Assembly: GCF_007752935.1 (NCBI RefSeq)
Contig: NZ_CP036319.1
Location: 1,426,001 to 1,490,000 of the forward strand
Source: Crateriforma conspicua
GTDB lineage: Bacteria > Planctomycetota > Planctomycetia > Pirellulales > Pirellulaceae
Reading direction: 5' to 3'
Length of the DNA stretch: 64,000 bases
Part shown: piece after piece, positions 1 to 64,000 of the stretch
How positions within the stretch are numbered: the stretch's first letter is position 1
How the letters are laid out: each line of letters begins with the position of its first letter
Notes under the pieces: model-generated
Databases searched by the model: none
Told to the model about the DNA's origin: nothing
What the model saw: the letters and a program-made list of their open reading frames with translations, nothing else
Translations under genes and position numbers: made by a program

Positions 1-78
1 CAACCTTGGGTGCTGTGCATCGCCATGGCCTGTCTGTGCGGCGAGTGGACGTTGCGTCGCTGGCAAGGAGCCCGCTAA
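1..78 (+). CDS. C-terminal end of a membrane protein (partial)
   Basis: Frame 1 is open from the window edge to TAA at 76-78 and encodes 25 residues: a hydrophobic stretch, then a basic tail with EWTLRRWQGAR. That pattern (last membrane helix, then Glu-Trp and a basic tail) resembles the C-terminus of large planctomycete membrane proteins with vWA or glutamine-amidotransferase-like domains, but too little is visible to assign a family. The call rests only on the open frame and the composition of the tail. Confidence 0.35.
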   Translation, partial: QPWVLCIAMACLCGEWTLRRWQGAR

Positions 79-219
79 CGCTCGGTTTGCCAATGCGTCT
101 ATCATGACGTCGGCTCTATCTCCCAGTCCGATTGACCGGCAATGTCATGCGACGCCGTGAAAGGCTCCGGTGCAATTTGTTGTGTGCAAATGTACGGGCG
201 GTCCGTTCCGGCGATGCCA

Positions 220-2403
220 TCAGGCTCCGTCGGCCAATTCCATTCGGTCCCCATAGCGCCGCAGCACCTGTCGTCGCAGATCCGACAATGCTTCGTCGTT
301 CATTTCCGGGTCCCCGTCGATCATGTCCTGTGCCAGTTCCCGAACCACCGCCAGGATTTCGCGGTCACGGGCTAGATCGGCAACACGCAGCGGTGGCAAA
401 CCGCTTTGCTGTTTTCCCAACATATCGCCGGGGCCACGCATTCGGAAATCCGCTTCGGCCAGTTCAAATCCGTCGTCGGTGGATTCGAAAATTTTCAACC
501 GTTCGACTTCGTCTGGTGGGACGTCCCCATCGGTGAAAACGGCCACATGTCCCGGGTGAACGCCACGGTTGATGCGGCCGCGCAGTTGATGCAGTTGTGC
601 CAGGCCGAATCGGTTGGCACCCAAAATGGTCATCACGGTGGCATTGGGCACATCGACACCGACTTCGATGACCGTGGTGCTGACCAAAACCTGAATCGCC
701 CCGTCGGCGAACGCTTCCATCGTTGCGTTCTTCTCGTCCGGTTTCATTCGTCCATGCAACAGCCCGACGCGAAAATCCGCCAACACGTCGTCACGCAACT
801 GGGCATAGATGCTTTCCACCGATGCAACGTCTTCGCAGCCATCCGCGTTGGCATCGTTGTTGGACGGGTCACTGGGGGCGGACGCCGTTGCGGGACCAAC
901 ACGTGGTGCGACCACGTAGACTTGGCGTCCTTCGTCCAAGCGTTGACGAACGAATTGCCACCAACGCTGGGTCCATTCGTCTTGTGCTAAATAGGTGTGG
1001 ACTTCCGTACGACCCGGCGGCTTTTGACGAATCGTGCTCATGTCCACATCGCCGAACAATGTCATGCCGATCGATCGAGGGATCGGTGTGGCCGACATCA
1101 CCAGGCAATGAGGGTCCATGTCGTCGCCCCGCAGCGCGGTTCGTTGCCGGACGCCGAACTTGTGTTGTTCATCGATGACGCAAACCCCAAGCGATTGAAA
1201 TTTAACGTCGTACAACAACGCTTGCGTGCCGACCAACATCGTGACGCGCCCGTCGGCGACTCGTTGTAAAACGTCGCGTCGCTGCGCGGTGCCCAGTGAT
1301 CCCGACAACAGACCGATGTGGTCGCTGTTGTCCGCATGGATGTGCCGCAGATTTTCATAGTGCTGGCGTGCCAAGACTTCCGTCGGTGCCATCAGGACGC
1401 TTTGGTGCGACGATGCGTGAGCCAGCATCATGGCGTAAAACGCAACGGCGGTTTTGCCGCTGCCGACGTCGCCCTGCAGCAGACGGTTCATTGGGAACTG
1501 ACGCCGTAAATCGTGACGGATTTCTTGAACGACCTGGCGTTGGTCGTCGGTCAGGGTGAATCCGAACCGATCCAAAATAGCCGCATGTGTTTCCGGGCTG
1601 GCATCGATGACCGGTGCGTTCAGATCCGTGGTCAGACTGCGTCGACGCATGGCTAGGGCCAATTGCATGACCAGCAATTCCTGGGAAACGAATCGCGTTC
1701 GCGCGGCGATCAGCGACCGATCATCCGTGGGAAAGTGGATTTGCCACAACGCCCGGTCGATCGGCGGCAGGGGGCCGTCATGGTCGATCCCGCCCGGATC
1801 AATGCTCGCGTCGCGCAATCGACGCACCACGGCGCGACGCAAATCCTCCGGCATGACTTCCGTGGTTTCGCGTGCCAATTGTTCCAAGACTTCGCGTGTG
1901 TATCGACGCATGTCATATTGCTTGAACCCGTCGGTCAACGGATAGACGGGCAAGATTTCGCCGGCCCCGGCGGCTTCGTCCTCACGCAAGATTTTGACTT
2001 TCGGATGGACGAATTCCATCCGCAGACCTTTCTGTGTCGGCACGCCGCTGATCATCACTCGCCGCTCGAAAGTCAACGTGTCGGCGCGAAACGGCTGGTT
2101 GAAAAATACGATCCGAACCGAGCCGGTTTCGTTGGTCACGACCGCGCCGAAAATCGATTTACCCGGACTGCGTGCGGATAGTTCCGCGTCGGTGATCACG
2201 CCGGTGACCGATGCGGCCTGGCCGTCTTTCAGGCGATCAATTGCGACTTCGGCAGCAGGGTGTTCGTAGTCGCGCGGGAAGAAGAACAGCAAATCACGCA
2301 GCGTGTAGATGCCCAGCTTCGCCAGACGCTCGGCACGTTGAGGCCCGACGCCGGCCAGAAACTGAATCTTGGTCGTCGGCGTCAGGGAAGAAGCGTCGCT
2401 CAT
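220..2403 (-). CDS. recG: ATP-dependent DNA helicase RecG
   Basis: A 727-residue protein, close to usual RecG length. RecG binds stalled replication forks and Holliday junctions and drives branch migration. The N-terminal wedge region contains an OB-fold, and a helix-hairpin-like motif opens the protein (FLAGVGPQRAERLAKLGI). The helicase core has Walker A GDVGSGKTAV at residues 311-320, motif II as DEQHKFG near 415, SATPIPR for motif III and QLRGRINRG for motif VI. The motif VI form differs slightly from the common QLRGRVGRG. It begins with ATG at 2403. The gene is transcribed away from its neighbour and no operon partner is obvious. Confidence 0.95.
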   Translation of the reverse strand: MSDASSLTPTTKIQFLAGVGPQRAERLAKLGIYTLRDLLFFFPRDYEHPAAEVAIDRLKDGQAASVTGVITDAELSARSPGKSIFGAVVTNETGSVRIVFFNQPFRADTLTFERRVMISGVPTQKGLRMEFVHPKVKILREDEAAGAGEILPVYPLTDGFKQYDMRRYTREVLEQLARETTEVMPEDLRRAVVRRLRDASIDPGGIDHDGPLPPIDRALWQIHFPTDDRSLIAARTRFVSQELLVMQLALAMRRRSLTTDLNAPVIDASPETHAAILDRFGFTLTDDQRQVVQEIRHDLRRQFPMNRLLQGDVGSGKTAVAFYAMMLAHASSHQSVLMAPTEVLARQHYENLRHIHADNSDHIGLLSGSLGTAQRRDVLQRVADGRVTMLVGTQALLYDVKFQSLGVCVIDEQHKFGVRQRTALRGDDMDPHCLVMSATPIPRSIGMTLFGDVDMSTIRQKPPGRTEVHTYLAQDEWTQRWWQFVRQRLDEGRQVYVVAPRVGPATASAPSDPSNNDANADGCEDVASVESIYAQLRDDVLADFRVGLLHGRMKPDEKNATMEAFADGAIQVLVSTTVIEVGVDVPNATVMTILGANRFGLAQLHQLRGRINRGVHPGHVAVFTDGDVPPDEVERLKIFESTDDGFELAEADFRMRGPGDMLGKQQSGLPPLRVADLARDREILAVVRELAQDMIDGDPEMNDEALSDLRRQVLRRYGDRMELADGA

Positions 2404-2481
2404 GCGCAGATTTTAAACGCATCGACGAAATCACGCAGCGGTGGTGATCGACCCTCGTCGTGCCAAAGCGACCAATGACCC

Positions 2482-2516
2482 AAAAAAACGGGCGGCGTGA
2501 TTCATCACGCCGCCCG
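2482..2516 (-). terminator. Rho-independent terminator of the EF-hand gene
   Basis: A perfect 12-bp stem (2489-2500 with 2505-2516, 4-nt loop) is followed on the minus strand by a run of seven T (2482-2488). It lies about 30 bp past the stop of the minus-strand EF-hand gene. Confidence 0.8.
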
Positions 2517-2546
2517 AAAATGCTGTTCCATTCGGATCGCGGTCAA

Positions 2547-3581
2547 TCAGTTGCCTTCTTCGGCCGCCGCTTTGGCTGCGGCTTTCGCACGAGCGAAGAT
2601 GATGATTTCTTCGATGTCCAACGCGTCGTTGTTATCGATGTCGACCTTGTCCAGCTGTGACTTCATGTCTTCGGTCAGCTCGTCGCCGGCAAGCAGGCCG
2701 TCGCCGTCGGAGTCGTATTTGGCAATTAATGCTTCGAAGCGGACCCATTCTGCGGATCCGGGAATGATGGCCCCTTCTTCCTCTTCATCGCCTGATGCGG
2801 CGGGTGCCGGGCGGGCTTCGGCGACGGCCGGTTCTTCATCGGCGGTGGAATCGTCGGCGGGTTGATCGCCTCCGTTGGCGGCCGGCTCCATGTCTTGGTA
2901 ATCGCTATCATCACCACCGGCTGCGGGCGGCTGTCCGCCACCACCACTGCCGCCGTCCATCTCTTCCGGGGCACCGGGGACGGCGCCGCCGGGAGTACTG
3001 GAAATGACTTCGCCGGAATACTCGTCAATGACCGTCAACGTTCCGTCATCGCCGGCGACCATGTTGCCTTGGATGTCTTGTTCTTCGTAAACGTACTTTT
3101 GGTGACTCAGGTACATGTCGCGACCTTCAAACGGTTTGTAGGTCACGTACATCTTGTGTTTGCGAAGCGGCAGTCCGGACTGAAAGCCGTAGACTTCGAC
3201 TTTGCGGCTGCCTTCCATGAACGTGTCCATGGGAGCGAATCCCAACGTGCTCTGGACAATGTCGTTGCTAAGGAATTGATCCGGTTTGCGACCGAATTCG
3301 ATTGCCTTGGATTCCACCTTCGCAAAGGCCTCGTCCACTTGGGGGCGAGCGACTTTGTAGTCGTACCCCAGTGCGGCCAACAACAGGGCCAACACGCCCA
3401 GAAGAACGTACTGGCGAACGTTGGATTTCGGCTTTTCGGCGGCCGGTTCCGGCGTCGCCGCTTCGGTGGTGGTAACGGGTTCGCCGGCCTGCACATCGGT
3501 GAATTCGACATCACCGGCGGGGGCGGCGGCGGGATCTTGTTGGACGTCGTCGGTGGGGTGATCAGCGTTGGGGTCAGACAT
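2547..3581 (-). CDS. Membrane-anchored EF-hand protein
   Basis: 344 residues. An acidic, Ala/Pro-rich N-terminus of about 50 residues is followed by one membrane helix (VLLGVLALLLAALGY) and an extracytoplasmic region. The middle is low-complexity, rich in Gly, Asp, Glu and Pro. The C-terminus has a pair of EF-hands: a canonical loop DSDGDGLLAGDEL, then DIDNNDALDIEEI. These should bind calcium. EF-hand proteins with long disordered linkers are frequent in planctomycetes, and the function of this one is unknown. It is a single gene with its own terminator. Confidence 0.75.
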   Translation of the reverse strand: MSDPNADHPTDDVQQDPAAAPAGDVEFTDVQAGEPVTTTEAATPEPAAEKPKSNVRQYVLLGVLALLLAALGYDYKVARPQVDEAFAKVESKAIEFGRKPDQFLSNDIVQSTLGFAPMDTFMEGSRKVEVYGFQSGLPLRKHKMYVTYKPFEGRDMYLSHQKYVYEEQDIQGNMVAGDDGTLTVIDEYSGEVISSTPGGAVPGAPEEMDGGSGGGGQPPAAGGDDSDYQDMEPAANGGDQPADDSTADEEPAVAEARPAPAASGDEEEEGAIIPGSAEWVRFEALIAKYDSDGDGLLAGDELTEDMKSQLDKVDIDNNDALDIEEIIIFARAKAAAKAAAEEGN

Positions 3582-3750
3582 GAGGAAACCAGCCTAAAAA
3601 CCGGGCCCAAAGATGGACACTTGGGGAAAAGAACGTGGCCCTATCATGACTGACCCGCACCGCAAAAATCAACCATTGACCGCCGCAGAAGGAAAAATGA
3701 GCAGTCCTTTCAGGCCTCGGCCGAGCCGATGCGGCCTGCCCAAAGGGACT

Positions 3751-4428
3751 TCAGCGGGATTGCCCGGCCAGAAAGATTGACTTCATTGCGACGACATCGC
3801 GCGGGCCGATCCGTTGGCAAATCCGAGTTTCCGGGACCACACCGGCGCGTCGCAGAACATCGGTGGGCAACCCGGCCAAGCCACGAAAGCGTCGGTGGCG
3901 TAGATGGTGCCCCGATAGTCGCAGGCTTTCCAGTTGATCGGCCAAATCCATTTCATCCAAAGCATAGCGGACCTCGGTCGCGTCCTCGGCAGTGATTTCA
4001 AACAGCGGAACGCGAGCCACAACGACCCGACCGGATTCGACCAAGCCGGGCATCCAGCGGTCAAAGAACAGCGTCACCAGGACGCCACAGTGAATGCCGT
4101 CGGCGTCGGGATCGAACAGCAACACGATCCGCTGGAAACGGACCCGTTCGACTTGAAAATCGTTTCCCCAGCCGGCACCGATCGCCTCGGCCAAACAGCC
4201 ATACAGCGGGTTGGAACGCACCGCCTTGGCCGATGCTTTGGCGGCGTTCAGCGGCTTGCCCTGCATCGGCAACACCGCTTGGAAGGTGGCATCACGAAGA
4301 GCCAGAACCGACTTGGACGCGCTCTGACCTTCCACGATTAGCAACTCGGTCGCCGGCCCGTCCGGATGACCCGCCGTCGGTCCGGCCACGCACGGGTGCA
4401 GACGTGTGTGCTGGGTGGGAAACGTCAT
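3751..4428 (-). CDS. Stand-alone TOPRIM protein resembling the GyrB/ParE C-terminal region
   Basis: 225 residues. The start aligns with the TOPRIM domain of type IIA topoisomerase B subunits: LLIVEGQSA (Glu33) corresponds to LxxVEGDSA, FQAVLPMQGKPLNAAKA to the strand after it, and LLFDPDADGIHC (Asp106, 108, 110) to the DxDxDG metal site. The GHKL ATPase and transducer domains that normally precede TOPRIM are absent; GyrB is about 800 residues. The acidic residues are retained, so metal binding is plausible, but the protein cannot be an ATP-driven gyrase alone. It could pair with a GyrA-like partner elsewhere or be a diverged fragment. Confidence 0.7.
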   Translation of the reverse strand: MTFPTQHTRLHPCVAGPTAGHPDGPATELLIVEGQSASKSVLALRDATFQAVLPMQGKPLNAAKASAKAVRSNPLYGCLAEAIGAGWGNDFQVERVRFQRIVLLFDPDADGIHCGVLVTLFFDRWMPGLVESGRVVVARVPLFEITAEDATEVRYALDEMDLADQLESLRLSGHHLRHRRFRGLAGLPTDVLRRAGVVPETRICQRIGPRDVVAMKSIFLAGQSR

Positions 4429-4536
4429 GTGGATGTCGTTTCCCCGGTCGATGCCATTCCCGCGGCCGCATGATGGTCGCGCGCCGCGTCGATAACCGGT
4501 CTCTGACCAGCTCTTACCTGGCCAACCTTTGCCTGT

Positions 4537-5760
4537 TCAGCTCGTGCCGCGACGAATTTCGCTGGCCTGGAACTGAACCGTAAATCGGTAAATCCGTTTC
4601 GTCTCACAAACAATCTCACCGGTTTGCAAGTTCACCGTCCTGGGGACTTCGGTGCGATTCACGTTGGCGACCGCGCGGTAACCACGTTCGGCAAAGATGT
4701 CGATCACCATGGCCAGTGCCAACGGGTCTTCGAAAATGGGGTCTTCCGAATTGATCTGGGCCATGCCGGGAATCGCGTGACGCATGATGATTGGCATGAA
4801 CCGATCGTTGATCAAGCGAATCACCGAATGGAACATGCCCGCGTGTTCCAGTTGATACCCATCCATCCGGCGAACCAATTCTTGGCGTGCATGGATCGAC
4901 AGGTCTTGTGCCAACGGCAGGTGACGGACCGCATCATAGGTTTCCGGATCCAGTTCCAGTGACGACTGGTACTTCAGTTCCTTCAGGATGTTGCGTTCGA
5001 CTTCGGCAATGTCACCTTGGGCATCGATGAAGTGATAATGATAGATTTCCTTCAGCGACTGCAGCGCGTCCCACGTCTGTTCCTTGAACACACGGTAACG
5101 GTGCTTGGCGGCCGCGGGATCGATGTCCGTCGGACGCTGTTCCAACAGCATGTCTTCGGTGCCACCCTCGGACAGGATCTTTTCATTCTCCGCGGCGATC
5201 TTGCGACCACGTTCCAATTGGCGATCAATACTGGTTCGTTCGTCGACGAACAGCACGACCGCGTGAATGGTCGGCTTACGAAAGTTGATGGCCAGCGGCG
5301 TTTGATGGTACTCGCGATACAGCAAGTTCATCTTCTGGACCAACAGCTTCAAACACTCGACTTGGACACGCGTCCGCGGGAAGCCGTCGATGATGCACCC
5401 GTCGCGGAATTCCTCGTGCAGCATCTTGCGAAACAGCAAGTTGATCACGTCGGTATCACCGACCATGCCGCCGGATTCCTTGATCGCTCTGGCCTCAGGA
5501 CTGTCCAGCAAATCGCTGACCACGATCGGCGGACAGGTCAATCCACGGGCTTTGGCAATGAACTCGGTGTTGGTTCCTTTCCCCGCACCAGGTGCCCCGC
5601 CCAGCAGGATCAGCTCCTTGCCGAAACGCAAGTTTTCGTGGCCCAGTTCTTCTTCCAGCTCCGTCCACACGTTGGTGAAGATGACCTGGGCGTCTTTGAC
5701 TTCCAAGTCTTCGTTGTCGTTTTGCTGGGTCTGCGGCAATTCGTCTAAGTTGGACGACAT
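4537..5760 (-). CDS. Adenylate-kinase-like nucleoside monophosphate kinase with C-terminal extension
   Basis: 407 residues from the ATG at 5760. The upstream 31 codons of the open frame are Arg/Pro-rich and look non-coding. The P-loop GGAPGAGKGT lies at residues 54-63, followed by GCIIDGFPRTRVQVE, the NMP-kinase motif of the adenylate kinase family. The kinase domain spans roughly 45-265; adenylate kinases are usually 180-220 residues. The remaining 140 residues are an unrelated extension (LSIHARQELVRRMDGYQ onward) that I do not recognise. It probably phosphorylates a nucleoside monophosphate using ATP in the cytosol. The extension may add a regulatory or second activity. Confidence 0.75.
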   Translation of the reverse strand: MSSNLDELPQTQQNDNEDLEVKDAQVIFTNVWTELEEELGHENLRFGKELILLGGAPGAGKGTNTEFIAKARGLTCPPIVVSDLLDSPEARAIKESGGMVGDTDVINLLFRKMLHEEFRDGCIIDGFPRTRVQVECLKLLVQKMNLLYREYHQTPLAINFRKPTIHAVVLFVDERTSIDRQLERGRKIAAENEKILSEGGTEDMLLEQRPTDIDPAAAKHRYRVFKEQTWDALQSLKEIYHYHFIDAQGDIAEVERNILKELKYQSSLELDPETYDAVRHLPLAQDLSIHARQELVRRMDGYQLEHAGMFHSVIRLINDRFMPIIMRHAIPGMAQINSEDPIFEDPLALAMVIDIFAERGYRAVANVNRTEVPRTVNLQTGEIVCETKRIYRFTVQFQASEIRRGTS

Positions 5761-6005
5761 GGCTTTCTTGTCAAAACAAATGAAGGAGGGGAGGGACGCA
5801 CGCGAAGTGACCGGTGCATCGTGTCGCCGCGGACCAATTCTTTCAACCACCATCGGTCCAAGTGTGACGCCTTGTCGCGAATGGTGCGGTTGGCGGCCGC
5901 CGTCGGGGGCTGATTTGACCCGTGTTTTCGTGGCTTTTGTTCGCCCGATGCCCGGAATGCGGCATGGTGACGCGTGACACCGTGGCGTTGGTCGACCCGA
6001 CTGCC

Positions 6006-9000
6006 TCAGCTGGCCGCTGTTTCCGACCCGCCCGCAGTCGGCGGCATCACCGTCGGCGGTGTCGTGGGCACTGTCATCCCAGGGGGAAACGATCGGATGT
6101 GCAAATCCCGCTGCGGGAAAGCAATCTCGATGCCTTCGGCGTTGAAGCGATCGTTGATGGCGGTGTGCAGCTCATGGATCGTCGTCAAACGCACATCCAG
6201 CGTCGACAGATAGCATCGCAACACCAGGTTCAGCGTCGAATCGCCGAAGCCTTCGAAGGTAACGATCGGTCCTGGATCTTCGCTGATGTTTTCGTGTTGG
6301 TCGCAAATCTCTTTCAGCAATTCGCACGCCCGCCGCGTGTCGCTGCCATACGCAATGCCGATGTTCATCACGACACGGTTGGTGCTGTCGGTCAACGTCC
6401 AGTTGATCAGGCGTCCGGTGACCAAGTCCTTGTTCGGAACGACCAATTCCTGACGATCCCAATTGGTGATCGTTGTGGCCCGAATCCGTATCCGTGACAC
6501 CACGCCTGTGGTGTCGCCCAGCGTCACGATGTCGCCGACGCGGATGGGTTGTTCGAACAACAAGATGATCCCGCTGATAAAGTTCGCAAAGATCTCTTGC
6601 AGCCCGAATCCCAAGCCTACACCCAACGCGGCGACCAGCCACTGGATGCTGTCCCATCGCAAACCCAGCGTTTGGCAAGACATGAAAATCCCAAAGGCGG
6701 CCAACGCATAAGTGCCGACCGATGTGATCGCGTAACGCGCCGCTTTGTCGATCGGCAAACGCTCCAGCAACAATCCTTCGACCAGGCCGGGCAGGTTGCG
6801 AACGATCACCCACGTCAGCACGACCACGGGAATGGCCAACACCACATTGGCCAGGGTGATCCAGCGGACTTCCACCGTGCCGTCGGGGTTGCTGACCGAG
6901 ACGCTCCACAATTCAAAGCGATTCAGAAACTCGACCGCGGGCAACACCGGTGCCCAAACCAGGACCAAGCCGACGATCACGGACAACCAGATGATCGCTT
7001 GCATCATCCGCGTTGTCTGAGCGCTGATTTCTGCGGCCGGCAAATTGTCTTCCTGTTCAATGTCAAAGCCTTCGACATTGACACGGTCCGTCTCATCGCG
7101 TTTTTCCTTGTACAACGCGTACGCGACCCGCCGACGCTGCAGAAGCAACCAACGCCACAGGAAACCGCTGACGACAAATGCGATGACGATCAACCAAATC
7201 GTCCCGTATCCGCATTCGGCCAGCGACAACGCCGCGTATTGATACCCCAGCAATGAAATCGTGCACAGAATAAACGGTGTGGCCACGATCAATGGAAACC
7301 AGAACATCCGCAAGCGACTGAGCCAGCTGTCGGGATAATGCTGCATCCGCGTTGTGAAGATGCCGTGCTTGGGATGAAAACAATCCCAGAAGAACACCGA
7401 CGCCAAAAACATGCCGGCGACGAACAGGCCACGCCCCAAAGATCCTTCGACTTGAGGGTTTCCGATTTGCTGGCACACGGTCCACAGCAACAAAATCGGT
7501 AATCCGACGTCGATCAGAATCCTTAATCCCTTGCGCAGTTGTTCAACGGACGGTTCGTCGCTGTTGAAGTGGGCGATCGCCAAGCCTTGCGGACGCAATA
7601 CCTGACGCATCAGTTCCAAGGGCAGGATGAAGTACGCCGCGACCTTGAAACCTTGCGCATACGCTTGGATCAAACGATCAGACGATTCAGATTTCTCGAT
7701 CGCCTCGCCGATGAAATACAGCAAGATAAAGACGGGTAAGGCTAACGCGACGGTGATCAAAATCGCCGACAACGTGGGAACCAGCGACGTCGTGTTCCAA
7801 GCCCTTGCTTTCTTTGCCAGTGCCGTCATCCGCCGCCGCAATCGCGTGCCGGCAAAGATCATCGAAAGCAACGCCAAAATCAGTAGGGCGGGCAGATGCG
7901 GTTGCCCTTTCAAGCCAACCCAGAATGCCGTCAAGACTTGACCCAACGTGAACGGATGCATGATCCGAATCAGACTGTTCCATGCGGTCGGAAAGTCTCG
8001 CATCGACAGCGGGCTGCGGTTGCGGATCCACAGCACATGTCGATTGATCAAGTGACGCAGTTCATCCAGGTTGCTTTGCTGCGTTTCCAGTTGACGCTGT
8101 GTGCGAAGATGTAGGTCGATGTCGGTGTCGATGTCCGCGATAAAGCGATCAAGCAGACGTTGTTCGGTTTCGCTGATCTGGCTCTTCGGAATGGATCCCG
8201 ACCAAAGGCTGGAACTGGCGGAACTGTTCCACTGGGTTTGGATCTGCAGCTCCGCTTTCTCGGCACGCAGTTGATCGATCCGCGTGCGAACACGGCGTAT
8301 TTCCGATGCCAGCGATCCAGGATCAGGCAATCTGCCCTGCAACAGTTGCAATTCGACACCCAAGCTGGGGCGAATGCGGCCTTCGGATTCCAAATCCCGT
8401 TCGATCGTTTCGATCTTTTCGTTCAACAGCCGAGTGATCTCTTCGGCCTTCGCTTCCTCTTCGGTCAATCGTCGGCGGACTCGTTCGGTCTCCGACAAGA
8501 TCTCGATCCATGAATCTTCGGACTTCAAGATTGCCGATTCTTCCGCCTCTGTTTCACTCAGCGAATCGCGGTATTGTCTAAGATCGGACCGGGTGCGTGC
8601 TTCCTTGCTTTGCCGGACCGCTTCGGCCCAGTACTGTTGCAATTGGGTCGCACGTGCCAGTTCACGCTCGGCCAACGTCCGATTCAGCGGCAACAAATCC
8701 GCTTCGGCCTCGATCGCCTTCAGTTCGTTTTCCAGCGTTTTGATCCGCTGTTCGGTCGCCGCGATTTGGGCTTCCCGTTGGGCTTGCAAGGCTTCGGCCA
8801 CGTCGCCGTTTTCGTCGTCCACCGGCTTGGCATCGCCTTTGGATTGCAAGTCCGCCAGTTGTTGTTTCGCTTCGGCGATCAGTTGCGGCAGGGCGGCGCG
8901 GCGTGGTTGACGTTGGCTGATCTCTTGATTGATTGCCTGCAACTTTTGTCGGGCCGCCTCCACAACGGCGTCCTGGTTGGCCAGCTCTTGCCGCAGTTGT

Positions 9001-9626
9001 TCCAGGCTCAAAAAGCGGCTGTCGGGACGCTCGACCGGCGATGGTTCCTTGGCTTCGACCTGGCGTCTCGCATCGGCGGTGTCAAAGCCGATGGTCGATA
9101 GCGTTTTCTCATAGGAGGATTGCTTTTCGCTATCGGATCGACGGTCTTTGTATGCCGATTGGGCCGTTGCCAGGATCTTCAGTATCCGTTCACGCAGATC
9201 GTCATCGATTTCGGATTTTTTAACGTTGGCAATCGCAGTTGTGATCGCCTCTTCGTTGGTCAAGTCTTCGGCGTCCAGCAGCGGTGCCGCATCTTCTGCC
9301 GGATCGGATGTCGCCGTCTCGGTCGCCTGCATTCGGGCGGCGGCCAGTCGGATCTGGGGGGCTGACGCGGTGGGCGATGTCGGGACACCCGCCCCGGGCT
9401 GACGCACCACTCCGGATGACGCTTGCCGTACGGTGCCCTGTGCCAGTGACCCGGACGAGGCGGGCGCGGTGTGTTGGGGCTGTGGGCCGGTGGGGATCAC
9501 AAAATTCTGTGCGGTCACCCATGCCGGGACCGACGCACACAGAACCGCCATCAACGATGCGGCCAAGGCCAAGACGACCTGCCGACGAAGGGCGAACGAT
9601 CGCGGATTCGGTCGGAATTTGGGCAT
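6006..9626 (-). CDS. Large MscS/MscK-family mechanosensitive channel
   Basis: 1206 residues from the ATG at 9626, chosen because it opens a signal peptide (MPKFRPNPRSFALRRQ then a hydrophobic run and Ala-X-Ala). A long periplasmic coiled-coil region rich in Glu, Gln and Arg is followed by about ten membrane helices and a C-terminal MscS domain. The pore helix region is seen as GVGLGFGLQEIFANF, followed by ISGIILLFEQPIRVGD. This is the MscK/YbdG-type large architecture. It should open under membrane tension to release solutes on osmotic downshift. A single gene; the preceding 266 bp separate it from the tRNA. Confidence 0.9.
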   Translation of the reverse strand: MPKFRPNPRSFALRRQVVLALAASLMAVLCASVPAWVTAQNFVIPTGPQPQHTAPASSGSLAQGTVRQASSGVVRQPGAGVPTSPTASAPQIRLAAARMQATETATSDPAEDAAPLLDAEDLTNEEAITTAIANVKKSEIDDDLRERILKILATAQSAYKDRRSDSEKQSSYEKTLSTIGFDTADARRQVEAKEPSPVERPDSRFLSLEQLRQELANQDAVVEAARQKLQAINQEISQRQPRRAALPQLIAEAKQQLADLQSKGDAKPVDDENGDVAEALQAQREAQIAATEQRIKTLENELKAIEAEADLLPLNRTLAERELARATQLQQYWAEAVRQSKEARTRSDLRQYRDSLSETEAEESAILKSEDSWIEILSETERVRRRLTEEEAKAEEITRLLNEKIETIERDLESEGRIRPSLGVELQLLQGRLPDPGSLASEIRRVRTRIDQLRAEKAELQIQTQWNSSASSSLWSGSIPKSQISETEQRLLDRFIADIDTDIDLHLRTQRQLETQQSNLDELRHLINRHVLWIRNRSPLSMRDFPTAWNSLIRIMHPFTLGQVLTAFWVGLKGQPHLPALLILALLSMIFAGTRLRRRMTALAKKARAWNTTSLVPTLSAILITVALALPVFILLYFIGEAIEKSESSDRLIQAYAQGFKVAAYFILPLELMRQVLRPQGLAIAHFNSDEPSVEQLRKGLRILIDVGLPILLLWTVCQQIGNPQVEGSLGRGLFVAGMFLASVFFWDCFHPKHGIFTTRMQHYPDSWLSRLRMFWFPLIVATPFILCTISLLGYQYAALSLAECGYGTIWLIVIAFVVSGFLWRWLLLQRRRVAYALYKEKRDETDRVNVEGFDIEQEDNLPAAEISAQTTRMMQAIIWLSVIVGLVLVWAPVLPAVEFLNRFELWSVSVSNPDGTVEVRWITLANVVLAIPVVVLTWVIVRNLPGLVEGLLLERLPIDKAARYAITSVGTYALAAFGIFMSCQTLGLRWDSIQWLVAALGVGLGFGLQEIFANFISGIILLFEQPIRVGDIVTLGDTTGVVSRIRIRATTITNWDRQELVVPNKDLVTGRLINWTLTDSTNRVVMNIGIAYGSDTRRACELLKEICDQHENISEDPGPIVTFEGFGDSTLNLVLRCYLSTLDVRLTTIHELHTAINDRFNAEGIEIAFPQRDLHIRSFPPGMTVPTTPPTVMPPTAGGSETAAS

Positions 9627-9892
9627 CAACGCTAGCGACAGAATTTTAGGGAAGGGGCCAACAGAGCATTCGACGGGCATGCATAAAGGATGCCCCCAAA
9701 TGGGCGCATCCCCGGCGCGGATTGTCGTGAAAGTGATCGCGTCGGCGAAAGACCAATGCGAGCGGTGTCGGAGGCGTCCGCGTGGGCGGTGGACGCCGGG
9801 ACGTTGCCGCCACCTGCGGGCAATTTTCATGCCGCCCTCGCAAACCGGCATTGACGCGACGTCTTCCAGTCGCCAACATTGGCGACTTCCCT

Positions 9893-9968
<76 letters not shown>

Positions 9969-9973
9969 CATTC

Positions 9974-10010
9974 AAAACCCTCTGAAGCCAAGTGTTTCAG
10001 AGGGTTTTTT
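9974..10010 (+). terminator. tRNA-Pro terminator carried by the element
   Basis: A 10-bp stem (9977-9986 with 9996-10005) followed by six T lies 7 bp past the tRNA. Because it is inside the attL core, it belongs to the element and replaces the native terminator displaced to 47685. Confidence 0.85.
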
Positions 10011-10052
10011 ATTTGCCACTTTGGCTTCGATTGTGACCATGAAATCGTCTTT

Positions 10053-10073
10053 GCACGATTCAATGCACGAAAC
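10053..10073 (+). promoter_or_regulatory. Candidate integrase arm-type site (left)
   Basis: This 21-bp site contains two copies of the GCACGA word around CAAT. It matches the site at 47516-47536 with one mismatch, and lies 85 bp from the att core, just before the integrase start codon. Confidence 0.55.
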
Positions 10074-10085
10074 GGAGCCGATTCC

Positions 10086-11087
10086 ATGCCACGTCAGTCC
10101 AGGCCCTTCCTTCGCAAACAAACCAAGAGCTGGTATTGCTCGATTGGTGGTCGGCAAATCTCTCTGGGCAAGAACCGCGAAGCCGCGTTCGAGAAGTTTC
10201 ACAGCCTGATGGCAGACCGCGATCAACTCGCAGGCGAGATGACAACGCTCGACGAGTTGACCCAGTGCTACCTCGACTGGTGCCAAGCCAATCGCAAACC
10301 GGGCACGTACAAGCTGCACCGTCACTACCTGAAAACGTTTATTGGCCACGTCGGTCGCAGGCTAAGACCAGGACAATTGAGAGTCCACCACGTCACGAGA
10401 TGGCTGGAGACACTGACGACGATCAACTCGACCAGCCAAAACGATGCGATACAGAAAGTACAACGGATGCTGAATTGGTCCGTCGAGCAAGGCTATCTGA
10501 ATCGAAACCCGATCGCGGGTATGGCGAAGCCACGACGGAAACGGCGAGACGTGTTCTACACGCCAGAGCAATGGGAACAAATTCGCGAACACGCCCGCCC
10601 GCCATTCGACGACTTCCTCGACTTCCTATATTGCACGGGCTGCCGCCCGAAAGAAGCTCGCACGATCGAAGCCAGATTCATCCTGAACGACATGGTGATC
10701 TTTCCCACCGATGAATCCAAAGGCGAAATTGAACCGCGGGTGATCTATCTGGTGCCGAAAGCAAAAACGATCTTGGATCGACTGGCGGCGAAGCATCCGT
10801 CCGGACCAGTGTTCATCAACAGTCGCGGAAATCCATGGACAAAGGACTCGATCAAGTGCAGGCTCGATCGCATCTCGGGCAAGGTCGGTTTCCGATGTAT
10901 CGCCTACGGTGCTCGGCATAGCTGGGCGACCAATGCGTTGACCTCCGGCGGTGTCGATCCGATTTCGGCCGCCCATCTGATGGGACACCGAGATCCGACG
11001 ATGGTGGCACGCGTCTATAGCCACATCGCCAAGAACCCCGACTTCCTTCGGAAGCAAGCATTGAATGCCGTAAGTCCAACCGCCTAG
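10086..11087 (+). CDS. int: Tyrosine integrase of element 1
   Basis: 333 residues from ATG 10086. The open frame runs further upstream through the tRNA, but those codons translate tRNA sequence and are not coding. An N-terminal SAM-like core-binding domain precedes the catalytic domain. The latter has the Arg in CTGCRPKEAR, GARHSWATN (box II His and neighbours), LMGHRDP and the nucleophile Tyr in ARVYSH. The gene lies immediately inside attL and reads into the element. It should recombine the 44-bp core in tRNA-Pro. The stop is followed by a 442-bp non-coding stretch. Confidence 0.93.
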   Translation: MPRQSRPFLRKQTKSWYCSIGGRQISLGKNREAAFEKFHSLMADRDQLAGEMTTLDELTQCYLDWCQANRKPGTYKLHRHYLKTFIGHVGRRLRPGQLRVHHVTRWLETLTTINSTSQNDAIQKVQRMLNWSVEQGYLNRNPIAGMAKPRRKRRDVFYTPEQWEQIREHARPPFDDFLDFLYCTGCRPKEARTIEARFILNDMVIFPTDESKGEIEPRVIYLVPKAKTILDRLAAKHPSGPVFINSRGNPWTKDSIKCRLDRISGKVGFRCIAYGARHSWATNALTSGGVDPISAAHLMGHRDPTMVARVYSHIAKNPDFLRKQALNAVSPTA

Positions 11088-11280
11088 GGCTCCGCACCCC
11101 CAGTGCGGCGTTCTCGGGTCAAAAACGTCGTTTTTACAGAGTTCTAGGCGAAATTGTGTTTCACCCAATGCACGATCTTTCACTGATTTGGAGCTATATC
11201 GTGCACGGATCGCGACCGCTGCACTGCGGTGCTGAGCGGGACTCTTGAGCATCGATCGCCCCCTCAACGTTGGCCATCGT

Positions 11281-11310
11281 GTCCGAAAAAAGGTACACCC
11301 TTTTTCGGAC
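11281..11310. repeat. Perfect 10-bp-arm palindrome in a gene-free stretch
   Basis: The arms GTCCGAAAAA (11281-11290) and TTTTTCGGAC (11301-11310) flank a 10-nt spacer. The T run at the right arm could make it a terminator on either strand, or it could be an operator. The surrounding region 11088-11529 holds no convincing gene. It also contains a partial copy of the GCACGA arm-site word near 11166-11175. Confidence 0.5.
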
Positions 11311-11466
11311 CGGAGTCAAAACGCGATGTCGTCCACCGTCCGACGGGATTACATACCCGCTCGGCCATCCTATCTCGGACAGCCTCAGGCTTTGTTTTCG
11401 TGGCCAATGACCCGACTGGAAGGGCATTTGCGAAGCGAGAGGGGCAGTTTCGGAGACCTGACTCAA

Positions 11467-11508
11467 AGAAAAAAAAACGGCCAACCCCGAGGGAAGCCGC
11501 GTTGGCGT
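11467..11508 (-). terminator. Probable terminator for the 11530-11841 gene
   Basis: A short GC stem (GCCAAC at 11480 with GTTGGC at 11501) is followed on the minus strand by a run of at least eight T. It sits just past the stop of the minus-strand gene. Confidence 0.5.
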
Positions 11509-11529
11509 GTTCTGCCTTCAAATTCTCAT

Positions 11530-11841
11530 TTAGCCACGAAACTGAGGGCGATGCTCGGCCTTCACATAGCGAACACCGTCACGGACTTCATTCTCGGTGA
11601 TGAAGTACTTGTGAATGGTTGATTTCCCCGCTTCCTCCTTCGGAAGCGTGTTACTTATGGCCGCCTCGGTAACCGAGGGTGCCGCCGCCATTGCTCCTTT
11701 GCCAACCTCCCCGCCCGTCAAATCAAATGTACCCCACGCGAGGAATACATCCATTCCTTTGTCAGTTGGCGGAGGACTGCCTTCTTCGAATTCAATTGTA
11801 CCGTCGAGCGGTCCGCCCTCGTGCGTCAATCTAACGAGCAT
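11530..11841 (-). CDS. Hypothetical protein, 103 residues
   Basis: ATG at 11841, stop followed by a likely terminator. The N-terminus (MLVRLTHEGGPLDGTIEFEEG) suggests a small beta-rich fold. The C-terminus reads YFITENEVRDGVRYVKAEHRP. There is no signal peptide or membrane helix. I recognise no family. It is divergent in direction from the integrase and lies upstream of a secreted Cys-rich protein gene on the same strand. Confidence 0.55.
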   Translation of the reverse strand: MLVRLTHEGGPLDGTIEFEEGSPPPTDKGMDVFLAWGTFDLTGGEVGKGAMAAAPSVTEAAISNTLPKEEAGKSTIHKYFITENEVRDGVRYVKAEHRPQFRG

Positions 11842-11912
11842 TCTGTCTCCTTAGGAAATCGCTTCCGGCCAACCCGACGGCAGGCGTTTTGGCGAACGCA
11901 ACAAACCGCCGC

Positions 11913-12554
11913 TTATCGGACGGTGGTAAGACAAACCCGCTTCTGCTCACTGAAAGAGCTACCGCAGCTATACGGCAAGCCAGTGATTGGATCCTTCTTG
12001 CAGTATCTGCAATCGCGGAATCGGATGCATGGGTCCGCCTCGGTTCCGGTCCAGGGGGTGCAGTACTTCTTCTTGCCGCATACAGAAACATCCGTTTCGC
12101 AGTATTGCCGAGAAGGATACTCACCAGGTCCGCAGGCTGAAGAGGTTGGATCGTAACAGCAACGGGTGCAGTAACGAGTGCAGATGCGGTTGCCGTTCTC
12201 GTCGTAGTACCATCCGCAACAATACTGGCCACAGGGATACTCGTTTGGTCCACAGACATCACTGATTCCTGGGCAGGACTGCACCGGAACGGTCGTTACC
12301 GCACAGGGTGAGCAACTCGATCGCTGCTGGCACACAACGTCGCAGTCCTGAACAGGGACTCCGCAACCCCAATTGTCTGGGACACAATAAGTTCCATAGC
12401 CAGTACAAATCCGGTTCCCGTCTTGATCGTAGTACCAGGTACGACAACAGCTTCCCGATGGTCGTTCTCCTGGCCCACAGGAAAACCGACACTGGCCAAA
12501 GGCCACCGACGGCAACGAAACAAAAATGCAAAGAAGAAGTAAGCCCGATTTCAT
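11913..12554 (-). CDS. Secreted cysteine-rich repeat protein
   Basis: 213 residues from the ATG at 12554, which opens a clear signal peptide (MKSGLLLLCIFVSLPSVAFGQ). The open frame extends 44 codons upstream, but those residues lack any sensible domain. The mature part carries at least two and probably three copies of a module with the pattern CGPxExPxGxxC, a WYYDxxGNRIC segment and further cysteines. Such a density of cysteines implies a disulfide-stabilised extracellular protein. The role is unknown; surface adhesion or peptide binding are guesses. The gene is divergent from 12790, with the lox-like palindrome between them. Confidence 0.7.
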   Translation of the reverse strand: MKSGLLLLCIFVSLPSVAFGQCRFSCGPGERPSGSCCRTWYYDQDGNRICTGYGTYCVPDNWGCGVPVQDCDVVCQQRSSCSPCAVTTVPVQSCPGISDVCGPNEYPCGQYCCGWYYDENGNRICTRYCTRCCYDPTSSACGPGEYPSRQYCETDVSVCGKKKYCTPWTGTEADPCIRFRDCRYCKKDPITGLPYSCGSSFSEQKRVCLTTVR

Positions 12555-12697
12555 GCATATCTCCAAATGTGCGTCGTGATTGAAAGCCCACGTCCTGACG
12601 ACTATCCCCGTCAAGCGACATAAACGTGATCGGGAATATAGACGATCAACACCTGAAGAGGGGGTGTTTCCCACCACCTCTCTCATTGACTTGATTT

Positions 12698-12731
12698 TTA
12701 ACGTCGTATAAAGTGGGTTATACGACGTTAA
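12698..12731. other. loxP-like palindromic recombination site or operator
   Basis: Two 13-bp inverted arms, TTAACGTCGTATA (12698-12710) and its exact complement (12719-12731), flank an asymmetric 8-bp spacer AAGTGGGT. The perfect palindrome extends to 16 bp per arm (12696-12711 and 12718-12733). Each arm matches the phage P1 loxP arm at 11 of 13 positions, and the spacing is the same. A 346-residue Xer/Cre-like recombinase is encoded about 760 bp away. An operator for the divergent genes 11913 and 12790 is the alternative. Confidence 0.65.
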
Positions 12732-12789
12732 AACGAGCTCGGTGGTGGACCGGTTTTCACCGCCCGCGATCGGGCAATAGGAGGACGAG

Positions 12790-13482
12790 ATGGCCGGATT
12801 GGACAGAATTCAGAAGCGGTTCGACGAACTCGCGGAGATGGCGAAAGAGATTTCGGACAGTCTTTCGATCGAGACACGACGTGTCGCGAATTGGTATGGC
12901 GATGGAAGCAGCGATCGGAAATTCGAGGTGCTGGACTGCAGTCTGCTCACCGAATGGCATGCATCGGTCCTGTCCCTAATTGACCGGATCCTCGGCGAAA
13001 GCCATCCGACGCGTGAGAGTTTCCGGTCCGCATACTCTCCGAATACTCAATCGCACCAAGATTTCCGTCGGCTCGAATCGCTGTTTCGGTCGGCAAAGAA
13101 TGATTTTGAAGGCGGCTACCTGTTCGACGTGGCCAATCTCGTCCATGCCGACGTCTTCGCTGACGAACTCGAACAAGCAAAACACTTCCTGGACAACAAC
13201 TTCAAGGTTGCCGCTGCCGTCATCGCGGGCACCGTGCTGGAAACCACGCTTCGCAGGATGTGCGACACGCATCCGGAGTTGTCGCCATCCGACAACATCA
13301 ACGGTATGAACACCGATCTCTACACGGGCGGCGTGTACGGAAAAGCCGTCAATAAACAGGTTGGATCATGGGGCGACATCCGAAATGACGCTGCCCACGG
13401 TCGACCGGACGAATTCGACCACCAGCAGGTCAACCAAATGATCACGGGGATCCGTGATTTTGTGGCCAAACACATGAGCTAA
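12790..13482 (+). CDS. HEPN/DUF4145-like protein
   Basis: 230 residues. The C-terminal half (AAAVIAGTVLETTLRRM, then GDIRNDAAHGRPDEF) fits the HEPN-like domain of DUF4145-type proteins. RNDAAH gives the Arg-X4-His pattern used by HEPN ribonucleases. The N-terminal half is helical and charged with no recognised family. HEPN domains occur in toxins, abortive-infection proteins and defence systems. It ends 10 bp before a tyrosine recombinase gene and is probably cotranscribed with it. Whether it cuts RNA is inference. Confidence 0.6.
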   Translation: MAGLDRIQKRFDELAEMAKEISDSLSIETRRVANWYGDGSSDRKFEVLDCSLLTEWHASVLSLIDRILGESHPTRESFRSAYSPNTQSHQDFRRLESLFRSAKNDFEGGYLFDVANLVHADVFADELEQAKHFLDNNFKVAAAVIAGTVLETTLRRMCDTHPELSPSDNINGMNTDLYTGGVYGKAVNKQVGSWGDIRNDAAHGRPDEFDHQQVNQMITGIRDFVAKHMS

Positions 13483-13492
13483 GGAGAGCACC

Positions 13493-14533
13493 ATGACCAA
13501 AACAGAACTGATCACCACCAACAACGCCCTGCCCCCGTCTTTCGGTGGTCAACTTCCCGCCGAGCCGATGGAGCTCCGGCCGCTGGTCGCCCAAGCGTTC
13601 GAAGCCTGGCTCAACAAGACCGAGAGCAAGGCAACACGCACGGCCTATCGCAACGATGTCGAGCAGTTTTTGCGGTTTCAGAACGTCGACATCGACCACT
13701 TGGAGACCATGATCCAGTTCGTTCCCGATGATGTCACGCGGTGGCGGGATCACCTGCTTTCCGAAGGCGGTCGCCCGGATCGCGTCGGAAACAAGACGCC
13801 TGGCGAGAACTCAACCGTTACTCGCAAGATCACTTCCCTCCGCTCGTTTTTCTCGTTCCTGCAAAACTACGGCTACCGCGGAGCCAACCCCGCCGCTCCG
13901 GACTTCGTGAAAGCTCCCAAGGTGTCCGACAAAGGGCTGACACCTTCGATCCTGCCGAAGATGGTCGGGCAATTGCTGGATGCCCCCTCTTGCGACACGC
14001 CATCGGGGAAACGCGACCGGGCTGTCTTGGCGGTGTTCGCCTACATGGCCCTTCGCGTCGACGAGCTGTACCACATCAACGTCGGCAACATCCAGCGTGA
14101 CGGGGAACACACCGTCGTCCGCATCAAGGGCAAAGGCAATGAGCTTCGTCGCGGTGTGATGCCACCGATCGCAGCCTCGGCCGTCAACGAATGGATCGAA
14201 CACGCCAAGATCGAAAAAGACCGCTCTGGTCCCCTGTTTCGTCCATCCCTATCGCCCCGCGGTCAGGGCCGAGACGGCTTCAAACGTGGGCGAATGACCA
14301 TCCGCTCGATACAGCGTCTGGTGAAGAAGTATTGCCTAGCCGTCGGGATCGACGAGGAAGTCAGTGTTCACTCGCTCCGGGTGACCGCCGCGACCGAAGC
14401 CGACAAGGCGGGGATTCCGCTGATCGATATTCAGCATTGGCTTGGGCACAAAGACCCGCGAACAACGCTTCGCTATATTCGAGGAACTGAAAACCTCGAT
14501 CGTAGTCCAGCTTACACCATTCGGTACGGCTAG
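13493..14533 (+). CDS. Xer/Cre-like tyrosine recombinase
   Basis: 346 residues, longer than XerC/D (about 300) and close to Cre (343). An N-terminal core-binding domain covers residues 30-130. The catalytic residues are all visible: Arg188 (ALRVDEL), His293 and Arg296 (HSLRVTAA), His319 (WLGHKDP) and Tyr328 (TTLRYIR). A second recombinase besides the integrase, on a plasmid-like element with ParA and RepA, fits a dimer-resolution role as for Cre in P1. The palindrome at 12698-12731 is the natural candidate site. A stop-to-start distance of 10 bp links it to the HEPN-like gene. Confidence 0.88.
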   Translation: MTKTELITTNNALPPSFGGQLPAEPMELRPLVAQAFEAWLNKTESKATRTAYRNDVEQFLRFQNVDIDHLETMIQFVPDDVTRWRDHLLSEGGRPDRVGNKTPGENSTVTRKITSLRSFFSFLQNYGYRGANPAAPDFVKAPKVSDKGLTPSILPKMVGQLLDAPSCDTPSGKRDRAVLAVFAYMALRVDELYHINVGNIQRDGEHTVVRIKGKGNELRRGVMPPIAASAVNEWIEHAKIEKDRSGPLFRPSLSPRGQGRDGFKRGRMTIRSIQRLVKKYCLAVGIDEEVSVHSLRVTAATEADKAGIPLIDIQHWLGHKDPRTTLRYIRGTENLDRSPAYTIRYG

Positions 14534-14574
14534 TTGCTTTCCATCCAGCCACTCAACGACACTGCTGAAGTGAA

Positions 14575-15408
14575 ATGAATCAGAGCGCCCGGTTGCTGTC
14601 AGAACCATCCTGCATGGCAATTCTATCGTTCGCAGCGGCCCATGTTCTCGAACAACGACGGACATCCGGATCTGGAGCCGATCGCACGGAAGAAGTGGTT
14701 TCACGCCCTGAGTGCTTCAAAGATCCCGAGCTGTATAGAGCCCTACTTCCGAAGTTCGATCTTACGACGATCGATGCCGCATTGCGATGGTTGACCTATT
14801 GCGACTACCTAATCGGCTCAAAAGAGGTGAATTTCGGAGGCCAGAGCATTTGGACTGAACTGACGGAGAAGGGACGTGCTGCGGCCAAGAAGGGTGAGCT
14901 CGCTGAAGAAGACCGAAGGTTGCTTCACGGACAAGAAGAGCCACACGAGGTCTTTATCGCACATCAATTCAACACCCAAGACAGCGAGCTTGTTTCCTAC
15001 ATCCGTGGCCGTGTTCTAGAGCCTGCAGGATTCAACGCCATCGACGGTCGAGCAGATGGTCTCGAAGCTTTCCGCACCGCGATCGTCGAGAAGATTCGTC
15101 GAGCGAGGTTCTTTGTTTGCCTTCTCACTAAACGGAATAGCCTCACAGCAGGTGGTTCTGCGTCTAGCGTATGGCTCTATCAAGAGACTGGGGTTGCCGT
15201 CGCATTCGGGAAACGCCCGCTCCTGCTCGTCGAAGAGGGGATAGATAGAGAATACGTGGGAGAGCTGCAGAGCATCTATGAGCACATTGTGTTCTCGCGA
15301 AGCAATCACCCTGACAAGTTCGACAGTATCAGACCACGCCTAGAGAATGATCTCAAGGCAAATGACATGGCCCTTCCGAAGGCGAGCAAAGGGTCTCGGT
15401 CAAGATAA
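14575..15408 (+). CDS. TIR-like domain protein with N-terminal winged-helix-like region
   Basis: 277 residues. Residues 1-110 look like a helical or winged-helix region. Residues 125-245 have the order of a TIR or TIR-like nucleotide-binding fold: strand VFIAHQF, a helix, ARFFVCLLTKR, then VWLYQETGVAVAFGKRPLLL. Glu204 in this last segment is at the position of the catalytic Glu of NAD-cleaving TIR domains. A nucleoside deoxyribosyltransferase-like fold is the alternative. It lies 42 bp after the recombinase gene. Role as a defence effector is inference from the fold and neighbours. Confidence 0.55.
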   Translation: MNQSARLLSEPSCMAILSFAAAHVLEQRRTSGSGADRTEEVVSRPECFKDPELYRALLPKFDLTTIDAALRWLTYCDYLIGSKEVNFGGQSIWTELTEKGRAAAKKGELAEEDRRLLHGQEEPHEVFIAHQFNTQDSELVSYIRGRVLEPAGFNAIDGRADGLEAFRTAIVEKIRRARFFVCLLTKRNSLTAGGSASSVWLYQETGVAVAFGKRPLLLVEEGIDREYVGELQSIYEHIVFSRSNHPDKFDSIRPRLENDLKANDMALPKASKGSRSR

Positions 15409-15477
15409 AATCTGCTATCTGCCCATACGACATGGAAGCGAGATGCCGATCCGCGTTTTAGTTCCTGACTATCCTCA

Positions 15478-16185
15478 TTAGCGTCTAGCCTCCAAGCAGG
15501 ACTGCCCTTTGGCGGCAAGGATCGCGTTTGCGATCTCATCACATCCATGAATTTCTGCGGCTTTTGCAACCCGATGCCATAACCGATCGGATCTGGGAGG
15601 ACGTAGTTGATCGTGCTTGAGGAACACGTCAAGGGCTTCACGCTTGCCGCCCGCAGCCGCGACGTGCATGGCGGTGTAGTTGGTTCGGTTCGTGGCGAGG
15701 GGATCGGCACCGCTCTTTATGAGCCGGCGAATCATTGCTGGCTGGTTTGTCGCGGCTGCAATGTGGAGTGGAGTGTCACGAACATCGTTGGTGGCATTTG
15801 GATCGGCGTGGGCCTCGAGTAAGTCGATGGCCATGTAGTCGTGCTTTGTGCGAGCAGCCAAATGTAGCGGAGTTTGACCCGCCGTTCCGCCAATGTCTGC
15901 GTTGACGTTGAACTCCAGGAGCAGCTTGACAAAACCGGCGTTGCCAGTTCGAGCTGCTCGATGGATGAGCCTGTCGCTTCCCTTTCCTATCGCCGGATTC
16001 GGATCAACACCAAGTGCATGCAAGCGTCGTGCTTCCTCGATCCGACCAAACTTCTCGGCGACTTCCATGGCCAATCTGCCGTCTACATCGCGACCATGCA
16101 CATTTGCGCCATCAGCCACGGCTGCTTCGAAATCCGAAAGGCAGGATAATCTGATGGCATGAAAGAGGGCGTAGTCTGGATGCAT
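15478..16185 (-). CDS. Ankyrin-repeat protein
   Basis: About 235 residues from the ATG at 16185. An earlier ATG at 16362 would overlap the divergent parA gene and adds basic, unstructured sequence. At least five ankyrin repeats are seen (for example GQTPLHLAARTKHDYMAIDLL and RDTPLHIAAATNQPAMIRRLI). Ankyrin repeats bind other proteins; no catalytic domain or signal peptide is evident. It is convergent with the TIR-like gene and divergent from parA. Confidence 0.8.
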   Translation of the reverse strand: MHPDYALFHAIRLSCLSDFEAAVADGANVHGRDVDGRLAMEVAEKFGRIEEARRLHALGVDPNPAIGKGSDRLIHRAARTGNAGFVKLLLEFNVNADIGGTAGQTPLHLAARTKHDYMAIDLLEAHADPNATNDVRDTPLHIAAATNQPAMIRRLIKSGADPLATNRTNYTAMHVAAAGGKREALDVFLKHDQLRPPRSDRLWHRVAKAAEIHGCDEIANAILAAKGQSCLEARR

Positions 16186-16349
16186 GTCGCTCGCGAAAAG
16201 CAACACGCTGCCATGAGGCACGCGAGCGAACAATGATTTTTTCGCTGGGCGTAAAGGTCCCTGTGGACAAGTTTCCGGTAAGACTTGCGCAGCAGAGCCG
16301 ATTGCTTCACGCTCGACCGTGACGCCGCAACCACGGCGATACGGTGACC

Positions 16350-16970
16350 ATGATCTACGCATTCCTCAGTCAAAAAGGCGGTGTCGGAAAAACAACGCTC
16401 TCGATCCACACAGCAGCCGAGCTAACACGGCGGAAACGTCGCGTCCTGTTGATCGATGCCGATCCGCAGGGCAGCGCTTTGTCCTGGTCGAATTGTCGAG
16501 AAGATGCGATGTTCATCGTTGTCGGGATGCCGAAGGCGACGCTACACAAAGAAATCGAAGCCATCTCGGCAGATTACGACGATGTCGTGATCGACGGACC
16601 GCCACGCGCGGCGGAGATCGCGAAGTCGATCATTCTCGCCGCCGACTTGGTGGTCATCCCTCTTCAGCCATCACCACTCGATGTTTGGGAAGCGACGAAG
16701 ACGCTAGATCTGATCCGTGAAGCGCAGGTATTCCGCCCAGAGATCCGATGCTGCCTCGCAATTAACCGACGCATTGTGAACACGGCCATTGGACGGGATG
16801 TGCGATTAGCTCTGCGAGAACTCGATGTTCCGGTCTTGAAAACTGACATTGGTCAGCGAGTTGCTTTTGCCGAATCCGCGGCCCAAGGCGGCACGGTTAT
16901 CGACGCCGCGGATTCGAAAGCGGCGGACGAGATCAAGAGATTTGTGAACGAGTTACGGAGGATCAAATGA
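16350..16970 (+). CDS. parA: ParA-family partition ATPase
   Basis: 206 residues. The deviant Walker A motif QKGGVGKTT sits at residues 8-16, with LLIDADPQGSALSW and VVIDGPPRAAE following. It has no N-terminal HTH, as in the small type Ib ParA proteins. It should segregate the element in its replicating form by forming ATP-dependent patterns on the nucleoid. The stop overlaps the ATG of the RHH gene by 4 bp, the usual arrangement of a parA-parG-type cassette. The GTG at 16344 is an alternative start. Confidence 0.9.
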   Translation: MIYAFLSQKGGVGKTTLSIHTAAELTRRKRRVLLIDADPQGSALSWSNCREDAMFIVVGMPKATLHKEIEAISADYDDVVIDGPPRAAEIAKSIILAADLVVIPLQPSPLDVWEATKTLDLIREAQVFRPEIRCCLAINRRIVNTAIGRDVRLALRELDVPVLKTDIGQRVAFAESAAQGGTVIDAADSKAADEIKRFVNELRRIK

Positions 16971-17200
16971 GCAAGAAGATCAAATTAACGACGCGGTCCA
17001 ATGCGGCCAGCAAGCCGGAAGCCGACGCATGGGTGGACGAAGCTGGCGATGGGAAATCAACGACCAATCAGTCCAAGCCCGTCCGTTTGACGTTTGATCT
17101 CGATCGCGAACTGCACACGAAACTACGGCGATACTGCTTCGACCAAGAGATCCACGTGTCGGCGTTTGTCCGCTGCCTGATTCGAGACTCAGTAGAGTAA
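16967..17200 (+). CDS. Small RHH partition partner (ParG/ParB-like)
   Basis: 77 residues. A charged flexible N-terminus precedes a ribbon-helix-helix-like segment (PVRLTFDLDRELHTKLRRYC, then helix HVSAFVRCLIRDSV). Small RHH proteins overlapping a type Ib parA are centromere-binding partners. A bulged GC hairpin at 17203-17226 follows. The centromere is not identified. Confidence 0.75.
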   Translation: MSKKIKLTTRSNAASKPEADAWVDEAGDGKSTTNQSKPVRLTFDLDRELHTKLRRYCFDQEIHVSAFVRCLIRDSVE

Positions 17201-17765
17201 CCGCTCCATTGCGAACGGAGGCGGTACATGTGCAAAACAACACTATCTCCAGTGATTTTAGATGTTTCTGCATCTTTGCTGTCTCCCCTGGCGTCACGTT
17301 TCGACGGAGTTTAGTGACGCAAAACTCGACGTCGAAATCTAACGCTCTGTCAAATTTAGCGGACAGTCTTACCGATGAGGCTTGCTGACCCCACGTAGCT
17401 TTTGCAAACTCGGGATTTGCAAGCAATTAGAATGGGAACGGGTGTTGCTCCTCCTTGATTCAACCGATGTTTTCACGAAGCGAGAGCGAACGCACTGATT
17501 AACAAAGATTCGCCAGAATTGTACGGTAGGTAATGAACAAAAACCTACCATCACGAAGTGCTTGCGATCTGTTCGGCGGAAAAGAGAAGCTCGCAGCGCG
17601 TATAGTTGGGGCAATTGCGGAACCCAGTCATCTTTCTGAACAGTTTTTGACATCTGCGAAGCCACTGGGAATTCTTGCTGCAATGACCAGGTGGCGTGCT
17701 CCCCAAAAACTGGTCCATGAGTTATGAGAGTGTACCGGCCAATAACGGCCAAGGAGACTCTCGAG
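17201..17765. other. Gene-free stretch after the partition cassette
   Basis: No convincing gene. An imperfect hairpin lies just after the RHH stop (17203-17226). An inverted repeat GCGTCAC / GTGACGC spans about 17291-17320. The sequence around 17700-17750 carries short inverted repeats around GGCC before a good Shine-Dalgarno. Any of these could be centromere DNA or IS debris. Confidence 0.4.
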
Positions 17766-17915
17766 ATGAAACAAGCACGAAAGCGACGTAAGCCCGAACA
17801 GATCGTCAAGGCGATTGACGAATTGTGTCTAGCTCAACCCAATCCTCCAAGCGATAAGACATTGAAAGCCATGGACGCATTGCACGCGAAGTACGTTGAC
17901 GTCGAACCCAACTAG
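17766..17915 (+). CDS. Short hypothetical, possible IS3 OrfA remnant
   Basis: 49 residues with AAGGAG 8 nt before the ATG. The start (MKQARKRRKPEQIVKAI) resembles the first helix of IS3-family OrfA transposases, but the rest does not continue that family. It may be a truncated transposase start or an independent small protein. Confidence 0.35.
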   Translation: MKQARKRRKPEQIVKAIDELCLAQPNPPSDKTLKAMDALHAKYVDVEPN

Positions 17916-17966
17916 CGGATTTTGGATTCTGGTAATTTGGTATAGGGTGTACGATTGGATCGCGAC

Positions 17967-18596
17967 ATGATGACGCATGAGCGTGGACTGGAAATATATG
18001 CTCAGGCTGTGGAGTTTTGGGATGCCTACGTAGCCGGCGAGCTTCAAGAGGATGATGGAAGACTATTGCAAGCTGGCCCGCGAGCGAGAGAATTGAACGA
18101 AGCAGTCGTCGGATTTTTTCGATTTTGTGAAGGGATTGCTTGCGCCAGTACCAACGCTGACCGGCTTAAGCGGGAAGCGACCGTCGTCTTTAAGGACCTT
18201 TCGAAAGTGAAAGGTGAAAAACGCCGAAAGAAAGGACGGGATGGTCAAGCTGCATCTTGGCTGATGAGCTTCAACGAGCCGGACGGAGAGATTGTGAATC
18301 ATATCGCGATCGACTCTGAATGCTTGAAGGAGACTCTTCCCACCTACCGTGTGGCTGTCATGATGTGCCACCTAATTCTGTACGAAATTGGTCATTTGGT
18401 TTTGCATGGCCAAATTCTGGAGCAAAGGGATACTGATGCGACCGTGTGGTATGCAAACAGCGCGTCACCGGTGTTCGAACAAGAGGCGTGGTCGTTTTGC
18501 TACGCAGTGCTTGGAACTGCTTTCGGCCGCACTGCTCATCGGAACAAAGCTGACGGTTCCGATGATTGCCAAATGTGGCTATCTCCTGTTTTCTGA
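17967..18596 (+). CDS. ImmA/IrrE-like protein with altered zinc motif
   Basis: 209 residues from ATG 17967; an in-frame TTG at 17955 is also possible. The segment CHLILYEIGHLVLHG aligns with the HExxH helix of ImmA/IrrE metallopeptidases, but the first His is Tyr. The downstream EQEAWSFCYAVLG matches the conserved Glu-containing helix of the family. ImmA/IrrE proteases cleave repressors and control mobile elements or toxins. With a zinc ligand missing this copy may be inactive or a binding protein. It is a single gene between partition and relaxase genes. Confidence 0.5.
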   Translation: MMTHERGLEIYAQAVEFWDAYVAGELQEDDGRLLQAGPRARELNEAVVGFFRFCEGIACASTNADRLKREATVVFKDLSKVKGEKRRKKGRDGQAASWLMSFNEPDGEIVNHIAIDSECLKETLPTYRVAVMMCHLILYEIGHLVLHGQILEQRDTDATVWYANSASPVFEQEAWSFCYAVLGTAFGRTAHRNKADGSDDCQMWLSPVF

Positions 18597-19117
18597 GCTC
18601 GATTTTTGTTTCAGCTGGCCGACAGGATTTCCTGCGAAACACCATGCATTGCGAAGCTTCTCCTTAGTCCGCTCGCCCTCGCTTTCAATCGCTTGAGTTG
18701 TTCGGTTGGCGAGGTTTTGCCGTTTGGCTTTCTCGATATTGCATCTGAAATGCTTCGACGTCCTATACACGCCGATTGAGCGTGTAGCCGCATTTTCAAT
18801 CCAACATCGTTATGTCAGGCTGATACTGCCTAAGCACTGCTTAGGAGACAAGCCTATCTGGTTTATGACTTCTCTCTGCACCGGAGTTTGAACCGACTTG
18901 CACCCGCAGTTCAATGGATCGCTTCTGGATTTTGCTCGCGTTGCATTGGGTTGCACATTGCGAATTCTGTGGATCGGTTTGGATTCAGCTTCGCAGCATC
19001 TTGTTGGCACGGGACGAATCAAATTGACTGGTCGGGTTGCGTATTGAGGCACTTGCCTCATCCCCTCCTCCGCCGCGTTACTTTGTCTCAACCAGTCGTG
19101 CCTCCTATCCTTCCCGT
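18597..19117. other. Gene-free stretch before the relaxase gene; possible oriT
   Basis: No convincing gene on either strand. It holds a 6-bp-arm inverted repeat CCTAAG / CTTAGG at 18829-18845 and short repeats of TTGCA/GGATCG words near 18900-18980. The position directly before a MobF relaxase makes it one of two candidate oriT regions in element 1. Confidence 0.35.
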
Positions 19118-22006
19118 ATGCTCATTGCCACACAAGGAAAAAGCGTCGATGCGACGCAGCAGTATTTCAATTCTGTCCTGACGCAGGGTGACTACTACCT
19201 GGGTCAAGAGATTAACGGGCAGTGGCACGGCCGTGGTGCTGACATTCTGGGACTTGGCCACGGGACCGAGGTGACGAAAGAACAGTTCGCGGCTCTGCTG
19301 CGTGGTCAGCACCCGATCACGAACGAGAAACTGACACAGCGGACACGGAAGGACCGCCGGCCCGGGACTGATCTGACGTTTTCGGTGCCCAAGAGCGTTT
19401 CGCTTGCGTGGGCGATCAATTGCGACGAGCGGATCGTCGATGCGTTACGCGAGACCGTCCGCGAGTGCATGAGGCGAGATGTCGAGCCTCTGATGCAACG
19501 CCGCGTTCGCGACGGCAAGCATGCCCACACCAAACAGCGAACGCGGACCGGGAAGCTGATCTACGCCGACTTCCTCCACAAGACATCACGTCCTGTCGAA
19601 GGTCGGCCCGACCCGCACTTGCACATCCACGCCTACGTCATCAACTGGACGGAACAAAACGGGAAGCACTACGCCGGAGAGATGGAAGAAATCGTGCGGC
19701 AACGGCCGAGCTTGCAGGCGAAGTTCGAGGCTCGGCTCGCCCGGCGGCTTCAGCGGGAACTTGGATATGGTGTCGAGCGGGTTCAATACACCCAATCGGG
19801 TCGCCTGAAGCACGGCTGGGAGATCAAGGGCGTCACGCGGCAGACGGTCGAGAAATTCAGCCGCCGAACCGAGCAGGTCGAAGACCATGCTCGGCAGAAG
19901 GGCATCAAGGATGCCGCCAAGAAGGGCAAGCTGGGCGTGGAGACGCGAGAGCAGAAGGATAGCGGTGCGTCAATTGAAAAGCTTCGCGACGAATGGCGAT
20001 CGCGACTGACGAAGGAAGAACGCGACGCCTTCGGTTCGCTACTTCGCGGCAACCGGGAAGATGAGCGGAGTGAAGAACGGGCGGCGGAGAAATCACTCGC
20101 GTATTCCCTGGAACACAACCTCTGCCGACAGTCGGTTGCCGAGCGACATCAGATTGTCGGCACTGCATTGGAGCATGGACTGATTCTAACACCGGAGTGC
20201 GTCGAGAAATCCTTGGACGAGATGAAGGTGATCCGTCGCAGCCGAGACGTTGAAGGTGCCAATCGCGAGTTCATCACGACGCGGGCGGTCTTGGAAGCGG
20301 AACGCGACATGATCGCCTTCGCTCGTGACGGTCGCGGCACCGTGAAGTCCATCGGAAAGGGCGAGCATGAGTTTCGGATGGATTTCTTGAACGACCAGCA
20401 GAAGGACGCGGTGAACCACGTCTTGATGTCACGCGATCGCGTGACGGCGGTTACAGGTGGAGCCGGTACGGGGAAGTCTTCATTGATGGAAGAAGCGGCC
20501 AATGCAATCCGGGACAATGGGAAACAAGTCTTCACTTTTGCCCCAAGCACAGGGGCCCGCGAGGTGTTACAGGACAAGGGATTCGAGAACGCTCAGACGG
20601 TCGAGTACCTGATCCGCAACACCGAATTTCAAACGCAGGTTCGGGACGGCGTGATGTGGATCGACGAGGCGGGTTTGCTGGACGTTCGTTCGATGGGAGC
20701 GGTGTTCAAAATTGCGAAGCAACAGAACGCTCGCGTGGTGCTTTCCGGGGATACACGGCAGCATGCATCGCCGCGTCGTGGCGAGGCGATGCGGTTGCTT
20801 GAAAAGGAAGCCGGGTTGAACATTGCACGCGTTGAAGCGATTCAACGACAGAAGGGTCGCTATCGCGACGCGGTGAAGATGATCAGCCGTGGGCATGAGG
20901 TCATCGATGAACGAACGGGCAAGACAGGTTTGCTTGCCGGCTTCGACATGCTCGATCGCATGGGCAAGATCAAGGAGGTTTCCTCCGACGAACGTCATGA
21001 GCTACTGGCAAAACAGTATCTGAAGGCCGAGCGGAAAGGCAAGTCGACGCTCGTCGTTGCACCGACGCACGCGGAAGCTGGTCAAGTGACGGAATGTATT
21101 CGCGATGGCTTGAGGAAGCAGGGCTTGTTGAGCGATCACGAACAAGCCGTGACGCAGCTTCGTTCGATGAACCTGACGGAAGCGGAGAAAGGCGACGCTG
21201 CGACGTATCGTGGTCGTGAGGGCGTGGTGGTTCAGTTCCATCAGAACGTGGCGGGCGGAATCAAGCGGGGTGAGCGTTACACGGTCGAGAAAGCGTCCGA
21301 CGAGGCGGTTGAACTGGTGGCTGCGGACGGGAAGCGGACAAAGTCCCTGCCCTTGCGGCACGCGGATCGCTTCGAGGTGTATCAACAGTCCGAGATCGGG
21401 CTTGCGAAGGGCGACAAGGTGAGGTTCAGCCTCGGCGGCACCGGTGTGGATGGTAAGCAGCGGATCAGCAACGGTCGGCTGGATGAGTTCACCGGCTTCG
21501 ACGGACAGGGCAACATGATGCTGCGAAGCGGCGTCACGGTGGACCGTGACTACGGTCACCTGGATCTCGGCTACGTGGTCACCAGTCACGCCAGTCAGGG
21601 GAAGGATCGCAAGCTCGCGATGGCTGCAATGGGATCGGAATCACTGCCGGCGATCAATGCGAAACAGTTCTACGTGACTGTTTCGCGTGGGAGCGAGGAC
21701 GTCGCCATTTACGTCGACGACAAGGCGAAGGTGAGACGGGCGATCGAGAAATCGGGCGAGAGGATGTCGGCGACCGAGCTGATCGCGGAACCGGAACCAA
21801 GGTCCCCTACTCCCGCGTATGAACCGATGCGGTCCGCCGGACGTGCCATTCGTGGCCGCATTGGTACTTACCGCGATCGTTTGACCGCCTGGTGGAAACA
21901 ACAGACCGCCGAGCGAACGCCTGAGCAGACCGCCGGGCGACACAAAGCAGCCGACATCGCCCGATCATTCGGGCTGGGTGCGGCACGACCAGAAAGGAGC
22001 CTTTAG
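19118..22006 (+). CDS. MobF-family (TrwC/TraI-like) relaxase-helicase
   Basis: 962 residues from ATG 19118, where MLIATQGKSVD matches the usual MobF start; upstream codons are Pro/Ser-rich non-coding. The relaxase domain has N-terminal tyrosines (Tyr in TQGDYYLG) and the HUH metal motif HLHIHAYVIN around residue 167. The C-terminal half is an SF1 helicase with Walker A GGAGTGKSS near 447, WIDEAGLLD as motif II and VTSHASQGKD near the end. It should nick oriT, covalently hold the 5' end and unwind the transferred strand. A second gene starts 3 bp after the stop. Confidence 0.93.
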   Translation: MLIATQGKSVDATQQYFNSVLTQGDYYLGQEINGQWHGRGADILGLGHGTEVTKEQFAALLRGQHPITNEKLTQRTRKDRRPGTDLTFSVPKSVSLAWAINCDERIVDALRETVRECMRRDVEPLMQRRVRDGKHAHTKQRTRTGKLIYADFLHKTSRPVEGRPDPHLHIHAYVINWTEQNGKHYAGEMEEIVRQRPSLQAKFEARLARRLQRELGYGVERVQYTQSGRLKHGWEIKGVTRQTVEKFSRRTEQVEDHARQKGIKDAAKKGKLGVETREQKDSGASIEKLRDEWRSRLTKEERDAFGSLLRGNREDERSEERAAEKSLAYSLEHNLCRQSVAERHQIVGTALEHGLILTPECVEKSLDEMKVIRRSRDVEGANREFITTRAVLEAERDMIAFARDGRGTVKSIGKGEHEFRMDFLNDQQKDAVNHVLMSRDRVTAVTGGAGTGKSSLMEEAANAIRDNGKQVFTFAPSTGAREVLQDKGFENAQTVEYLIRNTEFQTQVRDGVMWIDEAGLLDVRSMGAVFKIAKQQNARVVLSGDTRQHASPRRGEAMRLLEKEAGLNIARVEAIQRQKGRYRDAVKMISRGHEVIDERTGKTGLLAGFDMLDRMGKIKEVSSDERHELLAKQYLKAERKGKSTLVVAPTHAEAGQVTECIRDGLRKQGLLSDHEQAVTQLRSMNLTEAEKGDAATYRGREGVVVQFHQNVAGGIKRGERYTVEKASDEAVELVAADGKRTKSLPLRHADRFEVYQQSEIGLAKGDKVRFSLGGTGVDGKQRISNGRLDEFTGFDGQGNMMLRSGVTVDRDYGHLDLGYVVTSHASQGKDRKLAMAAMGSESLPAINAKQFYVTVSRGSEDVAIYVDDKAKVRRAIEKSGERMSATELIAEPEPRSPTPAYEPMRSAGRAIRGRIGTYRDRLTAWWKQQTAERTPEQTAGRHKAADIARSFGLGAARPERSL

Positions 22007-22008
22007 AG

Positions 22009-22422
22009 ATGGGAGAAGCAGCACGAGCATTCGATGATTTTGGCAGGCCGAGCTACCTGCCCGATGTCACACCACCCGATCCGGAACCGATAAGACAGGA
22101 TGAGCCTTGGGAGAAGGTTCACCCCAATGCGATGCCCCCGATGATGCTGGACATTCGGCTTTCGAACGGTCGTATCCTGAGCCATCCCTACAACAACGTC
22201 GATTTCATCGACTACCGGGATGCCGGTCATCTGCAGATTGGCATCGTCGGGTCGCGGCCGACATTGGTCACGATCGAAGGCAGGCATCTTGGTGAGCTTC
22301 GTGGCTTGCTGGCGGCGGGCCGGATACGGTGGGTCGGCGAGTCGGACGATCGGGACTGTGACCGGGCCGACAGCGATCCGGCAATCGTCGCGATCACGAT
22401 TGAGAAGCTGCCGCGAGAGTGA
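22009..22422 (+). CDS. Hypothetical protein coupled to the relaxase gene
   Basis: 137 residues, starting 3 bp after the relaxase stop, so translated from the same mRNA. A Pro-rich N-terminus precedes a beta-rich core (MMLDIRLSNGRILSHPYNNV, LVTIEGRHLGELRGLL). No membrane helix. Family not recognised. A role in relaxosome assembly is guessed from the operon only. Confidence 0.6.
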   Translation: MGEAARAFDDFGRPSYLPDVTPPDPEPIRQDEPWEKVHPNAMPPMMLDIRLSNGRILSHPYNNVDFIDYRDAGHLQIGIVGSRPTLVTIEGRHLGELRGLLAAGRIRWVGESDDRDCDRADSDPAIVAITIEKLPRE

Positions 22423-22442
22423 CAGCATCAGCCGACGACCTC

Positions 22443-22549
22443 TTTTCCAATCGTCCCCGCGTCAGCGGGTCCGCTTTTTCGGCTAGTTCGCGGATTGAAA
22501 TTGGGTTTCCAGAATTCTGGAATGATTCGAGATCCGGGACGATTGGAAA
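22443..22549. repeat. Nested inverted repeats, candidate regulatory or oriT region
   Basis: TTTCCAATCGTCCC (within 22443-22457) is repeated inverted at 22536-22549, enclosing a perfect 16-bp palindrome TTCCAGAATTCTGGAA at 22507-22522. A further copy of the outer motif is at 26647-26662. The block lies between the relaxase operon and a convergent small gene. Confidence 0.55.
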
Positions 22550-22628
22550 GAAGTTGCGGATCGCCGGTGTGCCGTATCGCCGCAAATGAGGCAGACATGC
22601 CGGCCATCGAAACCGGCATGTCGTCGTG

Positions 22629-22901
22629 CTAGGCGGCATCTTCGTAGCTGTCAGATTTTGCATCGGCCTGTTGCTGTTCGAAGATCCAGGACTTGGCGTG
22701 TTCGATCAGCTCCGATTGGATGCAAAGGTCTTCAAGGCCGAAGCTGCGAGTGTACTTCCACTCATCGCCGTCCTTGTAGCTTCGTTCGAATGAAGCGTTG
22801 TAGATGGCTCGTCCGGACTGCGTGACGTTCTTGAAGATCGCGATCGAGTTCAGACCAATTCGAACGGTGTGGACTGGTTTGTTGCTGTTTGTGTTGGACA
22901 T
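22629..22901 (-). CDS. Small conserved plasmid protein (RSYKDGDEW family)
   Basis: 90 residues. A beta-rich N-terminus leads to RSYKDGDEWKYTRSFGLEDL, and a helical acidic tail follows. Element 2 encodes a clear relative at 56072-56338, sharing the RxYKDGDE and TSFG/RSFG segments in the same order. The compact size and beta-strand plan could suit nucleic-acid binding, but this is a guess. No partner gene overlaps it. Confidence 0.65.
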   Translation of the reverse strand: MSNTNSNKPVHTVRIGLNSIAIFKNVTQSGRAIYNASFERSYKDGDEWKYTRSFGLEDLCIQSELIEHAKSWIFEQQQADAKSDSYEDAA

Positions 22902-23216
22902 GATTGTCTCCTTCTGTTTGATGTTTCTGCGGCCGGCACCTTGCCAGCCATGAGCGACCAGGGCTACGGCACTCGACCGGCGTCATGGACCACACGGTCC
23001 CGCTTTAGCGGGAGTGGTGCGGGCAGGCCATTGACGCATGGAGGTCGATGACGTGGCACAAGCGGCTAAGGCTGGCATGCGTGCCAAGGCTGCACGAGTC
23101 GTCAATAACACAGAATGGAGCGAGAGCGAAATCAATACAGCAACAAGTGTGACCTGTCGCAAATCTGATGGAGATGCCCGATTGACTTGAGCCTGTCGAT
23201 CAGGCAACGTCGCTTG

Positions 23217-23549
23217 ATGGATGAAAACCTAAACGACGCTGAGGCAAACCGCCAATCGCACGATGCGGTCGATGACGACGGCTTCACCATCCGGGACGAA
23301 GCCAACGCAATTGTCGCCTGGGCTTTCCGCAACGGTCCACTGGAAGACCTTCACGCAGGTCATTCGTCCGAGCTGCTACACCAGGATGGACTGAGCCGTA
23401 TCCGAGACGATGAGATGCGAGAATTGATGTTGTCAGCGTGTCGGCAGATGGAACGACTGTTGAGGATGAAGACTGAAGAACCGATCAGGTATCGACGTGA
23501 GATGCGCGAATACGGCCGGCGATACTGCCGTGAGTGGGAACGCAAATGA
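23217..23549 (+). CDS. Hypothetical protein, 110 residues
   Basis: ATG 23217 chosen over the TTG at 23187. Charged, helical protein with many Arg, Glu and Asp, ending REYGRRYCREWERK. No family recognised. It is convergent with the VapC-like gene, whose stop is 15 bp from this one. Confidence 0.5.
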   Translation: MDENLNDAEANRQSHDAVDDDGFTIRDEANAIVAWAFRNGPLEDLHAGHSSELLHQDGLSRIRDDEMRELMLSACRQMERLLRMKTEEPIRYRREMREYGRRYCREWERK

Positions 23550-23564
23550 GTGACGTACCAAAAG

Positions 23565-23975
23565 CTAAGTGCTCGCGTTCGTGATCAACGTGACACCGGG
23601 GAGATAGCTAAAGTCTTTTGAATTGTTGGTCACGAGTGGCACATTGAGTGCTCTGGCCGTCGCCGCGATCCATGCGTCGGCGTGCATCAAAACGCGGCCA
23701 AGCGTTCGGGCCTCATGTGTCAGTTCTGCCCAGGAATCACAAATTTGTCGTGTGACGCCGCAATCAACATAGTTCGCGGCAAGATACCGCCGCATTTCGT
23801 TGATGCGTCGCTCGCCCCATCCTCGATGCAAGACGCCGTATTCGAGCTCTGCGATCGTCATGAATGAAACAACGCCGCGGTGGCCCTGAATGGCGGGTCC
23901 GTAGAAATCTCGGAATATCGGATCCAAACGGAACCCGTAAGAAACAACGTCCGTGTCGATAACCAGATCAGCCAT
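23565..23975 (-). CDS. PIN-domain toxin, VapC-like
   Basis: 136 residues. The PIN acidic residues are in place: Asp7 (LVIDTD), Glu43 (IAELEYG), Asp100 (MHADAWIAATA) and Asp121 (SKDFSYL). PIN toxins cut RNA, usually tRNA or rRNA, when freed of antitoxin. The start codon shares one base with the stop of the antitoxin gene, so the two are translationally coupled. The pair probably stabilises the element. Confidence 0.88.
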   Translation of the reverse strand: MADLVIDTDVVSYGFRLDPIFRDFYGPAIQGHRGVVSFMTIAELEYGVLHRGWGERRINEMRRYLAANYVDCGVTRQICDSWAELTHEARTLGRVLMHADAWIAATARALNVPLVTNNSKDFSYLPGVTLITNAST

Positions 23976-24304
23976 TACCGAACGAACGGCTCCGCATCGT
24001 TTCGGGCGTCACGAATGGCGGCGAGAAAAGCTTCGGTCGTCTCGCCTTCCGGCCAGAAATCTGCTTTCAGGTCACGGAAATCCTTGATCGGACCGATCCC
24101 CTGCTCGCGTGCGAGTTCGTCGATGGTGACGGAGTCAGGAATTCGCGGTATCTCGCGTTTTGCCCTGGATTCGACCGACGGGGTAACCGTCGCCGCATTG
24201 TCACGAATGGCGGCAGCGATTTCGTCCGCAACGCGGTCGTACTCGCCGGCTTGCAAAGCCGCGATGACGGATGCTTCGATGTGTGCGGGTAACTGAATCT
24301 GCAT
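23975..24304 (-). CDS. Antitoxin partner of the VapC-like toxin
   Basis: 109 residues, upstream of the PIN toxin and sharing one base with it. The N-terminus (MQIQLPAHIEASVIAALQAGEYD) resembles ParD/RHH-type antitoxins. The C-terminus includes a DFRDLKADFWPEGE segment likely to wrap the toxin. It should neutralise the toxin and repress the operon. Confidence 0.75.
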   Translation of the reverse strand: MQIQLPAHIEASVIAALQAGEYDRVADEIAAAIRDNAATVTPSVESRAKREIPRIPDSVTIDELAREQGIGPIKDFRDLKADFWPEGETTEAFLAAIRDARNDAEPFVR

Positions 24305-24451
24305 GATCGCTTGCCAACTCCTTCCGCCCCATTTTAGCAGCCAAACAACGGAAAAAGCAACGAAATTCGGTTCTGCGGCGTGCGGCGGAGGGGTTCTGGT
24401 TCGTGTAGCAGGGCGATCACCGGTGTTTGGCGACCGCCCTACTCCCGCAAA

Positions 24452-25126
24452 TCAGCGTTCTTCGAAGATCATGCAGGTATCGTGGAGGCCGGGAATGAAG
24501 GATGACTGGTAGGAACGCCGCGACGACGTGTTTCCGTGTTGAAACCGAATGATTTCGGTCGTCGCTGGCCACAGCCCGATCTCGATTGCCTTGGCCATGA
24601 GCAACTGCGACAGCGGTTGATACCGCCCGCCCTCGCTGAATCCACCGATCAGGACAGCGATCTTACCGTCACGCGTCAGCACGGAACGACAGTGGTTCAG
24701 CACTTCTGCCATTCGATCCAGGAACGCTTCAAGCGATTCTGCATTGGAAAGACACTGCGGATCGTCGTTGTAGCGGATCATCTTCCAGTACGGCGGATGC
24801 ATCCAGACAAAATCGACGGGATCGATGTGGCGATAGCTTTCCGGGTCGGCTGCGTCGTCGCCAAGCTTGATGTCCATGCTGGTGCATGCGACACGCAGCT
24901 CGCGACAGACGTCCTGGCAGGTGCCGCTTCCCATCATCGGATCGAGGACGTGTTCCGATTTGTAGTATCGGATCAGGTCTCGGATCAGATAGCCGCCGCA
25001 GTTTCCGCGATACCGGCTGGAACCGTAGGGCCCCCTGCCCTTCGCGGCGTGGATGCTGGTGAGGTGCGGCACCGGACTGGCGTTGATCGGTGCCGCGGGG
25101 AGTTCGATGGTTTGCACTGTCGTCAT
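24452..25126 (-). CDS. Orphan DNA methyltransferase (N4/N6 amino type)
   Basis: 224 residues. The SAM-binding motif I appears as DPMMGSGTC at residues 62-70 and the catalytic loop as HPPYW at 110-114. Motif I precedes motif IV by only 40 residues, with motif order as in short beta-class-like enzymes. The residue before PPY is His rather than Asp, Asn or Ser, which is unusual but seen in some amino-MTases. No restriction enzyme is nearby. Possible roles are protection from host restriction or epigenetic control. The start overlaps the stop of the next gene by 4 bp. Confidence 0.75.
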   Translation of the reverse strand: MTTVQTIELPAAPINASPVPHLTSIHAAKGRGPYGSSRYRGNCGGYLIRDLIRYYKSEHVLDPMMGSGTCQDVCRELRVACTSMDIKLGDDAADPESYRHIDPVDFVWMHPPYWKMIRYNDDPQCLSNAESLEAFLDRMAEVLNHCRSVLTRDGKIAVLIGGFSEGGRYQPLSQLLMAKAIEIGLWPATTEIIRFQHGNTSSRRSYQSSFIPGLHDTCMIFEER

Positions 25127-25368
25127 GACTCGTCCCTCCGCTGCTGTGCGTTCATGAATCGAACAACGGTTGCTGTCAACTTCTCGGCCCAGTCTTTCGC
25201 TTCCCAGAATGGAACGGAAAGCAGATGCGTGTCGCTCGTTTGGCAGTAGACATCAAAGGTTTTGTCAGTTCCGTCGACACCTCGCTCGTAAACGAAGGGT
25301 CCCTCGTAGGCTTCGCTGATTCGGATCAGAAGTTCGCTGTCAAATGAATCAATGTGTTTGTCGTACAT
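25123..25368 (-). CDS. Hypothetical protein coupled to the methyltransferase
   Basis: 81 residues from the ATG at 25368; upstream codons of the open frame are composition-poor. Acidic N-terminus (MYDKHIDSFDSELLIRISEAYEG is cut here: MYDKHIDSFDSELL) and a C-terminal helix. Its stop overlaps the methyltransferase start by 4 bp. No family recognised. Confidence 0.55.
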   Translation of the reverse strand: MYDKHIDSFDSELLIRISEAYEGPFVYERGVDGTDKTFDVYCQTSDTHLLSVPFWEAKDWAEKLTATVVRFMNAQQRRDES

Positions 25369-25611
25369 GGTTTGGTTCTCCCTTTTTCTGTTGACCATGC
25401 ACGCGTCCAGGCCGCCTGGTTGCCGGAATCGGGGCAAGGGTCTTCGCGTTAGCGATTTTCCGAAGCTGGTCCTTGTGGCCTGCTGTAGGAAAACCCTTGC
25501 GGCGATCCGGTAAGGCGGCAAGCTGCAGGAACAGTCAACAGATTGGGGAGAAGCAAGTGAATAGGAACACACTGACTCATGCTGATTCACGGTGATGCGG
25601 TGTTACGGCGA

Positions 25612-26580
25612 TCAGCCAAACCGTGGATGCGGCGATCCGGATTTGCGGTGTTCCGTGAGTACGTCGTTCCAGTCCTGTCCTTCGATTGCCGGCAGATAGC
25701 GGTCAACTGATGATGCGACGTTCGACAGTGCAGAGGCCAGGACGCCGGCCATGGTGCGGCCGCCTTGATCATTGTCCAAAGCGAGCATGATCGTCGGGGT
25801 GCGTGGCATCTTGCTGGCCGCCGAACGAAGGAGCTCGATCTGAACGGGGCTCGGCTGGCCGGCGAGGCTGAAGAAGCGTTTGCCTTCAGTGCCGTCGAGC
25901 GTTGCGACCGACAGGAGATCGACGGCCGTTTCACTGATCACCATGGCGTGATCCGTATCACGAGGACGCGAGAACATCAGCCCCTTGGTGCCGCCGGGTG
26001 CAAAGCCCGTGAAGCCTCGGTTCTTTACTTCGTAGCCGCAGAGTCCGTCTTTGTTGTGATGGGCCATCAGGACATTTCCACGAGCGTCGGTTCGCAAGCG
26101 ATCAATGAAGATGGGATGGCCGATGATTTCAGGCGAGATGCGTCGTTCGTTGGACAGGTAGTTTCTGTCGGCGTCGATCGCTTTTGCTTTCAGCCAATTG
26201 GCCAACACGCGAGCCGAGTCAGCTGAGGAGGGGAGTAGGGAAGGGAGATCGCGTACCCACTTGCTTGACACAGTTGCTGAGCTTCCGTTCCAGCCACGCA
26301 GAATCTTGCGAACATGGCCGAGTGAACACCGTTCACGGTTTTGCACGAAGTCGATGATCGAACCGCTGTCGTTTCCGGCGCTGCCATGCACGTTGAAGTA
26401 AACGTAGTGACGCCACGGCATACGGGCCACCACGATCTTGTCACCGTTGGAATGCTTCAAGACTGAACTATGCCGACTGGACTGCCTCCGGATCAATTCA
26501 AAGCCAACGGACACGGCATATGCACGAAGATCGATCTGAGTCTTGAAGTTATCGAACTCGGTATCGCGTGAAGGCAGCAT
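25612..26580 (-). CDS. DUF3991/TOPRIM protein (primase-like)
   Basis: 322 residues. A zinc-finger-like or DUF3991 N-terminal half (DLRAYAVSVGFELIRRQSS, MAHHNKDGLCGYEVKNRGF) is followed by a TOPRIM-like domain with VISETAVDLLSVATLDG (Glu) and MLALDNDQGGRTMAGVL (Asp-X-Asp). This layout is shared with plasmid-encoded primase-like proteins. It probably acts on element DNA during transfer or replication. The N-terminal region lacks a full CHC2 zinc finger. Confidence 0.75.
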   Translation of the reverse strand: MLPSRDTEFDNFKTQIDLRAYAVSVGFELIRRQSSRHSSVLKHSNGDKIVVARMPWRHYVYFNVHGSAGNDSGSIIDFVQNRERCSLGHVRKILRGWNGSSATVSSKWVRDLPSLLPSSADSARVLANWLKAKAIDADRNYLSNERRISPEIIGHPIFIDRLRTDARGNVLMAHHNKDGLCGYEVKNRGFTGFAPGGTKGLMFSRPRDTDHAMVISETAVDLLSVATLDGTEGKRFFSLAGQPSPVQIELLRSAASKMPRTPTIMLALDNDQGGRTMAGVLASALSNVASSVDRYLPAIEGQDWNDVLTEHRKSGSPHPRFG

Positions 26581-26735
26581 GTTTTGACGCTACCGCAACT
26601 CACCTGAAAAACGAAGCATTTTGAGCTTGGGGATGCCACAAGGTTGGGGACGATTGGAAAAGAGCTTGGTGAACTCTTGGCAAGGCGGGGCGGCTCGCCG
26701 TGGCGCCGCAATGGCGTGTCTCCGCAGGACCGCAG

Positions 26736-27110
26736 TCACGGCGATGCGGAGTGAAGGAAGTCGATGAACAGACTTGGGAAGCGGGACGGGCAGGAAATGG
26801 CGACTGCCGTCATCAGCTTTGGTAATCCATTGCGACTCGGCTCGGTTCGAAGCAGATAGAAGCCGCCTTGTTTAGCAAACTTGAAATTGGGGCCGGCGAC
26901 ATAGGGCCGGTACTGATGTCGATGAAAGACGCTCAGCCGATGTTTCTTGCCGGTCTCCAAGTCTTCGAAGTAGAGAAACAGGTTCGTCGATCGTCCCCAT
27001 GCCCTCCATTGAAGCTGGCCGGTCCATCGACCGTTTGGTGCATCGATGCCGTAATCCTCGATGTTCGGAAGGCATCTGATCTCAGCGAGGTCTGGGATTC
27101 GCTCAGCCAT
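26736..27110 (-). CDS. Hypothetical protein, 124 residues
   Basis: ATG at 27110, overlapping the end of the resolvase gene by 8 bp, so cotranscribed with it. Beta-rich sequence with several aromatic segments (LQWRAWGRSTNLFLYFEDL, LSVFHRHQYRPYVAGPNF). No family recognised. Confidence 0.5.
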   Translation of the reverse strand: MAERIPDLAEIRCLPNIEDYGIDAPNGRWTGQLQWRAWGRSTNLFLYFEDLETGKKHRLSVFHRHQYRPYVAGPNFKFAKQGGFYLLRTEPSRNGLPKLMTAVAISCPSRFPSLFIDFLHSASP

Positions 27111-27711
27111 GCTGTTCCAGAATGCGGTAGACCGTTGGACGGGACACGCCGGTCGCCCTGGCGATTTTGGCTTTCGGCTCACCTTCGCCGTGAAGCCGGA
27201 TGATGGCATCAACTTGGTCACGCGACAGTGACAGCAACCGTCCCGGCTTCGACCCACCCCAGGTCTTTCCCTGACGACGAGCCCGTTCCTGACCGGCCAA
27301 TACCCGTTCGGCTCGGACTTCGGTTTCGTATTGGGCGACACTGGCGAGAACGTTCGCCATCAGTCGGCCGGCTGCCGTTTCGAGATCGAGGCCATCTTTG
27401 ATGGAAACCAGACCGACCCCCAGCCTTGGAAGTTCGTCGAAGAGGGAAGTGAGCCCCTTGGCGTTCCTGCCGAGCCGATCGAGACGCCAGACGACGACAC
27501 GTTGAACTTCGCCGGCACGGACAGCCGCGATCAGCCTCGACCAGGCGGGACGTTGCATCGTGCGTCCGGTAAACCGATCTTCGTACCAAACGTGTTCGGT
27601 GTCGGCGCCAAACGCGGCCAACCACCGTTCAAGATCGGGGCGTTGAGTGGCCGTGTCTTGGCTGCGTGAACTCACGCGAAGGTAGACGGAAATGTGCTTG
27701 TCGATCGACAT
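27103..27711 (-). CDS. Serine resolvase/invertase
   Basis: 202 residues from the ATG at 27711. The catalytic Ser14 lies in YLRVSSRSQDT. RLDRLGRNAKGLTSL and ANVLASVAQYETEVRAERV match the resolvase family, and a C-terminal HTH ends in TGVSRPTVYRILEQHG. It is the length of Tn3-type resolvases. It may resolve multimers of the element, or be left from a transposon. It is the third site-specific recombinase of element 1. Confidence 0.9.
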   Translation of the reverse strand: MSIDKHISVYLRVSSRSQDTATQRPDLERWLAAFGADTEHVWYEDRFTGRTMQRPAWSRLIAAVRAGEVQRVVVWRLDRLGRNAKGLTSLFDELPRLGVGLVSIKDGLDLETAAGRLMANVLASVAQYETEVRAERVLAGQERARRQGKTWGGSKPGRLLSLSRDQVDAIIRLHGEGEPKAKIARATGVSRPTVYRILEQHG

Positions 27712-27887
27712 CAATCGACAATGCCGCAACCGCGAAAGAGCGTCAATGGTGAACTGTTGATGACTGTTGCCACGAATCTGAATTCGATCACCACCGGAAT
27801 ACCTTGATCCGAACCATCAAATACTACGGACATTGACCCTTGACACTTTTTTCCAATCGCCAAACCGGAGTAGGGGACCGACGAAAG

Positions 27888-28127
27888 TTGTCCACAGCCT
27901 TGGTGTTTAATAGGTGTTAAGTAATGGGTTACGGGTTACGAATTGTGCGTCAAAGCTCTGATTCCATTTGGAAAATCAGATCGCGATGTGTGTAAACCAT
28001 CGAATTCGCGTGTGCAAACCGTCGAATGTCCGTGTGTAAGCCGTCGAAGCGACGGCGACTGTGTGTGAACAACCGAAGTCTGAGGCTGATGTGTCGAAAA
28101 CGCCACGAATGTGTTTGAAATATCGAA
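27888..28127 (+). other. Replication origin candidate of element 1 (iterons, DnaA-like box)
   Basis: Six related repeats with consensus GTGTGTAAACCGTCGAA start at 27988, 28010, 28032, 28061, about 28091 and 28111. The first three and the last step are close to 22 bp, about two helix turns. A DnaA-like box TTGTCCACA (one mismatch to consensus) lies at 27888-27896, followed by an AT-richer stretch. The initiator gene begins 43 bp after the last repeat. This is the standard layout of iteron plasmids. Confidence 0.8.
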
Positions 28128-28170
28128 GACCGTTGATCTCGTCGCTCGATGATGGCACGCTGAAACCAAG

Positions 28171-29247
28171 ATGTCGAATCAACTCGTTCAACGCTCGCCA
28201 TTGCTGCCTGATCGCCACGCGACTCCCGATTTCTTCGTCGTGGATGTGTTTGACGCTGCGACGTTGAAAGGGGACATGGCGGCGATGGAGCACCCGATTT
28301 TCTCGCTGTCGACGAAGCCCGACCACCGTGTCCGCCGCTATGAGAATGGCGATAAATTCATTGAAATCAAACCATCCGCCGACGGGTTGGCAACGGTTCA
28401 TGATCGAGCCGTCATCATCTATTGCATCTCGCACTTGGTATCGGCGATCAACGAGGGTAGGGAGGTCTCGCAGACCATCCGCTTCCGTGCCCACGATCTG
28501 CTGAAAGCAACGAACCGCATGACCAACGGTCAAGGTTACGATGCGTTGAAGGCAGCGTTGGAGAGATTGTCGGGCACACGTATCAGCACCAACATTGTTT
28601 CCGGTGGACGGGAAGAATTCGAGACCTTCGGTATCATCGAACGGGCGAAGGTGGTTCGCGAAACACGGGATGGCCGGATGCAGGAGATTGAGATCAAACT
28701 GTCCGACTGGGTGTTCAGTGCAATTGAGGCAAGGGAAGTACTGACGCTGCACCGAGACTACTTCCGCCTGCGGAAGCCGATCGAGCGACGGCTGTACGAG
28801 CTTGCCCGCAAGCACTGCGGACGCAAAAACGAATGGCGGATTTCGTTGCAGCTACTCAAGGCAAAGACCGGCTCCGGCTCGACACTTCGAGAATTCAAGC
28901 GGTTAGTGAAACGTGTGGTCGAAGACGACACCAGGACGGATCACATGCCCGATTACCGCGTTCGGCTGGACGAGCGGGGAGGGGGGGGGTCCGACATCGT
29001 GATCTTTGAGAACCGGGGCTGCATTCCGGCGATCGAGGACGGAAGCTTCGAAGTGCCGCCGCTACGGCCCGACACATATCATGAAGCCCGCTTGGCTGCC
29101 CCAGGTTTCGATATCTACGAGCTTGAGCGCCAGTGGCGGTCATGGCTGGACATGTCCGGAGCCGAACCACCGCGACGGCCCGATGCGGCATTCGTTGGTT
29201 TCTGCCGAAAATGGCTAGCGAATCGAGGTGCGAACACAAGAGGCTGA
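28171..29247 (+). CDS. repA: RepA-type replication initiator
   Basis: 358 residues. The N-terminal SPLLPDRHATPDFFVVDVFD, then MEHPIFSLSTKPDHRVRRYE, then the winged-helix part RPIERRLYELARKHCG-like (seen as KPIERRLYELARKHCG) match the replication initiator protein A family. It should bind the iterons just upstream and recruit the host replisome. A tract of nine G at 28981-28989 encodes Gly-Gly-Gly in the C-terminal part. It lies on the opposite strand to the resolvase operon. Confidence 0.85.
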   Translation: MSNQLVQRSPLLPDRHATPDFFVVDVFDAATLKGDMAAMEHPIFSLSTKPDHRVRRYENGDKFIEIKPSADGLATVHDRAVIIYCISHLVSAINEGREVSQTIRFRAHDLLKATNRMTNGQGYDALKAALERLSGTRISTNIVSGGREEFETFGIIERAKVVRETRDGRMQEIEIKLSDWVFSAIEAREVLTLHRDYFRLRKPIERRLYELARKHCGRKNEWRISLQLLKAKTGSGSTLREFKRLVKRVVEDDTRTDHMPDYRVRLDERGGGGSDIVIFENRGCIPAIEDGSFEVPPLRPDTYHEARLAAPGFDIYELERQWRSWLDMSGAEPPRRPDAAFVGFCRKWLANRGANTRG

Positions 29248-29344
29248 GTAACCAAGGTCCACTGGAGCTTTGACTTCGAAACAGGGGGACTTTAGCCTAT
29301 GCCGGGATACAACGTCGTCAAGTTGATTTGGTGGAAACCGAAAA

Positions 29345-30364
29345 ATGACGAATCGCCGAGAAATTTTGAAGTACTTCGGAACGGCAGCAGCGAAATCGGT
29401 TAGCGGACTACCGGAACCAGATCAGTCGCTACGCACCGGCCAACAACTCGGCCGATTGATGAGAAGAATTCAGCACGGGAAACGCGGCTTTCTCACGAGT
29501 GAAATGCCATTCAGAAGCTCAGGCTCAGGCCGTCTCAAACTAGTACAAAGCCAGATCGATATGGGCGGTACTCCCAGCCGCTTGGTCTTTGTCGCGACTG
29601 ATCGAGAGCTTCGGAACAACACGCGTCTTCACCGTTCGGTTTGTAAAACCATAGATGGGCTGATTGAGACGAAGCTCCCTCCTAAACAGCGTGTCGCGCT
29701 CGTCAATTTTTTGGTGGCATTTGCAAATGATTCCGACGACGGGGGATTTCAGTTTCCAATCGAAATTTCGGTCGCAGACTTTGCTTTCTCCTGGTTGGCT
29801 CTGGCCACGAAGTGTTATTTCGGTACGGATCGCTTTGACGACCTTCGCCCATCGCCGTTGGAACGATCGATGGATGGGAAAGTCAGCATGCGAATGTCGC
29901 TCTCAAATCCTCGACATCGGATGCGGCTCAATATGCGAGATTGGGGAATCGCTTCCGAGCAAGGCCTGAACTTCGGAGGGAATGAACGTCTCCAGCTCAA
30001 GGAGTCGGCTCGACTGTCAACCGGGATCAACATTGGAAACGCCAGCTCGTTGGAGTGTCGCCTTCGTCTATTTGAAGTTGAGCGTGAGTTCGAGTTGGCC
30101 CGTGACAAGTGGGTCTCCGGCACCATCGCCGGCGAGCCCGTGCACTTTGGAACAAGGGAAATTCGGGTTCGGTTGGTGCGTTACACCGGATATCGCCTGT
30201 GGAGCGGTAGAGTGTACATTCAGGCGCGCCGCGGCGAGCTATGCCTTCGGCAGGGCGACGGAGCTTTGTATCAAATTATTTCGCGTGAATCTGATCTGAA
30301 CACCTACGCTGCAACTACCCCCGGCGTACTCGGATTTATCGACGATCTTCAAGATCTAGTGTAG
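29345..30364 (+). CDS. Unknown protein, 339 residues (first of a pair)
   Basis: ATG 29345. The start (MTNRREILKYFGTAAA) superficially resembles a Tat signal, but the following stretch is weakly hydrophobic and Pro-interrupted. The body is basic and mostly beta/alpha mixed: FPIEISVADFAFSWLAL in the middle, then repeated short strands (VRLVRYTGYRLWSGRVYIQ). No family or catalytic motif recognised. The next gene begins with TTG only 5 bp after the stop, so they form one unit. Confidence 0.6.
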   Translation: MTNRREILKYFGTAAAKSVSGLPEPDQSLRTGQQLGRLMRRIQHGKRGFLTSEMPFRSSGSGRLKLVQSQIDMGGTPSRLVFVATDRELRNNTRLHRSVCKTIDGLIETKLPPKQRVALVNFLVAFANDSDDGGFQFPIEISVADFAFSWLALATKCYFGTDRFDDLRPSPLERSMDGKVSMRMSLSNPRHRMRLNMRDWGIASEQGLNFGGNERLQLKESARLSTGINIGNASSLECRLRLFEVEREFELARDKWVSGTIAGEPVHFGTREIRVRLVRYTGYRLWSGRVYIQARRGELCLRQGDGALYQIISRESDLNTYAATTPGVLGFIDDLQDLV

Positions 30365-30369
30365 TTACA

Positions 30370-31410
30370 TTGGCAGTACGAGTTCCCAAGTCGCGCGAGC
30401 AGCAAGCCACGCCAGACGTTTCCTATTTTTCATGGGAGAGCAAGGGGGGTGGCCGGCTCAAAAGTTCCGGTGCTGACGTACTCAGTTCGGTTCAATTGGC
30501 AATTCAGACCTATCTCGCGGACTTACAGCTGCCAGACGGCCGATTTGCGGTCATCAATCCATCCTTCAGGTTGGACACACCGAAACTGGTAGCGAACCAC
30601 CCTCTCCAGGGAGCTATCCAACAGTCCATTGCAGATCGGGAGATCGCGTGGGCTGATGACGACGGAGTCCATGGAATTGTTTGGGGATCTGTTGACGACG
30701 ACCTGACGAAGAACGCAATGCGTCTAGCCGATGGCATCGCAAGTGGTAGTCGTCAATTGGAATCTTTCCAACAACCACCACTAGAACCGTCGGGAATTTG
30801 GCAACCAACATCAGATAAGCAAGGCGATTCACTACTCGATCAGGCTTCGTTAGAAGGAGGCGATGAAGCAATAGTAAACGAGAATTCTGTTGCGCAATGC
30901 CGAGTCCGATGGCAAGGTAGCTTCGAACAAGTCGCCAGGGAGGTCGGCAACCGATTGACGAGTAAAAGTCTTATTCCACATGCTATTGCGGAGACCTTCC
31001 GCTGTGCCGCCGACGAAGAAATTCTTGAGGCGATGCAATTGCTCGACTCAAGTCAGCGGGATCGCATTTACAAAAGTGTCCACCAAGCCCAAGTCAAAGA
31101 ATTCACGAAGATCATCTTTGGCCGTTCAAAACCAAAACCGTCACTCCTTCGAAAGTGGCTCCACAAAAACGCTGGAACGCAGTTTGGCGACGAGTCGAAA
31201 CCGGCGATCGCAAAAGCCATCAGCTTTTTTAGGGGCGAATTCGATGTTGCGCTTCGATATGTCGGTGATGATCGACTAGATCGCCCGAAGTGCACGCTGA
31301 CTACCCAAACCCGAGCACGCCGCGGAACTCGATTTGTAGTTCGGTCCAGCGGGGAATCCCAGGTAGCGCTGGCTTACCGGAAAGCCTTCCCGCAACTCAC
31401 GATCGACTGA
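30370..31410 (+). CDS. Unknown protein, 346 residues (second of a pair)
   Basis: Starts with TTG 5 bp after the previous stop; no better start is near. An N-terminal part (SYFSWESKGGGRLKSSGADV) is followed by an acidic linker at about 130-175 and a C-terminal helical, basic region (IFGRSKPKPSLLRKWLHKN, GTRFVVRSSGESQVALAY). No family recognised. The two-gene unit sits between the replication and transfer modules, where plasmid accessory or defence genes are common; its role is unknown. Confidence 0.6.
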   Translation: MAVRVPKSREQQATPDVSYFSWESKGGGRLKSSGADVLSSVQLAIQTYLADLQLPDGRFAVINPSFRLDTPKLVANHPLQGAIQQSIADREIAWADDDGVHGIVWGSVDDDLTKNAMRLADGIASGSRQLESFQQPPLEPSGIWQPTSDKQGDSLLDQASLEGGDEAIVNENSVAQCRVRWQGSFEQVAREVGNRLTSKSLIPHAIAETFRCAADEEILEAMQLLDSSQRDRIYKSVHQAQVKEFTKIIFGRSKPKPSLLRKWLHKNAGTQFGDESKPAIAKAISFFRGEFDVALRYVGDDRLDRPKCTLTTQTRARRGTRFVVRSSGESQVALAYRKAFPQLTID

Positions 31411-31536
31411 AAGTCTCGCTTTAGGACTTTACTTTCGGTGCATGCCGGAGATTATTACCAACGCATGGGCCACTAGTGGCCCATGCCGGTCCGCGTCCCG
31501 ATTGTCGCGGTACATCTCACTTTTTGGATCGATTAA

Positions 31537-31704
31537 ATGCAATCGCTTCTGTTGGCGGCTCAGACCGCCCAAAACGATGACGCAGGCGGCTTCATCGCGT
31601 TTCTCGTCCTGCTCGGATTCTTGTACGCCATTTACAAGGCGATGACCAAAAAGTCCGTCTACGACATTCAGTCGACGACTCGCGGAACGATTCGCAAGCG
31701 ATAG
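31537..31704 (+). CDS. Small single-pass membrane protein (55 residues)
   Basis: ATG 31537 to TAG 31702-31704. One membrane helix (FIAFLVLLGFLYAIYKAM) is followed by a basic tail ending TRGTIRKR. It is the first of a run of membrane genes leading to the coupling protein, so a role in the transfer channel is possible. Confidence 0.55.
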   Translation: MQSLLLAAQTAQNDDAGGFIAFLVLLGFLYAIYKAMTKKSVYDIQSTTRGTIRKR

Positions 31705-31790
31705 ATGCAGGTCTCTCATTGACTCGTTGGTAGCCGATAGGAAGTCGGCCGCCAACTTTCTCACCTACAGTTCAAACCCCGGGTCGAAGC

Positions 31791-32006
31791 ATGAGAGTCA
31801 GAACACGCCATCTTCCATCGCGAACGCGCTTGGAAACCAATTGGCGAGATGTCGCCCTGGCAGCCCTACTCTTCGCAGCACTCCTACTAAACGCCGCTTT
31901 GATCAGCGCAATCACGCTGTTTCTGATCATCGTCGACTTGCTGCTTTGGTGGCTTGTTTGCCCTCGCGGGCTGCGTATTCCCGAGCATCGGACCTGGCAG
32001 TGCTGA
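31791..32006 (+). CDS. Small membrane protein (71 residues)
   Basis: A basic N-terminus is followed by a long hydrophobic stretch (VALAALLFAALLLNAALISA and beyond) forming about two helices. No family recognised. Part of the same run of membrane genes. Confidence 0.5.
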   Translation: MRVRTRHLPSRTRLETNWRDVALAALLFAALLLNAALISAITLFLIIVDLLLWWLVCPRGLRIPEHRTWQC

Positions 32007-32049
32007 TCGCGCGTGCCAACCAATCCACTCAAACCTCAACAGGTGCCCC

Positions 32050-32796
32050 ATGCCCAACCCATATGAAATGATGCGTCAAGGAATGTCGCACGACGATGTG
32101 CTGCAGGCAGCAGCAAATTTAAGCGATTTTGATCGTGATAATTTTGCGGCGTCCGTCACAACACCGCAACTGCCGATCATCGGCGAGTACGTCTACACGG
32201 CTCTTCAAAGCCTGGGCGTGCAGCGTGTCTTGCTGGTGGGCGGCTTGCTGGAATTGTTCGCGGCGCCATCCGACGAGAAAAAGTCGCCCGAAATCTACGC
32301 GTCGATGCTTGAACGCCTCGGTATCAAAAAATCCAGGGCGTATGAGTTCCGCGCAGTTTGGCGACGCTTCGGCAAGAAGTTGATCAACGAGCCAAAGCAC
32401 GCTCAGCATTTCATCGCCTCCGCACTGGTGATGTTGTCGCGTGACTCCTGCCCGGAACAGGCAGTCGACGAAGCCATCAAGATTACCGAGCAGGGCGAGA
32501 CCGTTGATATCGCTGCAGCAAAGCGATTGATAGCAAAGCACACGAAAAAGTCGCCGAAGTTAACGCCCGAGGATGATCTGTCAGGCGGAAAAAAAAGCGG
32601 CTCGACGCCTCGAGTCCGCAACGCCGCGAGATCGGCTTGGCAATTCACGGGTCGCGTGATTTCGATCGCCTTGAAGCCCAACAGCCGCGAGGACCGACAG
32701 GCGATCATCCGTGACCTTCGCGAGGCCATTGAATCGCTAGAACGATCCGCGCTGGTCGACGCACGGATTGCCAAGCACTACGGCAGGGGAGCGTAA
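32050..32796 (+). CDS. Hypothetical protein, 248 residues
   Basis: ATG 32050. A soluble helical protein. The N-terminus (NPYEMMRQGMSHDDVLQAA) and a central helical region (SRAYEFRAVWRRFGKKLINE) are followed by a basic linker and a C-terminal helix. No family recognised. Ends 4 bp before a GTG-started membrane gene, so probably cotranscribed. Confidence 0.6.
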   Translation: MPNPYEMMRQGMSHDDVLQAAANLSDFDRDNFAASVTTPQLPIIGEYVYTALQSLGVQRVLLVGGLLELFAAPSDEKKSPEIYASMLERLGIKKSRAYEFRAVWRRFGKKLINEPKHAQHFIASALVMLSRDSCPEQAVDEAIKITEQGETVDIAAAKRLIAKHTKKSPKLTPEDDLSGGKKSGSTPRVRNAARSAWQFTGRVISIALKPNSREDRQAIIRDLREAIESLERSALVDARIAKHYGRGA

Positions 32797-32800
32797 TCCT

Positions 32801-33409
32801 GTGTTTGAACAACTGGGAACGTTCGATCCGGTCTTTCCGGACGTGCCGGAAGACACCACGACGGTTCCGCCACGCACCCTGCCACTCAAACGCCGCAAAA
32901 CGCTTCGCGAATGCTGCGTGTTTATCTTCGCCAACCTGATCATCATGCCTATCGTCGGGCTGATCTACGCATCAGTCATCGCTGAGGGCCTACGGCGACT
33001 GATGCCGATATTCCAGCTTCGTATTTACAAGTTGCCTGTGCCTGGTCTCGGGATTGCGAGGGACTATGACGGCTGGGATCGACTCGACTTGGCAATCGTC
33101 ATGTCGTTGTTGCTCTTTGCTGTCGTAACTTGGCTGTGGATGAAGGTGTTCATCGAACTCCAAGGTTTCGGGACGATCGCGGACACGCGACACACTCACC
33201 CGATCGTGTTCTTTCTGTTGGCGGGAATCGCGACGGTCATCATCTGTGGCGATGCGTTGATCTTCTACGTCGGACTGTCCGCCCAGTCAGCAAGTGGTTG
33301 GACAGAAACACCCGCGTACGTTGCGCCCGCTGCCACCACCTTGTACTCGTGTGGACTTGCAGTTCTGGGCTGGTGGCACGCCGACTTCAAAACTTCAAGT
33401 TTGGTTTAG
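32801..33409 (+). CDS. Multi-pass membrane protein
   Basis: 202 residues starting at GTG 32801, four bases after the previous stop. Four predicted helices (FIFANLIIMPIVGLIYASV; LAIVMSLLLFAVVTWLWM; HPIVFFLLAGIATVIIC; LYSCGLAVLGWW). No conserved domain recognised. It sits immediately before a vWA-like lipoprotein and the coupling protein. Confidence 0.6.
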   Translation: MFEQLGTFDPVFPDVPEDTTTVPPRTLPLKRRKTLRECCVFIFANLIIMPIVGLIYASVIAEGLRRLMPIFQLRIYKLPVPGLGIARDYDGWDRLDLAIVMSLLLFAVVTWLWMKVFIELQGFGTIADTRHTHPIVFFLLAGIATVIICGDALIFYVGLSAQSASGWTETPAYVAPAATTLYSCGLAVLGWWHADFKTSSLV

Positions 33410-33420
33410 GAGGGAACACG

Positions 33421-34119
33421 ATGCAGAAGCAATCTATATGTTTCATCGTCGTGACTGCTGCTGTAGCAATGGTCGGGTGCGTGAAAGCTGTTCGCACATC
33501 GGAGCGGCCGGCGTTCGAGCGACAGGAACTTGACGGATGCATGGCGATCCTGATCGATATGTCGGGTTCGTTCGCGGATGCTTGGGAGGAACGAGCGTAC
33601 GAACTGTTCATCGAACTCTCCGAAAGCTATTTCACTGAGGCGATGGGAACAAACAATCGCTTGGTCATTTCACAACTTAGCGGCAACGATCGAGTTGTTG
33701 TATTCGAAGGCGCGCCCGTCGATCTGACAAGGCAGTTTCGATCGCCCGAAGAACTGAATCAGTTCTTGAAGAAGAAATCGGACCCGAGCCGTTCCCGCGT
33801 GTACGCGTCGGTGTCCGAGACGCTCGACTACCTTTCCAGCATGGACGGTGTCACCGAACGAACGCGACTGATGACCGTCGTCATGAGCGATTTGAGGGAT
33901 TCGGAATCCGATCAAGAGAAACGAAACCGCATCGGCCAGGAGATGGTCGAGTCGATGAATGACTACCGGAATAGGGGAGGGGCTTTGGCTTTGTACTTCG
34001 TCGCGTCGGATGAGGTACCGCGTTGGAAGGACATTCTCGACCGAGCAGGGTTTTTGGAATCCCAGTACGTGATCCAAAACGAACTGACGCGTCGACCTCA
34101 ACTTCCGCGGTTCGATTGA
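33421..34119 (+). CDS. vWA-like lipoprotein
   Basis: 232 residues from ATG 33421. The signal peptide ends in a lipobox (AVAMVGC), so the protein should be lipid-anchored. The domain following has a MIDAS-type DMSGSF near residue 44 and LMTVVMSDLRDS later, as in von Willebrand factor A domains that bind metal and a ligand. It shares one base with the start of the coupling protein gene, so it is coupled to it. A surface or envelope protein involved in transfer is inference. Confidence 0.7.
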   Translation: MQKQSICFIVVTAAVAMVGCVKAVRTSERPAFERQELDGCMAILIDMSGSFADAWEERAYELFIELSESYFTEAMGTNNRLVISQLSGNDRVVVFEGAPVDLTRQFRSPEELNQFLKKKSDPSRSRVYASVSETLDYLSSMDGVTERTRLMTVVMSDLRDSESDQEKRNRIGQEMVESMNDYRNRGGALALYFVASDEVPRWKDILDRAGFLESQYVIQNELTRRPQLPRFD

Positions 34120-35711
34120 TGAAACGACCGAACAAGGAAACGAAGCGGGGGCGGGAACGAAAACGCCTTCACTTGCACGAAGACCTTCCACGCGGGCGGC
34201 ATGAATCGTTTGTTGGTGTCCCGCCTCATTCCCATTTTGAGTTGCCCGAGAACGTAGTCGCCACGGAGTCACTCCGTTTCAACGCCGACGGCAATCCGGA
34301 AGCGAAGCGATTTCTCGGTGTGATCGGTGGCGAGTGTGTTCCGGGGCCTCGCCTGCGTGACGGGCGTACAACCCGATATGTTGTGGGCGGCGCACCCATT
34401 GGTATCGGTGATGACAGGCACCTCATCACGATGGCGGGGAGTCGAGCGGGGAAGGGGCGACAAATTATCGTGCCCAACATCATTCTGGCACCGCGTGATG
34501 CCTCGATGCTGGTCATCGATCCGAAAGGACAAAACGCAAGCATTTCAGCCCGTTGGCGAGCCGATGGGATAGGTCAGAAAACTGGCGTGCTTGATCCCTT
34601 CGGAGTGTCGGGATGTCGTACGGAACCGTTTCGCTGCGTGTACAACGCGTTGGATTTGCTTACTCGATCCGATCGGCGAAGTTTTGTTCCAAATGCGAAG
34701 CTGATCGCGGATTCACTAATCGTATCGGGCGATTTCAAAGATCGACACTGGGATGAGACCGCGAAACAGGTGCTTGCTGGCATCTGCGCCTTAGTCGCGA
34801 CGCACGAACGGTATGCAGGTAACCGCAACCTCGTCACGGTTTGGCACCTGATCTCCGAGCTCGCCGCGCCCGATCCCAACGACCCGCATCGGTACTGGCT
34901 GGAAAAACAGATGCTCGCATCCGATGCGGCCGGCGGGATGATACGAAACGCCGCCCGCGGCTTCTACGACCGAACGGGCGGCGAGTTTTCGTCCGTGTTG
35001 TCTAATCTGCGAAAGCACACCGACTGGATCGGGATCGAATGCATGGCAGACTGCCTTGCAGGGGATTCCATCGATCTTCGCGATTTGAAGCGAGATTCGA
35101 TGGCACTCTACGTGTGCCTGCCCGCCATGCGAATGTCGGAATTGAGCGGATGGCTGAGACTGGTCGTTCAGATGACTTTGGCGGCACACGAAGATGAACC
35201 CGACCAACATGGACCGAACACACTTGCGATCCTGGACGAGTTCAATGTGCTGGGCAGTTTGAGCTCAATCGAGGTTGCAGCCGGACAGATCGCCGGCCTG
35301 GGACTGAATCTGTGGGCCATCATTCAAGATCTTCAGCAGTTGCAGTCAAAGTATCCGAAAAGCTGGGAGACTTTCATTGCCAATGCGGGAGTGCTTCAGG
35401 CGTTCGGCATCGCCGACTCCGCGTCGGCTGAGTACTTGGTTAAGAAACTCGGTCTGGCACCGACCCTGACCCGATCGACGAACTCGCCGTCTTTCGACCA
35501 GGCGTCGCAGCAGGCCGCGACGGGTGAAAACTGGTCGCTCGGCACGCATCCGCTGATGGACGCTGAGGAGGTCTGCCGATTCTTCGGCCGCGACGACCAT
35601 TTGCAGCGACAACTTATCCTGCGTCCCGGCATGCGGCCGATGATTTGTCAGCGTGTCTGTTACGACCAACACGAACTGTTTCGCGGCAAGTTCGATGAGG
35701 AATCGCGATGA
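34119..35711 (+). CDS. VirD4/TraG-type coupling protein
   Basis: 530 residues from ATG 34119. Walker A as GSRAGKGRQII, a VIDPKGQNA motif, and Walker B TLAILDEFNVLG. C-terminal parts match TraG/VirD4 (AIIQDLQQLQSKYPKSWETF). It lacks an obvious N-terminal membrane helix pair, which most VirD4 proteins have; the neighbouring membrane proteins may supply this. It should bring the relaxase-bound strand to a secretion channel. The next gene overlaps it by 4 bp. Confidence 0.85.
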   Translation: MKRPNKETKRGRERKRLHLHEDLPRGRHESFVGVPPHSHFELPENVVATESLRFNADGNPEAKRFLGVIGGECVPGPRLRDGRTTRYVVGGAPIGIGDDRHLITMAGSRAGKGRQIIVPNIILAPRDASMLVIDPKGQNASISARWRADGIGQKTGVLDPFGVSGCRTEPFRCVYNALDLLTRSDRRSFVPNAKLIADSLIVSGDFKDRHWDETAKQVLAGICALVATHERYAGNRNLVTVWHLISELAAPDPNDPHRYWLEKQMLASDAAGGMIRNAARGFYDRTGGEFSSVLSNLRKHTDWIGIECMADCLAGDSIDLRDLKRDSMALYVCLPAMRMSELSGWLRLVVQMTLAAHEDEPDQHGPNTLAILDEFNVLGSLSSIEVAAGQIAGLGLNLWAIIQDLQQLQSKYPKSWETFIANAGVLQAFGIADSASAEYLVKKLGLAPTLTRSTNSPSFDQASQQAATGENWSLGTHPLMDAEEVCRFFGRDDHLQRQLILRPGMRPMICQRVCYDQHELFRGKFDEESR

Positions 35712-36442
35712 TTGCTTACGTGTCTCCGGGATTGCCGAGCTTCCCCGTACTCCAATGGGACCCTGAGCGAAGGCTCGCCAAAGTGTCTATCCGTCATGCA
35801 AACTGGAGAAGTCACGAATGGGCATTCATGTGGTCCAAGCTAATCGCGATGCTGGTCTTACTGGTTGCGACGATCGCGGTTTGGAACAAAACCGTTGGCT
35901 ACGAATTGCTGGCTCGCATTGTCGTCACAGGCCTATTCCTTGCGATCTTCGGACGCCTGCTTGTGTTGTTTGTTCGTCGTTCACTTCAGGGGTTTCTTGC
36001 TCGTCGCTTCTTTCCCAGCCGCGGGACTTTTTGGTTCAGCAGAAAAGGAGTTGGGATCAAGTCGGACTTGTTCCCATCTGGGTTCGTCATCTGGCGTCGT
36101 TGGAAGGGACTGCCAGTGACAAGCCAGTTTTCGATTGCATCCGACCCGGGGGCAATCGAACGACGGCAAGAGGCAGCAAATCGAGAACCGTTCGATCGGA
36201 TGCATCTCGACACGGCTCGGATTCTTCGTCTGATCTTGTCGACGGAGACTCGCGCGACGGCGAACCAAGCAGGTCGCGTCCATCCCGTGCGAGCGATCCC
36301 GATCTGCGAGATCGACGAGCAGGTTGCGGAACGTGTGTGCATCGTGCTTTCGACCGCAGCAGCGTTGACCAGTGCCCTTGATGTTGATGCGTCGCGACAG
36401 CAACGGGCGATTGGAAGAGATATTGATCAAGCAGGGAGATGA
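35708..36442 (+). CDS. Membrane protein coupled to the coupling protein
   Basis: 244 residues, overlapping the coupling gene by 4 bp (ATGA). Two membrane helices near residues 40-90 (LIAMLVLLVATIAVW; IVVTGLFLAIFGRLLVLFV) and a basic cytoplasmic C-terminal domain with no recognised family. It may anchor the coupling protein, which lacks its own helices. Overlaps the following HTH gene by 4 bp. Confidence 0.6.
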   Translation: MIAYVSPGLPSFPVLQWDPERRLAKVSIRHANWRSHEWAFMWSKLIAMLVLLVATIAVWNKTVGYELLARIVVTGLFLAIFGRLLVLFVRRSLQGFLARRFFPSRGTFWFSRKGVGIKSDLFPSGFVIWRRWKGLPVTSQFSIASDPGAIERRQEAANREPFDRMHLDTARILRLILSTETRATANQAGRVHPVRAIPICEIDEQVAERVCIVLSTAAALTSALDVDASRQQRAIGRDIDQAGR

Positions 36443-36654
36443 GACACATGTTATTGACACCAAAGGAAGTGGCGGCGAGGTTGAGGATCAGCCTCAGCAA
36501 AGCCTACGCGCTCATCAGCCGAGGCGATCTGCCCTGCTACCAGATCGGTTCTTGCAAACGTGTCAGCGAGTCCGACCTCAACATGTTTCTAGAGCAAAAC
36601 CGGAAACAACTACCGAAGCTGCCGACAGGTGGTTTGCGCAAACGTCACTTCTGA
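36439..36654 (+). CDS. Excisionase-type helix-turn-helix protein
   Basis: 71 residues. MLLTPKEVAARLRISLSKAY, then ISRGDLPCYQIG and a short basic tail match the HTH_17/excisionase family of MerR-like fold. It could be the recombination directionality factor of element 1 or a regulator of the transfer operon. The end of the preceding gene overlaps its start by 4 bp. Confidence 0.75.
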   Translation: MRHMLLTPKEVAARLRISLSKAYALISRGDLPCYQIGSCKRVSESDLNMFLEQNRKQLPKLPTGGLRKRHF

Positions 36655-36663
36655 ACGGAAGGA

Positions 36664-37209
36664 TTGATTGTGACTGCTGCATTGGAAATCATGACTGCGG
36701 CAGGTATGTCCGCCGATGTGTTCATCTGGGCACTGGCGATCAGAATTGGTATCAATGATCGAATCAGATTCTCGTCTGTATGCCTGGTCATCACCGGCTG
36801 CACACTTGCGCTACTTACGACGGGCGTTGCCGTCGATACCATGTTCCCGCCTGCGCTTCAGTCAACAACGGCGGTTCTCGCATCAGCCGTACTTATCGGT
36901 ATCGGCTTGAAGGCCGCGACAGAAGCCGACCGCTCACATCGGCCACGCCACCGTCGTCTCGAGTCATGGGCAACAATCTGGCTGTTCGGCTTTGGCGCGG
37001 GCTTGGACGCTTTCGTCGTAGGATTGTCGAGATCTGGTTTGGGATTGGACTCCGCTTTGCTGTTTTTGGCCGTGGGCATTTCCACGATCGCTGCACTCGT
37101 TGCAGGAACGCGTTTGCGAGCCCGGCTGCTGGCCAACGTTGAAGCGGAATGCCAAGCGATCGGCGGACTAGCACTAGCAAGCCTCGGAGTGATCTCCCTT
37201 GTCCGTTGA
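36664..37209 (+). CDS. MntP/DUF204-like membrane protein
   Basis: About 180 residues; the start may be TTG 36664 or GTG 36670. Six hydrophobic segments form two similar halves. Each half carries a small-Asp motif in a helix (SADVFIWALAIRIG; GLDAFVVGLSRSGLG), as in MntP-type manganese exporters. A role in metal export is plausible. It lies 9 bp after the HTH gene and ends the operon. Confidence 0.5.
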   Translation: MIVTAALEIMTAAGMSADVFIWALAIRIGINDRIRFSSVCLVITGCTLALLTTGVAVDTMFPPALQSTTAVLASAVLIGIGLKAATEADRSHRPRHRRLESWATIWLFGFGAGLDAFVVGLSRSGLGLDSALLFLAVGISTIAALVAGTRLRARLLANVEAECQAIGGLALASLGVISLVR

Positions 37210-37383
37210 CAAAGCGGGCATCGGCGTCGGCCGCCGGAGCACGCAAGCAAGCTACGCAGCTAGGACTCTCCGCATCACCTGATGATTTGTTTCAGCGGGA
37301 AGCGAGCAATCCGGACTCTGGACGCCTCTAAGCTGGAGCAGACACTGAGCTCGACTTTTTCCATCCTGATTGGTGTTTGAGAA

Positions 37384-38755
37384 GCGGCTTCCCCACGTCA
37401 GACTTGTGACTTCTCACAGATACAAGTCTTGGCAAGGAAGCCGCTATGATTCGCGTCCCGCGTGATTTTAAATCATTACTCGAGCTTCTGTCATCAGCAA
37501 CGGAGCATCGCGAGACCTGACGACATCTGATCTACTACTTCACCGCCGCTATTCTGGTTACCGGTGATCGAACCGTCTCGGCAGTCCTGCGCTTACTCTC
37601 GCTCATCGAACCACTGAACCCTTCGACCTATCATCGAGTCTTTTCCCATCGACGGTGGTGTGCCAACCGTTTCGCCAAAATCATCGCTGGCTTTGTCATC
37701 GACCGCTTTTGCCCCGAAGGCGTCATTCGAATCGTCGGCGACGAAACCGTCGACGGTCATCGCGGCGAGAAGGTCTACGGCAAAGCAAGGCACCGCGATG
37801 CAGTGCGCAGCACACACTCGCACCCTGTCTATCGCTACGGACACAAATGGGTCGTTCTAGCAATCCTCATCCGATTGCCGGGGGTTGGCAGACCGATGGC
37901 GTTGCCGCTGCTGGTGGCTCTTTATCGAGACCAAAGGGCCAACGCTGCCGAGGGCCGACGACACTAGACTCCGGCCGGGTTGATGTGCGGGCTTCTGGCG
38001 TTGATGATGCGCTGGTTCCCACACCGAAGGTTCGTTTTTGCTGGGGATAACGCCTACGGGACGCATCAGATGTGTCGCTTTGCTTATCGACATCGTCGCC
38101 AGATTTCCTTGGTTAGCAGATTCATTTCAGATGCAAACTTGTACCGGAAGCCAACTTGAAGAAAGCCCGGGACCAATGGACGCCCACGCGTCAAAGGCGA
38201 GGCACTCCCGCAGCCTTACGAAGTTGTCCAAAGCCGAGGCCGCGGCCAGAGGCTACATGTCAGTTGGTACGGTGGGGACTGGCGGAATGTGGAGGTCTTT
38301 ACCGAAACCGGTCATTGGTTCAAAAGCGGCAAAGGCTTGGTCGAGATCCGCAGGGTAATGGTTCGTCATCTGGATGGGACTCATCGCGACGAATATCTGT
38401 TCAGTACCGATGTCCAAATGAGTGTGACTGAGATCATCGAGATGTACGGCGGGCGTTGGAACATCGAAACGACTTTTCAGGAAATGCGAGAGCATTTGGG
38501 CTTGGAGACAACACGCGGTTGGCATCAACGCACGGTCTTGCGGATGGCTCCAGCGTTATTCCTGCTATACACAGTTGTCGTTGTTTTCTATGACACCATG
38601 CCCGACGGCAGTTCTCATCGCCGCCAGAAGTTCTGGATCGGCAAGACGTCCATCACCTTCAGCGACATGCTTAGGTTCTTAATCTAAAGGCTGCAAAGTG
38701 GCGTAAATGCGTTGCCAATCTGGTCAGGGCGTTTCTGGTCGACCTTTAGCCGAAG
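37384..38755 (+). mobile_element. Decayed DDE-transposase insertion sequence
   Basis: The left side carries nested inverted repeats immediately before the transposase start: GCGGCTTCC (37384-37392) with GGAAGCCGC (37436-37444), enclosing AGACTTGT with ACAAGTCT (37422-37429). The transposase frame is broken several times. The right limit is uncertain and lies near or inside the 3' end of the glycosyltransferase gene. Confidence 0.6.
37446..38687 (+). pseudogene. Transposase pseudogene (IS4/IS701-like DDE)
   Basis: Fragments in different frames can be read in order: MIRVPRDFKSLLELLSSATE then a stop; a segment with VIRIVGDETVDGHRGEKVYG (first Asp); FAGDNAYGTHQMC-like (second Asp); and a final 132-residue open part with MYGGRWNIETTFQEMREHLG (the catalytic Glu). 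At least three frameshifts or stops separate them, so no active enzyme is made. The family is the IS4-like group judged from the YREK-like segment. Confidence 0.75.
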
Positions 38756-39494
38756 GGAATACCTTTGGTTTCCAGCCAATCCAACGAACGGTCTCTAGCA
38801 ATGCTGCGAAGCCATGAGACCACCGCAGCTTCTTGCCGTCAGACTTGGATCGCGGAACGTAGCAAATTCGAACCTGGTGTATCCGTATATTCATTCGAAT
38901 TAGTTTGCAAGTCATCTCAACGCAACCCTCGAATCCCGCATCGCTGAGTTCAAGCGTTCTGAATACACTCGATCGTACGAGCTTATAGCAAGTTGCGTGG
39001 TCCCGTACAAACCTTCCATACAGAAGAAAGATTGCGACATCTACGGCGAGAACCCCTAACGCAGGGACCCATCGGTTTGGCAGTTCAGCACAACTAGGTC
39101 TCAAGCCGTATACAGCGGATGTGTTTGAGCTTGCTCGGCCCATGAGATGCTTGATATCGCGCGGGTCATATTCCAGGTCTGCATCCTGGATTAGTATCCA
39201 CTCACCCGATGCGTGTCGGAATCCGACGTTTACGGCGGAAGCCTTCCCCCGATTTCGATCCAGTCTGAAAGACTTTATCGATAGCGAACGGTCAAAACTG
39301 AGCCAGTCACGAATAGAGGCCCCAGTCGAATCGTCCGAGCCGTCATCAACGACGATGATCTCCGCGCCACCTTGCAAGTCTCGCAAGCAACGCTCAAGGC
39401 GATCGAGCAGCAATATTACCGTTTGCTCCTCGTTGAAAACCGGCACGATGACGCTAACGGCTGGCCCTTCAAACTGATCTGATTTGACGCTCAT
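38724..39494 (-). CDS. Family 2 glycosyltransferase (polyprenyl-phosphate sugar type)
   Basis: 256 residues. The GT-A fold is clear: VSVIVPVFNEEQTV, IIVVDDGSDDST (nucleotide-binding Asp pair) and ILIQDADLEYDP (DxD-like). The order resembles dolichol-phosphate mannosyltransferase-like enzymes. It lacks the C-terminal membrane helices found in some relatives. The C-terminus (last eight residues) probably derives from the adjacent IS remnant, so the native tail may be lost. Confidence 0.85.
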   Translation of the reverse strand: MSVKSDQFEGPAVSVIVPVFNEEQTVILLLDRLERCLRDLQGGAEIIVVDDGSDDSTGASIRDWLSFDRSLSIKSFRLDRNRGKASAVNVGFRHASGEWILIQDADLEYDPRDIKHLMGRASSNTSAVYGLRPSCAELPNRWVPALGVLAVDVAIFLLYGRFVRDHATCYKLVRSSVFRTLELSDAGFEGCVEMTCKLIRMNIRIHQVRICYVPRSKSDGKKLRWSHGFAALLETVRWIGWKPKVFPSAKGRPETP

Positions 39495-39623
39495 GTTTTT
39501 GCCCCAATCAATACTGCCAATACGTGACTTGAAGCCGTGATCTGCTACTTGTCCAAATTGCTTGTGAGACGAGGGTCTAAAAGCGGTTGCCCGCCAAGTG
39601 AAACTTGGTCTTTGGAAAGAGCA

Positions 39624-40574
39624 CTAGTCAGTTGCCAAGCCAACTTTAGGGACGGAGCTGTCTGAAGGGGTTAGGAGTTCATAAAAAATGCCCCTGTCGA
39701 TTGATCGGGATATCTGGTCTGCATGGCCGTCGAAGAATACAAAATTGGCTACTGAAACATGTGGCGATCCCCAGTTGTCCTGATAGCTAATCCTGTAGCC
39801 GTCTTGTGTTATCTTCGAGCCAGAGCGAGCTGTGCCTTTGCTTCCACCCACGTATATTGGCTCGTCCCAGTGCCAGCTCGTAGGGGTCTGCTTCCCCATG
39901 TCATAGGCTTTCTCGCCCAGCAGAATTGTATTGGCGAGGCCCGCGGAGATTGTAGCTGGCCTAGACTCTCTGGGGCGGTCGAAAATCGATAAGTGATTTG
40001 CAGCAAAGTCGGTCTTGGCCATTGCGTGACCTCCAGATTCATATACGCCGTAGTCATCTTCAACTGGTGTCTCTGCCCGGCGTGCACCGCGTGCGGGACA
40101 CCGAAAATAGGAGATTTCGGAAGCATAGTCGGTCATCTGTTGGACTGGCATTCCAAGCTGTGGAAAAATTGCAACGGACCACGGCCCGGTTTGTTTGCCA
40201 GGTGAGAGCCGGTCGGAGTAAACGCCCCAGTATCGAACCGTTCCAGTTCGCTTTTCCGTCGTCGAAGGTCTCACCAAATTACCGTCGCGGGACAAGATAC
40301 GGCTTGATTCGTGAGCCCCACCGTTTGAAGGAAATACTGTATGCGAGCTTTGGAAGCTGCTCACCGCAAGTGCAAGCTGACGAAGCCGATTGGTGCAGTC
40401 CAAACGCCTGCTCGCGTCTCTAGCAGATTGGACAGCGGGAAGGAGTATCGCGAGAAGCAAAGCGATGATGCCAAAGACAACAAGCAATTCGATACTTGTT
40501 ATTGCCGATCTTCCAAAGGATGCAAGGTTGGTCCTCCGGCTAACAGCAAGACCGCTACCACTCTGCTTCAACAT
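39624..40574 (-). CDS. DUF1559 pilin-like protein
   Basis: 316 residues from the ATG at 40574. An N-terminal prepilin-like helix ([20 protein letters not shown]) is followed by [20 protein letters not shown], the hallmark of planctomycete DUF1559. The usual GFTLVE cleavage site reads AITSIE here, so Gly before the cut is replaced by Ala. The C-terminal part has [17 protein letters not shown], the typical end of the family. It should form a pilus-like or surface fibre subunit. Upstream 14 codons of the open frame are possible. Confidence 0.85.
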
Positions 40575-41027
40575 ATGGTTTGCTCCAAACAAGTTTCGGA
40601 AAACCTCTACGGGCACTTAACCGGTTGCAAAATTGACGGCATTCCGTCAACCGCCGCAATCCTAGCAGATCGAAGAGCGTAGGGTTGGCCAGAATTTTAG
40701 TTTAGTCGAATTGGGTTTTGCCCACGTGAGCCGCAACTGCCTACGATTCGGTGTGGGCTTTCAGGATGAATTGACAAGCTTCGTGTGCGACGGTAACAGC
40801 GATGCTGTTGTGGTTCCAGCGAACTGCGATTGTTTCGGCAAAACTTTGCAACTGACATCAATGGGAATCGAGGACACAGAGCTTGGGGCGGAAACAATCC
40901 AAAAAATCTGGAAATTTTGTTGCATTCCGTCCGCTTCGCCCCTTACGCTGACGTCGGTCGCTAGGTGGCCACTTGCGTGGCAGCCGCATTAACAAACTCT
41001 TTATTTGGAACGCGTGCGTGGGGCAAG

Positions 41028-42095
41028 ATGTACAAGCTGTTTGACAAGTTCGACATGCAAAGGAAGTTGCTTCTCTGGGCTGGAGGGGCTGGGCTTGTGG
41101 TGTTTTTTCTGACGATCTGTTTCTGCGTACTCACAACACTTGCTGGCTGCGACAGCCCAAAGGAGATACGGTCATCGCGAGAGAGCGAGGTCGTTTGCGA
41201 TTATGGCGTGATTGCGCCCGGGACTAGGCACTCCGAAAGGGTGACGCATGGGAATCCTAGGCCGAATAAAATCGTTTTCGAACGCTTTATTGTAGGTTGC
41301 AAGTGCCTTAAGCCGCGAATCGCGGAACGGACAGTAGATCCCGGCGGGACAATTGAGATTGACATCGATCTCGATGCGGCGTCAGTACCTCAAGACATCG
41401 ATTTTCCAATTGATTGCATCTTTGCCGATAGCCGCGGAGGCACATTCTTGCTTCAGCTTCGTGCGGTAGCGAAGATCCGCAGTGAACTCTTCGTGGACCG
41501 CACTGGGATTCAGTGGCAACTTTATCACGGTCAGTTGGCAACCCCTGCAAGTCTCAGGGTAGAAAATCGGTCCGGCAAAGCCTGGAACAAGCTTGGCTTC
41601 CGAGAGCACGTAAAAGACTCGTTCTCGGTCGACGTTGAGCGAGTGGCTCCAGGTACTAACGCTCTCGAGTCCTGGGAAGTTCGAGTTGCCCCTTTGGATT
41701 CCATGATATCCTCGCCCGGAACAACTCAGAGATCACTTGAGTTTATATCACCCGGGGGGCACTCTGGAAAAGTCTCGTTGCAGCTTTCTGTATTTCCACC
41801 AGTCAGGCTCTTTCCTGATCGCGTTTTCTGCGGTCCGGATGGACCGATTGAAGGGAAGCTTACGGTTACCTTCCAGATGCTGGACCCACCCAGGTCATCG
41901 ACGGACTTTATTTTGCGGAACCCTATTCCGGACCAGCTGGAATGTGGGGTTGACCAACTGGATAGCGGTGAATTCCAAATGTGGTATCGGCTCACCAGTT
42001 TGGGGGCTCCGTTTCGCGGCGAGCTTGTATTGGACATTCCGTCGCACGGGGTCTCAGCGGACATACCGTTAGTAATAGTGGCAGGAAAGCAATGA
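41028..42095 (+). CDS. DUF1573 protein, membrane-anchored
   Basis: 355 residues from ATG 41028; ATG 41055 is also possible. One N-terminal membrane helix (LVVFFLTICFCVLTTLAGC) with a lipobox-like end. The following domain has FIVGCKCLKPRIAERTVDPG, the DUF1573 Cys-X-Cys site, in an Ig-like beta sandwich. A second beta domain fills the C-terminus. DUF1573 proteins are exported and often accompany peptide secretion genes in Bacteroidetes and planctomycetes. Its stop overlaps the C39-like gene by 4 bp. Confidence 0.75.
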   Translation: MYKLFDKFDMQRKLLLWAGGAGLVVFFLTICFCVLTTLAGCDSPKEIRSSRESEVVCDYGVIAPGTRHSERVTHGNPRPNKIVFERFIVGCKCLKPRIAERTVDPGGTIEIDIDLDAASVPQDIDFPIDCIFADSRGGTFLLQLRAVAKIRSELFVDRTGIQWQLYHGQLATPASLRVENRSGKAWNKLGFREHVKDSFSVDVERVAPGTNALESWEVRVAPLDSMISSPGTTQRSLEFISPGGHSGKVSLQLSVFPPVRLFPDRVFCGPDGPIEGKLTVTFQMLDPPRSSTDFILRNPIPDQLECGVDQLDSGEFQMWYRLTSLGAPFRGELVLDIPSHGVSADIPLVIVAGKQ

Positions 42096-42655
42096 TTCGG
42101 TTTTTGGTGGCATTTGCGAGCCTGGTCGTCCCTCAAGTTTCCGGTTCTCGGGAGAATCGTCAGCGATGTGGTGTTCATGCAGTGGCGAGCGTGATGCAAT
42201 ACTACGAAGTCGCTTTTGAATATGACGATTTAGAGTCGAGGATCTTCCTGCGAGACGACTCAATTTACAGCTCCTTTGCTGATCTCCGGCGGGTCCTCAG
42301 GGCTTCAGGGATATGCGCGATCTGTGTGCGAGACCCCCCTCAAGACATCTTGGATCAGTATGATCCGTTTATAATTCATATTGCAGGTGAAGAACGTCCA
42401 CATCCACACTTTGCGATGTGTGTTTCATCTGCGTATAGTGGATACCTTGTTGAGATGTCTCCCGGAAAGATGCAGCACATGGGCCTAGCACAACTGCGAA
42501 GCGTTTCTTCTGGAAACGTGATCATAACTACCGATAGCGGTTCTGGATTGTCGATGCTATGCAGGCTCGCTCTGCAGTCGTGGGGGTTTGTTTTCTGTTT
42601 CTGCTGCTCGCTACTGTTGGCAGCGATTTCAATTGTTAGAAGGGTTTTGAGATGA
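42092..42655 (+). CDS. C39-type cysteine peptidase-like protein, membrane-anchored
   Basis: 187 residues. Cys26 in RCGVHAVASVMQYY lies in the C39 consensus (QCGxxxLxxxxxYY). His106 (HPHFAMCV) and, at the third site, Glu121 (YLVEMSP) follow at C39-like spacing. A C-terminal helix (WGFVFCFCCSLLLAAISIV) anchors it. C39 domains cleave double-glycine leaders, usually as part of an ABC exporter; here there is no ABC domain. It overlaps its neighbours on both sides by 4 bp and the next gene carries a double-glycine-like leader. Confidence 0.65.
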   Translation: MIRFLVAFASLVVPQVSGSRENRQRCGVHAVASVMQYYEVAFEYDDLESRIFLRDDSIYSSFADLRRVLRASGICAICVRDPPQDILDQYDPFIIHIAGEERPHPHFAMCVSSAYSGYLVEMSPGKMQHMGLAQLRSVSSGNVIITTDSGSGLSMLCRLALQSWGFVFCFCCSLLLAAISIVRRVLR

Positions 42656-43161
42656 CTAGTTTTGTGCGAAGGTCAGGTAGCGGTGTTGCGGCAATTGTAT
42701 TTGCAGTAGCCGCGTGCGTGTGCGCAAGCAGTGTTTTTCTAACTGGCGAAGAGCAGCGAGAAATTGTTGGAGGTGTTGAGCAAGATGATTGCTGGTATCC
42801 AACAACGACAACCTGTCTTGAACTAGCTGAAAACTCCTGTGGGGGTGCGTGCGTCTGGAACGGTACCGGAGGGTCGCAGCTGTTTGGCGAGTGGGAGTGC
42901 CCTCCAAATAGTGAACACGTGAAAAATAGGGATATTCCGAATGCGGTTGGCCAGTGCTTGGGAATCATTCCGGGATACGAAACAACCTTGTCAATTACTG
43001 CAGACTGCTATGACATTAGGGCTTGCGGTTGCCCGAACAATATTCCGCCTGGCCGAGGTGGCAGTGGTGGAGCATGCGGTAAGAAGGGCCCGGACATCGA
43101 CAGCAGCCAAGGGCAGACGGAGACGCCCGACGGTGATATCTGCTGGTGTGATCCAAGTTAG
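42652..43161 (+). CDS. Cys-rich exported protein with double-glycine-like leader
   Basis: 169 residues. A basic N-terminus and hydrophobic helix (12-30) precede LTGEEQREIVGG at residues 30-41. This fits the double-glycine leader pattern L(-12) S/T(-11) E(-8) I(-4) G(-2) G(-1), with Gln in place of Leu at -7. The mature part would have 11 or more cysteines (DDCWYP, CGGACVW, YDIRACGCP) and a Gly-rich segment. It follows a C39-like protease in the same unit and a strong terminator comes after. Substrate identity is inference. Confidence 0.65.
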   Translation: MTSFVRRSGSGVAAIVFAVAACVCASSVFLTGEEQREIVGGVEQDDCWYPTTTTCLELAENSCGGACVWNGTGGSQLFGEWECPPNSEHVKNRDIPNAVGQCLGIIPGYETTLSITADCYDIRACGCPNNIPPGRGGSGGACGKKGPDIDSSQGQTETPDGDICWCDPS

Positions 43162-43185
43162 GTACAGTGGATTCCAGCAGGCTCT

Positions 43186-43226
43186 ACTGACGCTGGTGTC
43201 TCCGGCACCGGCGTCAGTATTGTATT
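43186..43226 (+). terminator. Terminator after the Cys-rich gene
   Basis: A 14-bp stem with one G-U pair (43186-43199 with 43205-43218, 5-nt loop) is followed by a T-rich tail. It closes the DUF1573 / C39-like / Cys-rich unit. Confidence 0.7.
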
Positions 43227-43308
43227 TGAAACAGAATACGCGAAGGATTGCTGTTTGATGAAAATTCGGTTGGACACCTCGCGCACTTCTTGTTAATCAC
43301 CATTTCAA

Positions 43309-44508
43309 ATGCTACAAAAGTTTCCTTGTTTGACTCGCTGGATTGGCTTGGCGTGCTCGTTTATTGCGATTGAGGCGAATGCGGACTTCACTTTGGATGA
43401 GATAGTGGCTGGCATGGCCTTCGAGAGAGGGAAGATCAAGTCGGGGGATTTCTTGCTGAGCGGATCAAAAACGATCGAGCTCTTCAGCGGGGAGTTAGAG
43501 CTGGTGGATTTTGAAGAACGGGTGATATTTGACCTCCCGAGAGACGCAACTCTTCTCCTTCATGAAGGAGTTATAGAGGATTCGACGGAAAGCGGCTTCG
43601 TCCTCAAGGACGTACGGATGTTGAAATGTCGAACCAAAGCAGAGACATTTCATTACAATAGCACAGCGCCGATGCCCCATATCTTCATTACGGCGCCTAA
43701 TGAAACTAGTTATAGCGGGATTGGTGGCGACGACTTTCCCTTCTTTGATCCTCGTGCAGTCGGCCTTGTCGGCTATGATTCAATGCACGCACTCTATGAT
43801 TTGTCTGATCTGATGGAGGATGTCTCGGCACGATTTGCCGACGGATTTAGTGTAGCGATTTACGAGGGGGGGATTGCGCGAATTCGAAAGGTCTACGGTG
43901 ATACTACGAAGGCGGGGAACCTGATTGGCGTGACAGATTTCCTGGTTGACGTTGAATCTGGCTTTGTTCTCAATCGAATGGAGGTTAGCAGTCACTTTGC
44001 AACTGGCACAGGTGGTCAGCTTGTGCCAGCGAGTCAATACTTTCGAGAAAACCCTCCTCTAAGCGGAAGTGCTGATGATTTTTTAGTGCGAAAATTGGTG
44101 CGAGATGTTGAAAGGAAAGTTGATGTCGGCTGGCAGGAGATTGACGGAGTTTGGGTTCCGACGTCGATAAATGCGATGGCTCTCGAACAAAAGTTTGACA
44201 AGACTGCTGACGGGAAGCTCGATCCGGAGTCCGCAAGACTCATTGAGCACACCTTTGGCGGCTCTTTGACTTGGAACAGCGTCAATGCTCCAATTGCTTC
44301 CGATCGATTTTCCTACAAAAAGTTTGATGTGCCAGGAGGCACGCTTGTTTTTGACGCGCGCGGCGATGAGCCTTTTCTCGTCGGGCAGGTGGGGAGTCGT
44401 CAGCCATATAGTCAGATCTCACCGACTACTAGCCTCACAGCGATAGTGATTGCGGGACTTGCGATTTTGGCATTCTTTATTTGGCGGCGAGGGGCTGGGG
44501 CTGCTTAA
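43309..44508 (+). CDS. Secreted protein with C-terminal membrane anchor
   Basis: 399 residues. A signal peptide (cleavage likely after ANA at about residue 27) is followed by a beta-rich body and a single C-terminal helix with a basic tail (IVIAGLAILAFFIWRRGAG). No family recognised. The plan (signal, beta domain, C-terminal helix, Arg-Arg) resembles a sorting-type anchor. Same strand and low GC as its neighbours. Confidence 0.65.
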   Translation: MLQKFPCLTRWIGLACSFIAIEANADFTLDEIVAGMAFERGKIKSGDFLLSGSKTIELFSGELELVDFEERVIFDLPRDATLLLHEGVIEDSTESGFVLKDVRMLKCRTKAETFHYNSTAPMPHIFITAPNETSYSGIGGDDFPFFDPRAVGLVGYDSMHALYDLSDLMEDVSARFADGFSVAIYEGGIARIRKVYGDTTKAGNLIGVTDFLVDVESGFVLNRMEVSSHFATGTGGQLVPASQYFRENPPLSGSADDFLVRKLVRDVERKVDVGWQEIDGVWVPTSINAMALEQKFDKTADGKLDPESARLIEHTFGGSLTWNSVNAPIASDRFSYKKFDVPGGTLVFDARGDEPFLVGQVGSRQPYSQISPTTSLTAIVIAGLAILAFFIWRRGAGAA

Positions 44509-44545
44509 ATTACAGCCGCTCTGCTTGTGACCTTAGAGAACAAAA

Positions 44546-45871
44546 ATGTTCAATGGATACGGAGAAAGCGATGTAGTCGATTCTGCGTGGTCGGCTTGGG
44601 GGTGGGCGGTGGTGGTCGTTGTTTGCCTTACGACAGTGGCGCAGTTGCATCGAGCGGAACTGCTTCCAAAAGGGTATCTTGCAAAGGATCGTATCCAGCA
44701 TCTTGGGGCTGAGCATTACTGCGTTGGAAGGGCATTGCATCAAGGCCGTGGCTTCAGCGATCCATTTTGCGATCACGCGGGTGCAACTGCCTGGGTAGCT
44801 CCGGCACTGCCATCACTCATCGCGGTCTTAATGCTAGTTTTTGGAGAAAGTCGGTCGGCGTTGTCGTACATAATGCTGCTTTTTCAGACCACGTTCGTTC
44901 TGGCAGCGAGTGTATGGGTATGTCATTACGCCGCGCGTGTAGGTCGCCCGGTAGCTTCTGCCACGTTTCTTTTGTTGACATTACTGGAGTATTTTAACAG
45001 GCTCTTCCAGGAAACGCACGACGCGTGGGTGACTGGTTCCGCGGTATTCGTATGCTTCCTGCTCTTAGAAAGGCGTAGGCCTGAAAAGCCATTGCTTGAC
45101 GGTCTTGCCTGGGGGGTGGGCGGCATTCTAGCTGCTTGTGCTGGCCCTGTTACACTGGCTGTCTGGTGTATCTCGCTTGCTCTACGTTTCGCTGACGCCA
45201 AGAAGATGCATAGCTTGGTTTCACCTCAGAAGTTGACAACCGAGGGTATGCTACGCACCGGCGTTGCTATGCTTTGTGTTTCTGTTTTCCTGATTCCCTG
45301 GACATTCAGGAATTACATGCTGCTTGGGAGTCTGGTGTGTGTTAAATCGAACGGTGCCTATGAGGTCTGGCAGTCACTTTGTGTTGATGAAGATGGGGTT
45401 CTAGACCTTCAATCGGGTCGGCTTCACCCTTGGGTCAACCCGAGGTCAAGGATGCAGCACAAAGCCCTTGGCGAGACGACATTTGTCCAGTTGCATCGAA
45501 ATCTGGCAATTGAGCACGCGATAGAACGACCATTCGATCCGTTAATCAAAGTAGTTAATCGGTTCTTAGCTGTTTTGGTTTTGAGAATGCCTGTGATCGA
45601 ACCTTTCCCAGGTTCTGCAGCAATTTCACTAGTTTTGGACATTGTTTTTCCACTGCCATTCATGGCCTGGTTGTTCCTGATTTTCCGGTGGGCAACCCTA
45701 GGCAAGACATTGCGGAATTGTGTTGTAGTCTACCCCTGCGTCTTAGCTCCCTACATTATTATAAGCTATTGTGAGCGTTACTCAGCTGCGGTGTTTTGGA
45801 TCAAGCCGGTTCTAGTAGTAGGCGCGATCGATCAGGCGATGGGGGCGATGAGACGTTGGAAGTTTCGATAA
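44546..45871 (+). CDS. Multi-pass membrane protein, ArnT/PMT-like glycosyltransferase
   Basis: 441 residues with about ten hydrophobic segments. An early acidic loop region (LGAEHYCVGRALHQGRGFSD) fits the ArnT/dolichyl-phosphate-mannose glycosyltransferase layout. A lipid-linked sugar donor could come from the GT2 protein at 38724. Family assignment rests on topology and the early loop only. Confidence 0.5.
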   Translation: MFNGYGESDVVDSAWSAWGWAVVVVVCLTTVAQLHRAELLPKGYLAKDRIQHLGAEHYCVGRALHQGRGFSDPFCDHAGATAWVAPALPSLIAVLMLVFGESRSALSYIMLLFQTTFVLAASVWVCHYAARVGRPVASATFLLLTLLEYFNRLFQETHDAWVTGSAVFVCFLLLERRRPEKPLLDGLAWGVGGILAACAGPVTLAVWCISLALRFADAKKMHSLVSPQKLTTEGMLRTGVAMLCVSVFLIPWTFRNYMLLGSLVCVKSNGAYEVWQSLCVDEDGVLDLQSGRLHPWVNPRSRMQHKALGETTFVQLHRNLAIEHAIERPFDPLIKVVNRFLAVLVLRMPVIEPFPGSAAISLVLDIVFPLPFMAWLFLIFRWATLGKTLRNCVVVYPCVLAPYIIISYCERYSAAVFWIKPVLVVGAIDQAMGAMRRWKFR

Positions 45872-45899
45872 ATACAAAATTTCTGTGGACCGTATTTCT

Positions 45900-46367
45900 A
45901 TGGATCTCAGAGCGATTATGTGCCCGGTCAATCTCTTTTCCTTCTCTTTACTTGCCGCCATCGCACTGAGTGTGGGATGTAGCTATTCTACGCCGGGCAA
46001 TGAGCATATTGGAGGGGGCGATGAATCAATACTGCCAGATCCTTCGGTTCCAGTAGTCGATGTTGGGATACTTGTACGAGGTGAAGCCAGATTGATCCTC
46101 GTTGAGATTGACCTCGCCCCTGGTGAGTTCGTGCCTGATAATGCAGTGATCAAAACAAGCTGCGAGTGCGTGCGCGGGCAAATCATCAATTATCTTGTAG
46201 GAGATGACGTCATTTGTACAGGTGCTCTCATGACAATTTCGACTGATGCTGAGATGGGACCACCGAGGGATTTCCGCGTAGAGTGTTTTCTGGATGTTGC
46301 TGGGGGCGAATATTCCCGACGAAGCTGGAGCCTCGCCTACCGAGAGGTTTCTCGGGTGGCTCTGTAG
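45900..46367 (+). CDS. Lipoprotein, DUF1573-like
   Basis: 155 residues from ATG 45900 (GTG 45885 and ATG 45918 are alternatives). A signal ends in ALSVGC, a lipobox. The mature part contains VIKTSCECVRGQ, matching the Cys-X-Cys of DUF1573, in a beta-rich domain. A shorter relative of the 41028 protein. It is the last gene of the cargo run before the IS remnant. Confidence 0.65.
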   Translation: MDLRAIMCPVNLFSFSLLAAIALSVGCSYSTPGNEHIGGGDESILPDPSVPVVDVGILVRGEARLILVEIDLAPGEFVPDNAVIKTSCECVRGQIINYLVGDDVICTGALMTISTDAEMGPPRDFRVECFLDVAGGEYSRRSWSLAYREVSRVAL

Positions 46368-46380
46368 TGCAGAGTAAAAA

Positions 46381-47300
46381 GCTGTCCGAAACCATCTACT
46401 CGGCTGAGCGGGTAAAATGAGGTCCTCGCGTGAATGGCACTTAATCCACGGCAAAGTCTTGTGATGTCGGCACTTAGCGTCGATTGACAGCAGGGGGCTT
46501 CACTTGCGATGAGTTTGGGTATCCAACGACCTAAACACACGCAGCAAGGAAGCCCCCGGTGTTTCAATCCGAACTCAGTTCGGAGGTATTGTCGAAATTT
46601 GATGGGGCGGCAAAAAGGTAGTTCCGGCCTGGGATGAAAAAATTTGATCGCTGAATTTTTATCATCGAATTCGAACGCCACGACGGTCACGAGAACTGAT
46701 TCAAGCCTTCTGGTGTGTCGATGGAAGCGTCATCCGTGCGCATCGGTGTGCCGCAGGAATGATTCCACAAAGCGAGGAGAACGACGAACTGGTCGCTTTG
46801 GGACGTTCTCGCGGAGGTTACTTGACCAAAATCCATATCCTCTGCGACGGCCAAGGAACGCTGCTGGGAATCACTGCGACCGGTGGACAACGTCATGAAT
46901 CCACCGAACTGGAGAATCTAATCGACCACTGCGAACTGAGCCTGCATCGCTATGATTCCCGCCCCGACGCAATCGCTGGCGACAAAGGATACAGCAGCCA
47001 CGCGATTCGAGATCGACTTCGTGAGTTAGGGATCGAGCCAGTGATCGGATCAAAGTCAAACGAATCGCGTGAAGAGGAATTTGATCGCGAAGCCTATCGT
47101 CGTCGCAACATCGTCGAACGCTTGATTGGATGGTTAAAAGAATCACGACGGGTTGGAACGCGATACGATAAGCTTGCTTGCTCGTACCTTGCATTCGTGC
47201 AACTCGCCGCCCTGCGACGAGCCCTTAAGCTGATTTAGTAAACAGTGCCTAGGCACCGATTAACAAACTGATCTGGCGAAATTTGAACGCATCGGACAGC
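46381..47300 (+). mobile_element. Truncated IS5-family element with a fragment of another IS
   Basis: The ends carry a short inverted repeat, GCTGTCCGA (46381-46389) with TCGGACAGC (47292-47300). The right half holds an IS5-type transposase. The left half has lost the transposase N-terminus and contains a GGGGGCTTC / GAAGCCCCC inverted pair (46493-46501 and 46549-46557) that looks like the upstream hairpin of a different IS. Confidence 0.6.
46711..47238 (+). pseudogene. IS5-family (IS427-like) transposase, N-terminus missing
   Basis: From 46711 the frame reads WCVDGSVIRAHRCAAG, then LGRSRGGYLTKIHILCDGQG, IAGDKGYSSHAI and RRNIVERLIGWLKE, covering the DDE catalytic residues (Asp in VDGS, Asp in GDKG, Glu in VERL). 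Upstream the frame breaks and no normal IS5 N-terminal domain is found. Read from the internal ATG at 46759 a 159-residue protein could be made, but it would lack the first Asp. Confidence 0.8.
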
Positions 47301-47515
47301 CTCCCGGAGTACCTATAGCAGTTGAGGTGGCTCTTGTCTGCTCGTCCTGCTCCGGTGGCCGACGCGGGCTTTGTTTCGTGTCGGCGAGATTTGCAGTTCA
47401 TAGTGCGTCCGGGACGTCTTGGTTGTCGATTGTTTGTCCAAGTGTCTGCTACGGAATGAGCGTACCGGTGCGGCGTGTAGCGGTCGGAAACAACCGCTTA
47501 CGCCCCTTCATTTAT

Positions 47516-47536
47516 GCACGTTTCAATGCACGAAAC
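47516..47536 (+). promoter_or_regulatory. Candidate integrase arm-type site (right)
   Basis: 21 bp matching 10053-10073 with one mismatch, 91 bp before the right att core, with an additional GTGCACGAATC copy next to it. The rest of 47301-47627 holds no convincing gene. Confidence 0.55.
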
Positions 47537-47627
47537 GTGCACGAATCAAAGGCATCGGAAGGAAATCCTGGAAGGGAAATGTGTCTGAAACACGTGGAAA
47601 ACCGCGTTTTTGAGCTAGGCGATCTGC

Positions 47628-47671
47628 ATTCGGGACGTAGAGGTCGCTAGTTCGAATCTAGTCGCCCCGAC
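47628..47671 (+). repeat. attR core of element 1 (displaced tRNA-Pro 3' end)
   Basis: 44 bp identical to 9925-9968. It lacks the 5' half of the tRNA, so it is not a working tRNA gene. Confidence 0.95.
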
Positions 47672-49142
47672 TATTTTTAGAAATGAGCCCTTCGGCGAGT
47701 ACGTCGAAGGGCTTTCTTATTGTGGGGCAAAGAGTTGCGCCATCGAGTGTGCAGTTCAAACAGACGATTTCGAGGATACGACGTTTTATGTCGTAATCTG
47801 ACGTAAGCCATTTGTCGCGAAGAGTTTGAGAAAGTTCAAACACTTTTGAGGCAAGCTCGGCGGATTCATCGTGCGAGCGGTCAATCGCATCCAATTGGAG
47901 CTTGATTGAGGCGAGTCGATCTCGGAGTTCGGTGGCCTTGCGACCGAACGTATCCTCATCAATCTCGTGACTGAGCCGCATGTTGAGGAGCCTGTCCTGT
48001 TGCTCCACAAGCAGCGTTGATTGACGCTGAAGCTCTGACCGTTTCGACATCGATTCGGCCTGCATGTCGCGTGTCTGAGAAGCGAGAACGGTTCTAAACC
48101 AGTCTCGAACCGATTCATCATCGATTCGCATTCGATCAAAGATGGCAAGCATCTGTGTGTCCAGTTCTCGTTCCGGCACGCGATGGCGGGGATGCCCTTT
48201 GGCGGTGTAACGGGCGCAGCGATAGTAGACGTATTGCTTGAGACCTGATTTCGTTTTCTTTGTTTTGCACTCGCCCGTGACGGGCTTTCCGCAGTGGGCA
48301 CAGCGCATGAATTCGCCACCGTAAGTAAGCGTGTGGCTCTGGTAGTTCTGATCGCCCATCAAGACCTGAACACGATCCCATGTTGACCGGTCAATAATCG
48401 GTTTGTGTTTGCCTGGATACCAGTTCCCTTTGTGCTCAATCTCTCCGATGTACGCTCTGTCACGCAGAAAGTTATGGACGGAAGAGCGGGGGAATTTTGG
48501 TTGCGACTTCCGGAACACGCGATATTCGCTGTTGATTCTCTTTACCACACCATCCACGGTGTGGTTCTCGTAGGCGTAGAGATGGAAAATGCGGCGAATG
48601 TTGTCGGCCTGCTCGGCATCAATCTCAACGACACCGCGACCGTTCTTTCGGACGTTCCTGTAGCCGTAGGGAGCGAGACCGACAAACCAGCCTTCTTGCA
48701 CTCGGCGTGAAAGACCTTCCCGAACGTCAACTGATTGCTGCTCTGTGTAGAAGCTTGCCATGTTGGCAAGCGTTCGCCGCATCATGCGACCCGCCGGATT
48801 GTTGTCCGTTGGCTGAGAGATACAGATGAAAGGGACGTCGTACTCTGATTCAAGGCGTTCAATTTCGACGAAGTCAAAGAGGTTCCTTGCCGCCCGGTCG
48901 ACTTTGTAAACAAGCAGACCATCGAGTTCGACAGCGTGTTTCTTTGTGAACGCGAGCAACTCGCGAAACGTCTTTCGCTCATCTGCCTTGCTTGCTGTTT
49001 CTGCGATACGGAACAGACGAAAAATGGTTCCGCCCTGAGACTCGGCAAAGCCACGCAGTGCGTCCTCCTGAATTTCGAGCGAAAATCCTTCACGTTCCTG
49101 CTCGCGACTACTTACGCGTGCGAGTGCGACAAACTGTTTCAT
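47658..49142 (-). CDS. Large serine recombinase of element 2
   Basis: 494 residues from ATG 49142. The catalytic Ser11 is in ARVSSREQ. The resolvase domain is followed by a recombinase domain, a zinc ribbon (MRCAHCGKPV with a later Cys pair) and a long coiled coil (residues 360-430), the layout of large serine integrases. The last codons (NSRGD and stop) lie inside the 44-bp tRNA-derived att repeat of element 1. It overlaps the upstream small gene by 35 bp. It is the probable integrase of element 2. Confidence 0.9.
   Translation of the reverse strand: MKQFVALARVSSREQEREGFSLEIQEDALRGFAESQGGTIFRLFRIAETASKADERKTFRELLAFTKKHAVELDGLLVYKVDRAARNLFDFVEIERLESEYDVPFICISQPTDNNPAGRMMRRTLANMASFYTEQQSVDVREGLSRRVQEGWFVGLAPYGYRNVRKNGRGVVEIDAEQADNIRRIFHLYAYENHTVDGVVKRINSEYRVFRKSQPKFPRSSVHNFLRDRAYIGEIEHKGNWYPGKHKPIIDRSTWDRVQVLMGDQNYQSHTLTYGGEFMRCAHCGKPVTGECKTKKTKSGLKQYVYYRCARYTAKGHPRHRVPERELDTQMLAIFDRMRIDDESVRDWFRTVLASQTRDMQAESMSKRSELQRQSTLLVEQQDRLLNMRLSHEIDEDTFGRKATELRDRLASIKLQLDAIDRSHDESAELASKVFELSQTLRDKWLTSDYDIKRRILEIVCLNCTLDGATLCPTIRKPFDVLAEGLISKNSRGD
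47685..47712 (+). terminator. Native tRNA-Pro terminator, displaced
   Basis: A 9-bp stem (47685-47693 with 47704-47712) with a T-rich tail lies 14 bp past the displaced tRNA end. It is also inside the 3' part of the serine recombinase gene on the other strand. Confidence 0.55.
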
Positions 49143-49353
49143 GGGATTCTCCAGAGAGGACTTCGAGCAACCGCCCGGCACTCAAAATTATCTCCAATGC
49201 GTCCTCCGGGATCAATCGCTCCTCATAGTACGGCTGCCATGTAAGTAGAGTTTTCTCGATCAATTCTGGTGTCACCCAGTCCGGAACACCGGAAAGCGCA
49301 TGCGCGACCGCTTCTGGGTCGGCAAGAGTCGCTTTGGTGGACCGGTCTGACAT
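49108..49353 (-). CDS. Small protein preceding the serine recombinase
   Basis: 81 residues. Acidic, helical, with SGVPDWVTPELIEKTLLTWQ and EDALEIILSAGRLLEVLSG. It overlaps the recombinase start by 35 bp, so the two are translationally linked. It could be a directionality or accessory factor; no family recognised. Confidence 0.6.
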   Translation of the reverse strand: MSDRSTKATLADPEAVAHALSGVPDWVTPELIEKTLLTWQPYYEERLIPEDALEIILSAGRLLEVLSGESHETVCRTRTRK

Positions 49354-49408
49354 CGAAGCTCAAAGCCCTGTGGCAAAGGGAACGGAACAGGTGGCGGAAC
49401 GGCAAATC

Positions 49409-50383
49409 TCAGTGCTGAGTCATCGCATCGAGTGCGTTTTGCATGGTGTTTTGACCGTACTGGTCAGTTGTGAATTTTGATTTACCGGCGACAAGCATCA
49501 GAATTTCATTCGGTGGAAGCCCCGTTTCGAGCAACCGGCAAACAACCCAGAAATCCCGACGGCTCCGATCTTCAACGTCTCTGTCGAGAGTTGCGACAAG
49601 TCCACGAATTCGATTGAGATCAGCGGTTTCGGAAACAGAAAGCTCAAGGGAATCAAAAGGGACCGGGGCGTTCTGAACGGCATGGGATTGGATAGAGTCT
49701 GAAAGCCTCGCCGTTGCCAAATCCTGCCAGTGGCGAAACACTGAATACGGGTGAATGAGACCAGAATTCAATTGCTCGATGCCGCATGGGACAGGCTCGC
49801 GTTTCGCATTGAAGAACCCAGGCAGTCGTAGCAGACGCGTTACATCCTGCGTCGAGTCCGATTGCAGGTCTTGATAGAGCGCTTTGAGGGAAGCCTCCAG
49901 ATGCTCACGAAGCTCTGGTTTCTGAACGGATACTGGCTCTTTCAACGTCCAGTAAAGATGAACCCCGTGACCACTGTTTACGATGATTGATGGATGGGGG
50001 AGGTGATTGCGCCAACGCTTTTCTGCATCAGCGCTGGTACAGTCATCAAGATCAGCCCAGAGGACGTGACATTGCGTGACTGCATCTTTCTTTCCACTGC
50101 GATAATCGCGTGGATTCACACCGAAGTAAATGTTTGCGCCTTGCTGATTGAGTTCACAAAGCTTCGGAAACTCTTCAACCAGCTGCCGCGCTTCCGGCCA
50201 TTCTCGGAGCACCACCGTTCCACGGTTCTTCGAGTCAGTTCGGTCGGGCATAATTGCACGAATCTCGACCAGGTCACCCGGCTGAAACAATGCCTCAATA
50301 AAGGCATGGAACTGCTGCTCCGGTCCCATTCGATGAACAGGCAAAGTTGTTCCAAGTCTGTGTTCCATAATTGACAATATCAT
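49409..50383 (-). CDS. RepB-like primase (archaeo-eukaryotic primase fold)
   Basis: 324 residues. The primase-polymerase features are visible: HVLWADLDDCTS (metal-binding Asp pair), SIIVNSGHGVHLYWTL (the His of the active site) and DVTRLLRLPGFFNAKR. This is the RepB_primase/PrimPol type found on plasmids. It should make primers for element DNA after transfer or during replication. No helicase domain is fused. It is the only primase-like gene seen in element 2. Confidence 0.8.
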   Translation of the reverse strand: MILSIMEHRLGTTLPVHRMGPEQQFHAFIEALFQPGDLVEIRAIMPDRTDSKNRGTVVLREWPEARQLVEEFPKLCELNQQGANIYFGVNPRDYRSGKKDAVTQCHVLWADLDDCTSADAEKRWRNHLPHPSIIVNSGHGVHLYWTLKEPVSVQKPELREHLEASLKALYQDLQSDSTQDVTRLLRLPGFFNAKREPVPCGIEQLNSGLIHPYSVFRHWQDLATARLSDSIQSHAVQNAPVPFDSLELSVSETADLNRIRGLVATLDRDVEDRSRRDFWVVCRLLETGLPPNEILMLVAGKSKFTTDQYGQNTMQNALDAMTQH

Positions 50384-50411
50384 GCCTTGTCCCGCCTACT
50401 CAAAAATCTCG

Positions 50412-51926
50412 CTAGATGTCATCCAGGCCTTCGAATCGACTCGTTTCAGGCGTCTCGGAAGACTGGTTTTTCTTTTCCTTTTTGGGGAGTTTGGGAGCGA
50501 ACATAGCTTTCTCTTCCTTGGTCCACTTTCTTAGATACTGGCATTCCGGTGGGCGTGAGATGAAGCCAGGCTCAGTCGCTGAGAGCGGTGCAAGATCCTG
50601 TGTGAACAATTCTTCACCGGGAAGATTCGCTGTGAACACTCCCGCCTGATCCCGGCACAGATACCAGGCAGACAAACCGTTTCGTATGTTGCAGGTTGGA
50701 ATCGACAGGAACTGAGAGGGAAGCACAGATTGCCGCGTGACATACTGCTCGTTGAAGCTGACAGTCTTTTCTGTCCCGACAGTGTGATTGACCGTGACCT
50801 GCCTTATCTCTTCATCGCCAACCAGTTTTGCAACCCACTCGGCAGTATCAGGGCATTCAAGCCGTCCGATAAAACGATTGCCAATCTGCCCCATGATTTC
50901 GGCGGTCAATTCAGGACCGTATGAGGACTTCTGGCGAAGACCGGCAATGGATTGAAACGCGATTGCGACACACGCACCTTTTGAACGCCCTTTCTTGCAA
51001 AGCGACACCAGACCTGGCAGCATGCCGCCTCCGGCTTCTGAGAGTTCATCAAGAATGAACCATGTACGGCGAGTTGCGGAGTCGCTCATTTCCAACGTGG
51101 AATCTGAAGCACGTTTGAAAATGCAGCGATTGATTGCATCAATTGCGTGTCGCCCTATTTCGGAAGACCCGAGCACAAGGACGGATTCATTCCTCGCCCA
51201 TTCATCGATTGAGAACTTTTGCTCTGCCGCTTCCCACGCCGATGCAATTGCTTCAAAGGCAAGTGCTTTCGTGGCGGCTGTTGAAAGGACGTGCCCGAGA
51301 CTTCGCTTGTCTTTGAAGTACTGAGTGACAATAGGTTTTGAGTAGGGACAGGCTGAGAGGACGCGTGTGAGAAGCTTTGGACACCTCAACGGTCGAAGCA
51401 CATCCGCAAATGACCAGTCCAGATTTCGCCACATGTAACTGATCATTGTGCCATAAATGAAATGCCGCGATGCGTTAGCGAAGTAGGGCTGACTTTCCTG
51501 TTCTTCAGGAAAGAGGTTGTAAGCCGTTTCCAGTGCAACGCGTGGTTCTTGCACGTCTCTGGCGATGTCCCATGCGAAAGAGCGAGAGTCGAACGGATTC
51601 GTATTGATGACTCCGTCATCGAAGCCCATGCCACTCAACACAGGGAGTACATCTTGTTTTGGGTCGTAGATAAGTACCCGTCGATTCGATCCTTTGCGAA
51701 TTGAAGGAATAATGTCTTGCTGAAGGAGGCGGAGTATCGTCGTCTTTCCTGAGCCGGTTGCTCCGATGGCAGCAAAGTGTTGTACTGCTTCATCCTGCGA
51801 CAGATTCAGTGGCCCCCACCGAAGGCCGTCTTTCTCACTGCCTTTCTGGGAATGCTCACGCGTTCCGTTGCCTAAACCAAAGAGCGATTTTAGTTGGGCA
51901 CCGCGATTGCCAGGGGATCTGCTCAT
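50412..51926 (-). CDS. TrwB/TraD-type coupling ATPase
   Basis: 504 residues from the ATG at 51926, which overlaps the stop of the preceding gene (ATGA). Walker A AIGATGSGKTTIL is at residues 53-65, VLIYDPKQDVLP follows, and TWFILDELSEAGGG is Walker B. No membrane helices in the protein; the 4-helix protein encoded just upstream may be its membrane part. TrwB/TraD proteins pair with MobF relaxases, and a MobF gene lies 500 bp upstream. Confidence 0.85.
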   Translation of the reverse strand: MSRSPGNRGAQLKSLFGLGNGTREHSQKGSEKDGLRWGPLNLSQDEAVQHFAAIGATGSGKTTILRLLQQDIIPSIRKGSNRRVLIYDPKQDVLPVLSGMGFDDGVINTNPFDSRSFAWDIARDVQEPRVALETAYNLFPEEQESQPYFANASRHFIYGTMISYMWRNLDWSFADVLRPLRCPKLLTRVLSACPYSKPIVTQYFKDKRSLGHVLSTAATKALAFEAIASAWEAAEQKFSIDEWARNESVLVLGSSEIGRHAIDAINRCIFKRASDSTLEMSDSATRRTWFILDELSEAGGGMLPGLVSLCKKGRSKGACVAIAFQSIAGLRQKSSYGPELTAEIMGQIGNRFIGRLECPDTAEWVAKLVGDEEIRQVTVNHTVGTEKTVSFNEQYVTRQSVLPSQFLSIPTCNIRNGLSAWYLCRDQAGVFTANLPGEELFTQDLAPLSATEPGFISRPPECQYLRKWTKEEKAMFAPKLPKKEKKNQSSETPETSRFEGLDDI

Positions 51927-52414
51927 GAGCAATTCTCCTTGTCCGAGTCGGTTTCAAAATCGTTTACATCCTGGCTCCTAGCGGTTGGCACTGATTGTGT
52001 ATTGCGAACACTTCTGCGGGACACGTACTCAACAGACGTGAATTCCACAACTCGGCGACCACGTATATGAATCACGGAAGGGTTCGAAGAATCTCGCAAG
52101 CTATAGAATGCGTAGATCAGAAACCCAACAGCAGAGCTGCCGTTTATGAACCAGCCATCCATTCCACTCTTCGAGTACGAAAGACTCGTGAAGGAGATGA
52201 TTATTGTCATGCCAATGCCAAACCAGAGAGACAGTTTGAAAAACTCCCAGGGAAGGTCGTTGGTCTCCGAGTCATAGATTGCAAAGGCTATGCAAAGAAC
52301 AACCACTGCGGCCCAGGGAAGAAGTGCCGAGGGATGGATATAGACGAACCAGACGATGCCGACTGCAATTAGCAGCGACCACGCGCATCCAAGTAATAGA
52401 CGATCCCTGGTCAC
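51923..52414 (-). CDS. Four-helix membrane protein
   Basis: 163 residues with four hydrophobic segments (LLIAVGIVWFVYI; AAVVVLCIAFAIY; FFKLSLWFGIGMTIIISF; AVGFLIYAFYSL) and a charged C-terminal tail. Overlaps the TrwB-type gene by 4 bp. Probably supplies the membrane domain of the coupling complex; inference from coupling and topology. Confidence 0.6.
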   Translation of the reverse strand: MTRDRLLLGCAWSLLIAVGIVWFVYIHPSALLPWAAVVVLCIAFAIYDSETNDLPWEFFKLSLWFGIGMTIIISFTSLSYSKSGMDGWFINGSSAVGFLIYAFYSLRDSSNPSVIHIRGRRVVEFTSVEYVSRRSVRNTQSVPTARSQDVNDFETDSDKENCS

Positions 52415-52426
52415 GGCTGAGTCTCC

Positions 52427-55048
52427 TTATGAAAACGATTGAGAGATCGATGGTTGCTTGCCTAGATCGTGAGCAAGTTTCTTCTCTCGCGAACGTGTCA
52501 AAGCTTTTTCAAGCCGTTCCAGATCTTTGCCCGCTGTTGTCCGGTCGGCGAACAGGTGCGTTGAAAAGCGTGCCCGAGTGGCTTGCACATATGCCATCTC
52601 TTTGCTTGAAAGCGGCCCCGAAAGCAGCACGTATGAGTGGTCGACCGTAGCGCCCTGAAGCTTGTGTGCCGTCGCAGCAAATCCGAGCGTCAACGAGTCC
52701 TTCGCAATGTCGGAAAGCCGAAGATTGACTGTCTGGCCGAGGCCTTTTGCTCTTTCTGTCGGCGTTCGTTCCCGTTCCAGCCGCACGGCTACTGTCTGGC
52801 GGGCTACGTCTATGGAGACGATTTTGGCAAAGTGCCCGTTCTCAATCCCGAGTCGTCGAAGCGGCTTATGAAACAGTACCCGGTCGCCTTCGAAGAACTT
52901 CGTGTTGTCGATAGCAATGGAACGGACGGAAGACTGTGTCACCGTCGCAAGTCGCTCTGATTGACAGAGAGCGTTCACAAGGCGTGCTTCAGACCGTGTC
53001 TGAGTTAGCACGGTGTGCCGATCTGGCCGCACAGGCCCTCCTGCGTCTTTCCATGTTTCAACCAGCTTCAAGGCTGTGTCAAAGTTGCCATCGCCAATGA
53101 CGAGGCGACCACGAGCCGCGTAGTTTTGAAGTGCTGTAGCTGCGTCGCCATTTCTTAGTTGCGAAACAGCAGCCCTGTCGTTTGGATCTTGTTGTCTGAG
53201 ATTTGTTTTTAGATGGGAGTGCGGTGTCTCTTCAGCCAGTCGTCTGAGAGGTGTCCCGGCTCCAATGGCAGGAAGCTGTGCAACGTCCCCTGTGAGAATG
53301 AGAGTTGCTTTCGCATCTCTTACGATTCTTGTTATCCGAGACAGGTCCTTCGTGGAAAGCATTCCTGCTTCATCGAGAATCAGAACAGTTTTCGAATCGA
53401 GCCTGTGATCCGGCATCGCCCACGTCTGCTTTCCCATGGCTGTTCGGGAAATCATCTGAGCATGATGAGAAACTGTTTGCTGAATCTCCTTGGACTTTGT
53501 CTTGTCGAGATGAAACAGGTAGCTCGCAACGGTTCGGCATGGCATTCCGGTTTTTTGCGCAAGGTCTTGTGTTGTCGCACCTGCCAGAGCACCACCAACG
53601 ACACGGTACCCATGCTTTTCGAATGCCTCGCGAACGAACTCAAGAGTTGTAGATTTACCGCTTCCAGCTTCGCCAGTTAGAAGGCGAATTGCTCCATTGC
53701 CTGTTAGCAGCGACAGAGAGGCTTCTTTTTGCTCATCAAATAGACTCGGATTCTTTGAGAGAAGGGCTTCAAACGCGTCTCTCGAAAGAGTTGCCCCGGT
53801 TCTGCCACGAAGTACCTGGACGTCATCGAGCAAGCGAGCTTCAAGTTCCCACATCTTCTTTGTCGTGAATTGCTTCTCGCCCTGATAGGTTTGCAACTGA
53901 ATCAGTTCAGGTCGATGAGGAATGTCATCGATTACACGCGTCGCAAGCTCAGAGCCATCGACCCCAACGTGCTGAAGTTCTTCCACTACCTCGCGGACAA
54001 TGTCGCATTCACGAAAGTGAGCCACCTCCTCTGTGAGCTTGGTAAATGCTTTGGGGAAGGCTTTTTCGTAGAGACCTTCTATTACGTGTTCCTGGGGCAA
54101 CTGTGACCGACACAGAAGTCTGTCGCGTTTATCACTTGAGAATCCAAGCTCATCAGCCTGACGGCGAACTCTATCAAACACTTCTTGGGGATTGATGTCA
54201 TGATCTTTACTATCTCTTGTGTTGTAAGCAGCATGTTGACGAACCAAAGCAGCGTACTTTCCCGTGGCCTCGCCTTGAGATCCCGCTGCATCCAAGATGG
54301 CTTGTCTCCGCGAAGAATTGGCGTCGGCCAGTTCTTTTGGGACATCCGCAAGCGTAAACCATGATTTTTGTTTGCCATCGCTATCAACTGGTCTGACAAG
54401 CGCAAGACCGAGTTCTTTTGTCAGCTCGCGTGCCAGATTTGCGCGAAAGATCCGTCCGAGAGCGGGCGTCCAGGTGTGGAGCTGCTTTGTGTTAACCTTT
54501 GACCAGCGTCCGTCCTTTCCGTAGACCATATGGCTGAAGACGTTATGAACGTGCAGCTGTGGCTCACCGGCGCGGTTCAAGGTGTGAAGAAACTGGGCGC
54601 CCACTAGATTTGCTGAAATCCGGTTTTGTCCATTTCGTCCCCGCCGCGCGAGGTTGAGGTTCTTTTCAATCCAACGATTCTTTTTCTCTGAAGCTCTCAA
54701 CACGCACTTTTCGATTTGTAGCTGACGCCTCCGATCGGAACACGCCCATAACACCGATAGCTCTTTGGGAGCCGAATCAGTAATATCTAGGCCGAGCACG
54801 TTTTTCTTTTGCTTTTTTTTGTCCTCTGACGCTGTAGGTTGCACGGGCTTGACCAGTTGACTTCCCGATAGGGACTGACCGCAAAGAAGCTTTTGGAAGT
54901 CGCTTTCTCGGACTCTACCGCTTAATCCCAACGGCAGTGTGGCCTCTCCAAACCAGACGCCTTGCTCCTGACCGGGATAGTAGAGCGAGACGTAATACGC
55001 CCCTGCCGCTGCCACGCTACCGGAAATTACTGAGATGGTTGACACCAT
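52427..55048 (-). CDS. MobF-family relaxase-helicase of element 2
   Basis: 873 residues from ATG 55048 (AAGG 9 nt before it); an ATG at 55069 is an alternative. The N-terminus has AAAGAYYVSLYYPGQE (active-site tyrosines), then LHVHNVFSHMV (HUH motif). The helicase half has Walker A TGEAGSGKSTTL, LILDEAGMLSTKDL and a C-terminal FAATAHKLQGATVD. Only about half of the usual spacing between motif II and the end differs from the element 1 protein; the two are distant relatives. The RHH gene ends 25 bp upstream. Confidence 0.92.
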   Translation of the reverse strand: MVSTISVISGSVAAAGAYYVSLYYPGQEQGVWFGEATLPLGLSGRVRESDFQKLLCGQSLSGSQLVKPVQPTASEDKKKQKKNVLGLDITDSAPKELSVLWACSDRRRQLQIEKCVLRASEKKNRWIEKNLNLARRGRNGQNRISANLVGAQFLHTLNRAGEPQLHVHNVFSHMVYGKDGRWSKVNTKQLHTWTPALGRIFRANLARELTKELGLALVRPVDSDGKQKSWFTLADVPKELADANSSRRQAILDAAGSQGEATGKYAALVRQHAAYNTRDSKDHDINPQEVFDRVRRQADELGFSSDKRDRLLCRSQLPQEHVIEGLYEKAFPKAFTKLTEEVAHFRECDIVREVVEELQHVGVDGSELATRVIDDIPHRPELIQLQTYQGEKQFTTKKMWELEARLLDDVQVLRGRTGATLSRDAFEALLSKNPSLFDEQKEASLSLLTGNGAIRLLTGEAGSGKSTTLEFVREAFEKHGYRVVGGALAGATTQDLAQKTGMPCRTVASYLFHLDKTKSKEIQQTVSHHAQMISRTAMGKQTWAMPDHRLDSKTVLILDEAGMLSTKDLSRITRIVRDAKATLILTGDVAQLPAIGAGTPLRRLAEETPHSHLKTNLRQQDPNDRAAVSQLRNGDAATALQNYAARGRLVIGDGNFDTALKLVETWKDAGGPVRPDRHTVLTQTRSEARLVNALCQSERLATVTQSSVRSIAIDNTKFFEGDRVLFHKPLRRLGIENGHFAKIVSIDVARQTVAVRLERERTPTERAKGLGQTVNLRLSDIAKDSLTLGFAATAHKLQGATVDHSYVLLSGPLSSKEMAYVQATRARFSTHLFADRTTAGKDLERLEKALTRSREKKLAHDLGKQPSISQSFS

Positions 55049-55072
55049 TTTGAAGCACCTTCGTTGCATGCT

Positions 55073-55399
55073 CTACGGTTGAGTTGTCTGGAAAAGCTTC
55101 TGCACGCCTTCTTTGGCTTCGCTGGGAGAAAGTGGTTCCGCTTGCGTCATCAGCACGTACGCAAGCCGCCTGATAGAGTCGTGAAGTGAATGCACATCGA
55201 TGGTTTGCCCATGGATCACCTGCCGCATCTCGACAAGCTCCTCAGCGAGTTTATCCACGGGGTTGTTTTGAAGATGGTTCACAACCAGGCCACGAACCCA
55301 TTCGCCACGAGAGAGGCCGAACGGTGATCGCTCGCGGTCAATGAGTTTCAAAACCTCGCTTGTCAAACGAAACGAAACGGTTTCAGTCTGCTGTCGCAC
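55073..55399 (-). CDS. RHH relaxosome accessory protein
   Basis: 108 residues. An RHH fold (ETVSFRLTSEVLKLIDRE then SRGEWVRGLVVNHL) is followed by a helical part. It sits directly before a MobF relaxase, the place of TrwA/MobC-like oriT-binding proteins. It should bind oriT and regulate the relaxase gene. Confidence 0.75.
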   Translation of the reverse strand: MRQQTETVSFRLTSEVLKLIDRERSPFGLSRGEWVRGLVVNHLQNNPVDKLAEELVEMRQVIHGQTIDVHSLHDSIRRLAYVLMTQAEPLSPSEAKEGVQKLFQTTQP

Positions 55400-55490
55400 G
55401 ACTCACTCCTTGTATGCAGATTGCAAACATTGATTCAGTGTTGGTATTCGGTGTCCGGCACGGCATTTTGGAATGAAAGTGTTTGCACTA

Positions 55491-55503
55491 CGTGCCACGG
55501 TGT
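55491..55503. repeat. 13-bp repeat, copy 1 (second at 56398-56410)
   Basis: CGTGCCACGGTGT occurs identically at 55491-55503 and 56398-56410, both in intergenic DNA upstream of minus-strand transfer genes. The first copy lies between inverted-repeat parts (GCAAACA near 55430 and TGTTTGC near 55480), so this stretch (55400-55619) is a candidate oriT or regulatory region. Confidence 0.45.
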
Positions 55504-55619
55504 ATATGTTTAAGTCAACAGTTTTTTTCGATTGGAATTTCATGGATGCTGTCCGCTTCCGATCTGTCACTGAACGCGTTTCGATGTCATTGAATTGCTC
55601 GTAATTTGAGCGGGAGTGT

Positions 55620-56000
55620 TCAATCCTCATCCGGCATCATCACGGTGATAACCGGCTCACCAATGTCACCAGGTCCGCACTGCGCTTTGAGTGTGACAAG
55701 TTGTGCTGGGCGTTCGTCGTTCTGGACGTGCAGTGAAAAGCTGAGCGGGTTTTCATCGCGGTTCTGGCGTATGGCGTTTAGGAGCATCCAGAGCACATCC
55801 CAAAGGCGACCGCTTTCATCCTGCCACGGACACTTGGAAGGAACCGCAACGCAGCGCGACCAGACTGAACTCGTCAAAGCAACCGGATAAACAAAACCGG
55901 CTTCAAGTGCTGCTTCTGTCACGTCAACAAGAACGCCATCGGCAATCGCTTGACGGCGGCTGTAGCTGTGAATGACTTCAAACGGTCTATCTTTGCTCAT
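55620..56000 (-). CDS. DUF6573-type plasmid protein
   Basis: 126 residues. PFEVIHSYSRRQAIADGVLV, EAGFVYPVALTSSVW and DESGRLWDVLWMLLNAI match the conserved pattern of a plasmid-borne family I know as DUF6573. The function is not known. No membrane helix. Confidence 0.7.
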   Translation of the reverse strand: MSKDRPFEVIHSYSRRQAIADGVLVDVTEAALEAGFVYPVALTSSVWSRCVAVPSKCPWQDESGRLWDVLWMLLNAIRQNRDENPLSFSLHVQNDERPAQLVTLKAQCGPGDIGEPVITVMMPDED

Positions 56001-56071
56001 GCTTTTCCTTCCATATCAACCAAAACAAAAGGCTCCGAGACCCTCCCTGGCCTCGAAGCAATCATTGCATG

Positions 56072-56338
56072 CTAGAGCTGCCCTTCGCTTTGTTGCAGCT
56101 CTTCGCTCGCTATGAAATTGCGAGCAAGGCGTGCTGCTTCAATCACAAGCGAAAGGTCACCGAGTCCGCCAAAGCTTGTCGCTTCTTTGAATTCGTCGCC
56201 GTCCTTATAGCGGCGTGTAATTGTCGTATTGAACCAGCGACTTCCGTTGTCGCCATTGTTTTCCCAGACAGAAACACGAATCTGATTCAGTCGCGCTTCA
56301 AAGGCTGGCTTGTTGGTTTCAGTGGTTTTCTTTCCCAT
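56072..56338 (-). CDS. Small conserved plasmid protein (RxYKDGDE family)
   Basis: 88 residues from ATG 56338, which has AAGGA 8 nt upstream; ATG 56353 is also possible. The segments TITRRYKDGDEFKEATSFGG and the alpha-helical tail align with the 22629-22901 protein of element 1. Beta-rich followed by a helix. Confidence 0.65.
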   Translation of the reverse strand: MGKKTTETNKPAFEARLNQIRVSVWENNGDNGSRWFNTTITRRYKDGDEFKEATSFGGLGDLSLVIEAARLARNFIASEELQQSEGQL

Positions 56339-56431
56339 GGTCATTTCCTTCATTCAAAGTTAGATATGCAAAACCGTGTACGATCATGCACGATCATCGT
56401 GCCACGGTGTGTGGTGCGACTAGCACCAGAG

Positions 56432-58324
56432 CTACGCGCCGCTTGTACTGTCTTTCACTCGGGAAAAATCGAGATAGTGAAGAATCGCTTGAGGGTTGTT
56501 GGTGCGTCCTCCGTAACTTGCTTCTATGCATTCACCTATCGAGGCGTTTCGTTTGACAAGCTCTTCGGTGAACTTCACGCACACGTCCGGCTTCAAAGAC
56601 TCCTCAAGCGAAGTCCAGTAATTGCGTTGCTTTTCTGTATCCGTTTCTCTAAACAGCGATTGCTTTAGCTCCTCATATCTTGCCTTGATTTCTTCAGTCG
56701 TAAGTTGTGCGTGACTGGAATCAGCGTTGCTTGGCTCAAGACGCGGCTTCCAGAGAGGAATAGAAGTCTTCGTGTTATCCTCTGGTGGAGTTTGACGTAG
56801 ACGGCTTAGCATGCTGCCAAGATCGGGCTGCTTGTAAGCAGGCAGAAACCAACCCTGGAAGACATGCTCGTCAGCGAGAAAGATCGTGCTTGCGCGACCG
56901 CGAACCGGGTGTCTGAGGGGAAGTCGCACTTCTTCCGGTAGCAGCAACCGGCGACCAATCGGTTGCGAGCGGCGATTTCGGCTTGAAAAACGATCAATGA
57001 AACTGAAATCAGGCTCTTCACTATCGTTGCCATAGTTGACCGTAGTGGAGCCAGAGTATCTTGACGCCCATTCAGCATCAGAAAGCTCGACGGACGGCAT
57101 AAAAATCTTGGTCGAAAATCCGGCCAGAACGAGTGGGGTTTCGGTGCCAAAGAAGTGCTCGATAGACCCAATGCTTTGAGCAGCAGCAAGAACCCGAACG
57201 CCGATTGATCTTACGAGATTCAGTTGTTGAGCAAATTCTTCGATTTTTCCAGTCGTTAGTGGGAAATCGTCCAGGAAGATGTTGAGTGGATGCGCAAGCC
57301 GGTTGCCTTTCTGTTTTGCGGCAAAGGCAGTTGCGCTCCGCAATAGCTCGGTCACAAAGAGATTGAGTAAAGCCCTGACACGTTGCTGATCTCGGAGTGG
57401 CACTTCGAGAATGACAACCGCTGGTGAAGAAAAAAGAGCGTCATGATCAAAGCCCTCTTCCGCCGTCACCGCAGCGATATCTTCGTCAGCAAAGCAACGC
57501 ATGTGGCCCTGAGCAAATGCCAGAGCCGTTTCGGCATTGTGCGAGCCGCTTTCAATGAATGCAGCAGACGATTGCGCGAAACGAAGAGGTGGACCGTGCT
57601 TAAGAAAGCTCTGGAGTTGCGGTCGAGGCAACTCCAGAATTTGATGAACGTCTGCCGGAGACCACCGTCCGGGGAATCTCAGTTCAAGTCGCTGGCAAAT
57701 ACCGGCAATGATCCGGGCAGATGCACCGTCCCAAAAGCTATCTATGCGGTCTGTTGCAACATGGCTCACTTTGATGAAGGTGTGAACAGCACTTAGAAGT
57801 GCTCCTTCGTTTCCCGGCTTTACGACAAAGGGCATCCAGGTGGACGTAGAGCGGTACCGATCAGCCAGGTTTATTACCGAAACACGAGTTCCCGGACGAT
57901 GCTTTTCTACGAGCGCCTTTATAAATTGCGTATCGTCGTCTTTGGTGGCGATGATGAAGTTTGAGGCATTGGTGTCCTTTATTCCTGCGTCTATTGATGG
58001 GTAAATGTGATCCTGTGTTTTGCCAGTACCAATTGGTCCAATGACGAGAATGTTTCTCTCGCGAATTGTGGTGGGCAAATAAAGACTCTGTGGACCGGTG
58101 AGTTCAACTGATCGTGTCCGAGGATTTTCAAGAGCTAATAGCGTGCCCTGGAATGCGGGCATTGAGCTTCCTCGGGAAGGTGAAAGAAAATTTTTCAGGT
58201 CAGCGGCACTGGCTCGTCGCGCACTCCCGTAGATTGCTGAGGGGTGACGTCTCGGGATGCGACCTAGCTGAGAGGCAAGGTCATTTGGCTCCGGTGGATC
58301 TGGTGCGAAGTTTGCGGTAATCAT
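56432..58324 (-). CDS. TraG/VirD4-type coupling ATPase
   Basis: 630 residues. The N-terminal GSARRASAADLKNFL and Walker A IGPIGTGKTQDH at residues 95-106 fit TraG, with NIFLDDFPLTTGK as Walker B. No N-terminal membrane helices are visible. The element thus carries both a TrwB-type and a TraG-type protein. The stop is 4 bp inside the neighbouring 58321 gene arrangement (ATGA overlap at its start). Confidence 0.8.
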   Translation of the reverse strand: MITANFAPDPPEPNDLASQLGRIPRRHPSAIYGSARRASAADLKNFLSPSRGSSMPAFQGTLLALENPRTRSVELTGPQSLYLPTTIRERNILVIGPIGTGKTQDHIYPSIDAGIKDTNASNFIIATKDDDTQFIKALVEKHRPGTRVSVINLADRYRSTSTWMPFVVKPGNEGALLSAVHTFIKVSHVATDRIDSFWDGASARIIAGICQRLELRFPGRWSPADVHQILELPRPQLQSFLKHGPPLRFAQSSAAFIESGSHNAETALAFAQGHMRCFADEDIAAVTAEEGFDHDALFSSPAVVILEVPLRDQQRVRALLNLFVTELLRSATAFAAKQKGNRLAHPLNIFLDDFPLTTGKIEEFAQQLNLVRSIGVRVLAAAQSIGSIEHFFGTETPLVLAGFSTKIFMPSVELSDAEWASRYSGSTTVNYGNDSEEPDFSFIDRFSSRNRRSQPIGRRLLLPEEVRLPLRHPVRGRASTIFLADEHVFQGWFLPAYKQPDLGSMLSRLRQTPPEDNTKTSIPLWKPRLEPSNADSSHAQLTTEEIKARYEELKQSLFRETDTEKQRNYWTSLEESLKPDVCVKFTEELVKRNASIGECIEASYGGRTNNPQAILHYLDFSRVKDSTSGA

Positions 58325-58782
58325 TTTGCACCCCCTTTCATGGCAGAAGCTTCAAGGGGTGAATCAGCGCCTTCCGTTTGAGCATTGCGATCAGTGTTCA
58401 GGGACCAGACGCCATTCGATGAGAACTCCTTCTTCAACACGCGAAGGATGAGCGAGAGTCCGGTGCGAGCTATTGATTTCTCGCGAAGCTCTGATTCGAC
58501 TCGGTCTCGAAGATCGTCCTCAGAAAGAGCGCTGCCGTCTTTGAGCAGCCGCTCGACGATTGGCCGGATCGTTTTCTTGGTCAGCGATGCAGAAGCTTTA
58601 CCCGAATAGAGTCCGATGATTTTGCGAAGTCGCTTACTCTCATCTTTTGCAGCCGAAAGCAAAGCTTTGGCATCTTCAACTTGAACCTGTGCGGTTTGCT
58701 CTTTCGCCTCTGCGGCGACAAGATCTTGCTCAAGATGCTCAATGAGCGTAGGTGTAGACGGATCGGTAGACTTGGCGGACAT
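58321..58782 (-). CDS. Coiled-coil protein with winged-helix-like C-terminus
   Basis: 153 residues. A coiled coil from about 12 to 55 (heptads of Leu, Ala, Val) is followed by KASASLTKKTIRPIVERLLK and a winged-helix-like segment. The stop overlaps the TraG-type start by 4 bp. It may be a regulator or adaptor of that ATPase. Confidence 0.6.
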   Translation of the reverse strand: MSAKSTDPSTPTLIEHLEQDLVAAEAKEQTAQVQVEDAKALLSAAKDESKRLRKIIGLYSGKASASLTKKTIRPIVERLLKDGSALSEDDLRDRVESELREKSIARTGLSLILRVLKKEFSSNGVWSLNTDRNAQTEGADSPLEASAMKGGAK

Positions 58783-58942
58783 GAGAATGCACCTTCCAGA
58801 AAATTCAGGACGGTGCGGTCGAACTGGCTACTTTGCCAGAACGTGCGCGCACCGGGGGTGGAATGGACCCCGAAGGTGCTTGAAGCAAGAGAGACGCGTG
58901 CCTATGCTAAGAAATACCACTAACCAGCTCAGGCTGGTCTCG

Positions 58943-58970
58943 ACGCCAGGCAGCTTCGGTTGTCTGGCGT
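58943..58970. repeat. 10-bp-arm hairpin in the intergenic gap
   Basis: ACGCCAGGCA and TGTCTGGCGT (one G-U pair) with an 8-nt loop, then T-rich sequence on the plus strand. It lies 43 bp downstream of the minus-strand 59013 gene. Possible terminator or RNA-stabilising hairpin. Confidence 0.4.
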
Positions 58971-59012
58971 TTATTGTACGCAAGCTATTTGGCGTGTCAA
59001 CACGACAATTGG

Positions 59013-60023
59013 CTATTCACCCTTTTTGCTTGGTGGTCCCACGTGTCGCGGCATCTTCTTGAAGTGCTCGATTTGAGCTGCTGAATGGACGTAATGCCGC
59101 GTGAGCTTCAAGCCGATACGCCCTTCTCCGGCCATTTTTCTAACCCAGGTCTCGTCCACGTTTAATGCCTTCGCAACATCCGCAGTTTCGATCACACCTG
59201 CGAAATACGCATCGGTGATAAGTTTTTGTCGCATCTCAGTTATTTCGCTTCGGAAACCTTCAGGCAATGAAGAAGTACGCAATTGCTCTTCCATCGCATC
59301 GAGCAAAGGTGCTGCCGTGGACTTCAACCACTCTTCCCGCTTCGCGTCGATTTCCTCGCGTGCCTGTTGCGCTTCTTTGTATTGTTCTCGAAAGTTTTTC
59401 AGCATCCCTGATCCTGTGCCATCCTTCCGAGAAGGCTGACACGAATCAAAAGTTAACGCAAATTGATCGTCCCAGTTGAACGTCCACAGTCGGTGTTCTG
59501 CGATATGATCCAGTACACGATCCATTTTCCCATGGGCAATTTCTGACAGCGCCGTGCAGAGATAAGTTACTGCGAGAATGTGTGAATCAGGATCGACGAA
59601 ATGCGATCCGTTGGCACCAAATGAGAACACGAGTTCGGTCTTCGACCTGCGAAGAAAGTTGTGGAGCCTCGTATTATCGAGCAGTTGAATCGCTTCACCT
59701 ACCAGCTTGGTGAGTTCGCGGTCTAGCCGACTATCCCCCTTCGATCTAAGAATGAATTCGTCTCGCTCGAATGCAACTCGAACCTGCGGGCCATCTGGCG
59801 GAGGTACCGGCTTTCCGCTGTTGATAAGTTCAGTGCGATCGTTGAGCCGGAGTTCCCCCGTGACCTCGTCGATAAAGTCCTTTTGAAACGGAAAGCGATG
59901 ATCCCTAACAACCTCTTCGTGCGGTGAAGCATCGACCGCATCCTGCACAACAGGGTCTTGTTTATCGACGGGGCTTTGGCCCGCTACGGGCCTGGCGTGT
60001 TTTCTTTTATCGCTGGGCGGCAT
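59013..60023 (-). CDS. Hypothetical protein with HTH-like C-terminus (full-length copy)
   Basis: 336 residues. A Pro/Asp-rich N-terminus, a middle domain with HILAVTYLCTALSEIAHG, a helical linker (FREQYKEAQQAREEIDAKRE) and a C-terminal DVAKALNVDETWVRKMAGEG segment that looks like a MerR/excisionase-type HTH. No family recognised for the middle. The last 120 residues are nearly repeated in the 60204 gene. Confidence 0.6.
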   Translation of the reverse strand: MPPSDKRKHARPVAGQSPVDKQDPVVQDAVDASPHEEVVRDHRFPFQKDFIDEVTGELRLNDRTELINSGKPVPPPDGPQVRVAFERDEFILRSKGDSRLDRELTKLVGEAIQLLDNTRLHNFLRRSKTELVFSFGANGSHFVDPDSHILAVTYLCTALSEIAHGKMDRVLDHIAEHRLWTFNWDDQFALTFDSCQPSRKDGTGSGMLKNFREQYKEAQQAREEIDAKREEWLKSTAAPLLDAMEEQLRTSSLPEGFRSEITEMRQKLITDAYFAGVIETADVAKALNVDETWVRKMAGEGRIGLKLTRHYVHSAAQIEHFKKMPRHVGPPSKKGE

Positions 60024-60203
60024 GTTGAAATTCCAGGGCGGCAGCCACGCTGCCCCCCTCGATCAAGTGTTCTGACGGGAAATACGAATTCACTGCCGAT
60101 GACAGCGAACCAAACCCGATTGTACCGTTTGAACTGAGAAACGTCGTCCCCGAAACAGGAAGCTCGACCTCGGTGGTCACTTCAATCGGAGATCCGGCGA
60201 GGG

Positions 60204-60590
60204 CTACTTTTGATGCCGGACACCAGTTGGTCGATCTTTTTCCGCGAACCGAGCAAGGTCTTGCTGCGAAAAGATATACTGCCGTGAAAGAGCTAAGCCT
60301 AACCTGCCTTCTCTTGCGAATTGTCGAACCCGACTTTCATCAAGCCCTAAGAATTCTGCGACATCGGAAGTGTTGATGATTCCCTTATAGTACGCGTCGA
60401 TGACTAGCTGCTTTCGCATTTCGTCAATCTCTTTTCGGAAACCTTCAGGCAGTGAAGAACAACGCAACTGCTCTTCCATTTCATCGATGAAAGGTCCTGC
60501 CTGCTCGTGCAGCCACTCGTCCCGCTGCGAGTCGATTGCCTCACGTGCCTGTTGAATCTCTTGGTATTGTTGCCGAATGTCTTCTAGCAT
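60204..60590 (-). CDS. 5'-truncated paralog of the 59013 gene
   Basis: 128 residues from ATG 60590 (GGAGAGG just before). It aligns along its whole length with the C-terminal part of the 59013 protein (for example EEQLRCSSLPEGFRKEI against EEQLRTSSLPEGFRSEI). The nucleotide similarity continues about 50 bp upstream of this start, where the frame contains stop codons. So it is a partial tandem duplicate that appears to use an internal Met. It retains the HTH-like segment. Confidence 0.65.
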   Translation of the reverse strand: MLEDIRQQYQEIQQAREAIDSQRDEWLHEQAGPFIDEMEEQLRCSSLPEGFRKEIDEMRKQLVIDAYYKGIINTSDVAEFLGLDESRVRQFAREGRLGLALSRQYIFSQQDLARFAEKDRPTGVRHQK

Positions 60591-60648
60591 CCCCTCTCCC
60601 GTGACGTCCTCTTGCAAGAGGCTTACACAGAATCAGGGCCTAATCAAA

Positions 60649-61074
60649 TTAGGCAGCGTCTGACAGATAGCCTTCGTTCACAAGCCACGCCTGTAAAGCT
60701 TCTTCGACGATCTCCTGTTGAGTCGCGTTTGTAAAACCATCAAGCTTTCGCTCAAGGTATGCCCGGCGTAGCGCATCGGCTGTTTCGGGCTGAAGCCGCG
60801 TTGTAAGTGGGACAAGGGCACCGCCTGAAAGCGTTGGTTGTGCTGTTGTGCGTTTCGTCCGACGCATTTCACGTCGCGGTGTCGCTTTTGCAGCGGCTGG
60901 TTCCACGGGTTCTGGCTGCGCCTTGGATGACTCTTTGATTTCTTTCGACTGATCGAGATCAATTGTCTTGGCGTCCCGATCTTTCACCGCTTCAAGTCGC
61001 GGGTCCTGTTTGATGAACGCAAGTTTCTCCGGTGTTAGATTCAGTGCTTCATTGATGCTTCGACGCTCAGCCAT
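60649..61074 (-). CDS. RHH-type partition partner (ParB-like role)
   Basis: 141 residues. A disordered, Lys/Pro/Ala-rich N-terminal half is followed by TRLQPETADALRRAYLERKL and TQQEIVEEALQAWLVNEGY, an RHH or similar DNA-binding region. It overlaps the ParA stop by 8 bp. It should bind the centromere and stimulate the ParA ATPase. Confidence 0.7.
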   Translation of the reverse strand: MAERRSINEALNLTPEKLAFIKQDPRLEAVKDRDAKTIDLDQSKEIKESSKAQPEPVEPAAAKATPRREMRRTKRTTAQPTLSGGALVPLTTRLQPETADALRRAYLERKLDGFTNATQQEIVEEALQAWLVNEGYLSDAA

Positions 61075-61747
61075 TTGCTACCTCCTTGTCATTGCCTCGT
61101 ATGAGGTTCCCTTTCTTTTTGACGATCTCAAGTAACTCATTGCAAAGTGCATCTATATCACTCGCTGCTCCTGCCCCCTTCCGCCGCATTCTGGACACAA
61201 CCGTTCCCTGCTGTGCCGAGTCTCGGAAAGCCTGAAGATCGCGAATGGCTGCATCTGTCACTTCCACTCCAAGATTTGGCGCTGCGGCCCTGAGTTCTTT
61301 TGAAATCGTATCCCGCGTTCGGACTTTGTTGAGAACAAGCCGCCCTTCTGGCTTGCCATTGTTGATGCCCTGAGCGTAACGAAGAATTGTTGTCGCCTGA
61401 GAGACCGAACGCAGGTCAAGAATGGATGGACTGATCGGGAATACGGCCAGATCGCTTAACAGCAAGAGCGTTCTGGAAAGATCATCCAGTCCGCCCGGCC
61501 CGTCTCCGATGACAATGTCATGAGATTCAATGAGTTGTTGAGCCTTTTCGAGGCACTCATCGGGGTCGGTGGCGTTGGCGATAGTGATCCCTGCCTCTGC
61601 CTCGGTCATCCACTCGGAACTTGACCGCTGCTTGTCGGCATCAAGGAGTGCCACGTGATATCCCAGATCTTTAAGCCACACTGCTGCGTGAACGGCCAGA
61701 GTCGACTTCCCCACTCCGCCTTTTGTGTTACAAAAAACAATCATCAT
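61067..61747 (-). CDS. parA: ParA-family partition ATPase of element 2
   Basis: 226 residues from the ATG at 61747, giving MMIVFCNTKGGVGKSTLAVH at the start; upstream codons of the open frame belong to a repeat-rich region and look non-coding. Walker A NTKGGVGKST, VALLDADKQRSSSEW and DIVIGDGPGG are present. Small type Ib ParA without an HTH. The centromere-like repeat region starts directly upstream. Confidence 0.9.
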   Translation of the reverse strand: MMIVFCNTKGGVGKSTLAVHAAVWLKDLGYHVALLDADKQRSSSEWMTEAEAGITIANATDPDECLEKAQQLIESHDIVIGDGPGGLDDLSRTLLLLSDLAVFPISPSILDLRSVSQATTILRYAQGINNGKPEGRLVLNKVRTRDTISKELRAAAPNLGVEVTDAAIRDLQAFRDSAQQGTVVSRMRRKGAGAASDIDALCNELLEIVKKKGNLIRGNDKEVANG

Positions 61748-62110
61748 GCTGGCAAGTCTGCATCGTGGCTGGCTGTCTGGCAATACAGAAAGTTGCACCG
61801 CAAGCATGAAACCTTTCTGACATGGCAACATGCAATCCAACAAGATGGCTGGAAAGAAAACAAACAAGCAGTCCGACTGACTGACTTTCTGTCCGACATT
61901 CCAGCAAGCAATCTGACCTGCCTGCAAGGCAGCAAGCTGACTTTCTTACCTGAAAGCAAACAGGCACACATGGAGGCTTTCATGCAGTCATGCTGGATGA
62001 CCTGCAATGAAGCCATCCAGCTCACTTGCGGGTTTGCATGTAAGCAAGCTGACAATCAACCAAACATACAAGCTTGCAAGCATGTAAACATGATTGTTTT
62101 CAAGGACTTC
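61748..62110. repeat. Repeat-dense candidate centromere upstream of parA
   Basis: Short words recur throughout: AGCAAGCTGAC occurs exactly near 61931 and 62043, AGCAAGCAATCTGAC near 61903, CAAGCATG near 61801 and 62088, with many TGCAAG, GCATG and CTGGC copies between. Nearly all frames are open here because the words avoid stops, and no frame has a protein-like composition. The next 240 bp up to the initiator contain the iterons. Confidence 0.6.
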
Positions 62111-62327
62111 TTTGCAGCCACGACTCGGGATGAACGCCTCGGTCAGCTGGTACCGATGGGCTGACTGCAATGAAGTTGGACGTGAATCGAAACGCGATGG
62201 GGGAGGTGAGACGACTCCGAAGCGGGCGCTTTCAAGTCTTTCACGGGTCCTGATTCAGGCCATGATTTACCTTGCGCAAACGCTCAGATTCGGGGTAGTG
62301 TTTGCTTTAAGTAGGTTAAAGCGATGG

Positions 62328-62444
62328 CACGTGAATTGAGTGACAGAATACCCGGCAGGACACGGGATTTGAGTGACGAGAGGCACGTGATTTGAGTGAC
62401 GGGCTGTCGTGACTTGAGTGACGGAACCACGTGATTTGAGTGAC
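62328..62444 (+). repeat. Iterons of the element 2 origin
   Basis: Five copies of CACGTGATTTGAGTGAC (two exact, three with one or more changes) start at 62328, 62361, 62384, 62406 and 62428, at steps of 33, 23, 22 and 22 bp. They are in direct orientation and lie 109 bp before the initiator start. Confidence 0.88.
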
Positions 62445-62552
62445 GGTTTGTCTCGAATTGGTCAGTGATTTCAACGGGATGGAAGGGACTAACTTTCTAA
62501 CCTAGATATAAACTAGATCAACAACTGATGTTGATTTCTCTTTCAAGGAAGA

Positions 62553-64000
62553 ATGAGCCGAGCAAAGCCAAAGGATATTCAGACAACAACCGGCAGGGAC
62601 GAAATGAATCTTGCCGAGTTTCCGCTCTCGGTCGTTGGTAAACGAGCACCGGGAAACGCAAAGACGCTTCACTTCCAGGACGAAGTCTGGGACCGATCAA
62701 AGAAAGCCTACGTTCCTCGAAAGCTCACCATCACCGGCTCTGACCTTCTTGGACTGCCAACATCGCTGGACGATGAAGTACTGCTTGGCTGCGTGCAGCT
62801 GACAAAGGAATCGGATTTTGGGAACAGGAAGGTTCGATTCACTCGTTACGAGCTGATGGAGCGGATTGGCTGGAAGCAGGACGGGAAGAATTATCGTCGC
62901 ATCTCGGAAAGCCTCGACCGCTGGGCAGGTACGCTCATTATTTCTGACAAGGCATTCTGGGACAAAGCTGGCCAGTGCTGGGTGAAGGATTCCTTCAACA
63001 TCCTCGACCGGGTCATTCTCTCAGATCGTGAGAGTGGGGATGGGCCGGGAAACAAACGGAGACGATCCTCATTTATCTGGGGCGACTTCATGTGGAAGAG
63101 CTTTCAGGCAGGGAACCTGAAGGAACTCGACTTTGATTTCTGGCTGAGTCTGAATTCACCGGTTGCCAAACGACTCTACAGGCTCCTCGATAAGCGTTTC
63201 TATAACCGTAAGGTGGTGACGTTTGACCTCCATCGGCTGGCACAAGAGAAAGTGGGCCTGAGCCGAAAGATGCACACGGGGCAAATCAAGGAAAAGCTCA
63301 AACCGGCCCACGAAGAGCTAAACGAGCGCGGGGTGTGCCGAACCGAGTACGTAAAACGGGGAAGCGGCAAGTGGGATGTTGTGTACGGTGATATCCGACA
63401 ACAAAAGGAGCTTCCGGCTCCATCTGAGAACGAGCAGACACTGGTCGAGCAGTTAGCGGTGCGGGGCGTGAAGAACGGCTCTGAACTCGTGGACAACTGC
63501 TCCATGGAGCGAATTCTGGAGGCGATCGAGAACTTTGATGACAGAGTGGCCCATGGTGAGGACATCGGTCCTGGCTGGCTCGGGAAAGCAATCATCCACC
63601 AGGATGGATTCGCTTTTCGAAAGGGCTATCGATCCAGAGAAGAGATAGAGCTTGCTGTCAGAGCAAAGCAGGAAGAAAAGGCAAAGCGGGTCATCGAAGA
63701 GCGTGAGTTTGAATCCGAACTGAAACGAGAACGTGAAGCGATGGAGAAAACGCGTTCACTGTTTGCAGCCTATGTGGACGGGCTTTCAGAGGAAGACTGT
63801 AACCGGCTTGAAATGGAAGCCATTGCCAAAGCTCACGAAGCTGGAAAGGCAATTCTTGCTGATCACGTACAGGAACTGAGAAGGCGAGGGGAAAGGGTCA
63901 CGGAATCAGGGGCGCTCAGACAACAACTCTGGTGGGATTTTGTGCTGACCGATGAGGAAAAGGCAAATGCAAGCACGGCAGTTGTCGACAAAAAAGTAGC
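62553..64000 (+). CDS. repA: RepA-type replication initiator of element 2 (open at the window end)
   Basis: ATG 62553 with AAGGAAG a few bases before it. At least 482 residues without a stop. The start (LTITGSDLLGLPTSLDDEVL) and RFTRYELMERIGWKQDGKN, then SPVAKRLYRLLDKRFYNRK, fit the replication initiator A family with two winged helices. A charged C-terminal extension with a coiled coil (KAKRVIEEREFESELKRERE) follows. It should bind the iterons just upstream. The initiators of the two elements are only distantly similar, so the origins should not interfere. Confidence 0.85.
   Translation, partial: MSRAKPKDIQTTTGRDEMNLAEFPLSVVGKRAPGNAKTLHFQDEVWDRSKKAYVPRKLTITGSDLLGLPTSLDDEVLLGCVQLTKESDFGNRKVRFTRYELMERIGWKQDGKNYRRISESLDRWAGTLIISDKAFWDKAGQCWVKDSFNILDRVILSDRESGDGPGNKRRRSSFIWGDFMWKSFQAGNLKELDFDFWLSLNSPVAKRLYRLLDKRFYNRKVVTFDLHRLAQEKVGLSRKMHTGQIKEKLKPAHEELNERGVCRTEYVKRGSGKWDVVYGDIRQQKELPAPSENEQTLVEQLAVRGVKNGSELVDNCSMERILEAIENFDDRVAHGEDIGPGWLGKAIIHQDGFAFRKGYRSREEIELAVRAKQEEKAKRVIEEREFESELKREREAMEKTRSLFAAYVDGLSEEDCNRLEMEAIAKAHEAGKAILADHVQELRRRGERVTESGALRQQLWWDFVLTDEEKANASTAVVDKKV

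What the first reader, a model, noticed from the sequence alone, without database searches (positions are those of the whole stretch)
42652..43161. Double-glycine leader on a Cys-rich protein beside a separate C39-like protease
Residues 30-41 (LTGEEQREIVGG) fit the leader consensus L(-12) S/T(-11) E(-8) I(-4) GG. The adjacent C39-like protein has Cys26, His106 and an acidic residue at the third site, but no ABC transporter is fused. DUF1573, protease and substrate genes overlap by 4 bp each and end in a strong terminator. Canonical double-glycine peptides use a peptidase-ABC exporter; here the peptidase is membrane-anchored and the leader follows a hydrophobic helix, suggesting Sec export and then cleavage. 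This looks like an undescribed export-and-processing system.
Basis: partly seen in the sequence, partly recalled or inferred. Interest (0 to 1): 0.8.

Follow-up and report, generated by a model that had tools for sequence, protein, structure and literature searches.

The report
Sec-type double-glycine maturation in planctomycetes
Planctomycete bacteria appear to export small cysteine-rich proteins by the general secretion route and only then trim them at a double-glycine site with a separate membrane-anchored protease, a job that in the known systems is done by a protease built into an ABC exporter.

Summary
Window genes DUF1573 / C39 / Cys-rich protein overlap by 4 bp. A profile of 23 such C39 proteins matches ComA (E 4e-20) and other double-glycine proteases; Cys26, Gly27 and His106 are invariant. 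The order DUF1573-C39-substrate recurs in 8 more loci from 6 genomes, plus one fusion. Of 89 C39 ORFs of at most 620 aa, 62 have a secreted Cys-rich ORF within 2.5 kb on the same strand. Of 72 such ORFs, 55 have GG/GA after the helix; there -12 and -4 are hydrophobic and -8 acidic far above background, although not selected for; all three in 19 of 55 against 1 of 78 control proteins. Cys number is even in 47 of 55. Most plausible mechanism: Sec export, then GG cleavage by an anchored extracytoplasmic C39. Cleavage, topology and cargo function are inferred; the structure server never accepted a job. The window enzyme lacks the usual third catalytic Asp and the Gln before Cys. New variant of a known kind.

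The parts
40965..42095 (+). DUF1573-like, probably extracytoplasmic protein (ATG option at 41028)
   Evidence: below Pfam cut-off; homolog upstream of C39 in L065, L160, L161, L162 and others
42092..42655 (+). Stand-alone C39 homolog: N-terminal hydrophobic segment, C39 domain, C-terminal hydrophobic helix and basic tail
   Evidence: PF03412 22.5 bits, cut-off 22; family profile hits ComA and other double-glycine proteases
42167..42169 (+). Codon of Cys26, the expected nucleophile
   Evidence: invariant in 23 of 23
42407..42409 (+). Codon of His106, the expected catalytic His
   Evidence: invariant in 23 of 23
42652..43161 (+). Cys-rich substrate precursor, 169 aa
   Evidence: 9-row alignment with nine invariant Cys columns
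42685..42726 (+). N-terminal hydrophobic helix (about residues 12-25), signal peptide or signal anchor
   Evidence: sequence; hydropathy peak 2.6
42739..42774 (+). Double-glycine leader LTGEEQREIVGG (residues 30-41), proposed cleavage after Gly41
42775..43158 (+). Proposed mature Cys-rich domain, 128 aa, 12 Cys
43185..43219 (+). Terminator-like stem-loop
43309..44508 (+). 399-aa protein with signal-like N-terminus and C-terminal hydrophobic helix; recurring downstream partner of unknown fold
   Evidence: homologs at L065, L083, L133 by profile; similar-looking protein in L162
39624..40616 (-). DUF1559 (SBP_bac_10) pseudopilin-like protein, here on the opposite strand; the family recurs at these C39 loci
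   Evidence: PF07596 E 4e-27; within 4.5 kb of 31 of 65 loci (28 same strand) vs 3 in 400 kb control

Best explanation
A Sec-type double-glycine maturation system. The Cys-rich precursor is inserted or exported through Sec by its N-terminal hydrophobic helix, so that its leader and Cys-rich part lie outside the cytoplasm. A separate C39 peptidase, itself exported and held by a C-terminal membrane helix, recognises the leader (hydrophobic -12 and -4, acidic -8, Ala or hydrophobic -7 in many) and cuts after GG/GA, releasing the disulfide-bonded mature protein. DUF1573 or MauE/rhodanese partners probably serve folding or disulfide formation, and the pseudopilin may serve release. Shown here: homology to double-glycine proteases, conserved linkage, leader consensus, Cys conservation. 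Inferred: topology, cleavage, partner roles, and what the cargo does (my guess, at low confidence, is antagonism or cell-cell recognition).
For: Profile A9 hits ComA at 4e-20, 4s0f/4ry2 (PCAT1; name recalled) at 3e-15 and 6mpz (double-glycine protease domain, LahT; name recalled) at 9e-15. C26, G27, H106 invariant in 23 proteins. Of 89 stand-alone C39 ORFs, 79 had a placeable Cys: 61 have a hydrophobic segment before it, 59 one after the domain; in the 47 with both, mean net charge is +1.38 before and -0.85 after the first helix, +1.23 before and +2.23 after the last, which fits an outside domain at the first helix and only mildly at the last. Cys-rich secreted ORF within 2.5 kb on the same strand at 62 of 89 loci, 72 distinct ORFs, against 8 in 400 kb of control on both strands (both sets include some shadow ORFs). 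Leader positions in 55 ORFs: -12 hydrophobic 30 (p 4e-11), -8 E/D 24 (2e-9), -4 hydrophobic 41 (4e-22); other positions are weaker (hydrophobic -3 20, p 1e-4; -13, -9, -7, -5 p 1e-3 to 3e-3). One row per mature cluster: 26, 20 and 31 of 44; -7 Ala or hydrophobic 26 of 44. Control secreted ORFs of 150 aa or more (not matched for Cys): -8 acidic 7 of 78, -4 hydrophobic 28 of 78 (background 0.28); all three in 1 of 78 vs 19 of 55, two or more in 15 of 78 vs 30 of 55. Later set, mostly from two other families and chosen without looking at leaders: 20 leaders, -8 acidic 7, -4 hydrophobic 16, -12 hydrophobic 10. LahT150 is reported not to cut leaders lacking hydrophobic residues at -4, -7 and -12 (PMC10885120, passages). 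One cargo leader weakly matches the NCBIfam CCRG-2 RiPP model (E 6e-4, 19.8 bits, cut-off 24). Even Cys count in 47 of 55.
Against: No cleavage data. The window C39 has Met at the Asp column and Arg at C-6; Gln at C-6 occurs in 11 of 77 stand-alone C39 against 5 of 5 C39-ABC proteins. 27 of 89 loci have no Cys-rich secreted ORF within 2.5 kb and 30 of 89 have none of DUF1573, MauE, DUF1559: the set is mixed. 17 of 72 Cys-rich ORFs have no G[GA] in the stretch examined (some GR/GQ variants, some shadow ORFs, one mis-started). Of the 55 leaders only 20 lie within 100 bp and 22 within 500 bp of the C39 ORF. E/D at -8 occurs in fewer than half. In the own genome, L063's GG peptide has no in-frame hydrophobic helix, and at L062 only a shadow-like ORF was seen. 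The 44 clusters are not 44 unrelated families: members of the one family aligned fall into several of them.
Confidence: 0.72

Rival explanations
1. Signal peptidase alone matures the Cys-rich proteins; the G[GA] segment is a docking or pro-segment that is not cut, and the C39 protein works on another target.
For: Several precursors have plausible signal-peptidase sites before the leader (by eye); the window C39 lacks two usual active-site residues.
Against: The leader has the recognition pattern of C39 substrates at -12, -8 and -4 near C39 genes, and control secreted proteins do not show it.
Confidence: 0.13
2. The window's C39 protein (and perhaps its nearest kin) is a degenerate C39-like domain that binds leaders as a chaperone or dock, without cutting.
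For: Met at the Asp column and no Gln at C-6 in the window protein; Trp at the Asp column in G010. HlyB shows that non-cutting C39-like domains exist (PMC8277102, passages).
Against: Cys and His are invariant in 23 of 23; the HlyB domain lost its Cys.
Confidence: 0.1
3. A distant peptidase-ABC exporter carries the precursors, and the stand-alone C39 is accessory.
For: C39-ABC proteins exist in other genomes of the family (6 of the 13 long C39 ORFs carry ABC motifs).
Against: In the window's complete genome no PF03412 match (9 lines, E up to 1) lies in a frame over 354 aa, so no C39-ABC was found. Around the 6 C39-ABC loci, GG-type leaders were found at 2: one is hydrophilic before the leader, the other is on the opposite strand. 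ABC ATPase near 1 of 89 loci (weak, control 0).
Confidence: 0.05
4. The C39 protein is a secreted toxin-type peptidase and the Cys-rich protein its inhibitor or immunity partner.
For: C39-type peptidase toxins are described in polymorphic toxin systems (PMC3482391, passages); profile A9 hits PeiR at 4e-5 and a CdiA chain at 0.02.
Against: The best matches are double-glycine proteases; the partner carries a C39-type leader; the C39 is predicted to be membrane-anchored.
Confidence: 0.04

Closest known systems
Peptidase-containing ABC transporters (PCAT/AMS; ComA, PCAT1, LahT) with double-glycine peptides
   Same: C39 homology by profile, Cys-His pair, motif G[GA] with hydrophobic -12/-4 and acidic -8
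   Different: Peptidase is a separate protein without TMD/NBD, predicted outside the membrane; precursor starts with a hydrophobic helix; Gln at C-6 mostly absent
Stand-alone leader peptidases of RiPP clusters (PoyH, family C1A)
   Same: Protease without transporter domain acting on GG-type leaders (PMC10885120, passages)
   Different: Different peptidase family; no Sec-type helix on the precursor is described in the passages read
Sec-dependent bacteriocins and secreted disulfide-rich proteins (recalled)
   Same: Signal-like helix and, in part, a Cys-rich mature part
   Different: Here an additional double-glycine leader and a C39 neighbour
C39-like domain (CLD) of HlyB
   Same: C39 relative that does not cut (PMC8277102, passages)
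   Different: Cys retained here in 23 of 23

Membership tests
Peptidase family C39 | Sequence homology to C39 domain | tested here: met
   PF03412 22.5 bits vs cut-off 22 for the window; profile A9 vs ComA E 4e-20
Peptidase family C39 | Catalytic Cys and His | tested here: met
   C26 and H106 invariant in 23 rows
Peptidase family C39 | Third residue Asp (or Asn) | tested here: not met
   Family: D 16, N 3 of 23; window Met122 with Glu121 one column before
Peptidase family C39 | Oxyanion Gln six residues before Cys (recalled feature) | tested here: not met
   Window Arg20; 11 of 77 stand-alone, 5 of 5 C39-ABC
Peptidase family C39 | Cuts after GG | not testable with these tools
   needs an assay
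PCAT/AMS exporter | C39 domain fused to ABC transmembrane and nucleotide-binding domains | tested here: not met
   187-aa protein, only PF03412 hit
Double-glycine leader peptides | G-2, G/A-1, hydrophobic -4, -7, -12, acidic -8 | tested here: met
   Window L-12 T-11 E-8 I-4 G G, but Q at -7; enrichment in the group
Double-glycine leader peptides | No Sec signal, export by ABC | tested here: not met
   Hydrophobic helix precedes the leader; function of the helix not tested

The most novel reading that the evidence does not exclude
Planctomycetes run a complete extracytoplasmic assembly line for disulfide-rich secreted proteins: Sec export, disulfide formation helped by MauE/rhodanese or DUF1573 proteins, glycosylation by a PMT-like transferase, double-glycine cleavage by an anchored C39 peptidase, and release with a DUF1559 pseudopilus, some genomes carrying several cassettes with fast-changing cargo.
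Probability: 0.3. Interest if true: 0.9.

Novelty: new variant of a known kind. Interest (0 to 1): 0.76.

Why it matters
If true, double-glycine processing is not tied to ABC export: leader and peptidase work on the outside of the membrane and are joined to the Sec route. It would give an unannotated class of secreted disulfide-rich planctomycete proteins (no Pfam or NCBIfam family over its cut-off among 10 cargo proteins tested), a rule for predicting their mature ends, a new type of leader peptidase as a tool, and a direct way to ask what MauE, DUF1573 and DUF1559 do in this phylum.

Tried and rejected
Relatives of the window C39 by single-sequence search: 3 of 117 genomes including its own; genome contigs none. 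Substrate profile A1 over 397 genomes of the class: 17 genomes matched, of which only the window's own match is strong, the other 16 at E 0.002-0.09 and taken as chance. Substrate profile A6 over 199 family genomes: 7 genomes, 8 strong matches in 6 of them, each a row of A6 or the paralog L092, plus one weak match with a stop; so the window's own cargo family is rare. PDB search with the substrate family: nothing; with the 399-aa partner: one hit at E 0.7, not believed. GT2 glycosyltransferases near the loci: 14 of 89, not clearly above the control of 4 in 400 kb. The in-frame C39-substrate fusion in G010 (L065) may be natural or an assembly or frameshift error in a 4.6-kb contig; not used as proof. 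A lipobox-like V-A-A-C in the window precursor is not shared by the homologs looked at (by eye). First-pass leader tables scored or filtered on leader positions or G[GAS] and served to look; one search's strict filter gave 19 of 82 C39 loci (17 of the 82 are long ORFs) against 2 hits in 400 kb control, its loose filter 34 of 82 against 9. The statistics rest, which selected on helix, Cys count (not) and G[GA]. A position index error was corrected; the first ABC pattern was relaxed (0 then 1 of 89). Alignment A10 held a wrong row and was replaced by A11.

Limits: ORFs were taken from six frames without a gene finder or SignalP; the control is 20 stretches at round coordinates, from the window's family only; 13 C39 ORFs over 620 aa were left out of the 89. 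Of the places listed, 80 regions were fetched; of those listed (150 of 392 genomes matched, ABC fusions included, list cut), 20 were chosen by hand. p-values treat rows as independent.

Full report
What is in the window. Three genes on the + strand, 40965-43161, overlap by 4 bp (ATGA) each: a DUF1573-like protein, a 187-aa C39 homolog and a 169-aa Cys-rich protein; a 16-pair stem follows, then a 399-aa protein with a C-terminal hydrophobic helix. The Cys-rich protein has a basic start, a hydrophobic helix, LTGEEQREIVGG and then 128 residues with 12 Cys. Neither it nor the 399-aa protein has a Pfam or NCBIfam match over a cut-off.

The peptidase. The window's genome (7.18 Mb, one contig) gave 9 PF03412 match lines; five of its stand-alone C39 proteins match the first profile A2, which was built partly from them. 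A2 matched 55 of 149 genomes of the family at E up to 0.01. I fetched 80 regions at the listed places, and later 20 chosen by hand: 19 from two other families (f21, f22) and one from f88. A profile of 23 stand-alone proteins matches ComA, PCAT1- and LahT-type chains and, weakly, the HlyB domain. Cys26, Gly27 and His106 are invariant. The third column is Asp in 16 of 23, Asn in 3, and Met in the window protein. Gln at C-6 is present in 11 of 77 stand-alone and 5 of 5 C39-ABC proteins. Of 79 stand-alone proteins with a placeable Cys, 61 have a hydrophobic segment before it and 59 one after the domain; the charges fit an outside domain, clearly at the first helix and mildly at the last. Of 9 placed long C39 proteins, 2 have such an N-terminal segment, neither with the ABC motif. 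I call the window copy a C39 homolog, not a proven C39 peptidase.

Linkage. Among the genes classified, the order DUF1573-C39-substrate is found in the window and in L083, L088, L091, L092, L129, L133, L161 and L162, that is 8 loci from 6 genomes (L088, L091 and L092 share one; L091 and L092 cargo are 95% alike); 8 other loci have substrate-C39-DUF1573, and 4 have other arrangements (21 loci listed). L065 has C39 and substrate in one frame. Nine members of this cargo family, 17-28% identical to the window protein, share nine Cys columns and the first Gly of the motif in alignment A6; a six-row alignment keeps six Cys columns and both Gly. A search for the cargo family by itself over 199 genomes found no strong member away from a C39 gene, but each strong hit was already known, so this is a weak test.

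The leader. Selecting by helix, Cys content and nearness to a C39 ORF of at most 620 aa, 62 of 89 loci have such an ORF, 72 distinct; the control has 8 in 400 kb on both strands; both sets include shadow ORFs. 55 of 72 have G[GA] between the helix and 40 residues after it. There, -12 is hydrophobic in 30, -11 S/T in 17, -8 acidic in 24, -4 hydrophobic in 41. With one row for each of 44 mature clusters (blastp 1e-3; remote relatives may still be split) the pattern stays. The same procedure on 78 control secreted ORFs, not matched for Cys, shows neither acidic -8 (7 of 78) nor a peak at -4 (28 of 78, background 0.28); the three features together occur in 1 of 78 against 19 of 55. The residue pattern was noticed by eye before these tests, but these tests did not select on it, and the 20 leaders from the later set agree. 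20 of 55 leaders lie within 100 bp of the C39 ORF and 22 within 500 bp. Cys numbers are even in 47 of 55, as expected of disulfide pairs. In one group of paralogs signal-plus-leader identity exceeds mature identity in each of 10 pairs (for instance 0.92 against 0.36); the pairs in L205, L146/L149, L086 and L091/L092 do not show a clear contrast.

Partners. Within 4.5 kb of the first 65 loci, DUF1573 is near 19, DUF1559 pseudopilin 31, MauE 18; the 400-kb control has 1, 3 and 0. Over 89 loci on the same strand: 26, 35 and 27, with 3 having both DUF1573 and MauE, so these two may be alternatives. Rhodanese is fused to the C39 protein of L066, a MauE locus. A PMT-like membrane glycosyltransferase is near 20 of 89, 0 in the control; of three such proteins scanned, one is over a PMT cut-off, one below it and one unmatched. 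Roles in disulfide formation, glycosylation or release are inference from what these families do elsewhere (recalled).

Mechanism. The simplest account is Sec export by the helix, an outside C39 peptidase held in the membrane, recognition of the leader and cutting after GG/GA. It explains why leader and peptidase co-occur without a C39-ABC exporter (none found in the window's own genome), why both have hydrophobic helices, and why the cargo is Cys-rich. What the cargo does is unknown; several C39 places in some genomes (5 in G000, 6 in G504), no match in the one same-genus genome searched, and variable mature parts suggest antagonism or recognition, at low confidence.

What is known. Searches in the open-access library: double-glycine leader with planctomycetes (1 paper), Peptidase C39 with DUF1573 (16, 0), C39 peptidase with planctomycetes (35, 1), stand-alone C39 or double-glycine (36, 256, 20 listed), DUF1559 (38, 4), C39 peptidase with Sec-dependent and double-glycine (63, 3), MauE with C39 and peptidase (64, 4, off topic), planctomycetes with bacteriocin and leader peptide (76, 5), DUF1573 with planctomycetes (79, 0), C39 with double-glycine and stand-alone (86, 4). 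I saw listings and first lines of abstracts, and passages of PMC10885120, PMC8277102 and PMC3482391; the other papers, among them PMC7494827, were not opened. In what I saw no such system is described; absence from print is not proven. The leader-protease review treats C39 as the protease domain of ABC transporters and expects that further domains from such transporters may work as stand-alone peptidases.

Verdict. The finding is real and part of a wider planctomycete pattern. It works like double-glycine processing; it is not a member of the PCAT family; the window copy departs from C39 at two active-site positions, so its own activity is the least certain point.

Noticed in passing
L088:3950-6049; also L091:7121-9250 and L092:4124-6259: In L088 a 699-aa protein carries a GT2 glycosyltransferase domain and DUF1573; the DUF1573 proteins of L091 and L092 are of similar length and start but were not scanned.
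   Followed up: partly
within 5 kb of 20 of 89 stand-alone C39 loci, e.g. L099:6791-8671: PMT-like membrane glycosyltransferase recurs near the cassettes, none in 400 kb of control.
   Followed up: partly
L063:4879-5274 (own genome): A fitting leader (LSEAEASAVLGG) on a 12-Cys protein without an in-frame hydrophobic helix; may be a broken gene or exported otherwise.
   Followed up: partly
L061, L210, L151, L215, L216: Leader-like segments ending in GR or GQ instead of GG/GA (by eye): the -1 residue may be freer in this system.
   Followed up: no
L065:1502-2710 (G010): C39 and Cys-rich substrate lie in one reading frame; natural fusion or frameshift in a 4.6-kb contig.
   Followed up: no
window 43309-44508: 399-aa protein family of unknown fold with a C-terminal hydrophobic helix, next to the cargo gene in four loci of one profile search.
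   Followed up: partly
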